Positions 1 to 64,000 of a stretch of DNA of 64,000 bases are shown piece by piece. The notes under the pieces were generated by a model, which did not search any database, had not been told where the DNA came from, and saw only the letters and a program-made list of their open reading frames with translations. Each line of letters begins with the position of its first letter. Positions within the stretch are counted from its first letter, which is position 1. Made by a program: the position numbers and the translations under genes. The stretch is from Saururus chinensis (Eukaryota; Streptophyta; Magnoliopsida; Piperales; Saururaceae), in NCBI GenBank assembly GCA_035235625.1, contig CP141141.1, positions 3,844,001 through 3,908,000 on the forward strand, in the 5' to 3' direction.

Positions 1-2453
1 AAAAATGAATTATCCGTATAAATTAAACTGAAACTAACAAGAAGATAATGGGCTATTTTTAATTCTAGAACGGAAGGAATATTTATAAAATCAAAACTGA
101 CTTCTATTTTCACAAATAAAAAAATTCTCAGAATCATGATAAATTCTTCGCCTTTCCAGTGTAAAGAGACATGGATGAGATTCGCTCTCCACTAAGAACA
201 GAACACAGTGATTAGCTACAACGTAAACTACAAATACAATCTATTCCCCTTTATCACTGGGGCTAAGTTAATTGCTCAGAAAGTGCAGACTTCATCTTGT
301 CAGAGTGAAAATGTGAAGGTCAGTGGCAAAACTTATGCTCAGTGCAATCTATTGCACAAAGCAGGCTAGAGTGGAAGTGCAAGATCCATTTTGTCGACTC
401 TAAATTTAAAATCATGTTTATGATCAAGCGCCCTAGAAATACTTGTTAACGAGAATTACCTCTATATAATTGCACACTAAGCATCTTGAATTTATAAAGA
501 CTACATCTTGTCAAACAGCCAAAATTTAACTAGATTGACAATTGCAAGAAAAATTCAAAAAGAAATGTACAGGTGAAGCCAATGTGAAAGAATGGAATAT
601 CGTTAATTAGGGTTTGATCTCAAGTGTGCTAGTGGACAAGCGTTAAAAAGACTTCAAGAGTAAGTGAGGTGCATTAAATGGGGCAATCCTCCTCTGTTAA
701 TGAAGTGCTCTAGATATTTGTCATCAAATTCCATTTAATTAATATGAAAATGTATGGGAATGCAGCAAAAGAGTCGGTAGCATTTTCTAGACAGAGTGCC
801 AAAGATCTTGTAGGCAAGGAAATGACACAAAATCACAAAGCGAACTGAAGTTCAGCAACTGTGGACCTAAATCTAGATCCAAATTTAAATCGGGCAGCAG
901 CAATAGGTCATGTACATGAATTATGTCAGTCCTTTACTACATACTATTTATAAACTGAGTCATATTTTTCTACTTTGCAAAGTATCCAAAACAAAATTAG
1001 CACTGTTGTCTTTTAATTAGTTTGTTACCAAATTGACGGTTTAAATATGTAACAGAACTGTAACACAAAACAACTTAATTTCCAGGTCGTTTAAGAAAAA
1101 TCAATCTTCCAAACAGCATTGTGACAGAGATGTAATTTGGGCTCAGTTGGGTAGGCAATCATTTCAGTTTAATTTCAAAAAGTTCGGGGAAAATCCAGGT
1201 AACAGTAATAGGAAGTTGGGGGATCGTAGTCAAAATTTTAATAAATTTTGTTTATATTTTATTGTCCAATCTTGCTATGATCTACCCTCTAAGAGGTAGG
1301 CAAAGCAACAATTTTACCACTGAACAGGCAATAAAATCAAGTCATATTGAAATAGATTTCAAATTTTAGTTTTTAGTTTATCCTTAAAATACTTAACAAT
1401 ACAATTAGAAAAAAAAATAATGAAATAATCAGTAAGAGCTCAACATGGTAGACAAGGGGAGCTCTAATGAAGGATCTTCAAGAACTGTACGGTTGCTTGA
1501 AGATATTTTTATTGGCGTTGAAGCATTTAGTGAGGCTTTAGCGGAAACTTTTCCTCCTGCAGAAGTCTTTGATGACAGGTCAGGTTGTAAGGTCCTTTTT
1601 GAGAAAAAGGGCCCAATAATTTCAGGCCCGCCAACTTGGAAACCAGGAGGGAGGCAGCCTGGCTAAAAAACCCGCACAAATGCAAATATAAACACCATTT
1701 AAGTTACAAAATTAGAGAAACTTTGCTGAAATCAATGAAAATTCGGGAAATTAGTGAGATGCACGAATTTGCCGTTGTTTTCCAGTAAGAAAACATTTCG
1801 GCAATTTTCCTGAATTTTCACCAAATTTCAGTACATTTTGGCACTATGCCAAACTTGTAATGCAATACTTTTAAAAATAATTACAAATTGTGTCAAACAG
1901 GTCAAAACCTGCACCGCAACAACTTCAAAAATTAGGATGAAAATCCAAATGCAACATATTTTAGGGGCAAAAAAGGCATATAAATGCTATCACTGAATTA
2001 TTCATATACCCAAAAGGAGGTTGCCATAATTTGCTCAAATAAAAAGTGACTGGTTTACAAATTCGTAAAATTTCAGACGTGATTTACTGAGCGTGCTAGA
2101 CTTAGGATGCAGCCATATCTGCACTTCTAGATCAGTTCCACACTAAGCTTGTAGCTAAAATGATCATATTTATATACTAAATCAGACAGGATGAAGTTCT
2201 GGTCCTCCATTCTTCACCCACATAGTCACCAAATTAATACCGGATTAGCCTACATCCAATCTGTCACACCTTATAACTAAACCCAGTATCGTATCCTGAT
2301 TCAATACTATACCATTGAAATATTATAGACTACAAATAACATGCACATATATCTAAGCAAGCAGAATAGTTACACAAATTAAATAAGCAGTTATTACTAT
2401 AAAATAGAAGTCACATGACAAAGAAGAAGATATAGCATGTTAAACACTGCTAC
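1..2453 (-). other. Intron or unassigned flank left of the RING exon
   Basis: This AT-rich stretch lies downstream of the exon that carries the first part of the RING finger. That exon ends in phase 0 at a good donor (gta at 2451-2453, minus strand), so a further exon must supply the last CxxC pair. I searched the minus strand for a codon pattern Cys-Pro-x-Cys and found none, so this is probably a long intron whose last exon lies beyond base 1. A 73-codon plus-strand frame at 1445-1666 resembles nothing I know. Confidence 0.5.
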
Positions 2454-5400
2454 CTTATTAATTTGCAGCCAATTGTTTATGCATTCAGAATGGTAAAGAT
2501 GCTTGCACGGAAGAATGACAAGGTTTTCTCCATCCTCATAATCCAAACGGCAAACAACACACCTAAAACGTGATACAAATTTAGCCAGCTGATGATATTA
2601 GATAGAGTTATTGTACACATCTGACTCAATAGCTTACTGATCAGTATTTCCATCCTGTGATTTTTGTGCTTTGTAAGTAACTGAAGGTAAAGATGCAATT
2701 TTATCTACAGAAAGTCCCCTGTTCTCTGTCCCAACTACTTCACCCAAAGCAATTAACTCCTGCAATAGCAAAATCATACAACAAAATCAGCATGTAGCTG
2801 CTTCACAAAAAATAGATAATGTGTACAGGCATTTTATTAGCACCACAATGTACTCACCTCATAGGACAATTCATCTGGATCAACATCCTGCCATGCATTC
2901 TGAGAAAAATAAAACGAAAAATGAATATCTACCATCACATATTACATAAGTCCAAAAAATCATTAAAAGCTGTGCTAAGGTATAAAGATTCTCGAGCATT
3001 GAGACAACTCCGATTTCTCAATCAACCAAAGAAAAAATCCCGGTAGAAAATATGCACACTTAGTCCAAATTTACTTTCAAGAATGGCTATGGCATCTACA
3101 ATTGCATCCAAATTAGGGTACATCTTACTGATTTGACTATTTGAAGTTAATGATCAGAGATAAATTTAGCTAGTCTCAAAAGATAAAACACATAGAAGTA
3201 TTGAAAACAGATGCTGAAGATGAAAAAAAGGCAGAATAGAATATCCACTGAAGAAAAGGAAAAATCAAATTTAGTGCAATAACAGCAATTTTACTAGTCA
3301 GCCTCCAAATTCTATAATCAAAATAATCAGAAGAAATTTTATTTAAAATATGACAAGCAGAAAGAAGTTGACAAGCCAAATGTTGCAATCTACAACACTT
3401 TGGCTGTTCCATCACCAGAATCGAGCTTGTCAAATAAAGTTGAAGACACCATGGGTACACATCCAAAAAATTAAAGATGAGGAACTGAAGATCAATTTAT
3501 TGCTATAGATTTTCAAACCTAATGAAGTCCTAGAACCAACAGCCCTTTACTCAGGATAGTATACAAAAACGTTTCATTTTTTTTATATATTGGCATCTTC
3601 TTTTCTACTACCCAGAAAAACATAAAACAATGATATTTCTGATGGTGCATTCTACAAATACAGCATGCGTTGCAGTATGTTCATGCAAACAAGGAACCTT
3701 ATTTAGACTAGACAAATGGATATGCTTTCCAATAGTCACCCCAAATGCCCAGATAAATGCATCTCATAATCACAATCCAGAAGTGCCTTCTCCCAACTAT
3801 TTGAGGTCAGCCACATAAATCTTACACCTCCACTCTGGTATCCTCATTTAATCCATCCAAGTCCTCTTAGGTCTCCCTCTCTATCTTTTGGTTCGACTTG
3901 CATCTTCTCCAACATTCTTACCAGGGCATCCCTTGATCTTCTTTGTGTACTTCCATGCCAATGCAACCTAGACTCCTTAATTTTCTCCCCAAAAGGTACT
4001 ACCCTAAGTTCTAACAAATATACACATTTCTAAACATGTCTCTCCTTATTATCCCACAGATCCACCTCAGCATCTTTATTTCAGCTACATTTTAGTTTAT
4101 CTACGTGGCTTTCCTTAAGAGCCCAACACTCTTAATAGAGTACTGCAAACCTAATCATTGTCAAATAGAATTTCCCTTTAAGCCTATTTAAGGTGCTATC
4201 ACACAACACGCCTGATGTGGCTCTCTACTTTGCCCACCCCACATTTATCCTATCTAGCATATAACTACCAACAAATGCATCTCAAATTAAAACTTTTACA
4301 CAAACATTTACAAAGAAGAATCCAGTTTCTAACATTTTTTTATGGTAAATAAGTATCATAGTTCTATTCACCACGAAACCAGTAGACAGTCCCAGTACAA
4401 ATTAATTGATTAAGTGGAACCATTTAAAATTATCAGAAAGTATACCCTGGAGGTGCTACCACGTTCTTCTTCAGCTTCCACCCTTTGCCCTATAAGACAA
4501 CAAAATGAAAATAAATAACAATTGTCCTAAAACTAAGTTCATAAACTAAAAAGAAAGAAGGAACCGATTGAAAATCTCAATGTCATGGGCAGCATCAAGC
4601 AACAAAATCCACTCACAATCACTTAGTCTTGCAAGCGCCATCAATCGCACAGCCACTTCCTGCTCCTCTGCCTCCTGGAGTGCCCTTGCATAAGCTTCGT
4701 CGCTATCGAATGTTGAAGGGTCTATATCAACCCCCACCTCATCTGAACCAACATTATCCTCCGCCAGAGCATGAACGTCAAATGCATCTTCACCATCATC
4801 AGCATCGTCCCCATCTTCCTCGTTTGCACCATCATCATCCTCTACCCTGTCTTCCTCATACACAAAGCTTCCACTGTCTGAACTCCCATAATCACTGCCA
4901 TCGCCCATGCCCATCCTCAGCATCATATATGCCCTTTCCTACTCCAATTAAAAAAAATACCAGATTCAATGTATCTTTTTCTGAGACAAGAAACCAGATA
5001 TAATAGTTTTATTTTAATAAAACATAATACATTGCATTCTAAACCAAATGTTGGGTTCCATTACAAAAAAAATTGTTAAAAATTCTCTCTCAAAACCCAT
5101 AAACAAAAAAAAAAATCCTCAAATTCAGCAAATAAAAAAAATCGAAACAGACACAAAACCCTTATCTTAGATGCAAAAACAACACGTGATTACAGCTTTC
5201 AAACCCCGAATTCCAAAATTCAATTAATTACAGAAATGGACGAGCTTTCATCATTTGCTAAAGAAAAAAAAAATGAAAGATATAATATCCAATCAAAATT
5301 CACATTCTAAACCAAATGTTGAGTTCCGTTTTGAAAAATATGGCCATAAATTCTCTGCCAAAATCCATATAACAAATTCATCCAATAAGAGAACCCGAAG

Positions 5401-5805
5401 CGGCACAGATGCCAAACCAACACAGAATTAAAGTATTTAAACCCCAAAATTCCGAAAATAAATTAATTGAACAAAATCGACGGCCTTTCGTCATCCTCCC
5501 CTGGAAAAATAAAACAACTTATATTCAAACAAAATCCACATTCACGGCAAGCCATCATATTGAAAAGCAAAAACACTCAGCAAAGCCCAACAGATACAGA
5601 ACCGGGATCAAAGACGACAAACCTGATCCTGGAGCGTTCGGGCGAGGGCGAGGTCGGCGTCCTCCTGGCTGAGGCTGGTGAAGGGGGTCCTCGACGGAGG
5701 CGGGCCCGCCGCCGCGTCAGAGCCGGCTTCCGCGAGGGACTGCGAGCTAGGGCTTTCGCCGCCGGCCGAGGGCTTGTCCCCGACGGCCTCTTTGGAGTTC
5801 TCCAT
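2454..5805 (-). CDS. BBR: BIG BROTHER-related RING-H2 E3 ubiquitin ligase, 3' end off window
   Basis: Exons on the minus strand, in order: 5623-5805, 4617-4938, 4446-4489, 2858-2899, 2638-2759 and 2454-2562. All junctions are GT..AG and the phases agree, giving 274 codons. The N-terminus is Ser/Ala-rich and is followed by a strongly acidic stretch (about residues 60-140). A typical BB-family segment (WQDVDPDELSYEELIALGE) precedes the RING. The RING-H2 starts at Cys239 (CVVC), with Cys257, His259, His262 and Cys265, and ends in the family motif NNWLQINK. The final CPxC pair would be on the next exon, which is not in the window. Proteins of this family transfer ubiquitin from E2 enzymes; BIG BROTHER itself restricts organ growth in Arabidopsis. 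The start is the ATG at 5805 in a GC-rich first exon. Family assignment is firm, the exact orthologue is not. Confidence 0.88.
3815..4230 (-). mobile_element. L1-type LINE reverse-transcriptase 3' remnant in an intron
   Basis: On the minus strand, between exons 3 and 4 of the ligase gene, frames resemble the C-terminal end of plant LINE reverse transcriptases: first AEIKMLRWICGIIRRD (about 4084 down to 4035), then RLHWHGSTQRR and a Gly-Asp-Leu-Arg-Gly stretch ending near 3815. The two blocks are in different frames, so it is dead. It runs in the same direction as the host gene. Its 5' limit near 4230 is uncertain. Confidence 0.7.
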
Positions 5806-8037
5806 GGGCGCAGACAGCCGAGCCCTAGTCCCGGATTCTTGAATTGGGGAGAGAGAAAGAGATCAAGAAACCAATTCGTATCAGGTATCCAAAGAGGAGT
5901 GAGTTGGGAGGGGAGGAGGGGCACGATATCGTAAATATATAGATTTTTGGGGGCTATCTGAAAAATTGCAAAGTTCTTGTGTTTTGGGACTCCTGGATAC
6001 GGAATTCCTGGTATTAAGGGTGACGTAACTGTTTGAAGACAAACTCTACACGTGTTTCTCCGGCACGTGGGGACGAAGGCGTGTGGCGGCGGGAACCGAA
6101 TGCGTTCCATCGACTCATTGTATTCTCCGATTCTAAAGATCTTCCTGATGCGGGTACGCCGACTGCACGCAGCCTGGCCCCAGCGATGCAGGACACTGGG
6201 TGGGCCATGCGTAGAAATTTTATAGAATTATTATATGCGCCGTATGCATGTCGCCTCATTGTATTGTCATCAATGTCGTTTACCTATGAACTAAAATAAA
6301 GTTAAAAAATTTGACAAGTCATTATGTATAAAAGATAAAAGATATTAAGAAAAAATTTCTTTTCGCTCAGAGTTAACAAGAGAAATATATTGATTTAAAA
6401 AAAAATTAGAGTTTAAGATAAGACCACATATTTTTTATAGTATCACTAACTAAAAAAGTAATGAGATTAGACAAAATAATGAAATTGAGTCAAAGGTATG
6501 TAGGTCTGTTTGACATTTTGTAAAGAAGTAGTCTGGCACCCTATAAACTTGCTTGACTTTTATGTGCATAATATCTTTCATGTATCAATATTGAGAAAAC
6601 ATATATTTTATCTTTCTCGTGTGATTGATGTATGAAGTGTGGAGTTACAACCTTATCTTACCTATAAGGAAGAACTCGTAATAATTTTAGATAGGAAAAT
6701 AAGAATTTTAAGGAACAAGGAAATACTCATGGTTAAAGTACTTTAAACAAGTCAAGCTTTAGAAGAAATAGTTTTTTTTTATAATGACTAGCCGAAGAAC
6801 ACAATATTTCATATTCCCTAGATTTTAAACACAAATCTCATATTATCGGTTTATGGATGAAACTACCTTTAGGTTTTAAACTCACTACCTCACATATGAT
6901 AATAAATGAACACCGGAACAGTGCAGTGTCATTCCAGTGGGCTAGGATTCATCGGCAACAATCAAAAGTTGCTAGCGGGAGGTGATTGGCGGTGACTCAC
7001 CAGCAAGTGTTGTTGTTCAGTAAAAAACCATTTTTTACACTCCATAAGCTATTGAGAGCTCCAAAGGCTTCATTTCCTCAGATTCGATCATCCTTTAACC
7101 CCCATAATAGATAGGATTGGTATTTACATATATTACAACGGAGAGGTAGGTAATGATGACATGTATATAGGTGGAAAGGTATAATTGATGAACATTGATC
7201 TATTAGGGAGGTTCGGCGAGCTACTGCTTCAAGTCAAAAAAAGACTTGTCGTCAATGGTAATGTGACTTTGAAGTATTTAATTACATCTTCCCAATCATC
7301 CATTATATATCAATTAGAAGATGACAAGGACCTGTAATCAGTGTTTTCAATTCATAAGAACAAATAAGGAGGTGTTATCATTATATGTCGAGATGAAAAT
7401 ACCCAACAACGGTGACAAATTACCATGAGTAGAAAGGAACCAAATGTTTAATAGAGCTAAATCACCGGCAGTACTGGCTTATCCCAACTCTAATTTCATA
7501 ATGCAAACTGGAGTCAATGATACACAACTCACTTTCGAAACTGTCAGGTAGCAATGATTTTTTAGAGAGCACAAGATTGTACTTTATCATGTACTCGAGT
7601 ACACAATATTGAACACATTGTATTTAGTACAAAGCATATCATGTGAATAAAAAACACAATGTTTATTCTATCGCATAAGTAATGATGCGACCTACACATG
7701 GGATATAACACTAATCATTTTCAGCGTAAATGTAATAACATGACCTGTATACCTATCTTTTTAGTGTTAGCACGACATGATTTGTCAACGTGTAACCGAA
7801 TACACAATGTCAAGTTATATCACATATTGATTAACGCATTAATATCTAATGCAAATTGGAAAAACCGAGAACTTTTCCTTCAACAAATCCATGTCATTCT
7901 TCTTACATCAATACAATGAATACAAAACCTGTGATAGAAGTTAATCAGATGGATTAGAAGAAACATGACCAACAATGGGTATGATAAGGACTTCATTTTA
8001 AAACTATGAACCTCATACAACCCTTGCAATCACGATG
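5806..8037. other. Ligase 5' flank and AT-rich intergenic DNA
   Basis: The first 300 bases hold the presumed 5' leader and promoter of the minus-strand ligase gene. A GC-rich patch at 6040-6200 has open frames on both strands that look like shadows. From about 6300 the DNA is AT-rich without a convincing gene. The part from about 7000 may be the decayed 5' half of the MULE that becomes recognisable at 8038, but I could not match it to MULE protein. Confidence 0.4.
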
Positions 8038-8723
8038 GCGAAGAATTTGATGAAGTGTGGGGTTGTAACGACCCATCTTCCAGTTATGCTTAACCCAGGG
8101 GGGTTAAGGGTAATTTGGTAATTTGATATCAGAGTTACGGGATTTTATTAGGTAAAATCCCTGTATCTGGGTAGAGCTCGAAGTAACGAACACAACGCAC
8201 CCAAGAACACTCAAAACGGAGGTTGGGAACAAAAGTTACGACCTCGGGAAGCGTGCCACATGGGCAGGACCCACTTCAAAAGTACGAGATAACCTACCCA
8301 TGTGCGGTCTATTTTTGAAGGGCTCGTTGATACGAGTCCATCGGTACTAAGATCGTGCAATTCCGACTTCGGGATAAAAAGTTATCTCATTTTGAAGTTA
8401 GAATTGTATTTTAATGAAATAATAATAAAATATTCAGAAAAGGATGAAAAAGCTGACATCATCAGCCGAGTCGAGCCGAGCCGCGCGCCGCGCTGCGGCG
8501 CGCAATTGCGGCCATCCTCATGACGCGCGCTAGATGCGCGGCAAACGCGCGTTGCGATTGCGCCCGCCACGCGTGACGCGTTGCGCGGCGCGATCGCGCC
8601 CGCTGCGCGTGACACAGTGTGGCGCGCGCCGACTGCGTTTGTTGGCCAATTAGGATGCGCCACATGGCGCAAGCGCGTGCGCGCGTCTTTACTCTTCTCC
8701 CGTACGCCAGCATGCCAATTTTC

Positions 8724-8730
8724 TATAAAT
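8724..8730 (+). promoter_or_regulatory. Putative LTR TATA box
   Basis: TATAAAT about 660 bp into the solo LTR, just after the CpG-rich block and before the tandem repeats, in the position expected for an LTR transcription start. Confidence 0.55.
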
Positions 8731-8869
8731 AGCTCATTTCATTCATTGTTCTGGAGGAGTTTCTGGAGTCATTCTGCATCCGTTTTCTTCCGTTCAAAAT
8801 GCGTTCTTAGCTAAATCGAGGGTGTTCTACGCAATAGAAGCGTCAATTCTTTGACTTAGCAACTCTATA

Positions 8870-9300
8870 TAGGGGAAATGTCCCGGGCCAAGGGGAGGTT
8901 ATGTCCGCCGCCTACGGGCGCGAAAAGGGTAAAATATCTCCGGGTAAGGGGAAATTCTCCCACGTTTTCTCATCTTCCGTTCTTCATTTATTACTCATTT
9001 TAAATCCGATTAGAGTTGTTTAAGAGGCCTTCCTAGCTAATTCGAGGGTGAGCAATGCAATGGAAGCATCCACTCCTCGAATTATCAATGTTATGTGAGA
9101 GAAACATCCCAAGGGTAAGGGGAGGTTCTGTCCATTGCCTACGGGCACGGGAAGGGAAAAGTGTCTTGAACAAGGGGAGGTTCTATCCGCTGCCTACTGG
9201 CGCTGTGAGGGTAAAATGTCTCCGGGTAAGGGGAGGTTCTGTCTTCCGTCTACGGACACAAGAAGGGTAAAGTATTCCGAAGTTACATGAGGTTCTGGCC
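8870..9300 (+). repeat. Imperfect tandem repeats in the LTR 5' leader region
   Basis: Around five imperfect units share the core AAGGGGAGGTTCTGTCC, then GCCTACGGGC and a purine-rich AAGGGTAAA stretch. Spacing is irregular, roughly 55-80 bp. They lie downstream of the TATA box, so they would be transcribed. Confidence 0.7.
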
Positions 9301-12300
9301 GCTGTCTCCGGATCAGAAAGGGCAGACGCTCTGAGGAAACGAGCAACTCCGAACATTGTCACTTTCAAAATTGGAGGGGAGTACGCTTTCCTGACCTTCT
9401 AGTTTAATATGCTTTATATGACTGCACATCTTGATTTATTCTATTGTGATCTGAAATGCTCTCTGCTATGACATGACATACTCTGATCTGATATGACCAG
9501 TATGGTCGGATAAAATCTGATATGATCTGATATGATCCAACAGGTTCTGTAGTGTGTTCTGCTCCGCTCTATGATAGAGTGGGATGTGTGTTTTGTTAGT
9601 ATTCTTCTCACCTACGTGAGATGTGTGTTTTCTGATATATTGGCTTTCATTTAACTCCGATGACTGATAAGATTTCCGTTGGATTCTGAACGAATCATTC
9701 AGATATAACATATACGTATTTTATCGTATATAATTTTCTGATGTTTGGTAAATGTATTAGCCATTAGGCAGAACTACGTTCGGATCCGATCGTATTAGAA
9801 TAACGTCAGAGATGGTATCCAATATGTACGTAGGCAACCAACGATAAAATAACGTTGGCCCGATCCAAATTAGTTATAAAATTAGGTTTATTCTAATCTA
9901 CGCACAATGGAACGTTAAAGCTCCGTAGTGCGCAGATGAACGTTATGACTCTCGCACTCAGAGTCTGCAGCTCCTGGTCAGTCGGTTTTAATTTTTCTGC
10001 TAATTTTCGACACTCCGATTGTGTTTTTCGATCTAACCCCCAGTCCGGGTCAGGTGGTGCAGGTCGGGGCGTTACAGGGGTGATGATCAATGGAACAAAA
10101 ATGATATAGTTGACATGGAAAGTATGTATGACCAAGAAGAATTCAGACACATCGAGGTACCTAGTAGCTTTAACATTGAGGTCGAGGCAAAGTAGGAGAC
10201 ATTTGATGATCTCAACATGTTGGAACAAAATATTGGTGAAGGCGAGCTAATGACTAGCAGTTTGCAAGCAAAGGACTACTAGAATCTACTCGTAATGGGT
10301 AGACATTTTCTAAGCCTATTACATTTTAAGAGGGTTTTGATTGACCTAACAATAAAGGCGAATTTCACTTATCGTGTTATGGATGAGAACATGAATACAT
10401 ATGCTGCAAAGTGCTCCGATTAGTCTTGTAACTAGTACATAAGGGCTTCAAATATATGTGATCATGTGACTGTGACAAGGTTAGTGCCTAATCATTCTTG
10501 TGGAACTCAAAGGAAGATAGTTGACCATCCTCTAGCATCACACTTTTGGATTGCGAGAAAATGTTATGGCTTGTTTAAAGATTCTATAGACATTACACCA
10601 AAAAGCATATCAAGTTATATTTTGAAGTACTGGGGTATAACTACAAACTACAAGAAATGTTGGCACATAGGTAAAATAATCTTATGAAACTCCTTGCAGC
10701 TTGTACTAAGTAACACAAAATTTAAATATGACGTATTATCGGGCACACAACCTAATTATAGTCTCATTTTTTTACAACACTACCTAATTACCTATAGTGT
10801 TAACATGAACATGATGCTTAATCAGTTCAAGTTGATGATATCATGACTACGAAAGTTATCGTGTTATCGGGAACATGATGAATGAACTTGTCGTATAACC
10901 TTGATTAGACTATTAACAACTGAATATTCAGTCGTGCAGGTAAAACACTGACTAATTTAATAGATAGGGACCCAGACGAATCCTATCGCATACTTCCTGC
11001 TTACGAAATTCAAATTGAAAGGATAAATCCATGAGTGTAGTTGTTCCAATTAGATCATATGATATTCCCGGACCTATAGGGGGTACGATTTCAAAAGTCT
11101 TTTGGATGTTTGGGCCTATTGTAAGAGCGTTTAGAACAACATTGAGACCATTGCTAATGGTAGATGTGACTTTCTTGAAGGGAAAGTATTCTGAACAGCT
11201 ATTTATAGAAAATGCACTAGATGGGAACACTAATATGTTATGCATTGCACTTGCAGTGGTCAAGAATGAGTGTGAGAAAACATGGCTCCGGTTTCTTGAA
11301 TTGCTTAGAAATAATCTATTTTTTGATCCTCCAACCGAGTTGGATACAATTGTTTCTAATAGAATGAAGGGTTTGACAAATGTTGTTAAACAATATTTTC
11401 CCTCCACACACCATGGATATTGCATCTGTCACATGGTAGCAAATATGTTGGATAGATTCAAGGACAACTACCTTAAGAACTAGCTCCATGTGGCAGCTGA
11501 AACTTTCAGACATAACATGTATATGATGAAACAATGAACAACATTAAAGAATATAATCCTGAAGCATTTGCTTAGCTAAATAAGATAGGTTCATAGCATT
11601 GGGCCAATGTTGCATTTCAAGGAAAAAGATATGGAACCCTAGCTCGAACAGGTCTGAGAGTGCAAATGCAATGTTTAAAAAAGTCAGGCTGATGCCTATA
11701 GCTCAGTTAATTGAGCATACAACCGCACTATTTGAGAAACGTCGAACAGATGAACAAAATATGGCTAACGAGTTAACCCCATTTGCCCGTAAACATATCA
11801 AAACAGAAGTGAAGAAGCAAGGAATGTGCATGTATTGCCGATATCAATGTATAAATTCCAGGTTAACTCGCTATATCACTAGGTAAAATGCAATTACAAT
11901 TGTGTAAGTTTATACGTTATTATCCATATCGTGTGTATGTTTATACATTATTGTCCATATCGTGTCAGTTTATCTGTTCTAATAACACGATATAGTGTGA
12001 TCATATGGTTAGTGTTACGGGTCGTATATGCGATAACACGACATTTATCAAATATCGTGTCCTCATTTTCACAAAATGTATTGAACATGATGTTGTGAAT
12101 CTGGTCGAATATAGTTGCACATGCGGAAAGTTTCAGTACCTGGGGCTACCGTGTAAACATACAATCGTAGCAATTAATCACAGATACTTCTATGTGCATG
12201 ACTACTGCAAAAAATAGCACTCTACATAAACATATAAATTGACATATCGAGAGCAAGTATATCCAACAACAAATAGGCATCAGCGGGCACTAAGGAGTTT

Positions 12301-12645
12301 TGCCTACATTCAACCCACCTATCCCACTCAAGTAGCAAGGGCATCCACAGTAAATCAGATAGTTGCAACCGAAGGTCAAAACCCCTCGAAAATGTGGAGT
12401 ACGAGGGTAGTTGGGTCACAATGGAAAATGATGTACCAGCGCACAAGATGACCCTTCTAGTGTGGATGATGATCCCAGTACAAGCCGAAGGAGGGTGAAT
12501 TAGAGAAAAGGAAAGCTACGCAATGAAGGGGAACACTAATTGGAGTTGCCTTTTCCACCCCTTTCTTTGGCTGATTGGAGGAAATGCTTTGGTGCAGTCA
12601 TGTTCTGAGCTACATGCTTTACTAACTAATTATGTCATCAACAAC

Positions 12646-18596
<5,951 letters not shown>

Positions 18597-18673
18597 AGGA
18601 TTATTCTTCATTCTTTGGGAATCATCTCACTGACTTTGGTTACTTTTGTGATTAATTGGTTTTGTAAATCTTG

Positions 18674-18679
18674 AATAAA
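18674..18679 (+). terminator. Poly(A) signal of the SRPK gene
   Basis: AATAAA 78 nt after the stop codon, a plausible plant near-upstream polyadenylation element. Confidence 0.55.
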
Positions 18680-19998
18680 AAGTTCACTTGATTGATTAAA
18701 AATCCTGGAAGCAAGATAAGTTTGGATACATGCCCACATTAAGAAGTGGTTGATGCATTAACATAGGAAAGTTGAAGATGCTGTTAAATTTACGAAGGAA
18801 TGGAGAAATTCCACAATATGGCTACAATGATTGAAGCGTCCACTGGGAGTATTGGTGCCACTTGAAAGGAGTTGCCTTTTCCTTTTTAATGGCCAGGTCA
18901 TAAAGTAATGGTAGTTCTCGGGCCTTGCGGGCACAGGGAAGCTTTTTCTTCTAATAACAAGGAGAGGGATTCAAGTGGGCTGCTGGCGACTGTATGATGT
19001 GAGCTGTGCACTTTTGGTAGTCTAGCTGTGCAGTTTCGTCGCCAGTAGATGCTTTGCTTGACTTGTTAATTATGAGGTAACTCTTTACAGCGTGTATGAG
19101 CTCATTTTTTCTCTTCTATGTAATTACACAGAAAAGCAAATGTATCATTCTTTTTGACATATGAGCGAATTGAAGGTATGTTGCATTTGAAACTGAGTTC
19201 ATGGTTTTTGGAGGAGTGTAATCCTGTCTATTGATTATATTTATGTAAATTGGCCGCAGAAAGATCTAACTGGTTCGTGTTTAATTGGAAACTGAAATTG
19301 TTTGCAATTTGGTGTCTTGTAGATGTATGCTACATTTTTTGCCAAGCAACAAATTGGGTGATTTTGTTTGTCTGAACAGAATAAAGAAAAACTAACGTGC
19401 TATGTGTTTGCATTAAATGATACTAGAAGGAATGCACACATATTTTATATGTAAATACAAATTATATAAGATAAAAAATAAATTAAAAATATAAGTATGT
19501 ATGGAACAAAGGTTTGTCTTGCATGTTATAGTTACAGTACATGGTTTCACAATTATAATTATTATAAATTATACAAAAAACTCTATATTAACCCAAATAT
19601 GTAGCAGGAGACTAAGTCAAATCGCGTAGGCTACTTATTATGTTACATGTTGACAAAGATAATAGTGTTGAAGGACTTGGTATTGTGGAGCATGCTATCA
19701 TATTTAGGACCATTTTGGCCGTGGATCTTATTTAATAAAGTTCTTCAAGTATTTTTCAAAGATGTCAAGAATATGTAAATCCATATCTATAGAATATGGG
19801 CAAAAATATAAAAATATTATTATTGAGAAATGTGTTGTATATGTAGGGCGTATAATAGAAATCAAGAAAACATATATGTGAAGGCCGCCTTTTAAATAAA
19901 TAAAAGTAATCATAATAATAATCAAAATCGTTCTACACGCATAATAATCATATACGTGTCCGAACGTGATGGCTATCGGTGCGAAAACAGTCACACAT

Positions 19999-20041
<43 letters not shown>

Positions 20042-20111
20042 CACATAGTCATAGCACAACCAAAATATTTCATAACCACTTAATAAAATTTACACTAGCC
20101 AAGGATCATAG
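18680..20111. other. Intergenic DNA downstream of SRPK
   Basis: AT-rich, no gene recognised. The first few hundred bases may contain longer 3' UTR forms of SRPK. An (AAT)n microsatellite occupies 20001-20040. Confidence 0.5.
20001..20040. repeat. (AAT)n microsatellite
   Basis: About thirteen uninterrupted AAT units. Confidence 0.95.
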
Positions 20112-21534
20112 TGCGTAGGGCCAATAATTTTACGTGGTTAATAAATATCTTGACACATCGTGCCCTTAAATAGCAGTCACATAAATAATTATATGTTTTT
20201 CAAAATGCAACAAATAGATACTTCAATTGGGAAACTTTTCCTCTTTCACTTCCGTCCTCGCTACATCACCTACAGAATCTGGGGTGGGTGAGTATATGTA
20301 TACTTAGTAGGTTGATTTAAAATCTAAAGCAAATGTTAAACAGAAAATCTTTGAAAAACCCTTATAGTCTTTTCATAGAAACTTTTATCAATGATAAATT
20401 ATGCAGAAAACCAAAGAGTTCTGAATCACATCACATCCACAAGTCATGGTACCTTACTGCCTACCCCCGCACTCATGGGGCAACAAGGGTCACCTAGGGA
20501 AGAAGTTTTCTCATGATACTCTACCCTGTGCGTGCCACTTGCCGATTATTTTTCTCGACAGGCATCAAAACACTATGATAATTCTTGGTTTCGAAGCCCA
20601 AGAACTACCCTCACATATTTGTAACCAAAACACGACATAACACATGCCAAATCAGTTCACCACATAGTATATTTTCCCAAAGTAAGTCATAAACATAGTC
20701 ATGCCAAATAGTAAGCACGCGTTTAGAGTTTAAACCCCCCTACCTTAAGCTTTGGTTACAAATTCATAATTGTAGAGGCCTTGAACATCGAAAATGACCC
20801 CACCACAGCATCCAGAACATTCAATTTAGTGGAAAACGCCTTTTGAATTACTCGATTCAGACGTAAAATGGCGTAGAATAGAGGACAAGAAGTTTAAGAA
20901 GTGGAAAAACTAGAAACTATTAAAAAAAATCATCCGGGAGCACTATTTCTATGTGGCGCACGACAAGAACACGTCATGCGTCCGCAATGCATGAGCAAAT
21001 CGCATCACCCATGCCACCCAAGCCCATGTTGCAGTGTCGGCCCATCGACGTACGGCGATGCGCAATAGTGCAAGCCTGGTCCAGCTCGACGTGGGGCCAC
21101 TGCACATCACACCGCTGGTCACACTGGCTGGAGCGGTTGATGCCAGCCATGCTAACATCCTGCGTCATACATTTTTTAAATTTTTTTTTAAATCCAAAAC
21201 TTTAAATGTGCACATCTTTCTCGTTTGGACTCCGATTCACATGTTCTTTGTACTGTTAGACTCGTATTGATGAGCCCTACAAAACTGGAACCCACATAAT
21301 AAGTTATCTTGCACTTTTAAAGTGAGTCTCAAATATGACACATTTCTCGAGGTCGCAATTTTTGACCCTGGTGTTTTCGAGCACTTCAAGACACATTACA
21401 CTTGTCCTTATGCGCTCTACCAAATCTTACATAATTTTAACATGTAAAAATCTTTAACTAATTAAAAATTACTAAAAACTCTAAAATTAGCTTTTTAGAG
21501 GCTAAAAACTTACTTGAAAATTAGGATCATTACA
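20112..21534 (-). mobile_element. Candidate solo LTR, minus orientation, TSD CATAG
   Basis: Read on the minus strand it starts TGTAATGATCC at 21534 and ends CCCTACGCA at 20112, with CATAG on both sides (20107-20111 and 21535-21539). The stretch 20930-21400 is clearly related, in reverse, to the U3 of the LTR at 8064: the ACCTCG block, a GATAA..TTAT block, the GGGCTC..ATACGAGTC block and the same kind of CpG-rich module. No internal genes. The left border rests on the 5-bp repeat alone and is the weaker one. Confidence 0.6.
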
Positions 21535-22147
21535 CATAGATATTAGGATCTCATTTGATAGAGCTCATTGAGAGCTTACTAATGATATCATAAATGTGTA
21601 AATCTGAATTCGGGGGTACAAGATATAATATTATAAAGTTAAAATAAACATAACCTAAAAAGTGGGGTTCACATGAAATCAACAACCACTAATGAGTTGA
21701 CACATGGTAAATATATATGAGACTTAAAGTAACTTATTTTACTAAAATATCCTCAAATTACGTACTAGTTTAAACTTATATTTAAGTGCATAAGAATATA
21801 AAATATAGGTAAAATAAAAATTATAGTAAATAGGACAGGTAAAATTCATTGCCCAAGACCGAGGTTGGGAGAACACTTCCCTACTCTTGAGTTCTTAATA
21901 GATGAAGGACAATATGGCCATAAAAAGAAGCAACAAATGGACCTCCGAACAGTTGCAAGACTTCCTTTCAATGGAAGAGTTGCATTTATCATGTGTGGCC
22001 TATTCGTGCTAGTGTGATATTAAAAATTTGAAAATGTTATGACTGCTTGCGCTTGTGCTCTACGATTAGCATAAGGCCTACATGGCTTGCCTGCATTAGC
22101 ACTGGGCTCTGAAAACCAGGCTTGCAAACTGTCGTTTGTGTGGTGAG
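21535..22147. other. Intergenic DNA between LTR and MITE
   Basis: AT-rich DNA with no open frame worth reporting and no recognised element. Confidence 0.5.
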
Positions 22148-22573
22148 TTTGGATGTCAGTTGGGTCGGGTTGGGTTTGCTCAAACGCAATACTATTTACG
22201 AAATAGTAACCCGAACCTATTCACACCAAAGTTGAACCCAACCCAATTTAACCCGTATAGAATAAAAAATTTATTTTAAAAAAATTATTTTAAAAATCAC
22301 TTAATTATGAATAAAAATAAAAAATTTAATTAATTATTCACTTTTATTTCTTACCCATCAAAATATACTAAGAGATATTATCTTAATACAAATAAAAATA
22401 CCCAAATTTCATATTTATAATTTTTAAGTGGGTCAAATAAGGTTAGATCACCTAAAACCCAAGCCCGGCCCGGGTAGCTATTTGCGTTTAAATTTGGAAA
22501 ACCATACCTGGCCCATTAGGGTGAGGTGGTTCAATCGGGTTTTCCTATATACTTAGCCCGAGTGGCATCCCTA
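22148..22573. mobile_element. hAT-type MITE, 426 bp, TSD GTGGTGAG
   Basis: Perfect 8-bp direct repeats GTGGTGAG at 22140-22147 and 22574-22581 bracket the element, the size typical of hAT insertions. Ends are imperfect inverted repeats (TTTGGATGTCAGTTGGG versus TAGGGATGCCACTCGGG). The ends are rich in GGGTCGGGTTGGG-like sequence and the middle is A/T-rich. There is no coding capacity. Confidence 0.85.
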
Positions 22574-22581
22574 GTGGTGAG

Positions 22582-23317
22582 CATTGTTATACTTGATCGA
22601 TTGTAGTATTACTTTTTTTAAGCCCACCCATGAAATAATTCAATTATAAGACTCTGAGAAGTAATTTTGTATTTTCACACAAGAAATTGTCCCTTATTTG
22701 TATTTTAGAATATACATTCTCTCTATTATGTTAATTTTTAGCATATTTTAAAAAAGTAGAATTTAAGGAAGTCAATTTAATAACTTTTTTTACTTATTCT
22801 AGTAACCTTTTTTAGTTTGTCCACTAATTTTTATGAGGAAGCTGTGATGGAGGCGGAAGCGGAGGCAGAGGCTGGCTAGGAAGAGTGTAGTAGGTTCCAT
22901 GATAAATTGGACAAAAGAGAGGCAACTATGTCATTTGTTGTCACTCGTAGGGCGATGTTCATGTGTGGGGCCCATAAGTTGCAAATATTTGTTAGAAGGA
23001 TGTGTCAAGCTTGACCAAGCTCCATGACGAGAGCCTTGTGACCAAAACCCACATAAAGTTTTGAACATGGAACATATAGCGCAGCTCGCCCTCTATACAA
23101 ATACCCTTTTATGTACCATGTTCGGAACCCTGTGCGGGTTGGTCATGGGCTCTTGTCATGAAGTCGGTCATGAAAACATTTTCGTTGTTAGAATTCCCAA
23201 GGCTTTAGGACTAATTTTGTAAATCTAAGCTCATGTTCATTAGCTATTGAAGGGAAGAGTTTTTCCCGCTCCTCACTGATAATGAGCTCAACGTAAGATA
23301 TGCATCGGAGCCGTTCA
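22582..23317. other. Intergenic DNA with a foldback sequence
   Basis: No gene is recognised. It contains the foldback listed separately at 23011-23172 and a short purine-rich GGAGGCGGAAGC repeat near 22850. Confidence 0.5.
23011..23172. repeat. Foldback with arms of about 57-60 bp
   Basis: The left arm (23011-23070) and right arm (23116-23172) are imperfect reverse complements, sharing CATGAC, AGAGCC, TGACCA and GAACATGG in order, separated by about 45 bp. It could form a hairpin or be a short MITE. No TSD was identified. Confidence 0.6.
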
Positions 23318-25223
23318 TGTAATGTCCCTGATTTTTCTACGATTTTCTGTAATTTTTCTGCTATTTTCTGGCCACTTTCGGCGGGAAAATATTACGCTTC
23401 GGCGTATTCGTATTTATATTTTTCCCCCATATTTATACCCGTAGAGTCGGGTGTGGGGCTTAGTCGCGGGCCACGGGCCTTGCTGCGCGCTTTCGGCACG
23501 AATTTTAGACTCACAACGTGTAACCATGTGGTACGCGTGTGATGGGGGCACGAATGGAAAAAGAAATAAAATAAAATAAAATAAAAAGAGAAGATCGGGC
23601 TCGGGCTTGGGCTCGGCCGAGCCCGATCCAGAAAATTCTGGATGGAACAGTGCACCGCCCCCTCTGGTTTCCTCTGCCAGCCGCCGGTGGGCCGCAGCAC
23701 CGCCACCATCGGCAAGGGGCCACCGTCCCGGCCCCGATGGCCGCTCCGCCCTCTGCCTCGTTCCTCCCCGGTTAGCGCCTCCTCTCTATTTTCATTTGTT
23801 TCTGCCGCCGCCGTGGGCCGGCAAGGGCCAACCGGCCACCGTGAGCTTCGCCGTAGTCCGGCGACTGCAGGCCGCCGCCCCTCCCGGTCCTAGGGGCCTC
23901 CGCCCCGCCGCTCCAGCTGATTTTTGCCCTCTACCCCTGTTTCCGCCCCCCTTCTGTCGATCTCGCCGGACGGCTTCGGCTGCCGTTGGACGGCCCGGCG
24001 GTGCTCAGTCGGAGTCGCCTTGGTCCGGCGACAATGATGGGCTACCCCTCCCGACCCCGGGGGCCTCCGCTCCGCCGCCCCGGTCGAAATCCCTCTCTGC
24101 CCTGTTTTTCCGCCCCTTTTGATTGAGTGTGCCGGCGGGCTTCGGCCGCCGTTGGACGGCCCGGCTGTGCTCCGTCGGACTCGCCGTGGTCTGGCGAAGT
24201 CAGGGGGACACCCTACCCGACGTGGTTCCATCTCCTCCGCCATCATCTACTCCGGCCGGTGCATTTTGCCCTTACTGTGATTCGATTTCCAGTGGGTTAG
24301 CGCTGCCATCGTTGGCAGGTGAGGGTGACGACCACCGTGGGCTCCTCCCCGGCCCTGGGGACGGCTCCATCCAGACCGGTTCAGCCTCCGTCTCTCCCTT
24401 GCTCGGTCCGGGCGTCCCCTATTTTTGGTATACGTTCGTTTTGGACGTGGTGACTGCCGCCATCAGTCGGATGCCGAACATGACCTAGTGGACCTTCGTC
24501 CGACTCCGCCCTGGCCCGGTGATGCCAATGGGCCACCCCTCTGGGCCTTGTTCAGCCTTATGGCCCGTAACCGCAGCTAGTTTTGCCTCACTGGCATATT
24601 TGTCGTTGACCCTTCTTGCCCTTTTATGCCGTCGGTACCGGACGGGCTTCGGCAAGAATTAGTAGGACTTATGGTGACCGAAGGTGGATGAGTTCACCTG
24701 CTCAGGCCCTGGCCAGTGACGGCCTCATGGCCTTTGCTCGACCCTGAACCTTCCCCTTGCCCTATGTCGTGCGTGATGCACAACTCCCCGCACCATGGTG
24801 GTGGTTGTGGGTGTGATCGGCGATGTCGCCGTTTCGATTGGCCACCACTAGGGCCTTAGCCCTGTCGGCCTCTTATGAGCCTTGGACCGCCTTTGTCCCT
24901 CCCCTTTGGCCGCGTGTGCATGTGGCCACGCATGTGCTCTTGGGTTTAGGTGCCGCATTCGCGCCGCCTAACCATCGGATGGCTTTGACACTGAGTGGAG
25001 TTGACACATAGCCCTCCTCCACCTCTCCTATGTCCTCGAGTGTTGCCCCACGCTCTCCGCCCTTATGTGGGCCTTTGTTGACCGAAATCGTTGCCGCTGG
25101 GTGCTGTCCACGGCCGATTTCGATGTCTTGTAGCCGGCTGAGCATGTCTGAGCCACCGGCCGATCTTCTGTGAGTACACCATCGACATTTGGTCGCACCG
25201 CCACATATGTTGGCACGATATTT

Positions 25224-25440
25224 CTCCCGGCCGCCCTAGTGAGTATGTGCTAGTGATGGCTAGCGTGTTTGTTGGTAAGTTTCGTACGTTGATTGAGTAT
25301 GTGCTAGTGATGGCTAGCGTGTATGTTTAACGTGTGTTATGCATGTGCTAGTGATGGCTAGCGTGCATGTTTAAAGTATGTATGAATGTGTGTGCATGTG
25401 CTAGTGATGGCTAGCATGCATGTTCGTAAGTTACGTATGT
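25224..25440 (+). repeat. Tandem repeat with core TGTGCTAGTGATGGCTAGC
   Basis: Four copies of a 50-65 bp unit, each with the near-perfect core and a variable TGTATG-rich remainder. Confidence 0.85.
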
Positions 25441-26189
25441 ATGACCGTATGTGTATGTTATACGTATGTAGGAGACATACGTATGTATGATGGCTTTTTT
25501 TTGCCTATGGTATGGATATGTGTAAGTGTATGTGGCCAGAGGTATGGACGATGGACAGTAAGAGGTTGCAGAGGCTTTGTCTGAATTTGGATACGGTTGT
25601 GTAAGCATATGACGGAGGACAGAGGATATGAGTATGACAGGCAAGGCTTTGGAGCGGTTTGTTTGGTTTGTATCAGAGCGTATGTTGGGCGATTGTCAGA
25701 TAGTAAGAGTGTTCATAATTGTACAAGCATAACGTACATTTTATGAAGTGAAAAGTAAGCATAATCAGTGAGGTATTAAGTAAGAGGGCGACAATTGGGT
25801 TTGGCTCTGAGGAGCTTAGTGATGACATTTGTATACGTTGTTTTGGCCATAAGGTAGATGGCTGAGTATGTAAGACTGTATGGGTTCGTTGTACAGTGAG
25901 GTTTGATCATGATGTGGACGGGTTAAGTGAAGTCTGCTGCCCTGACGAACTAGGGTTTCGGATCGGGCTCAGCTTCAGTTTGATCAGTCGAGGACTGTGA
26001 GTTTGTGTGGCATAATTATACCGCATAATGTACTTAATTCAAACTTGAATTATAAGCACAGCTAATGATAGCGTTGTGAGTTTGAGACCTGAGGGTTCGA
26101 CGGATTAAGTTCCGTGTTTGAGCTAGCCGATAATGAGTCGGCTAAGCATTTATCATGTCTTGCCATGGTGGTTATCCTGCGGGTTGTTG

Positions 26190-26480
26190 TCTGTGTGCTG
26201 TGTAGAGCACCGGACGTCTTTTGCTCTGTTGAGAGCGATGTATGTTTCCGATTTGGTCTGTGTGCTGTATAAGCCCAGACGTTTGATGCTCTGTTGAGAG
26301 CGTTGTATGATTCCACCCAAGGGTGGCACTGTATGTTTCTGCCCAAGTGGCACTGTATGTTTTTCTGCCCAAGAGTGGCACTGGCACTATAAGACCCATT
26401 ATGGTGGGCAATTGTATGGCACTATAAGACCCCTTATGTGTGGGCAATTGTATGACCCCTTATGTGTGGGTGTATGTTTG
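26190..26480 (+). repeat. Short tandem repeats in the 4.5-kb element
   Basis: Two copies of a unit built on CTGTGTGCTGT...GCTCTGTTGAGAGCG are followed by three copies of GCCCAAG-GTGGCACTGTATG and three copies of ACCCCTTATGTGTGGGCAATTGTATG-like sequence. Confidence 0.75.
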
Positions 26481-26689
26481 CGCGCTTAGGTAAGTAGTAT
26501 CATGGACCTACTCTTACTTGTTTGATCTTGTGCCCCATAAGCACTGGTGTGCCTTACCTTCGGAAAAGTCCATGGCGTCTAGTCACTCCCCGGAGGTTAA
26601 GGTGTTGTCCTAGTGTCATTCTTTTCCATTTCGACGCTGAAGCTTATTAGTTGTAATGAGCTTCAGTGGTCGTTGATATGTGTATGATT

Positions 26690-27070
26690 ATGAGTATGAG
26701 TACGACTGTAAGCGTATGTGTATGAGAACGACTATAAGCGTATGTGTATGAGAACGACTGTAAGTGTATGTGTATGAGTACGACCGTATGAGTATGAGCA
26801 CGACTGTAAGAGTATGAGTACGATTGTAAGAGTAAGACTGTAAGCATATGAATCCGAGCAAGACTGTAAGTGTAAGTTTATGAGCAAGACTGTAAGTGTA
26901 AGATGTGCGAGTAAGGTCGCACGAGTAAGTGTAAGATGTGCGAGTAAGGTCGCACGAGTAAGTGTAAGATGTACGAGTAAGGTCGTATGAGTGAGCATAT
27001 GATTGTACAAGTAAGGTCATACAAGTATGTGTAAGTTGTATGAGTATACGTACGATGGTATGAGTAAGTT
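26690..27070 (+). repeat. GTAAG/GTATGAG tandem array
   Basis: Purine-rich repeats: about 30-bp units with TGTGTATGAG-ACGACTGTAAG, then three 36-bp units with GTAAGATGTGCGAGTAAGGTCG. Long open frames on the minus strand here arise from the repetition and are not genes. Confidence 0.85.
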
Positions 27071-27841
27071 TGTAAGACCCTGGATAAGGGTGTTTGTGTA
27101 AGTTTCTTTTGATGGTACAATTTTGGCACGATGGTGCATTTGGTATGACTTTGGCACGATGGTGCAATTTGGTATGTTTGTATGCGTATGAGCATGATGT
27201 TTGTATGCCTATCTGCTTCATGTTTGAGTTGCATGAACACATGTTTTTATGAACTTTTGAGTTCACCGTTTGGGATTTCCCCTACTGGGTATTTTCCTAC
27301 TGAGTATGAAAATACTCACCCTACCATTTTTAGCCCCGTGGTTCGGGAGGCTTTTGCAGGTGTGTGTTGGAGAGCTCCTGGAGATGGATGCTCATTTCAG
27401 CGGTGGATTGATTCCCGTTGACTCAGGTATATACTTGATTCACTGCGAGTTTGTTTGTGCCACGATCCGATGTATTGGGTGAGATGAGACGTTAAGATGT
27501 TTATATTCTAGACTTTCATTTGGATTAGTCTGTGGACTGTTATGGGACTTGCACTCAGGGATGCCTGGGAGTGTTTTATATTTAAAAGTCTATGATCATA
27601 GCGAATTTAGTCGTACGTGTGTTTTCGAGTAGCGCCTGATGATATTTGCTTTGGCCGTACGATGTTTGACCGTGTGATGAAAATATTTAGATGGAAAATG
27701 GATGTTTAGAGTTTTAAATTATAAACTGTTTTATCAGGTTTTGATTTCGTCATTTTTCCTCCGATTTACAGACGTTATATTGCAAAAAAATTCCGTGAAT
27801 TTTGAGGAAAATGTGTGAAAAATCTCGGGCGTTACAGTTCA

Positions 27842-28201
27842 TCCACGAGATCAACGATGCACACACTGGTGCATAATGGTGCCAGTATCACTTACATTAA
27901 CGTGTGTCAATGTGTGTGCTGTAGATATGAAATATCAACGGCTCTCATGCATAGCTTATGGTGGGTTCATTGTGAGAGGGGAGCATTAAAAACTATTCCC
28001 TATTCAAAGTCACATAGAAGCAATGAAAGGCCACTCTGAGGAGGCACACCTTTTTCATTAGGAAACATTAGCTCTTGATTTTCTCTCTATATATAGAGAG
28101 TCATGATAAAAAGCGAAAGCCATTTCGGTTGAGAAAGATGTGAAAGTCCATGTTTGCCTCTCATTTCACATCAAATGCATGACAAAAGAGCGGAGAAGTG
28201 G
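27842..28201. other. Spacer between the 4.5-kb element and the MULE
   Basis: 360 bp without a recognised gene. It holds a short TATATATAGAGAG stretch near 28090. It ends at the 9-bp target duplication of the MULE. Confidence 0.5.
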
Positions 28202-28210
28202 ATTAATCAA

Positions 28211-29738
28211 TAGGAATTGACCAAAGTAGACTCCTACTTTAGTGAAATAACCAAAGCATGAGCAAGTATCTTCTATTTACCAAAGTACACTTACTCACGT
28301 GGAAACTTGTAAATGTGTAAAGGCTTTTTACTGAACTACCCTCTCCTTCATCATATGACAACCCGATGGGAAAAATCATCTACATCGGTCGCCAGTCCAG
28401 AAAAGTGTCTTCTTCTTCTCCGGTACAACTTCATCCTGCGGTGGTTTTATCTCCAGTAAGGCTTCCTACCTGGGTTGGTTAATCTTTCGAGCTACTTTTG
28501 TTTGCCCAGTTGTTTCCTTCTTCACGACTTTTCTTTGGCACGTCTCAACGTCAAGCTTCGTATATTCCTTCGTAGAAGAGAATTGATTCATGTTATTTGG
28601 GATGATGAGAAATGTGTTACCAGATGAAAAATTGTATTTTTGGTTGGTTATATATTGGTCATTACGTAGTTTCTGCTAATAAGATTTCTGGGTAACCGGA
28701 AAACTGAAAACGGGAAACTAGACATTTGGAAGACTGGATAACTGAAAAGTGGAAAAGTAAAAAACTGGATTGCTGATATGATACGAGAAGAGCATAGAAA
28801 GGGAAACACAAAGTGTAACGCCCGTGATTTTTCATACATTTTCCTTAAAATTCATGGAAAATTTTTGCAATATAACGTCTGTAAATCAGAGTAAAAATGA
28901 CGAAATCAAAACCTGATAAAACAGTTTATAATTTAAAACACTAAACATCCATTTTCCATCCAAATATTTTCATCACACGGTCAAACATCGTACGGCCAAA
29001 GCAAATATCATCAGGCACTACTCGAAAGCACACATACGACTAAATTCGCTATGATCATAGACTTTAAATACAAAACACTCCCAGGCATCCCTGAGTGCAA
29101 GTCCCATAACAGTCCACAGACTAATCCAAATGAAAGTCCCTAACACGCGTTCACCTCTCGGTTACGTGTCGTAGCTCCAAAATTTGCGCCGTAAGCGTGC
29201 AGCAAGGCCCGCGGCCTGCGACTAAGCTCCACGCCAGACTCTACGGGTATAAATACGGGAAAAAAAATACACAAATACGAATACGCTAAAGCGCCGTATT
29301 TTCCTGCCAAAAATGGCCAGAAAAATAGCAGAAAAATCACAGAAAATCGTAGAAAAATCAGGGACATTACACAAAGTTTGTTGTATGTTTGGGATGTATA
29401 TTGGGAAAGATACAAGTCCCTTCAGTAAAGAAAAAAAAAGATAAAAACTCCTTGAAAAATATGATACATGTTTAGAGAAAAATGTATTTTTGTGCATATG
29501 AAAGGTGTACAAGGACAATTTTTTGTTGATATTACGTTTTTGCATGAGGTTATCATGTTTCTGTTCAGGTTTCTAGTAGACTTTTCTAATTTCCAATTTG
29601 ACAGTTTCCCAGCTTGCAGTTTTCCAATTGCCCGTTTTCAGTTTTCCAGTTCCCAGCTTTAAGTTTTCTAGTTGCCCATTTTTCAGTTTCTATGTATACA
29701 AGGTCCAGGTTCCATCCCATTATGTTAGTATGGTTTTC
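28211..29738. repeat. Left terminal inverted repeat of the MULE (interrupted)
   Basis: Pairs with 30441-31404 as reverse complement along its whole length. Its inner part (29590-29700) contains tandem TTTTCCAGTT-type units, which also pair with their complement on the right. Bases 28814-29376 are the nested insertion and its extra TSD copy. Confidence 0.92.
28814..29371 (-). mobile_element. 558-bp mini LTR-like element, TSD CAAAG
   Basis: On the minus strand it starts TGTAATGTCCC (29371) and ends CGGGCGTTACA (28814). CAAAG flanks it at 28809-28813 and 29372-29376. The uninterrupted site is preserved in the other arm of the MULE (CTTTG at 30801-30805). Its sequence corresponds to the two ends of the 4.5-kb element at 23318-27836 joined together, lacking about 4 kb of middle. 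It keeps TTTATACCC near the start and has no coding capacity. Confidence 0.93.
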
Positions 29739-29746
29739 ATTGGATT

Positions 29747-30130
29747 TTGGTGGTGCTCCATATATGGGAAGCTAATATTCATATTTTTGAAAAGTATTAC
29801 ACCAGTGAGGCGCTGGAAAAGTATTACCCTCTTTATTCCGATGAGGCGTTGGAAAAGTATTACACTGAGGTGAATAAGTTACTGGTCCTTATACCTCTCC
29901 TCCTCTATAAGTTTGGTTTGTTAGAGTGCGCTAGTTTGTGGACGATGGATATTGTGGAGGTAGTAGGTCACCCCAAACAGGTTAACTGTGATGACTGTGG
30001 GGTTCTTGTATGCTTATACATGTGGTATTTGTCACATCGGTATGCTTTTGACTTCACTGGTGAGGGCGTGCCCTGGCTAAGGAAGTTACTTACTTACCAG
30101 TCATGGACAAAAAAAAGGGTTACGGTATGA
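29747..30130 (+). CDS. ULP1-like (peptidase C48) C-terminal fragment carried by the MULE
   Basis: A 127-codon frame in the unique centre of the MULE. Residues 76-95 carry the ULP1 active-site signature: PKQ (the oxyanion-hole Gln, residue 78), then DDCG with the presumed nucleophile Cys84, then VLVCLYMWYLS and a downstream Phe-Asp-Phe and Trp-Leu-Arg. The upstream catalytic His and Asp of SUMO proteases are not recognisable; in their place are three copies of an EALEKYY-like motif. A possible 3' exon follows an AG at 30213. Known relatives are the ULP-like genes carried by plant MULEs such as Kaonashi. Probably a decayed or partial gene. Confidence 0.65.
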   Translation: MVVLHIWEANIHIFEKYYTSEALEKYYPLYSDEALEKYYTEVNKLLVLIPLLLYKFGLLECASLWTMDIVEVVGHPKQVNCDDCGVLVCLYMWYLSHRYAFDFTGEGVPWLRKLLTYQSWTKKRVTV

Positions 30131-30440
30131 ATTTAGTTATTCAGTAAATGTTTTATTTTCATAACATTAAATTAAAGGCTTTACTAATGCAGTTGTTGAA
30201 CCTTTATTTTTAGAGGGTGACAACGCCCTTTCGGAGACAGAGAAACTAGTACAAACCCTGCCATGTGTTGAAGCATTAATAGAACTTAATTTTTTGAATT
30301 ATTCTTTGTCATAAAACTCAGTTCAATGTTTTTTAATTATGTTCATATGGATATTGCCTTCAGATGGTTATTTTATGCTAATACAACAAATTCAGTTCTT
30401 GTTCTTTTCCATTTTCTATCACACAAATGAGCAATTTAGA

Positions 30441-31404
30441 GAAAACCATACTAACATAATGGGATGCAACTTGGACCTAGTATACATCAGAACTGGAAAA
30501 CTGACAACTAGAAAACATAAAGCTGGGAACTGGAAAACTGAAAATGGGCAATTGGAAAACTGCAAGTTGGGAAACTGGCAAATTGGAAATTAGAAAAGTC
30601 TACTAGAAACCTGAACAGAAACATGATAACCTCATGCAAAAACGTAATATCAACAAAAATTGTCCTTGCACACCTTTCATATGTACAAAAATACATTTTT
30701 CTCTAAACATGTATCATATTTTTCAAGGAGTTTTTGTCTTTTTTTTCTTTGCTGAAGGGACTCTTCTCTTTTCCAATATACATCCCAAACACACAACAAA
30801 CTTTGTGTTTCCCTTTCCATGCTCTTCTCGTATCATATCAGCAATCCAGTTTTTTACTTTTCCACTTTTCAGTTATCCAGTCTTCCAAATGTCTAGTTTC
30901 CCGTTTTCAATTTTCCAGTTACCCAAAAATCTTATTAACAAAAACTACGTAATGACCAATATATAACCAACCAAAAATACAATTTATCATCTAGTAACAC
31001 ATTTCTCATCATCCTAAATAACATGAATCAATTTTCTTCTATGAAGGAATATACGAAGCTCGACATTGAGACGTGCCAAAGAAAAGTAGTGAAGAAGGAA
31101 ACAACTGGGCAAACAAAAATAGCTCGAAAGATTAACCAACCTAGGTAGGAAGCCTTACTGGAGATAAAACCACTGCAAGATGAAGTCGTATCGGAGAAGA
31201 AGAAGACACTTTTCTGGACTGAGCGACCGATGTAGATGATTTTTCCAGTCGGGTTGTCATATGATGAAGGAGCGGGTAGTTCAGTAAAAAGCCTTCACAC
31301 ATGTGCAAGTTCCCATGTGAGCAAGTCTACTTTGGTAAATAGAAGATACTTATTCACACTTTGGTTATTTCACTAAAGTAGGAGTCTACTTTGGTCAATT
31401 ACTC
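30441..31404. repeat. Right terminal inverted repeat of the MULE
   Basis: 964 bp, reverse complement of the left arm without the 558-bp insertion. It includes the intact target site at 30801-30805. Confidence 0.92.
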
Positions 31405-31413
31405 ATTAATCAA

Positions 31414-34400
31414 ACATGTTTTAATATTTTTTCCTTACCCTTCTCTTTCCACCCTCCCCCTTCGTCTCACTGACCTATGAATGCTCTCTCATCAATCCTC
31501 TCCCACTGCTGCCTCCTCCCATAGGAATCCCTCAGCAGACGCAGTCCACTTTGCCCATGGAAAACCCATTTGACCTCGCTATGCTAGAATAGCCTGATAG
31601 GTCCTTCCATCAACAATTCTAGTCCACCCCACTCCTCGGCAGCTAGTTCTAGTCATCCCCTTTCCTACTCCCATACCTTTCATCATTTCATCTTAGCATC
31701 ATATCTTTGCAGCTAACTGCCTTCCTCACAAAGGTCTCACATACAACAACGGGGCTTCTATCCTCTTCTCACGACACCTTGGTTTAGCCCTTCATAAAAT
31801 TGGGTAAACCTATTCCTCATCCAAATGGAGACTCAACACCTAGTTTGAAATAGAAGAAGCAAGAGTGAAAGTTGTCATCTTAGAGATGTAAGACATGTAT
31901 AGAACGAATTAGGATTTAACTATCTCCTTTGAAGATGGGGGACTACCAAATTTGGGGTTATTTCAATATGTGGGGCCTATCTATTTGACTCCATAATGTC
32001 AGCCAGAAAAATAAACCCTCTAGAAAATCAACCTGAGAAAAAGTTTCTCATATTGAAATGAGAGTGTCACATCTCTCTCCCTCTCTAAATATAGTCTTTA
32101 CCAATATTTATTCAAGGTGAGACCAAGGGAAATAGAAAGATCGTTGTAACAAATGTGGGGGGGGCAAAAAATTTTAGGCCCATTTGGACATATGGGCATC
32201 CTTCATCATGACACTTTAATCTCACCATCAAATCAATGATTGAGATTATATTTTCTAATATGAGCTCTTAGAGTTGTAAGATAGGTGAGGAACCAATTAT
32301 GATTTAAATATTACTTTTGAAGATGGGGTCTACTAAATTCGGGATCATTCCAATATGTGGGGCCCATCATTTAGCCGTGTCAAATTTAAGCCGTTGATTT
32401 GGGGTTGAAATAGTGACACACTATATTTTTCCAAGGAAAATATAATTCTTGTTTTGAAATTTTGCTTTTCATCGACAAGCTATTGACTTGTCGGGTTTAA
32501 CTGTTGGTAGGCACCAACGTGTAGATGGTAGCATTGGAGAAATCGTAAGATGTGATTATATTGAGAAACACGGGTTGTTATGTGGTTCTGAATTTAAGAA
32601 GCGGTTTCCCCCTTTATAAAGGGAAAGAATCTCAAAAATTCACATATTTGGATTCTATGAGGAGTCCAAGAGAGATTGGAGTGCGTCCAGCTTGGAGTGT
32701 AGAAGGTTTTATGGCAGGAAGGAGGGGCATTGCCCGATCGAGGTTGAATTGCCAACCTCGTTGTTGTATGATGGTCGAAACACATGTTCTTAGTTTATTT
32801 ACATGGTTGTTGATGAAATTTGAATGTACGTACATTTGTTTACCAGAGAATTTTACCATGTTTAGAGTAACAATGACAATTTTGATGCATGTGGATCATA
32901 CAACTCTTTTTATGTTTTAAAATGTAGGAATCTCAGTTTACATGTTGAGTTTATCATTTTTTTTAAAGGATTGCTCAGATAACTAGTTTGGTCTCTATTT
33001 ATTTTCTTCTGGATTATCAACATGGTTGTCGACACGTCGGTGATGGCGTCAATAGTTGGAGGAAGATAAATAGTACCAACACCTATATGTTGCATCATGT
33101 TGGTGTTATACTAGTCATTGGCAATGTAACTGATGCATCTATGATGACATTGGCAAGATGGGTTCCTATAGTCCATCTACTGTTGGTAAGAATTTGATGC
33201 GTCGATTTGTCATTGAAACCTCAGCCGATATGTCGATGAGGTTATCCTTAATTGGATTTTCATGTCATCTTTGTGAGAGTGATTACACTATGGTAGTTCG
33301 CTACATAGATGTGTGGAGGTGCTAGTACAACATGTGGTAGATTGTCGCATCTTGGGAGATAGATGTCTAAGTGATACTAAGCATCATTATGAAGACCGTA
33401 AATGTAAGAACATATGAGTCATATGTCAAATTTATTAGCTAATTTCTTTGTCAAAATTATGTTAGAAACCTTGAGTATCTATTTAGTCTTAGAATCTGAT
33501 GAGAAGTTGTTTGGTCGAGTCAGATTTGGAATTGAAAAACTTGAAAAATAGGAGCTAACATGTTCTTATAGATCAAGATAGAAAAATGGAGAATGTTGAA
33601 GCTTTCTGAAGGTTGTTCAGATCTCATATTTGCATATTAAAATCACTTAGAGAAGTTTTAGAAGTGATTTCAAGGGTTTTAGGGTAAAAAGGGCAAAACT
33701 ATAATTTGACAAACAGAATGATTGATCGTTGGACAAAAGGATTGATGGAACAATCAATCAGCATATAATTTTGCCCTATATGAAATGAAGCCTAGAGTTA
33801 TTGATCGATCACTTTGATTAATCAATTGATCGCTTGAAGTATCATGTGTAAAACAAATAGTGTACAATCAAACACTATTTGGAACAAACGATCACTTCGA
33901 GGACTAGTTACTCTAATTAAGTCCTTCCAAATTTAATTTCTTTCTTTGTTGAAGTCAAATTTTGAGAAAGGAAAACCTGGAGGAGATTAGAGAAGAAGGG
34001 TTTATGCCTTTTGCATATTGTTTTCTAAAGACAATTCACATGAAGCTTTGAGTTAAAGATCAATGGTGAATTCATGAAGCTATTCCACAACTAAGAAGAG
34101 ATTTCACACAGAGATTTCAAAGAGGAGTTGCAGCATACCTTCAATGGGAGATTGAATATTCTAAAGAGGTCAAAGTCAATAAAAAAGAAGAGCTTGTTGA
34201 AGGCTAGAAGAAGACAAAGACTAAGCAAGGAGGAAGAAAAAGTTTAAATTTCTTTAGGGAGAAAACTTGAAAGCCAACAACAACAAATATTTATGGAGAT
34301 CTAAATAAAATAAGTTTGTTTTAGAGCCAAAATGAATGTTGGTGGTTTACTTGTGTTGATGTAAATTGTTTTGCTTACTAGTAGTGCATTGATTTGGTTC

Positions 34401-35905
34401 CTTTTTGGAACTGCTGTAATTTTTTACCCACGTTAAATTATTGTCTATTCATGTGTAAACAAAATGTTTAGGTTAGTAGATGGATATTAAACTCATAGTA
34501 AATAGAGCGTTCAATGCTTGATTCGATCTTCAAGTTCTCTACTTTTTGTAAGTTTTCTTAATCACAATTACTAAGGTATGGAAATAACACTAACCTTAAG
34601 CTTTTGGGAACAACAATTATCTAATGTGAAATCAAAGCTTGATAGATGCTTGCGCGTGTGAATAGTATGTTCTATCAACTAATTCTTATTCGACTATTGG
34701 GCAATGAGGCCTGAGAAATTTTCTCCTGAGAACTTGGATGTGTAAGAGTCTACAGTTGGTGATCCCAATGTTAAAAGCATTCCTAGGATTCAAGCTTTTC
34801 TGCGATCATTATAAATAATATCATGTAATTCTGTTGTTGTAGACATGGATTGTATTGGCATCCCACCTCTGGACTGGAAGAAAGGTATCTATAGCAGGTT
34901 GTGATATTAAACCTTATACTCATGGGTGTGTTTGTATTTTTTCCCCCCGATCCTTTCCCCCTCTTGAAATTAGTTATTTTTAGATAAACCAGATTCTATG
35001 TACCCATCAGGATATCTACTTTTCCCTTGTGAAACTAATGTTGATGACAGGATTTTGGTTTCCTTCATTTTACCATCTTTGTTTTGAAAGGTGGTGGGTA
35101 CATTGAATTTCAGAAACCTTGTTAAAAGAGAAGTAACGTTTTTTGAGGAAAAATTGAAACTCTATGGAAAATTTTATCATTGATCACACATCTCTTAATT
35201 TGTCATTATCCAGTTAGGTAGGACCACTGGCGGGCCTACATTGGGACAGGGGGGCCATGGCCCCCCTTCTTCTTGAATTTATTTTTGAAGGTTTTAGTAG
35301 TCTCTAGGTTGATCAAAGGTCCCCCCCCCCCCCCCCCCCACCTTAAATGGCCCATTTTTTCTTGAAGTTCCGATTCCTCCCCTGGGTAGGACCTTGTATA
35401 AATCAAACGCCTAACTTGGCTGAACACCCTTAGAGAAAGACTACAAATGTTATGGCAAAGCCTATCTTGTTCGGCATTATGCTCCATTCTCATTCCAAAT
35501 TATGTATAAGATTATCACATTCTAGTTTACTAAAATTTAGATAGGGTTTTGCTTAAAAATCATGTCATTGAGAAGTCTCAAAGCAACAACATAAATTTTA
35601 ATAGAAATGGGATTCTAGAGAGAAAAGGCATTTTGCTACAATCGAGCACCCTTTTTCTTTGGGTAGGCAACTCAAGGCATGATTTTTGTGTCCTATGTTC
35701 CATTCAATGCACCCCTAAGTCGGTATCACTTTAGAAAAGGGCAACATTAAAATAGGAACATAAACTTATACTTGCACTTATGTTTCATTTATGAATGGTT
35801 ATTTTCCCACCCCATGGTTGCATCAGCCCACCCCACCCCTTAACCTGCTCTACACTCCATGTGCACCATCGGTGCCAGCTTGCCTTTATCCTTCTAGGAA
35901 GGAAA
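31414..35905. other. Intergenic DNA with duplicated blocks and simple runs
   Basis: No gene is recognised. Two related blocks in the same direction (about 31880-31990 and 32270-32370, sharing GAAGATGGGG, CTAC and CAATATGTGGGGCC) are a decayed duplication some 390 bp apart. The frame at 32552-32920 matches nothing known. About 33460-34800 has the look of a retroelement LTR or leader but no clean ends. A GGGGGGCCATGGCCCCCC palindrome near 35247 is followed by a run of 18 C at about 35322-35339. Confidence 0.4.
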
Positions 35906-36092
35906 CATTTTTTATGCTCCACTCTGACAATGAGTCAAGTGTAAGGAACGCATATGAAGTGTTTATGTTCAAGATAGATGAGCATTAGTGTAAGTACCAC
36001 TTGCGTTAATGTGCGCTAGTGTGTGCACCATCGAACTCGAAAATGAATACTTCACATGTGTTCCTTATGCTTGGCTAGGAGCATGAAAAACC
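35906..36092. mobile_element. Foldback MITE, copy 1
   Basis: The two halves are imperfect reverse complements: TTTTTTATGCTCC, then AGTCAAGTGTAAGGAAC and CATATGAAGTGTTTAT on the left, matched by ATGAATACTTCACATGTGTTCCTTATGCTTGGCT and GGAGCATGAAAAA split along the right. A second, diverged copy is at 40291-40455. No clear TSD. Confidence 0.65.
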
Positions 36093-36164
36093 TTAGAAGC
36101 AACTCACCCCATGGCTGCCTAGAAGAGTGGCCCAAGGGTGAAAAGGGTCAAGGTGGCTCGGGGG

Positions 36165-36758
36165 TAAGGGTGCTAAAGCAAGCTCGTAGATTGACTTGAC
36201 TAGTGTTCAACTTGGTACGTGTTTGAACTCAAACTCAAAATTAGTCAAGCCAAACTTAATCATACCTATGTTCATTCGGGTTTGTTCAAAGCTCAAAAAA
36301 GCTTGTATTCATAGTATTTATATATAGATTTCATGTCTTCAACGTTTCAACTCCATTCATAATATTTATCATTTTTTACTTTTTTAATATATGAAATAAG
36401 TAAAACATATCACATGAGAATTAGGACCATTCTTTTACTTCTATAAATTCAAACTAATTAAAACATACATATAGTGTGGGATTAGAAAATCAAAATCAGC
36501 TAAAATTATTTTAATTAATTTTTAATCCATACCTTGAATATGAGTAAGGTATACATGGGATTGATATGTTAGGAGTCACAATACTTATATCTCTCTACTA
36601 ATATAATATATTATATTATATAATAATATGGTAGATACTTATTACAAAATCAAGCCAGCTCGCATGCTAAAGTGACTCAATTGAACTCGAAGTTAAAATT
36701 TCAAACTCAAGCCGAATCAACCTAAAGCTAGACCCGGCATAGCACGTTAGCACCCCTA
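36165..36758. mobile_element. hAT-type MITE, 594 bp
   Basis: Inverted ends TAAGGGTGCTAA and (reversed) TAGGGGTGCTAA, flanked by 8-bp CTCGGGGG (36157-36164) and CTCGTGGT (36759-36766), which agree at six of eight positions. The AT-rich interior with CTCAAACTCAA motifs has no coding capacity. Older than the hAT element at 22148. Confidence 0.75.
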
Positions 36759-36766
36759 CTCGTGGT

Positions 36767-38269
36767 TGTGGAGAGTTTGGACAGTGTTGGGGTACAGGGT
36801 GAGAAAAAAAAGTGAAATTGAATAAGATCAAAAAAATCAGTGGAGTGGGGCGAGCACATAGCTGGGTTTAAAAATAGCCAGTTCATTTTTTCTGTGGGAG
36901 ATGAAAACCTTAAAACAAGCTAGAGCTCAATAGATTGAGCATTTTTGTAACAAAGGGATATCTAAGAAGCTTTGAGAGTCACTAACAAAGATCTAGGGGA
37001 GGGGCAATGAATTACCTCACTATCATGGTGATTCTAGGGGAGAGAGATGAAACATGTTCACCTATGGAGTATGTTACTTAGAAAAAGTTACACTGGGCCG
37101 AGGTGTATATTGAGAAAGATACACTCGGCGTGTTGCTAACCGTCAGATCTCAATTGTGCCGCTGACATTATATAGGGGTGGGCAGGTAGTTCAAAACCCG
37201 TCCCTAATTAATTCTCACTCATGATTAGATATCCAAAATCGTTCGGTGCACATGCTCCTAGATGCGCTAGCAGATATAAACGGGATTCATGTTATGTATA
37301 TGGAAAACAATAGCATGAGCCAGTTAAGCTTATTTTTTTGCGTCCATGCCCATAATGCATGTGAAAAGAGGGGGTGGGCGGGACACTATTAATATATATG
37401 TCTTCAATCTCAAATCATATGACAACTTTATGCATTTTTTACAATTTTAATTCATGTAAATGTTTAACATAATTTATTATCATCTAATTTAAAAGTAAAA
37501 AAAAAAAAAGCAATCTGGGAGATGGGTCTACTATATGTCAAAATCTAATATCATGAACCCTAATGTGTAGAAGGGAAGTGCTATAAAATTTTGACATCAT
37601 CATTAAATCAATTGGAATTTCAGCATTGGAATAATGTAAAAGGTTTGTTCTAGTAGTTAAATTATTTAGTAGTCAAAAATGATATAACTCACTTATTTTC
37701 ATGTAAATAATTCATTACCCATTGAACAACTAAAATTTTGTGTAACAAATTGTTTCATTAAAATCATTAGATATTATACGAATTATAGTACTTTAAAGAG
37801 TCCAAATTTAGTTTTAATGATTAGCATATTTTACGAGAATACAACCAAAACACAAGCTACCATATTAATAATAAAAGGTAACAATATAGGCATGACCTAA
37901 TCAGGAGACAAGAATTCAATTTGCACTCATCTTCATCAACAGCTGAAAGTGAGTCCCATCAATTCTGTGGTACACTTGGTGTGCAAGACATAAGAAATAA
38001 GGATGAGATGATGAAGAAAGAGAGAGAGACAAAGAGTTTAATTAGGAACTTTAGAATATAAACTAAATTAAAATTAAGGCATAATAACTCCAACGACGAA
38101 TATATGAGATAAATGGCTATTAGCAAATCCTTGAAGCCCATAAATCACAATTAAAATAAAAATTACACATAAGAAAATCACCGCTATCTAACTCCTACAT
38201 AATTATAATATAAGTAACCAATTAAGTACTTCACCCATGCAGGTCTAATAGGTAGAGAGGTCGAAATCC
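36767..38269. other. Intergenic DNA downstream of the NAC gene
   Basis: AT-rich, no gene recognised; it should contain the 3' UTR of the minus-strand NAC gene at its right end. Confidence 0.5.
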
Positions 38270-39028
38270 TCAAACGATATTTCTTCTTGTGAGCCGATAT
38301 AGGACCCATTCATTTGGCTGCAAACATGGTTAAAAAATTTTTAAAAAAAATAAGAGATCTAGTTAATTTAACTGTGTTAAAATAAGGAATTTTATTTAAT
38401 TGTCAAATAATACACAACCTGATTTTCAAGTCTGAATGAGTGCAAGATCCAGCTAGTCTTCCTATGGACATATCTTCTGCCAGGTTCTTGTGAACGAACC
38501 TTTTCGTAATAGACGAGCTTATTCTTTATGCCCAACACAATTTCAGATTGGTTTTCCCCATGGATTGGCACAGAGTTGGCCAGCCTCCAATGCCCTCCTA
38601 CTACACGTAGCCGTTGCGAAGCTTGGTTTCTCCTCTTTGATAAGAAATACCAGCAGTTTGTTCTGGCAGGCGCTGGAGCATAGATCGCTACAAGATGCAC
38701 GATTAGTTCAATCTTTATCAAAGCAATAATTTCAAGCTTAACTAGATTTAGACTGTATATAAACCACAAACTCACCTGCTAGGAGTGCAGGATCAAACTC
38801 ATGAAGAGCTTCCACTTCATGAATACCTATGGCAGTGGTTGGAGGGAGGACACCACCGGGCGAATTCTTGATGGCCAGAATGTGTTCCAAGATCTCCACA
38901 TCACTAGGCATGAAGCGGAAAGGCACTAACAGCTGGCCATTGAAATGTATTGGTGACGATATCGGCAGGGCTCTCGGAGGAGTATTCGGAGGAGGAGTAG
39001 TCGGACGAGAAGAGAACTCTTGCCCCAT
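38270..39028 (-). CDS. NAC-domain transcription factor, short
   Basis: Three minus-strand exons, 38776-39028, 38419-38687 and 38270-38317, with GT..AG junctions and matching phases, encode 189 aa. After a Pro/Ser-rich start, NAC subdomains appear in order: A/B (VPFRFMPSDVEILEHIL, then DPALLA), C (CWYFLSKR, GGHWRLA), D (VLGIKNKLVYYE, then TSWILHSFRL) and E (NEWVLYRLTRR). The stop follows four residues later, so the usual C-terminal activation or repression region is missing. Several normally invariant positions differ (for example GHWRLA for GYWKATG). An in-frame ATG at 39142 would add 38 residues; I prefer 39028 because it begins MGQEFSS directly before the Pro-rich leader. Such a protein could bind DNA or dimerise without activating, or be a decaying paralogue. 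Confidence 0.82.
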
Positions 39029-39142
39029 AGAAGATGAAAGAGCCCTGACTATCCACTTGCCAGTTGCCACTTTTTTATTAAAATCAAAGACATAGAAAGA
39101 GAGAGAGAGACAACTCTCCCATGAGAACCGTTTTGTTAACAA

Positions 39143-40290
39143 GTGGGGCTAACCCAATGTAAAAAGATTTTGTTAACAACAATAGATTTAACCAGTTATT
39201 GCAATCAATAGAGCTAGTGTTCTAAAACTCCGCCTCAACATGGACCCGGGTAGGTCGCTGAATTGGGTGAATCAGGTTCAAACTTGAACCAATTGATGAC
39301 ATCATCAATTGAAGTAAGAACGCCTTGACATCAATTAATACATAACAAATTAGTCCAGTGATTAGTTAGATATGTGCTTCATCCAGAACAACCATTAGTC
39401 CTAATCCAGGCTTCCTGAGTTAGTGGGTCGGCAGTTCAACCGGCCGGCCCAACATGACCCAACTGGATCAAAATGGCCCAGTGACTTGGATGGACCATCC
39501 AGTATCTTAGACGGGTGCGCTTGAACCCACAAGTCGATCCAGTTCAAGTTTTATTACAATAAATAGAACACACTAATTATATAACAATAATATTTTCTCC
39601 ATCCCAAATTAAGCATCCTATTAGTTCGGTTTGAAAAACTAAATGAAACATTTCATACGGGATAGAAGGACCAAAGTTCTTAAAAGGTTTTGTCATATCA
39701 CCACTTTTTTAATAGTCATGGAAAAACAATATAGTAATTACTACACTAAACTTTGGAAACTTTTTGTTCCAAATATTCTGTGAAGCACTCACAATAGCCC
39801 AAAAGCCCAGTGTGCCATGAAAACTTGCTTAGTGTGCATGACACTCCGAGCTGTTGTGACGTATGTGAGGGATTCACAGCATAAAAGTTTGCATGGCAGT
39901 TTGAGCTATTCTGAGAACACTTATATGTGAGTGCTCTACACGGATCCGACGGCAAAACTTTTTATGGCATGTTTGGATAAGTAAAATAATTTAAAGAACC
40001 TTGAAAGTATAACTTTTTTATGAGGATTAATTTCAAAGGCGGCCTTTTAAATTGATATGGCATTTTGTATAATGATGCAACCTAAAAATATTTCTCTTCG
40101 AAAATTAAAAGGGTACCCAAACGTACCCTTAATCCAAAATAGATGTCTGAAAATCAATAAACATGTCTATGGATACATCGTAATGGTCCTGACCAGTGTT
40201 TTTCAAACCCACTCATCTACTAACCTGAATTGGTGGCCAGGTTGGGTCAATTGGTTGATCCGGTGCGTCCCCCAAAGTTGGTTGGCCGGG
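39143..40290. other. Intergenic DNA with old repeat fragments
   Basis: No gene is recognised. A small Stowaway-like fragment (about 39597-39670, CTCCATCCCAAATTAAG and reversed CCTTCTATCCCGTATG) and a repeat rich in CCAATTGATG and GGTTGGGTCAATTGG words at 39230-39500 and 40195-40280 are present. Confidence 0.4.
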
Positions 40291-40455
40291 CAAAAAAAGC
40301 AAAGAATTTTCATTATCCTTACTCACCATGAGTCAGTATAAGGAACATATGTGAAATATTCATTTACATATATGCTAATGTATATTAGACCGTCGATCTT
40401 AAAATAAATGCTCTGTATGCCTTCCTTACACTTGGCTCATAAAAAATGCTTCTCT
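40291..40455. mobile_element. Foldback MITE, copy 2 (inverted relative to copy 1)
   Basis: Shares the AGTCAGTATAAGGAACATAT arm and the CCTTACACTTGGCTCA...TAAAAAATG arm with the element at 35906-36092, in reverse orientation, with a diverged centre. Confidence 0.55.
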
Positions 40456-40856
40456 CTTAAACACATGACACATTGGAAAAAGACCAGTTTTTTTAGAGCA
40501 CATTCTTCACTAGGAAAATCCATGAAACATGTGGTATATTAAAACCAACACAAAAGTCTGCACAACCATGTAAATGATATTCATTTTAAGATACATGAAA
40601 AAAACCCAAATAGGCAAATAGGGGGCTGATAGCTAATGAACTGAAGACCAAGAAGAAGAAAAAAAAAGCAAATGCATCCATGCCAAAAAGAAGCCAACAC
40701 CTGTGAAATCAATTAGGGAAGAAAGCCCATTATTTTCCTTAATCATCTTTCAAATTTCGATCAATAAGCAGACAATTTGTATAGGGCAGACAAATTCATA
40801 CTCAGGACTACACTCCCACCAGCAAAGAAGAAATTAAAAAAATAAAACCAACCATG

Positions 40857-41136
40857 TCAAACTCTTCCTACCCACAAGAGAAAGAGGGAAAAAAGCACCT
40901 CCTTCATGCGGCCATCCACGGAGGATATTGGGTTCGGGTTCAGTACCTCCGGTTTTGCAGAAGACGCTGGTGAAGTTGGAAAGAGACTTGCGCCAGCCCT
41001 TGTCGGGGTCGGAAAGACCAGTGTTGAGTTGCTTCTCGTGGTTAATATAGGCGGCGCAAGGTTGGAGACGACGGAGTACGGAGGGAGGGGAAGCCGGGAG
41101 AGGCGGAGCAAGTCCGGTCAGTCCAGAACACCCCAA
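40857..41136 (-). CDS. Possible first exon of an unrecognised gene
   Basis: This is a GC-rich island in AT-rich surroundings with open frames on both strands. Two overlapping minus-strand frames are candidates. One starts at 41136 and carries LRRLQPCAAYINHEKQLN then KGWRKSLSNF; the other starts at 41111 with a Ser/Pro/Thr-rich sequence like an organelle transit peptide and could be spliced at GAG|gtgctt near 40890. A plus-strand frame (40906-41232) is also open. I recognise no family and found no partner exon, so strand and frame are unproven. Confidence 0.3.
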
Positions 41137-41359
41137 TCGCAGATTCGCAGTCGATTACGCCGGAAGAGGGGAAGGGGAGGGAAAGATTATCGCGCGGGAA
41201 GATCGGGATTCGGGATAGTTTGCTTTTTTTAAACCCGGGTGAACCGAGCCGGTCCGGGCCAACGGTTCACCTAGGCGGTTCTCTTCTCTACTGCCCGGAG
41301 GGGTTCTGACTCTGAACCTAGCGAAACCTTCGGCCCCGACGAGTCCATCCAATCAGCTA

Positions 41360-43586
41360 AGAGTAACGACCAATGCAATGCAATGTAGCAGACTCATCCC
41401 CTTTCGCAACGGCAAAGCTCTTCCCTTTCTCCCCAACCAAAAGGTGTAATAAGAACGGTTTGCAAGTGAGGCGCAAAGCATGGCAAACCCCCAATTATGT
41501 TGGATTTTTCCATCTCTTTGCCAAGTGGGAGAACCTTGTCATACACCGCCAAAATTCACGACAGATTTTGATTTGCACAATGCACCTTGATTACCTCGTC
41601 ATTGATAGCCCTACATGTTTCTTTAATAAACATTCCATCTAAGGCATCGGTTGGATGACGCTTTGTGTCATCCGGAAAGATGTTGTTGATTGAAATCGTT
41701 TTTGGAAAATAAAGTAAATGCAGGTTATATTTGAATATATATTATAGATAATTAGCTTTTAAAAAAATTCTAAAAATTTTATTTGGGTAGCCATTGTATT
41801 CCATATTATTCTAGTTATGAAAAGTGTCGACTTTGCCCTCTAATAATTAAAGAAAAAGGGGTCGAGTAGATGAGGGTGGTCATCAATGGCAGATGATGGT
41901 GGCCATGGTAGGAGGAGAAGGGGGAAGGGAGTTAGCGCAGGAGAAGAAAAAAAAGTGTATAAGGGCACTCAAGGTAAGAGGAGAAAGGGAGATGGGGTTT
42001 TACTCAAGAGGAAAATGCGTTCAAGAAAAAAATATATAGAAAAGGGAGTTATGGTAAGAGAGAGAATAAGGATAAAAATGTTAACTCGTGATATTTTTAT
42101 TTTTTTCTGATACGCTTTTAACCTAATCCTCTTCAAGAAAAGAATTAGGCAGAAAGCGGCTGAAAAGCAAAAGTGGGTCAAAATGGGGTTAAAGATGTTT
42201 TTAAAACTAAATGAGGCTTTTAGTTTGAATTGCCTAATTAAATAATATTTATATGCAAAACAATGAAAAGTGGATAGAAAGTGGTTGCAAAGCGTCATCT
42301 TAGTAAATCCATGGAGGATTTTGCTTGAGACCCCAAGGCAAATGTCGTTACTTGCTCAACATCAGAGAGAGGAAATGTGTGTGTTTATTTGAGCAATGTG
42401 AGGAGAGATAATTTAGGACCAATATATATGTTTGGTTATTTATATCTATATAGTTTATAAAATTGAAGAAAAAGTGTATACTTCCGAGCAATAATTCTAC
42501 TTGCACCTCATGCTATATAAGTGGACAGCATGTTAGTGAGCGTCATTGTACTTGGGCTTGGACAAAAAGCCATGACAATGTGTAATGTATTCAATTTCGC
42601 TGGCCAGATCTTTTCTAATGGATAAAGTGAGCGACAACGTCATATGGGTTATTGCGCCAAATTTGTAACCCTGACTTGATATACTCGGATTTTTACTAGA
42701 CTAGGCAGGATATAGTTTGATATAAGAGATTGCTTAGGAGATTTTTTACATATTATCTGGCCCAATACCCACATATTTCATATTTTTTGGTTTTTAACAC
42801 CTAATCCCATGTGACCTATTTAAGGACAAAACTACCCTTAATAAACTCGATCCCCATATCAGTGTATGATTAAAAGAAGTACAAGGGGGTGGAGGTTGGC
42901 ATATATTGTTTAGATGGGAAGGTATTATCGGCGGGAGGTATTGGCAACAACACACCAATAGCTAGTCACTGGTGTGTCTCCAGAGGAACCATGTAACACA
43001 TGAGAATTTTTTAAATTTTTTATACTTGGCCACATGGAAATAAGTAAGTTTGACCCTTAGGTCTTCTCAATATAATAATTTCCTATTTACATGAAATTTA
43101 GATATAAAAATTTATTATTAAAAAATAAACAGAAAGATCTTCATAAAGCTACTAAGAGAGTATAAATTGAAGCACATATAAAATTATGATAGATGTAACA
43201 TTAAGGAAGTACATGTAAAAAATAATAAATTTGACCTTTAGGCATTGCTAATATAATAACATATCATGTGGTTTGAGTTTAAGTGTGAAACTATGGATAT
43301 AAAAACTAGACAGACATAACTTTGAAACGTCTCCACGAATGCACGAATCAGAATTTAGATGGAGTTATGATTATCTAAAGTTGAACCTGAGCTGATAATG
43401 GTGACTTACATGTGCCTGCTAATCTGACCCTTAAACTTTCTTAATAGTATAACCTTTTCTATAGACGGAGTTTTGGTCTTAAATTTGAGGCTTATATACA
43501 AGACATAAATATCTTCATAACTTCACAAAGAATGTATAAATATGAGTTCATAGAAGGAAGTTATCACCACCTGATTTGAGGACATG
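41360..43586. other. Intergenic DNA, partly old LTR
   Basis: No gene is recognised. From about 43000 the sequence, with words such as TTTGACCCTTAGG and GGAGTTATGATTATCT, resembles the U3 of the LTRs at 8064 and 20112. It continues beyond the insertion at 43592-49690, so it is probably an older LTR cut in two. Confidence 0.4.
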
Positions 43587-45639
43587 GGTACTGTAACAAC
43601 CCAGATTTTTAAAAAATCATTTTAATAAAAGACATGTGATAAGTCACGATGACACCTTTTTTTTTCTGAATCAAATCAAATCAATCGACTAAATATTTAG
43701 GTCTTGATTGCTGGGGTTCATAAATATGGATAACAAAACATATTATAGCATAAAGGTATCTAAAATTTATAAATAAGCAAATCATCTATCCAAGTGTAAA
43801 TCTTACATCTATATGGAAATAAGCAACTAAATAAAGTTGGCTCTCGCATCATTATTATAATCATTTAAAATGTACTAAAATAATAAAACTAAATCCTACT
43901 AAAGCAAAGTCATCCTTAATCTGAATGCCCGGTCCCGATCCCAATAGTCCTCATCAGAAGAGCCTGCAAAACCAGGTCATTGAGTATACAAATACCTATT
44001 AGGATGGCTGAATAACAAGTATGTAAAATGTCATTTACATTTTATGGAAATCTATTTAGGTTTCTACTTGAACATTTATCAAGATTAATCTTATTATAAT
44101 CTCCCATCAGTTTCCCCTTCAGGGAAACTAATAACCTGCCTAATCTCATAGATAGACAGACACATCAGATGTCAACCTAAGTGATAAATGATATAACTCA
44201 CCATAGACCACCCGTAAAGGAATATTCATGAGAAGCCCTGGAATCCATGAGGAAGTGTCATCTCCCAACCTAACCCCTAAGGACCTAACCGGAGTGGAAG
44301 GGTGTGGCCCACAACTACACCTGAGCAGAAGTGGTGAGGGATGTCAACCAAGTAGGATGTCAATGACTCTGACTATGTGTACACTAAACAATTCTGAATA
44401 AATCGGTGGTGAGCCCAACTTACTCAGAGTTGCCTCCAATGGGGAGGTGCAACTACATGGCCAAATTACCAGCTCATCAGTAGAGCTAAAACTCATAACT
44501 CAACCCCAACCCTAGTAGTCTCATCAGACTAGGTTAAGGCCCTAAAACCACCCTTCATTCATCAACCAAGTCAATTGTTAAGTCAAGACTCATGTTCACT
44601 TCATGAACCGATTCCCAACCCCCACTAAGGGTATTTTAGTCTTTATTTTGATTAGGTGACAAACCCCCAATCCCAAACCCTTTACCTTTATCAATCAATC
44701 TTCATTAACCTTTATGTATTGATTCAAAAGGTGCAATTATGCATATATACCAAATCAATAAAGCTTAATACAACCCAATAATAGTCCAACAAACATCATT
44801 AATAGGGTTTAGGCCTGAAAATGGTTATTAAGGAGCCCACTATATTTTTGGGTAGGGCTCATGCCAAAAGAACAGTGAAATTTGAGCTTAATTCTAAAAA
44901 TAGTTTGTATGTATCATAACTTTATTTGGCTGCATGCACTAGATTGGCCTCTTCTGTTTTTAAAAAGCGACACAATTTTATAATTTCTACTATCTTTTTA
45001 TTTATTTATTTATGTAATTAGGCCTTGGGCCCAGCCCAGTGGAGCTAGCAGGCTGGCCCAGCAGGTCCAATAGTGGTTGGGCATGTAGGTATATCCACGG
45101 TTGGGTCTACAAACTCAATTTTGGCAACAAAGGGTTGGGTCTATGAATTAAATCGCGAACCTAGTGTCACGCCCTGGCACCGCCCGACCCGAGCCAAACC
45201 CGGTCCAGGGGCCGGTCAAGCGCACGGGGGCGATAAGGGAAATTGAGATACGGTTTAGCGAAAGACTTAACCCTAATCACGGGCGATTTAACATAACTAC
45301 GGAGTTTCATCATCCACAAATCAAAATGAGAACTCCACAAGTGTATAACATAGCATAAATCAAAATGAGAACCATACACAAAGGTTCTAAACATAAAGCA
45401 TAAACCAAAGACAATAAGTCTCATCAGAGGACTCCACGATCGCATCCATGTCGTCTCCGATCTTTCCTCGAAGAGGAGATCCTGTCCGTCTGCGTGTCGC
45501 ACCACGCAGCCCCAAAGGAAAACACAATAAAGAGGGGTGAGTTTAAACAAACTCAGCAATGGTTTTCTAATATACTATCATCATTGAAAATACGACGGCA
45601 TATCAATATGACTAGTCAAAGCAAAGATTGACAAGATGT

Positions 45640-45915
45640 ATCATTCCCTGATCACACATTAATAACACATAAACCTGTATATAGTGTCTCAATCACATTT
45701 TCGGATCATGCATTCATAACACATAAACCTGCATATAGTGTCTCAATCACACTTTCTGATCATGCAATTATAACACATAAACCTGCATATAATGTCTCAA
45801 TCACACTTTATGATCATGCATTCATAACACATAAACCTACATATAGTGTCTCATTCACACTTTTTGATCATGCATTTATAACACATAAACCTACATACAG
45901 TGTCTCATTCACACT
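45640..45915. repeat. 54-bp tandem array, five units
   Basis: ACATAAACCT recurs at 45667, 45721, 45775, 45829 and 45883, exactly 54 bp apart each time. Units also share GTGTCTCAATCACACTTT and GATCATGCA. Confidence 0.93.
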
Positions 45916-47254
45916 TCTTCAAATCAAGTATGCATAATATATCTCATCTATTCTTGCACGACAAACATGTCAAACTACATGTTACAAAACATGCATGGCA
46001 TACATCATATACTTGCATCAGCATAAAATCAAGAATGCCTCCATTAAGGAGTAATCACAAATGGTGTCACGAAGACGGGGACATAGACAAGGTCACGAAG
46101 ACGTATCATGGTCCAAATTCTACACAAGAATTTAAGAAGTTCGGGGTTGTCAATCCCTAAAGCTGCTCGCCTGGACAGAACACACAGTAGAGTCTGAATC
46201 TCACACGGAGAACCTCGAGCAGGGGTGTTCGCGCTGGGACATCTCCTGCGGTGGGGGAGAGCCCGAATTCCCACACAGGGAACCCTGGAACACGTGGTAG
46301 CTGGTGCACAGAGTGTACCACTCTGGATTCTCAGGGTCCAGAAGACAATCATAATAATCTCAATCTGCAAGACAAGTACACAACTCGTCCCCATATATCT
46401 CAATTTTAACTAGACTCAACCCGGGGAGTGCACATGTTCCACGAAGGAACTCAAATCAAAAACATATCCTTTCGGACCAATCAAGTTTCAATTAAGCCAC
46501 GATCGATTAATCCGGCATGCAATTTCACCACATTGCATCCAATCGGTCAAACTCGATTAATCTCGATAAAGCATCAATTGGAATCCATTTTCATGATGCA
46601 TGCAACATGGTATATACGTGGGTAAGGCATACATGAATCCTAATTCATGCTAAGTGTTCTCATCAGCCCCTCATGCATCATTCATAATCATAATATCAAT
46701 ACTTATCATCAACATTAAATCCCACATGTGTGTGTGTGTGCATAATAGAAGCATTTCCCTCAATGCATATCAACATGATTATAATCCACTCACTATCATA
46801 CTACACATGTGTATCACCCAATCATGAAATTCCAGCGGAAATCATAGGTGAAGAATCATTAAAATCATAACTCAAATCAAAGCTTAACCACAAGCTAAAC
46901 ACATATAAGATCATTCACTTCATTCTTGAGTCATGACATTCACTAACATTCACACCTCAATTAGCCACACTCTATAATGATATATCAGTTCATTATCATG
47001 CAGTAACTCTACTGGAAACATGTTTAAACCATAGGAATTAACCACTCATAACTTCAAGATAGCAAACTCTAACAATGATATCCAACTACAAGTCATTTCA
47101 CATAACTTTAAATATATACCACAACTTCTAAACATCAATGAGATACCCTTTCAGTAGCTTACTATAGCTCAAAATACTCCACATAAACATAAAAATGATA
47201 TTTTGAAATAGATATGTCGAAATAAGCAACATACATGAAATTGTCAAATTCTGT

Positions 47255-47425
47255 AGTGTATCCGTTCGAACGCCCTGCAGGCCGTTCTAACGGTTACACA
47301 TGAAAAATGCCAAACTTATAGTGTTTCCGTTCGAACTCCCTGCAGGGCCGTTCTAACGGTTACACAGGAAAAATGCCAAAATTGTAGTGTTGCCGTTCGA
47401 ACTCCCTGCAGGGCTGTTCTAACGC
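47255..47425. repeat. 65-66 bp tandem units with CCGTTCGAAC and GTTCTAACGG
   Basis: CCGTTCGAAC occurs at 47262, 47327 and 47393. Each is followed by CTGCAGG and a GTTCTAACG sequence that is nearly its reverse complement, so each unit contains a small hairpin. Confidence 0.9.
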
Positions 47426-49690
47426 CAACAAAGTAGTTTTGGTCATCTTCTTCATTTCAAATTTTCAAACCGAAACTCCATTGATACAACTTAAAATCTT
47501 CATTTAACAACTCAAACACCATTAAAACTCTACCATAACTTCCAGAATGCTAATCCACATCATAACAAGATAAAACCCTATAAAATCAGGATTAAAGATT
47601 ATCATTTACTAATCATGCCATTAAAGCACAAAATCAAGTAAATTCATTTAAAATAAACCACAAAATCAAGAGTTTTACCATAGGAAAACTGAAATTTCGA
47701 AAGTCCATTACCTTATCCCTTGATTAGGCTTGGATTTGATGGTCACCCTTCTTGAAAACCTTGCAAATACATAGAGTTTACATTAAACTCCATTAAAACC
47801 GAATTTAACATAGAAAACCCTAATGAAAAACTTAAATCTAGGGCTTGTTGAACATAAAAATCGGATTTTTAAATCTAGAGTTTGAAGAAGAGATACAAAT
47901 CAGTAGTTTTGATGTTTAAAAATGAATCAAAACAAAGGGGAAATGATAAATATAGAAGGGATTAAGAGGAAATCTAGGGTTTAATGCTTAATTAGAAGAG
48001 GCTTACCTTAAACACCTTCTAATCCGGGCCTAATTAGGGAATTAGGCCTAACCTCCCTTTTCCCAGCCTATTCCCAAGATGCAAATGGTTCAGGTCATCC
48101 TATTTATAATAAGGTGTGGGGTGTGTGTAGGTAAGTTGTGGGGTATAAATAGAATAATAGGCTAAAAATGGGTAATTTAGCTATTTGAGCACTAAATAAA
48201 TCTGAGAAAATTATGAAAATTTTTGTAAAGCCTCAAGTTGATGTTTGGGTTAATTTGGTCCAAAAACCTAAATTTCGACGGTGGGCCCACAGGGGGTCCC
48301 GCCAAACCCTAATTTTCGGAAAATTAGTAAAAATTCAGATTTGACTCAAAATCACTTAAAAACAATAATTGTAAAGTTTATTTTGATTAGAACTATAGGA
48401 AACACCATTTATTTACGAAACCACCAAATTAATAAGAAAACGAGTTAACCATACAATAATCGACAATTAAAAAGAAACGAAAACCGGTTTAGAATTGAGA
48501 GTCCTTACACCTGGTCTAGGGACTTTATCTTCCTTAGACACCTTATTGCTTCCTAAACAGAACAAGGGAAAGCGATAGAGCCTGGGGCGGCATATCCCTG
48601 GCCGAAAAATGGCTAGAAACCGCTAAGATAGGCAAAAATTGGATAGGAGGGAGTTTCGGAGTGCCTAGCAATCATATGTCGGACCACACCGCTGCCCCCT
48701 TCCTTCCATCTCGCAAGTGGAAAACATAGTGAGGTGTCCGGAAGCAGTGGCAGCTGGTCATGATCAAACATGGTGGATCCACGGCCGAACAACAATGGAG
48801 TTTTGCCAAAGTAGATCGTGAATAGAAGGCAAAAGGTGTAACCGATTGTCATTGGGCACTCGCAAAGTATGTTCCCCCTTCTGTCGCTACACTAGAGTCT
48901 ATCTTCAATTCCAACAAGAGGGGAGTGGGGAGACCAAGAAAATGTAATTTGTGGCAACCAGTGGTCGTGCGACATTTGTCATGAGAGCCAAGCCAGATTT
49001 CTAGCTTTGCTTGACAAAGCCATGACCGTCCCAGACCTTTGGCCGGAGAAGACCAAAGTGTGGGGGAAAGCTTGTGTTTTCCTCCCTGCCATTGAATCAG
49101 TTTACCCCAATTCATAATTACTGATGACTGAGGATTTGGCCAAAATAGCGTGTGTGACCAGTGGAGGGAAATTGACTAGCCGGCGGAGGCTAGCCTGCGA
49201 CCTAGCTGTCCCACTCTTCCACAGCCTCTAACATTAATTATTACGACTAAACAAATTTAACAATGAATTCAATCATACACTTAGTTAACACTATTAAATC
49301 TTAACACAAGGACTAATAATTCGATCCTACCTTAGTTGTTGATTTGCCATCGATCCATCACCGTTGGAGCCTCTCTGTCGACCACATTATTCCTCCCAAA
49401 GTCTTCTAGGTTTTTCCAAAACACATTTAGGGCTAGAATTAGGTCAAACACTCTTATATATAGGGGCTTAAATAGATACGGACGAAAATAGGTAGGAGAA
49501 GGAATCCTAGGTAAGATAGACTCCCCAAAATTGAGGAGTTCATCATCCACCTACTTGGCCTTGCAGTGGCCCATTAAATCCTTCTGCACAACCCAAAATT
49601 GCTCTATATACCCCAATTTCAATAAATCCCAAAAATCCATAAAAAATACTGAAAATCACGAAAAACACCTAAACTTTCTAGGATATTACA

Positions 49691-51690
49691 GGTACCGTTG
49701 GCAGACCATCAATGTGTAGATAGACACATTAGTAAAAAACACAGTTATTGTCGATAGACCCCTATCATGTTAACCCAGTGCAAATGGTTTTTGGCAGTTA
49801 TGTAGTCTTGCTCAAAAATTACCTAGTTTAATGGTTTTATACCAGAATTTCACCCTTTTCCCTATAAATACCTTTTGAGGCCCTTAAACTCTATTTTTCT
49901 TAAAAGAACTTTACAAAATTAAGAGGGAGAAAATTGGGCTCTCCAAATAAAGAAGAATCAATAGATGGAATAATCTTTTGCCAAGATTGGTCGGCATCGT
50001 GTGTGATAAAGGATTTTTATAATGTGATAATAAGTCAAATTGCTAACCTTGAACCCTCTGTAGTTTTAAAATTTAGAAAATGTATGATTTTAGGAACTAT
50101 GGACTTGTCATATGTTATATATATAAGCTTTTGTGTATGAATCATTATATTGGATTGTACCCTAGATTGTTGGTATATACTTTTGTGTATGAATCATATG
50201 AAATGATTTGTGGTTGCTAATTAGCATGAAAGTATGTTGAGAATGATTTCTTAATTATTCATCATGATTATGCCTTGAGATCACGTTTTCCCATGTTTTA
50301 TGATTATATGATAGTAGAAACATCATCTATCCTTATGGGAATATTATGTGTAAGAAGGATTGTATTATAACATGTTTTGGAGTGATTTGGGAACTAGAGC
50401 AATCTCTTTTGTTTCTTTCCCAATTATCGGCCCAACCATCAACGATTAGTGATGACGTCGATGAAAAGAGAGAGTTGATAGTTCTAGCATTGACAGACAT
50501 CTGTGCATTCAGGAAAATACTGAAGTCAAGTTGTGTAAGCTCACATTTTAGTAAGGCATGGTTGAACTCTTAGGTGTGACTGTCAAGTCATATAGAACCT
50601 TTATGGCTAACACTTAGTGGAGGAAATTGGCATAACTGTAGTCACAATATTAAAATGATTATATTTTTTTCTTTTTGAGCATGTTGTGTGTGTGTGTGTG
50701 TGTGTCCTATAGAACATTTATGATGCTCTTAAATTTTGGTTGTGTTGCTATTACTTGGTTCTTGTTCAACAATGACATGAGGTATATTCCTATACTCAAT
50801 ATTTGTGTGATGCTTGTATATACCTTATAGGTTCCTTTAGGAATCTAGTCATGCGGTAAGGACTATGTTAATAAGTTACTTAGCATGTTTTAAAAAATTT
50901 CTTAATTATGGTATATAACTTTAGGCACATGAGTCTCAATCTATTTATATTTGTGCATATCAAGATATTCATACATGTGCTCAGGCAAGACCATATTTAT
51001 TTATAATGTAATTTGACTAAAATTGCTATTGTGCTATGATTTGGTATTCATATGTTCAAAAAAATGGAAAAGGTTAGTCATGCCCTGAGATATCTTGTTG
51101 TTGATTTTGAAAAAAAAAATTAAAATTTATTTGTTATTTTATATATTAAGAAATAGGTTTAAAAATCTTGGGGCATGGCAATTTAGTATCAAAGAGCAAG
51201 GTTAATTCGTGTACATAACTGAGGTCATAATTATGCACTAATGTGGAATAGATGGAATGAATATGGGCAGAATATTGTCTTGTAAAGTTTTAATACTTGT
51301 TGATGCATTTTGTGTTGGCCTCAGGTGTCGTAATTTGAGTGAGACAAGTTATAGCTAAACAAAGTGAGGTTGAAGATATTTCAGCTACCAATATTGTTGT
51401 TGATGCTTCATCCTTTGTTTTAACTAATGGAGTTTAACTTGTGAACATAAAGGGTAGTGTCGATGACTCATTCTAAGAGTAGATATTTTTAGTATATGCG
51501 ATAACTCTTGTAGAAATAATAGAGATGTGCCAAGAGATTGTGTATTCAAACGTTTGGCAATAGGTAGGCATGAATTCCTTATTAAATTTTGCCTAAAAAG
51601 TACACCAACTTATCTTAAAGGTTGTACTACTTTTTTAGCCAATGTAGTAGATGTGAAAAAGAAGTCAAAATGGAAGTAATAGACACCATT
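49691..51690. other. Intergenic DNA, probably retroelement-derived
   Basis: No gene is recognised. It lies upstream of, and may include the leader and gag part of, the dead gypsy element. A (TG)n run of about 18 bp is at 50687-50704. Confidence 0.35.
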
Positions 51691-51699
51691 CTAAAACTT

Positions 51700-52620
51700 T
51701 TTAGCATATTCCCAAAGGTGTTACCTAGTTTGCCTTTAAAGAAAGAAGTAAAATTTACTAATTTGATTTGAGGGATCACACTCATAATTAAAGCACCTTA
51801 TTGGGTTGTCTTTGCTGAATTGAAGTAGTTGAGAATCCACTGTCAAGAACATTTGGATGAAAGAACATGAAGTTAGTTTTCAAGAATTGGAGATAAGACT
51901 TACTCATGTGCATGTATTGATTTTACTTAAAAGCAAAAAGGGAATTGTAGTGTATAGCGATGTTTTTAAAGAAAGTTTGCAATACATACTTATGCAAAAT
52001 GACAAAGTTATGGCGTAGGCGTCTTGGCAATGTAAAACTTATGGCCAAAACTACCCAACCTATGACCTAAAATTATCACCGGAAGAATTTAATTTGAAAA
52101 TATAGAAACACTACTTGTGTGGAATAACCTTCAAAGCCTTTACAGATTTTAAAGGTTTATAATAAATCAAATGTTGTGTCAAATATTTTAAGTAGAAAGT
52201 CAAAACTCGTAGTAGTACATTTTATGGTGAAAGATTGGCAAAACTATACATTGAAGAATTACCAAAGGAGGGAAGCCCCTTCTAGCCAATTTGATTTTAC
52301 AATCCCAAGGTTTTCACAAGATGATGAAAGCTTCGTTAGGAGATAGAGTGCAAAAACTTTTTGAAACTACAATTTTTATGAGATAATGAGATTTTATGGG
52401 ATACCTTTGACTATAATACCCAATAGAGACTTGTGATTTACATCTCGAAAATTAGAAGAAGTATTATGAAGCATAGGGATAAACCTCAATTTTGCACAAC
52501 ATTTCACCCACAACAAATGGTCAACCTAAACACACTAGCAAAGCATTAGAACACATGATTTAGGTTTGGGACCTATAAAAGCATAGTTTGGACTTGGTGC
52601 AAAATAGCCACATGTTGGAG
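51700..52620 (+). pseudogene. Dead Ty3/gypsy pol (RT, RNase H, integrase remnants)
   Basis: Short frames interrupted by stops follow the order of a gypsy polyprotein. Near 51780-51830 comes the start of reverse transcriptase (ITLIIKAPYWVVFAELK, the family's TAPISxPPYRMAPAELKEL-like segment). RNase H follows at about 51940-52150 (VVYSDVF, LQYILMQNDKVMA, NYPTYDLKL, FTDFKGL) and then a DALSRKS-like piece near 52190. Integrase core pieces come last, at about 52400-52560 (GIPLTIIPNRDL, FTSRKLEE, FAQHFTH). The central RT with the YxDD box is missing. No LTRs were located. Confidence 0.82.
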
Positions 52621-54375
52621 CAAAGTAGGCTAATGAAAAAAAGTTGATGTTTCTTTCCATTAAAAAGATTAGTAAAATTAAGATCAAAATAATATCATGA
52701 ATGTGTGTAATTGTAAGTCATGTTATGCTTGAAAATCAGTTTACATAATGCATTGTTAGTCTAAAAAAAGTGTCTTATAATTTTTCCTATTGAGGGTTTT
52801 AACATAAAAAATTTAGTATATTTGCTTTGTAACTATTTGTTTGATTCTTGTTATAACACATTAGAATAGTATGCGCTAACTTAGGCAAAATTAAAAGTAA
52901 TTTTTTGTTGTTTTAGAATAGGAGAAGATACTTTGTAACTCGAATATAGGTTATGAGCACTTTATTCTTCTAACTTTGTTTGTCACATTTTGTATTTACA
53001 ACAAACCGACAATAAGTACAATTTACCCTTTTGAGTATTTGAAGCACTAAAAATTTGTACATCATTGTTGCTTACCTTGCAAGTAGTTCTGAATAATTGG
53101 TGTAACATATAAGAAGCCTCTCTTTGGCATGCTAATAGTTTGCCCCTTTTTTTCCTACAAAATATCAAACTGAAGATAACATTGGGGTTGCCAGGGACTC
53201 ACCCCTTCAGTCTACCCCTGCCCTAAAGATCATAACCAGGTGATATTGGCCTAAATGCCTTGCTGCAATGATTTTTCTCGTTTATCAATATGATAGCAAG
53301 GGGAGTGTAGCAAAAAATCTCCCTCTATCCTATATTAATAGTTACATTAAAAAATATAGTATTTTTTATTTAATGATAGCGTGACATCCAAGAAAAATAG
53401 AAATAAATTTATGATACTCTTTTTTAAGTACCCAATCACTTAAATGATGAACAAACATTTTTGTCAAAGTGCGATGGACATCAATGCATTATACCAGAAA
53501 ACAACTTTTGAAGTCAAATAGCAGGGATGCACAAATTATATTGGATCCAAATTAATTAGATGCCAACCCCTCCTCAAAATGTGTGAGATGCCTCTCTCCA
53601 ACTACAAAAGTATTCTCTCAGCAATGGGGGAGGAATGCACGTAACCAGGTCAATCGGCTTCTTCCAAAAAGGTGTTGTCATCTCAAGGAGCATGCAACCT
53701 TGAGAATATTGACTGTTTTCAACATAAATATGTAAATAAGGTATTAACTTTTTCCGCTAAAAATATATAAGGTACAGCTTGCAGTTTCCAACAAAATATG
53801 CTTCCTGAACTTCACATTTTGAATCTGCACCACTAAATTCTTTTGACAACTACCGAAGATAAAGTCAATGCCACCTTACTTAACATAATAATTACATTTC
53901 AAAAAAGAATGGAAAATAGAAGAATACACCTTTAAAATTTATTGGTCAACTTTCAACCATATGTTAAAAACAAAATTTTAATAAGCTGATCATCGGTGGA
54001 AACAACAACATTACCAACTTCATCTTGAATGTGGCCTCGATTTCGAGCATTTAACTTGGCTTCATGAGTCAATACTCCATAGAAAATGTGCTGGGTATTT
54101 CACATGCAATATCTAAGTAGTGATAGCATGGGTGATATACCGAGGGCTTTCACACTTTATCTGCAATTTGCAATTTATTTTTCCAAATTATCATCTCCAC
54201 TTTCAACCTACAAACTTTTGAAATTATTCTGAAAATAATAATTTAAAGTCGAGGAAAGCAACATTGAGTATATCACCACTAATTAAAACAACACCACCTT
54301 GCCTACTCATACGTCAAAATCACTGGCAGCAAAGTTCAGTCATGCCTCTCGATCATACCTGGAATTCATCTTGGG
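52621..54375. other. Intergenic DNA and PIG-H 3' flank
   Basis: AT-rich, no gene recognised. A Stowaway-like end (CTCCCTCTATCCTATATTAATAG, about 53319-53342) stands alone without its partner. The last 300 bp should hold the 3' UTR of the minus-strand PIG-H gene; TTTATT (minus AATAAA) occurs near 54174. Confidence 0.4.
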
Positions 54376-57300
54376 CTACAACTGGCCATCAGCTTCTATT
54401 TCTTTGGCATCGGTGGCAGCACACAAAGCCTTCCAAACATGAACCAATATCTTCACCGGAGGTCTTAGATTCTACATGCAGAACAGTAAAAGTAAGAATT
54501 TTGCAGCAACATTATGTTTATATGCTTTCTTTTGATAGCCACAAAACCACAACACAAAGATGCCAGACAGCTACATGGTCAACATAGCCTAAAGAAAATT
54601 TCACTTTATATAAAAAAAATTTCAACTGTTAGCCTTTTTTAAAAATGAAATATAACTAGGATTTGTTGCTACTTTAATTTTCTTCTGTTTTTCCTTCTTT
54701 TTTGGGAAAAATCTGCATGCCTGTTTTTCATGCTATAAGATAGGATATAGCTCAAAGGATGATATGCCCAATTGATCATGCCTACTTTGCTCTCTGCAAG
54801 GTAGTACACATACATTACAAATATAGTTCTAAACAATAAATTAAAGTGGGGCACTGGATTTTCGCTTGTACCTGGAACACTAACATCATTTCTCCTTCCC
54901 CATACACAAGCAAAGAGAGACTCCAATAACACGTGATGGGAGTTACACATTCATTTAGTATAGGTTTCAAAATCTTGCAAATGGGAACAAATCGGCGTTT
55001 GACTCTTCCACTGCAAAATTAGATGGAAAAAGATAAACAACAATAGATAGTATTCCCTTTGTCCCATATTAATTGTCCACATTTGAGAAAAAGGTAATAT
55101 TTAAGGAAACCTTAGCATTAACCTTTTTACTCCATCCACTAACCCTTTTTACTCCATATTGCTATGAGAATAATAAAATAAAATGGGACAATTAATACGG
55201 GATAAAAGTTTTTTTCAAATGAGACTATTAATATGGGTCGGAGGGAGTATGACCAAGCCTATAATACATTTATGCAAGAGATTATATAGGAACATGCATA
55301 GGGTTAAAAAAAGGCACCAATTCTATAGGAGAAACACAGGTAGCAAAATAGTGTTATGAATATAATTGCTTGTCCACAATTTGTTTAAGCCCATAGTATT
55401 AGTCTTTCACATTATATAAGGTCGTTTAGTCAAGTTCTATTTATTTATGTACTTTTGCTCAAGTTAATTCCAACTTTAGTACTTTTTGTATCAGAAATTT
55501 CCTAGTTTAGTACTTGCATTGTATTAGATGCAATGAACTCTATATAAGATCGATCACTCAGTTTAGTAATTCAAATTTAGATCTCAGAGTTCATTAATAC
55601 AAAGAATTCAGGATTCAGTTCTCCTCTAATTAACGGTAATCTAGCATGGTAGTTGAGGATCGTGCCCGACTCAGCTAGTTGTCGGCCACTGTTTATTCCA
55701 GCCATTGGTTCCGCAAGGGTGCCTCCCGCACGTTTGTTCTTCTGCTGTTGGTCAACAAATAGTGGAATAGTAGACACCCGCCTGACTCCATCTAACTCCA
55801 CCTGCATCTTCGCACCTCACTCCACCGCCTGTTTCCACTTGCCTAAGTCAGCGCCCGCTTCCACCCATTTTATCTCCCAGCAAGTGACCATCAGTGGTCT
55901 CCAACACTGCAACCAGCAACAACTTACTCATCTGCTTGCCTCTGAGAGACAACGCTTTTAATTTGACACAGCAGTCTTTACCACTTGTTGCCAGCTTCTG
56001 CTTTGATGCCAACCAATACATGCTTTCACTGCCGTTTCTGATCACTTGGCTCTTTTGAGAGGAGTCGTCACTATCAACCTCATTTCTGAATTTTTTGCTC
56101 AGATGCTCTGCCCTTGCAGCCCCGGGAAGGAGCAGAACCCCCATAAATCCTGCTGACACCAGTAAAGAATCCCCATCAAGAAGGCTACTTCTTTTGAGTC
56201 TGTCTGCCTGCGCCTTTAGGGTTATTGTTTGCTTGGTCAATTGCTTGTTCTTGACTACCTATAGCACAATTTAAAAAATTTGACCCTCAAATTGAATAGG
56301 TCTAACTACTCCAATTGAAGTTATATTATGTCCAATATTTATAAGGGAAGGAGGTAATGGAAATATATTACGGGTAGAGTTACTGAGCCTGAGAGAGGTG
56401 CTCCTGTCAAAATTGAGGATTTTGAAAGACAAATGGATGAATGGGAAGCCGATAATTCAAGAATTGTCATGTGTTAAACAATTCAGTTGAACTGAATATA
56501 GTGGTCCAAGTGGCCAAATTTAAGACTGCAAAACAAATATTAGAGCATCTAGCCAAGCTCTTTGTGCAGGTCAATTATGCTAGTTGTTATCAGCTCGAGA
56601 TGGAGGTCAAATCTACACAAGAAGGTGATCGATCCATACAGGACTTCTATGCACATATGAAAGGGAAATGGGATGAATTAACTTTAATGGATCCTGGAAT
56701 ATTGTCCACTGATCCGGAGTTGGTTGCATACAGAGAAAGGCAATGCCTAATATAGTTTCTGTTAGCTTTGAGGAGTGATTTGGGACACTTCAGAGTTCTA
56801 TGTTGTGTTGGTGGATTTCGGTAGTTCCCTACGCACAAGTAAAGACAATAGATAGGATGATCATTCCTTACAAGAAATAGAGAATAATTTTTTTTTTTTA
56901 TGTAGGATGACCTTCTCTTGATTAATCAATACTACTCTTTTGCGATTTGGAGTGAGCAGGGGTGATTAATCAATTTTTAAAACCCTTCGATTAGATAGCA
57001 AAATGAAAAAAACAACTTACAATTTATTAAAATAAGAAAAGAGAATTGGCAGCAAAAGTAGCTACAACTTTCAAGTTTTAAAAAAAAGAAAAATTAAAAA
57101 AGAAAAATTCTTCTTGAAGATGAGAGCTCTCCTTGCACAAGTTCTTCTTTCTTGAGTGTTTTTGTTTGTCTTCTAATTCTTCGAACTTCTTCGACTTTCT
57201 AAAAGTCAAAGCTTTTTAGGAATTTGGATGTCTTTTGGTGTGTGATGGACTTTTCGATTTCTTTTTGGAGGTTCTATAGACATGAAAGCCAAAAGCCCAT

Positions 57301-60300
57301 CACACACAAAAAGACATCTAAATTCCGCCTTAACCTTCAAAAAGTCGAAGAAGTTCGAGGAATTAGAAGACAAACAGAAACACTCAAGAAGGAAGAAGAA
57401 TGTGTGCAAGGAGAGCTCTCATTTTCAAGAAGAATTTTTCTTGTTTTCTTCTTTTCTTTTCTTTTTTAAACTTGAAAGTTATAGCCACTTCTACTGATAA
57501 TTCTCTTTTCTTATTTTAATAAATTCCTAAGTTATTTCTTTTATTTTGTCATCTAATCAAAGGGTTTTGAAAATTGATTAATCACCACTACTCACTCTAA
57601 ATCGCAAAAAGTAGTCTTCATTAATCAAAAGAAAGCCGTCCTACACAAAAAAAAAGTTATTCTCTATCTCTTGCAAGGAAGGATCATCCGATCCATTCTC
57701 TTGACTTGTACGTAGGGAACTACTGAAATCCACCAATAGATTTCTAGCAAACTTGGTGAGACCTCCTCCTACCATCTTTTTGGCAAAATAAAGGCTACTA
57801 GAAATTTCAAGCTCGTCATTAATTTTGATTAGGCTAAGTTTCAAGGGCAAAACAAAAACATCAAAAAATGGTGATTCCAGTGGATCTTAGCATGGATGCT
57901 ACGTGTAGTTCCAAGAAGAAGAAAAAAGTGAATGTTCCATTGCGTAAAACCACTCACTCCCCTCACTTTGCCTATGGGAAAGTTTTGAGCGGTGACAGTG
58001 TGTTTTCAAGGCTAAGGCACCATGCTCCTGAAGACTTTGTGAACCAAGCTCATGTAGATCTTAAGACCACCCACTCCCCTCACTTTGCCAATGGCAATAA
58101 CACACTTTGTTAAGTCATTTTTGAAAAAAATTCATGGTGGGTGAAATCATCCCCTTCCCTTTTCAGGAAAGACTTTCTTCATCTCATACTTTTTTGTTTA
58201 TTTTCTTTCATGGGCCTCCACCCCTTGGCATTTGAATTATCACCCAAAGTATGATAATCTTTTTGTTAAATGAAGTTTTCACCATCATGCAAGAAATTTT
58301 CTTTGATCTTGCCTTGAAAGCCGATGACATTTTCTTTTTTCTGGGCTGAAAAAATTCTCCATTCATGGGGAATGTCGCAATCATAGGTCCATTTTTCTTT
58401 TGGGGCCTTTGAGGTCTTAAGAACAAACTTGTTGTCATTTCCCCATTTACATCCTCCAATGGCTTAAACCGATTGTTTTATCGTAGCCCTTTAAAAGAGG
58501 TTGGAAAATGACCAATTGGATCTCATATACCAACATCAATGAAGCTATCATCCACATTTCTTTAACCCCTTGAACCATAACTTTTGTCTTTTTCATAAGT
58601 CTTAAAACATTCAAAGCCTTTTTTGACTTTCCACCCAGAACTTTGTTCCCTAGCCTTGAAAACACTCTCATCACTCGACTTTTTGCTAGAAGTAAAGTGA
58701 GGGGAGTGAGTGGTCTTAGGCTCCACATGAACTTAGTTCACAAAGTATTCAGGAGCATTGTGCCTTAGCCTTAAAAACACACTATCACCGTTCAAAACTT
58801 TCCCATAGGCGAAATGAGGGAAGTGAGTGGTCTTAGGCTCCACATGAACATGGTTCACAAAGTATTCAGGAGCATTGTGCCTTAGCCTTGAAAACACACT
58901 ATCACCGCTCAAAACTTTCCCATAGGCAAAGTGAGGAGAGTGAGTAGTCTTAGGCTCCAGATGAGCTTGGTTCATAAAGTCTTCGTGAGCATTGTGCCTT
59001 AGCCTTTAAAACACACTGTTACCGCTCAAAACTTTCCCATAGGCAAAGTGAGAGGAGTGAGTGGTCTTAGGCCATGAACATTCACTTTAGTCTTTTTTTT
59101 TGAACAATACATAGCATACATGCTAGTATCCACTGGAATCACAATTTTTTCTTAATGTTTCTATTTTGCCAGAAAGGCTTAAAACTTAACTTCATCAAAA
59201 TGAATGACGAGCTTGAAATTTCCAGTAACCTCTATTTTTGCCAAAAAGATGGAAGGAGGAGAAGGTCCCACCAGGTGCGCTAGAAATCTGTTGTGGATTT
59301 TGGTAGTTCCTCTACGCACAAGTCGAAATCTGTTGGTGTATTTCAATAGTTCCCTACGCACAAGTCAAGAGAATGGATCGGATGATCCTTCCTTGCAAGA
59401 GATAGAGAATAACTTTTTTTATATAGGACGACCTTTTCTTAATTAATCAAAACTACTTTTTGCTATTTAGAGTGAGCAGTGGTGATTAATTAATTTTTAA
59501 AACCCTTCAATTAAATGAAAAAATGAAATAACTTACAATTTATTAAAATAAGAAAAGAGAATTGTGAGGAGAAGTGGCTACAACTTTCAAATTTAAAAAA
59601 AAAAACAAGTAAACAAGAAAAATTCTTCCTGAAGATGAGAGCTCTCCTTGCACAAATTCTTCTTCCTTCTTGAGTGTTACTGTTTATCTTCCAATTCCTC
59701 GAACTTCTTCGACTTTCTGAAGGTTAAACCTTTTTAGGAATTTGGATGTCTTTTGGTGTGTGATGGAGACTTTGTCCATTTAAAAATTTGGTCTCACTCA
59801 GCGCTAGTTAAGCTCCGAAATCTTTGCTTTTGGCATAGTCCTCTTCCCACAGTTGACTCTGTTAATCAGTTGATTGCTGAAGAAACAAAGTTGAAGCTCA
59901 CTGTTCTTTCCAGTCTCTCTCCTACAATCCTAGTGTAGTGACAACATCCTTTGGTACAAAGCTCAACTGGTTGCCAAAGAGTATGCTCAGGAATACAACA
60001 TTGATTACAAGAAGACTTTGCTCCTATGGCAAAATAACCATTGTTCATACTTTGATTTTAATGGGTTCAGATCGTCATTGGTTGTTACATCAGCTGGATA
60101 TGAAGAGTGTCTTTCTGCATGGGGATTTTGAGCAAAAAGTCTAAATGAAGCGTCCTCTTGGACTACCTCATACACATGTGGTAAGGTATGTAGGTTGAGA
60201 CGTGCTCTTTATGGTCTCAAACAAGCATCTCGTGCCTGTTTTGAGAAGTACAACACCACTCTCCTACAATCAGGTTTCACTCCTAGTGGCCATGATTCAG

Positions 60301-63300
60301 CCATGCTTTTCAAAGACTATGTTCCGTAGTATTTTATTGTTCAATGTAGATGATGTGATCATTACAAGTGATGATTCAGGTGACATTGCTAGTCTCAAAT
60401 CTCAGCTTCAGGAGTTTGTTTAAATGAAGGATTTAAGCTTCCTTTGCTACTTTTTGGAAATAGATTTTGCCTATTCTCCACAAAGGTATCTTTTGTCTCA
60501 ACCTAAATATGCCTCAGAGATTACTGCTCACTTCGGCCCGACTGACTCTCGGCGTATTGAGAGTCCCATGGAGGTTAACCTGAAGCTCGACATTACTCAT
60601 GGTATTTTGTTATCAAGAAGTCATTGGCTCCTTGGTTTATGTCACTGTTACTTAACTAAGTGTTCAGCAGAGTGCCCATGTTGTTGACCAGTTGTCCTTG
60701 GGCCCCGATCTCCTTGTTGGGATATAGTTCATCAAATACTTCACTATGTAAAGAGCACTTTACATCTGTCTTTGCTTCTTTTTTGTTCTTCAAACCTTAC
60801 TTTACAAGCTTATTTTGAAGATAGTCTCTTCTTAGAAGATTCTTTGTCTCTAGGAAGAGTAAGAAGTAAGAAGTAAAATAGTGTTGCTCGTTCAAGTTTC
60901 GAGGCTCAATGGAGGGCTATGGTCATTAGTGTTGTAGAAACTATATGGCTTTGGTGGCTTCTAACGTACATGACTGTTTCTCTTACCAGTCCTACTCTAG
61001 TGTTTCTCTTACGTACATGAGTATCATTCAAATTGCACACATGACACAACTCTGTGTTTCAAGAGCGCACCAAACATATTTAAGATTGACTATCAGGTTG
61101 TGTGCCATCATCTTCGTGCTAGAATTCTAATACTACCTCTTGTTCAATCTGCATTAGATTACTGACTTCTTCACTAAATCTCATACAGTGGCCCACTTCC
61201 GGTTCTTGTTAAGTAAGCTCTGGATGTCATCTACATCTAGAGTTTGAGGAGTGTTAGGAATATATTTACCCGTCCACTATTTGTTTAAGCCCATAATATT
61301 AGTTGTCCACATTATAGAGGGTAATTTAGCCAAGTTTTATATATGTCTTTTTGCTAAGTTGCATTTATTTCTCCTTTGCTTTGGATTAGAAGATTCCTAG
61401 TTTAGCACTTGTTTTGCATAGTTGATCCACTCTCCATTAAGATCGATCATTCTCTTTTGTAATTCAGATTCTACAATTCAATAATACACATAATTCAGAA
61501 TTTAGTTCTCCTCTAATAACCCTAATTAAAGGTAATCACATAGCACCAAACAATCTTCAAAATGTGTAACACCTCCACATGAACATCATTGCTTTTTCGT
61601 GATAAAATCGTCCTTGAATCCAACCCTATTCAATTAACATACTCTGATACCAGCCTGTAAAGCAAATAGTAACAACAGCAAGCCGAACACTTTGCACTTA
61701 TAAAACACAAGAATATATAAGAAATAAGTTGACAAGATATCATATTTTTTCTGCTTATTAAAGTGATTGCAGCCTTCTGCTTGCCAAAAAAATATTTTCT
61801 TTGCAAGAAAATGTTAAGCCAATGAACTAAAATTTCTTAGAATTTCCAGGCCACTCCTTGTAGTTCACGGAAAAATTGATGTACCTAACAAAAATTACCT
61901 CTTATAATGTGCTTCAAGCTGCACCCCAAATGCGGGAAGGACAAGAACAGATTCTACATCACAGAAAAAAACAGAATATACAGTAACTAACATAAAATAA
62001 TAAAAAAATCAAAGATTTCTATGGCATGAATAAGAGCTTCAATTTTCATGTCAAGGATAACAAGAAGTGATAAAGGTAATTGAAATTATATAAGATGAGA
62101 TTCCTATAAGTTTTTTTAATGAATGGTGAGAATTGGTTGCTAGTATGAATACTGGAAAGCAGCCGCCAGACTACAAAAAATTCTTTGCTGATATATATAA
62201 AAACAACAGATAACAGGCACACATCTGCTTATGCAATCTAACCACCTCAAAAGTTGATCAAAAGGGATGGGTCTTTAACTGACAAGTAATACAATCTCGG
62301 TTAGACCAGTCCCTCTAATGCAGCAGGTAAAGAAGACTAGAGAAAAGATACTAATAGGGGGAATAGATGGATAGAGAAGAAACTACACACAAGGAGGACC
62401 TGTACTTAATAATTTAAACCTTCACTGACCAAATCAATTATTACATTAAAATTTTGTCACTTATTTATAATCTTCTAATAGAACCCCTCTAAACAAGCCT
62501 AATACAACTCAAACGGCTAAATATAAAACCTACTACCATAAAACAACTCAAACTGCTAAATATAAAACCTACTACCACAAAACAACTATCAAGACACTTA
62601 TTTCTTTAATCAAATACTGTAATTTTTTCGAAAAAATACTATTCATTAAGCATAACAAGTTGATGATGGAAACTAAAACACATGAAATTTCGAAAAAATA
62701 TCTTTTAATTGGACAATTAAAAAGAAATCACTCTTTGACTTAAGCCATATTCATTTGCCAACATCACCTTTGAAAATATGTTGAGGCCTATAATAAACTT
62801 ATCACAATCATTGCCAATTCTAAAGTTTTGCATTTTTGTATTGCACTAAAATCCTTTCTGCAAATTGTATTTTTAAGGTAGGATATAAACCACAATTCAC
62901 TAGTCAAGACTTCAGCTCTACATAATCACTCACGTTATCTGCAACTGTATGCAACAATTTATCTCCAATTACTTTTTCTAATAATGGAATCGCAACATAA
63001 CTTCTAAAAACAAAGCAAATAATTTGTCTTTGGCTTTTAAATTGGAGACTAAGACAGAAGATTGGGGAAATTTAGGAAGGAAAAGTGTAGTCCATACCAT
63101 CTAAACTACATAATTTCACTAAGTCTAAGGCATCTCTATGATCCATGTTTATGAAGAAATCAGACCAAAATATTTTCTTAAAATAAATATGAAATGAGAG
63201 GTAGTTGGATATAAATTATGGATTCTTCGAATAGATCTTTCATATGTCCCTTAAATGAACTATGAAAAAATTTATAGGCAATCAACTCATCAAAAGAAAA

Positions 63301-63732
63301 TAATAGTCTAACTCATTTTTCATGGGTAGCTTACCTTTCTCAATGGAATTCAGGTGCATGCGTCTCAAAATAAAGAGAATGCCAAGAAAACTCCACAGGA
63401 AATTGAAGCCTAATTGTTCCTGCTATTACCCAAGCTCAAAAATTATTACTTTAGTCTGAAATTTACACAATGCATAGGTTCAGTGAAAAAGTAAACCATC
63501 TGGAAAGCAACAAAAAGAGAAAAGCATGTTGAATAAAAACAAAAATGGAAAAAAATATTACACTTACCAGTAAAAAGAAACAAGTAGATGATAACAGTAA
63601 GGCAGTGATGAGAATAAAAAAGAACCCTGCATTGCTTTTCTGATAAAAAACATGATGTGTGATCACTTTGGAAGTGCTATTTAAACTCTCTTGAACATAA
63701 GTGTATCTGCCGGATTTGAGAACCTCTGTCAT
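54376..63732 (-). CDS. PIGH: PIG-H, GPI-GlcNAc transferase subunit
   Basis: Five minus-strand exons, 63568-63732, 63335-63419, 61899-61953, 54872-55010 and 54376-54471, all GT..AG and phase-consistent, encode 179 aa, close to the size of plant PIG-H. PIG-H is a cytosolic-side subunit of the ER complex that transfers GlcNAc to phosphatidylinositol, the first step of GPI-anchor synthesis. Two hydrophobic segments (about residues 36-55 and 58-74) form the membrane hairpin. The PIG-H domain follows: ESVLVLPAFGVQLEAHY (84-100), RRFVPICKILKPILNECVTP (107-126), CYWSLSLLV, and RPPVKILVHVWKALCAA (151-167). The start is supported by an in-frame TGA 15 nt upstream and by a likely spliced 5' UTR (AG at about 63811-63812). 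The third intron is 6,888 bp and contains a Copia element and a Stowaway MITE. The splice sites are intact, so the gene is probably functional. Confidence 0.93.
55053..55247. mobile_element. Stowaway-type MITE in a PIG-H intron
   Basis: TA dinucleotides flank inverted ends TTCCCTTTGTCCCATATTAAT and (reversed) CTCCCTCCGACCCATATTAAT, typical of Stowaway/Tc1-mariner MITEs. It is about 195 bp, AT-rich and non-coding, 40 bp from the exon at 54872-55010. Confidence 0.87.
55352..55646 (+). repeat. Left LTR of the Copia element
   Basis: Starts TGTTATGAATATAATT and ends GGTAATCTAGCA. It shares CCACxATTTGTTTAAGCCCAT, AAGATCGATCA and CAGTTCTCCTCTAAT-type blocks in order with the right LTR. Confidence 0.88.
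55848..56240 (-). other. Antisense 130-codon frame inside the Copia 5' region
   Basis: An open frame opposite to the retroelement, between its left LTR and gag. It includes LKAQADRLKRSSLLDGD, a small hydrophobic stretch (VSAGFMGVLLLPGAA) and many Lys, Arg and Ser. I do not recognise it. It could be a captured host exon or chance; it does not fit the PIG-H exon series. Confidence 0.3.
56471..56802 (+). pseudogene. Copia gag (UBN2-type) fragment, 5' part
   Basis: The frame includes YQLEMEVKSTQEGDRSIQ, FYAHMKGKWDEL and YRERQ, then past a stop LLALRSDLGHFRVL, all typical of Copia gag. It stops abruptly where the foldback structure begins, and gag-like sequence (PLPTVDSVNQLIAEE) resumes after it near 59845. 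Confidence 0.8.
57868..58113 (+). other. Coding-like frame with the 39-residue repeat, left arm
   Basis: An 81-codon frame starting MVIPVDLSMD, then a KKKKK cluster, then one full and one partial 39-residue unit (TTHSPHFAYGKVLSGDSVFS, then RLRHHAPEDFVN). It is mirrored, with more units, on the minus strand at 58711-59072. Function unknown. The SVFSRL motif is reminiscent of gag-like tails of some plant retroelements, but this is weak. Confidence 0.45.
58690..59072 (-). repeat. 117-bp coding-like tandem array, right arm
   Basis: TGGTCTTAGG (TAGTCTTAGG once) recurs at 58711, 58828, 58945 and 59062, exactly 117 bp (39 codons) apart. On the minus strand the units stay open for two repeats (58733-58975). 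Past the array the same strand continues with a variant unit (SVFSRLGNKVLGGKSKK) and Lys-rich sequence down to about 58450. Confidence 0.88.
59815..61250 (+). pseudogene. Copia gag tail, reverse transcriptase and RNase H remnants
   Basis: After a gag-tail piece (PLPTVDSVNQLIAEE) the sequence jumps straight to reverse transcriptase: AQEYNIDYKKT near 59995, then LHQLDMKSVFLHGDFEQKV (to 60140), YGLKQAS (near 60220), the catalytic region with FNVDDVIITSDD where the second Asp of the YxDD-like box is kept (about 60340-60375), and LSQPKYASEI. RNase H pieces follow (about 60860-60960, NSVARSSFEAQWRAM). Stops and frameshifts are frequent. Protease and integrase are missing. Confidence 0.85.
61252..61545 (+). 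repeat. Right LTR of the Copia element
   Basis: Starts TGTTAGGAATATATTT directly after the purine tract and ends AATCACATAGCA. Diverged from the left LTR by numerous substitutions and small indels. Confidence 0.88.
61546..63334 (-). other. PIG-H introns flanking exon 3
   Basis: Apart from exon 61899-61953 this is AT-rich intron sequence. A short direct repeat at about 62504-62584 (CAACTCAAACxGCTAAATATAAAACC) is the only structure seen. Confidence 0.6.
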
Positions 63733-64000
63733 GTTACAGTTCCTTGATCATCCAATTAATTCTGCATCAGCAACTGATACAAACCCCATTTCAGTTTTCC
63801 AGTAAATCCTGTTAAAATGGTTTTCTACGTCAAAAAACTAGGCCATGAGATGGTAGACAATTCGCAATAATGTTTTCACTCAAGAAATATAGTGAATCCC
63901 TACTAACATGCCAGTTTAATATTGGCTATTCAACCAAGCATTCTTATTGGCAAAGAAAGTAACTACTTCAGACTACAAAATGTGGCAATGTTGGAGTAGT
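63733..64000 (-). other. PIG-H 5' UTR and upstream intron
   Basis: Minus-strand TTTTAACAG at about 63811-63819 is a good acceptor, followed by a 78-nt leader with an in-frame stop before the ATG. The first non-coding exon and promoter are therefore expected beyond the right edge. Confidence 0.5.

Follow-up and report, generated by a model that had tools for sequence, protein, structure and literature searches.

Can a MULE whose inverted arms of nearly 1 kb enclose a fragment of an ULP1-like protease gene represent a transposon family of its own, or is it a rearranged form of another? The question is raised by an element within 64,000 nucleotides of the Saururus chinensis genome (assembly GCA_035235625.1, contig CP141141.1, positions 3,844,001 to 3,908,000), hereafter the window. 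A first-pass annotation, made from the sequence alone, recognized a MULE with ULP cargo and proposed a distinct family. The copies present in this genome make it quite probable that the element is instead a non-autonomous fold-back derivative of a resident TIR-MULE family encoding both MURA and ULP.

The window element and its copies

The borders given by that annotation are borne out by direct reading of the sequence: the element ends with TAGGAATTGACC at the left and GGTCAATTACTC at the right, and matched ends are bounded by perfect 9-bp duplications. The arms were recovered independently of the annotation as inverted self-matches; its estimates, arms of about 965 bp and a centre of about 700 bp, agree with the measured 965/964 and 702 bp, the nested solo LTR having been missed. 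This LTR, bordered by CAAAG at 28809-28813 and 29372-29376, is a later insertion, foreign to the MULE, and because it is nested in the left arm the raw arm spans 1528 bp, or 965 bp once the LTR is subtracted. The element comprises the following parts:

28211..31404, unstranded: whole fold-back MULE (putative derivative), 3194 bp with the nested solo LTR counted in
28202..28210, unstranded: left 9-bp target-site duplication ATTAATCAA, a perfect match to the right copy
31405..31413, unstranded: right 9-bp target-site duplication ATTAATCAA, sequence read directly
28211..28813, plus strand: outer piece of the left arm, by self-comparison
28814..29371, plus strand: nested solo LTR (TGTAAC...TTACA), 558 bp, with 5-bp duplication CAAAG
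29377..29738, plus strand: inner piece of the left arm, resuming past the nested LTR and the second CAAAG
29739..30440, plus strand: centre, 702 bp, the 3' region of the family ULP gene, common to other copies
30441..31404, minus strand: uninterrupted right arm, 964 bp, 94% identity to the left arm

Degenerate minisatellite-like repeats (AACTGGAAAACTG, spaced 15-22 bp, in both orientations) occur inside the arms at arm positions of about 480-560 and 800-915, for example at 29590-29698 and 30490-30589 of the window.

The genome (516 Mb, 11 contigs) was surveyed with the clean right arm as query, yielding 866 first-look candidates, the best 40 of which were scored, so that counts are lower bounds. 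Among the 77 arm matches listed, 33 (the window's own included) start in the first 6 arm bases and extend to at least position 962, with 84-100% identity. The terminus GAGGAATTGACCAAAGTAGAC, allowing up to 2 mismatches, occurs 447 times (222 + 225), compared with 0 + 1 for the reversed control pattern. The structure in the window is therefore not due to chance, given the recurrent near-full arms and 447 termini versus one control match. Eleven other two-ended copies carry 9-bp duplications that, judged by eye, are perfect in eight, one of these being poly-T and therefore weak, and show one mismatch in one and two mismatches in two. Seventeen head-to-tail terminus pairs were recognized in the first 100 listed terminus places, and 11 of our choosing were sampled. 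The one retrieved whole (L033+L034) has a perfect duplication, while the ends of the 10 further pairs show perfect duplications in six cases, one mismatch in three, and a duplication out of register in one. An exact-match search for duplications at nine single-ended loci returned candidate matches, which may or may not lie at a terminus, for L021, L025, and L027 and none for the remaining six; the duplication of L027 was identified by eye, with one mismatch. A second end of L026 was not found within the retrieved stretch. Two loci, L012 (500-2192) and L013 (500-1982), are snap-back forms with a loop of 56 bp and no loop, respectively, both flanked by 9-bp duplications (with one mismatch in L012).

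Features of TIR-MULEs (Mutator superfamily) are thus present, including 9-bp duplications, terminal inverted repeats, and a MuDR-type transposase in the coding members. The window element has in addition the form of a fold-back MULE, with long inverted arms, a short loop, and no transposase, as do the nearly loopless L012 and L013. Assignment to the MULEs, on the basis of TIRs, 9-bp duplications, and MURA-encoding relatives, accordingly agrees with the annotation. The searches that it had proposed, for the same arms with 9-bp duplications, for related ULP cores, and for a larger relative encoding MURA, all gave positive results: long-armed copies recur in the genome, the same core is found at other loci, and members with MURA and ULP exist (L027, L033+L034).

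Larger members and the compound arm

The centre of the window element retains part of an ULP gene, in which three features were located:

29729..30130, plus strand: open frame, ULP1/C48 C-terminal remnant, with His, Gln, and Cys motifs kept and the 5' part absent
29797..29866, plus strand: 36-bp tandem duplication in the ULP remnant, by self-comparison
30273..30278, plus strand: junction of a short internal deletion (centre 535/540), by comparison with L019, L026, and L027

Against the Pfam Peptidase_C48 model the window remnant reaches 15.2 bits (E = 0.02), under the cut-off of 20.7 bits, while the larger copy in L027 exceeds it with 21.8 bits. The earlier reading of the centre as ULP1 (C48) is weak for the window copy itself, which falls below the cut-off, but its relative in L027 passes. 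Larger copies contain His (NNNHWILVVL), Asp (IFDPLY), Gln, and Cys (KQVNCDDCG) motifs in varying frames, and those examined contain stops or frame shifts. We take the His, Asp, Gln, and Cys residues of these motifs to be the catalytic residues of C48 proteases. In the window remnant IFDPLY, which would supply the catalytic Asp, is replaced, beside the 36-bp duplication; judging from this replacement and the missing 5' part, the remnant probably lacks protease function. The 36-bp duplication is absent from at least 17 of the 40 scored loci, in which the match breaks at about centre 50/88, and L019, L026, and L027 are longer by about 360-390 bp at the centre 535/540 site. With gap- or stop-containing codons dropped from copies that hold stops and gaps, median pairwise dN/dS for ULP is 0.37 among parent-type copies (15 pairs, 6 copies) and 0.49 among fold-back copies (10 pairs, 5 copies); for MURA it is 0.54 (10 pairs, 5 copies with stops and gaps, L021 left out).

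A survey with the MURA of L027 as query gave 149 scored matches, of which 98 have at least 64% identity and were counted as family, and the remaining 51 have 44-57%. Domains above cut-off were PF10551, PF03108, and PF04434 (MULE, MuDR DNA-binding, and SWIM domains) in L029, a decayed copy in which the three fall in different frames, and PF10551 in L027. An ULP centre lies within 12 kb of a family MURA in 20 of the 40 scored loci, with about 0.2 expected by our own arithmetic. Taking the main ULP piece, 17 of these 20 neighbouring pairs are codirectional, ULP lying upstream, and 3 are opposite. In L026 and L027 MURA is located between the arm and ULP, and ULP is opposite to MURA; in L021 MURA is present and an ULP match was not seen. 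Nearness of MURA and ULP does not always mean one element, as illustrated by the ULP at C3:5347569: its own element ends at C3:5349126, and the MURA counted with it sits in the next element, L033+L034, which has its own ULP.

That neighbour is a full member of 11,661 bp (C3:5350511-5362171, duplication AAATTAAAA), with MURA and ULP inside TIRs of 148 bp at 95% identity. MURA and ULP also lie inside one TIR-bounded element in L027 (9.16 kb), the ends of which share only about 110 bp. Four further pairs enclosing MURA have TIRs of 148, 148, 164, and 252 bp. Five sampled pairs of 3.4-3.9 kb, with no MURA or ULP among the scored matches, have terminal matches of 210 bp, 437 bp, and, in three cases, at least 900 bp, which is the limit of the retrieved stretch; an 8.3-kb ULP-bearing pair has a weak terminal match (65% over 757 columns). 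L029, L030, and L033+L034 are rearranged: inside each lie a truncated arm copy and two pieces of ULP in inverted orientation. L029 and L030 look like inversion isomers, since the segment with MURA, flanked in both by inverted copies of the inner arm plus ULP 3' end, has opposite orientations in the two.

Aligning the window arm on L033+L034, L029, and L030 reveals that the 965-bp arm is compound. Positions 1-131, the portion matched by both ends of paired MURA-bearing elements, are the true TIR; positions 136-632 (about 500 bp) map to the upstream side of MURA, and 634-964 (330 bp) to the interval between MURA and the 3' end of ULP. On the window these boundaries are:

28211..28341, plus strand: true family TIR, left end (arm positions 1-131), inner limit approximate
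31274..31404, minus strand: true family TIR, right end (arm positions 1-131)
30771..30773, minus strand: arm junction 632/634, a deletion of about 3.0 kb, the segment holding MURA in larger members

At least one arm crosses 632/634 in 16 of the 20 loci examined, and MURA is missing in those 16 because the arm runs across this junction. In the other four (L019, L021, L026, and L027) the match stops at 632; MURA is seen in the last three, and in L019 it was looked for and not seen. A short imperfect match, ATATTGG vs. ATATAGG, marks the break.

These measurements bear on two other explanations. A distinct MULE family in which TIRs of about 1 kb and the ULP gene are ancestral and autonomous would account for the recurrence of long arms and ULP core with 9-bp duplications. 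All six MURA-bearing members measured, however, have TIRs of about 110-252 bp, and arm segments 136-632 and 634-964 are internal sequence flanking MURA in L033+L034, L029, and L030. Such a family is largely refuted, and we regard it as very improbable. Still less credible is a Pack-MULE, in which a host ULP gene fragment was captured between pre-existing long TIRs. The window element is, as that would predict, non-autonomous, with a gene fragment aboard and no MURA seen; against this stand the association of the same ULP gene with MURA in half of the scored loci, its position within one TIR-bounded MURA element in L027 and L033+L034, and the arm sequence adjoining the fragment, which is that gene's flank in the parent. 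Since ULP lies near MURA and the arm is the flank of ULP, the parent transposon is the source of the fragment, and fresh capture from the host is rejected because the fragment belongs to MURA-bearing members. What had been called cargo is therefore a parental gene, broken in the window element. The long arms are a derived trait, belonging to non-autonomous fold-back derivatives of the resident family, and are not the TIRs of a distinct autonomous one.

The inverted junction and the pairing of arms

The inner end of the left arm meets the ULP centre at one further junction:

29738..29739, unstranded: inverted junction of arm 964 with ULP centre 1, shared by several copies

The window element, L009, L011, and L017 give an uninterrupted alignment through this join, while against L026 and L027 the parent sequence ends at it, with two bases shared. 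Coordinates also put the arm no more than 6 bases from the start of the centre at C5:48128 kb and C1:48163 kb. Given the common junction, this fold-back form most likely arose once and then spread to new sites, acquiring new 9-bp duplications. That each fold-back copy formed separately at its own site, out of a deletion derivative already resident there, is very improbable in our estimation. It would explain why arms pair element by element, the two arms of one element being sisters in 8 of 12 elements in the tree (5 of the 8 strongly supported, the window pair at 100/95). It is at odds with the unbroken junction of the window element, L009, L011, and L017, barring a hot spot there, and with the position of these four elements within one 12-arm fold-back group supported at 100/96. 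The arms of L009, L014, L017, and L028 do not pair in the tree.

Under a single origin followed by divergence alone, same-side arms should group together. Side-matched clades were rejected for the window element, L009, L011, and L017 (p-AU 0.003 and 0.014), both AU tests involving these four elements selected for their shared junction. Arms are mutually closer than to every other arm in 6 of 12 elements overall; by arm part, they are mutually closest in 3 of 12 (positions 1-131), 7 of 12 (136-632), and 1 of 9 (634-964). Element-wise pairing in place of same-side grouping is the basis for reading the pattern as homogenization; it suggests, without amounting to proof, partial gene conversion or re-copying between the arms of one element.

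The copies at hand suggest a sequence of events for the origin of the fold-back form by derivation from the resident family. Full members hold MURA and ULP within TIRs of ordinary length, 148 bp in the best copy, and generate 9-bp duplications. In the derivative one TIR is joined to the MURA-upstream segment, MURA is deleted at a fixed junction, and the ULP 3' end comes next; this end occurs twice, in inverted orientation, so that arms of 965 bp enclose the broken remainder of ULP. The inverted duplication may go back to one faulty repair following excision, with the same side of a sister element serving as template for the two broken ends. Copies with the same inverted junction are dispersed, each with its own 9-bp duplication, so that the derivative itself has been mobilized. 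Mobilization would take place in trans, presumably through family MURA binding the common TIR; neither MURA nor ULP was recovered as an intact gene. Partial homogenization of the arms of an element may have followed later, as long inverted repeats pair or re-copy each other.

Known relatives, consequences, and other features of the window

TIR-MULEs with an ULP region have been described in grapevine, in both orientations (PMC2528002), and in melon (van Leeuwen et al., 2007, as cited in PMC2528002), so that the annotation's argument for a distinct family, that ULP-bearing MULEs lack long TIRs, is not supported, given also the short TIRs of the MURA-bearing members here. In the available part of PMC2528002, Table 4 marks Mutavine-3, -4, and -18 as including an ULP-1 region; ULP-marked families have TIRs of 158, 141-144, and 230-263 bp, with one lacking a TIR, and another grapevine MULE family has a TIR of 710 bp. 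The MURA-bearing members in S. chinensis share with the grapevine and melon elements a MuDR-type transposase, an ULP1 region, and the TIR design, which in grapevine comprises TIRs of 141-263 bp and, where found, 9-bp duplications (PMC2528002). Compared by description only, they differ in having fold-back derivatives with arms of nearly 1 kb, of which the part of PMC2528002 available to us describes none. KAONASHI (KI) MULEs of Arabidopsis likewise combine MURA with an ULP protease domain (PMC2528002, PMC13317346). According to the same portion of PMC2528002, KI MULEs are non-TIR elements with ULP opposite to mudrA, unlike the present family, which has TIRs (as in the full member). Its ULP orientation is mixed, ULP and MURA running in the same direction in 17 of 20 neighbouring pairs and in opposite directions in 3, with L026 and L027 likewise opposite. 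The barley element Abermu (8.2 kb, TIRs of 138-145 bp, with MURA and a frame of unassigned function in reverse; PMC9168764) was considered and rejected as a match: its ends, GGG...CCC, differ, and the words protease and peptidase are absent from the accessible text.

Fold-back MULEs are known as well, namely FARE1 of Arabidopsis and MuTAnT of Medicago, the latter with a larger coding relative (PMC4486113). As far as the available description in PMC4486113 extends, these too are non-autonomous MULEs built of long inverted arms; in S. chinensis the arms include sequence that was internal in the parent, and the loop contains an ULP remnant. MULEs with multiple or tandem long TIRs are similarly amplified, mostly non-autonomous, and rearranged in their terminal regions, and in the accessible part of PMC3310237 they duplicate the TIR, mostly in tandem, whereas here one whole end has been duplicated in inverted orientation. 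Among the papers listed in a search of literature mostly outside subscription, none combines the fold-back form, Mutator, ULP1, and a plant host; the combination may nonetheless already be published. The family is new, a well-supported conclusion, while TIR-MULEs with MURA and ULP and fold-back MULEs are kinds already published.

The series of copies in one genome displays the making of a fold-back element, from a fixed deletion of the transposase through one inverted junction to dispersal. It also suggests caution: the long 'TIRs' and 'cargo' of non-autonomous MULEs may be rearranged parent sequence, in which case such traits are neither ancestral features nor captures from the host. A more doubtful proposition, to which we give little weight, is that the derivatives act as mobile natural hairpins, read-through transcripts of their arms folding into long dsRNA that feeds small RNAs and silences the autonomous parent. 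The predicted dsRNA would cover the family TIR and the MURA-upstream segment, homogenization between arms would hold the hairpin near-perfect through time, and the derivatives would be a transposing counterpart of Mu killer of maize. Mu killer is one locus. Like the fold-back copies it is an inverted duplication of part of a MULE, TIR sequence included (PMC3440606); it holds mudrA sequence, in contrast to the dispersed family described here, whose arms lack the catalytic part of MURA. The structure series allows fold-back formation, arm homogenization, and possible hairpin silencing of the parent to be tested.

Several other features were observed in the window. A reverse-oriented unit of 4.5 kb at 23318-27836, with GTTCA at either side and a GC-rich interior (up to 62%), matches with its two ends the two ends of the solo LTR (95% and 83%); it may be a long LTR, the 558-bp LTR being its shortened form with an internal deletion, or else an element that is non-autonomous. 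A MURA-like open frame at 11019-11483 (plus strand) belongs to a distant, other MULE group, with 30-34% identity to the family MURA. The region 56806-59781, in which 57297-58097 matches 59766-58917 in inverted orientation at 81% and direct repeats lie near 58643-59081, is perhaps another inverted-repeat element. Open frames at 15733-18596 (plus strand) are kinase-like and resemble what we take to be exons of an SR-protein kinase gene.
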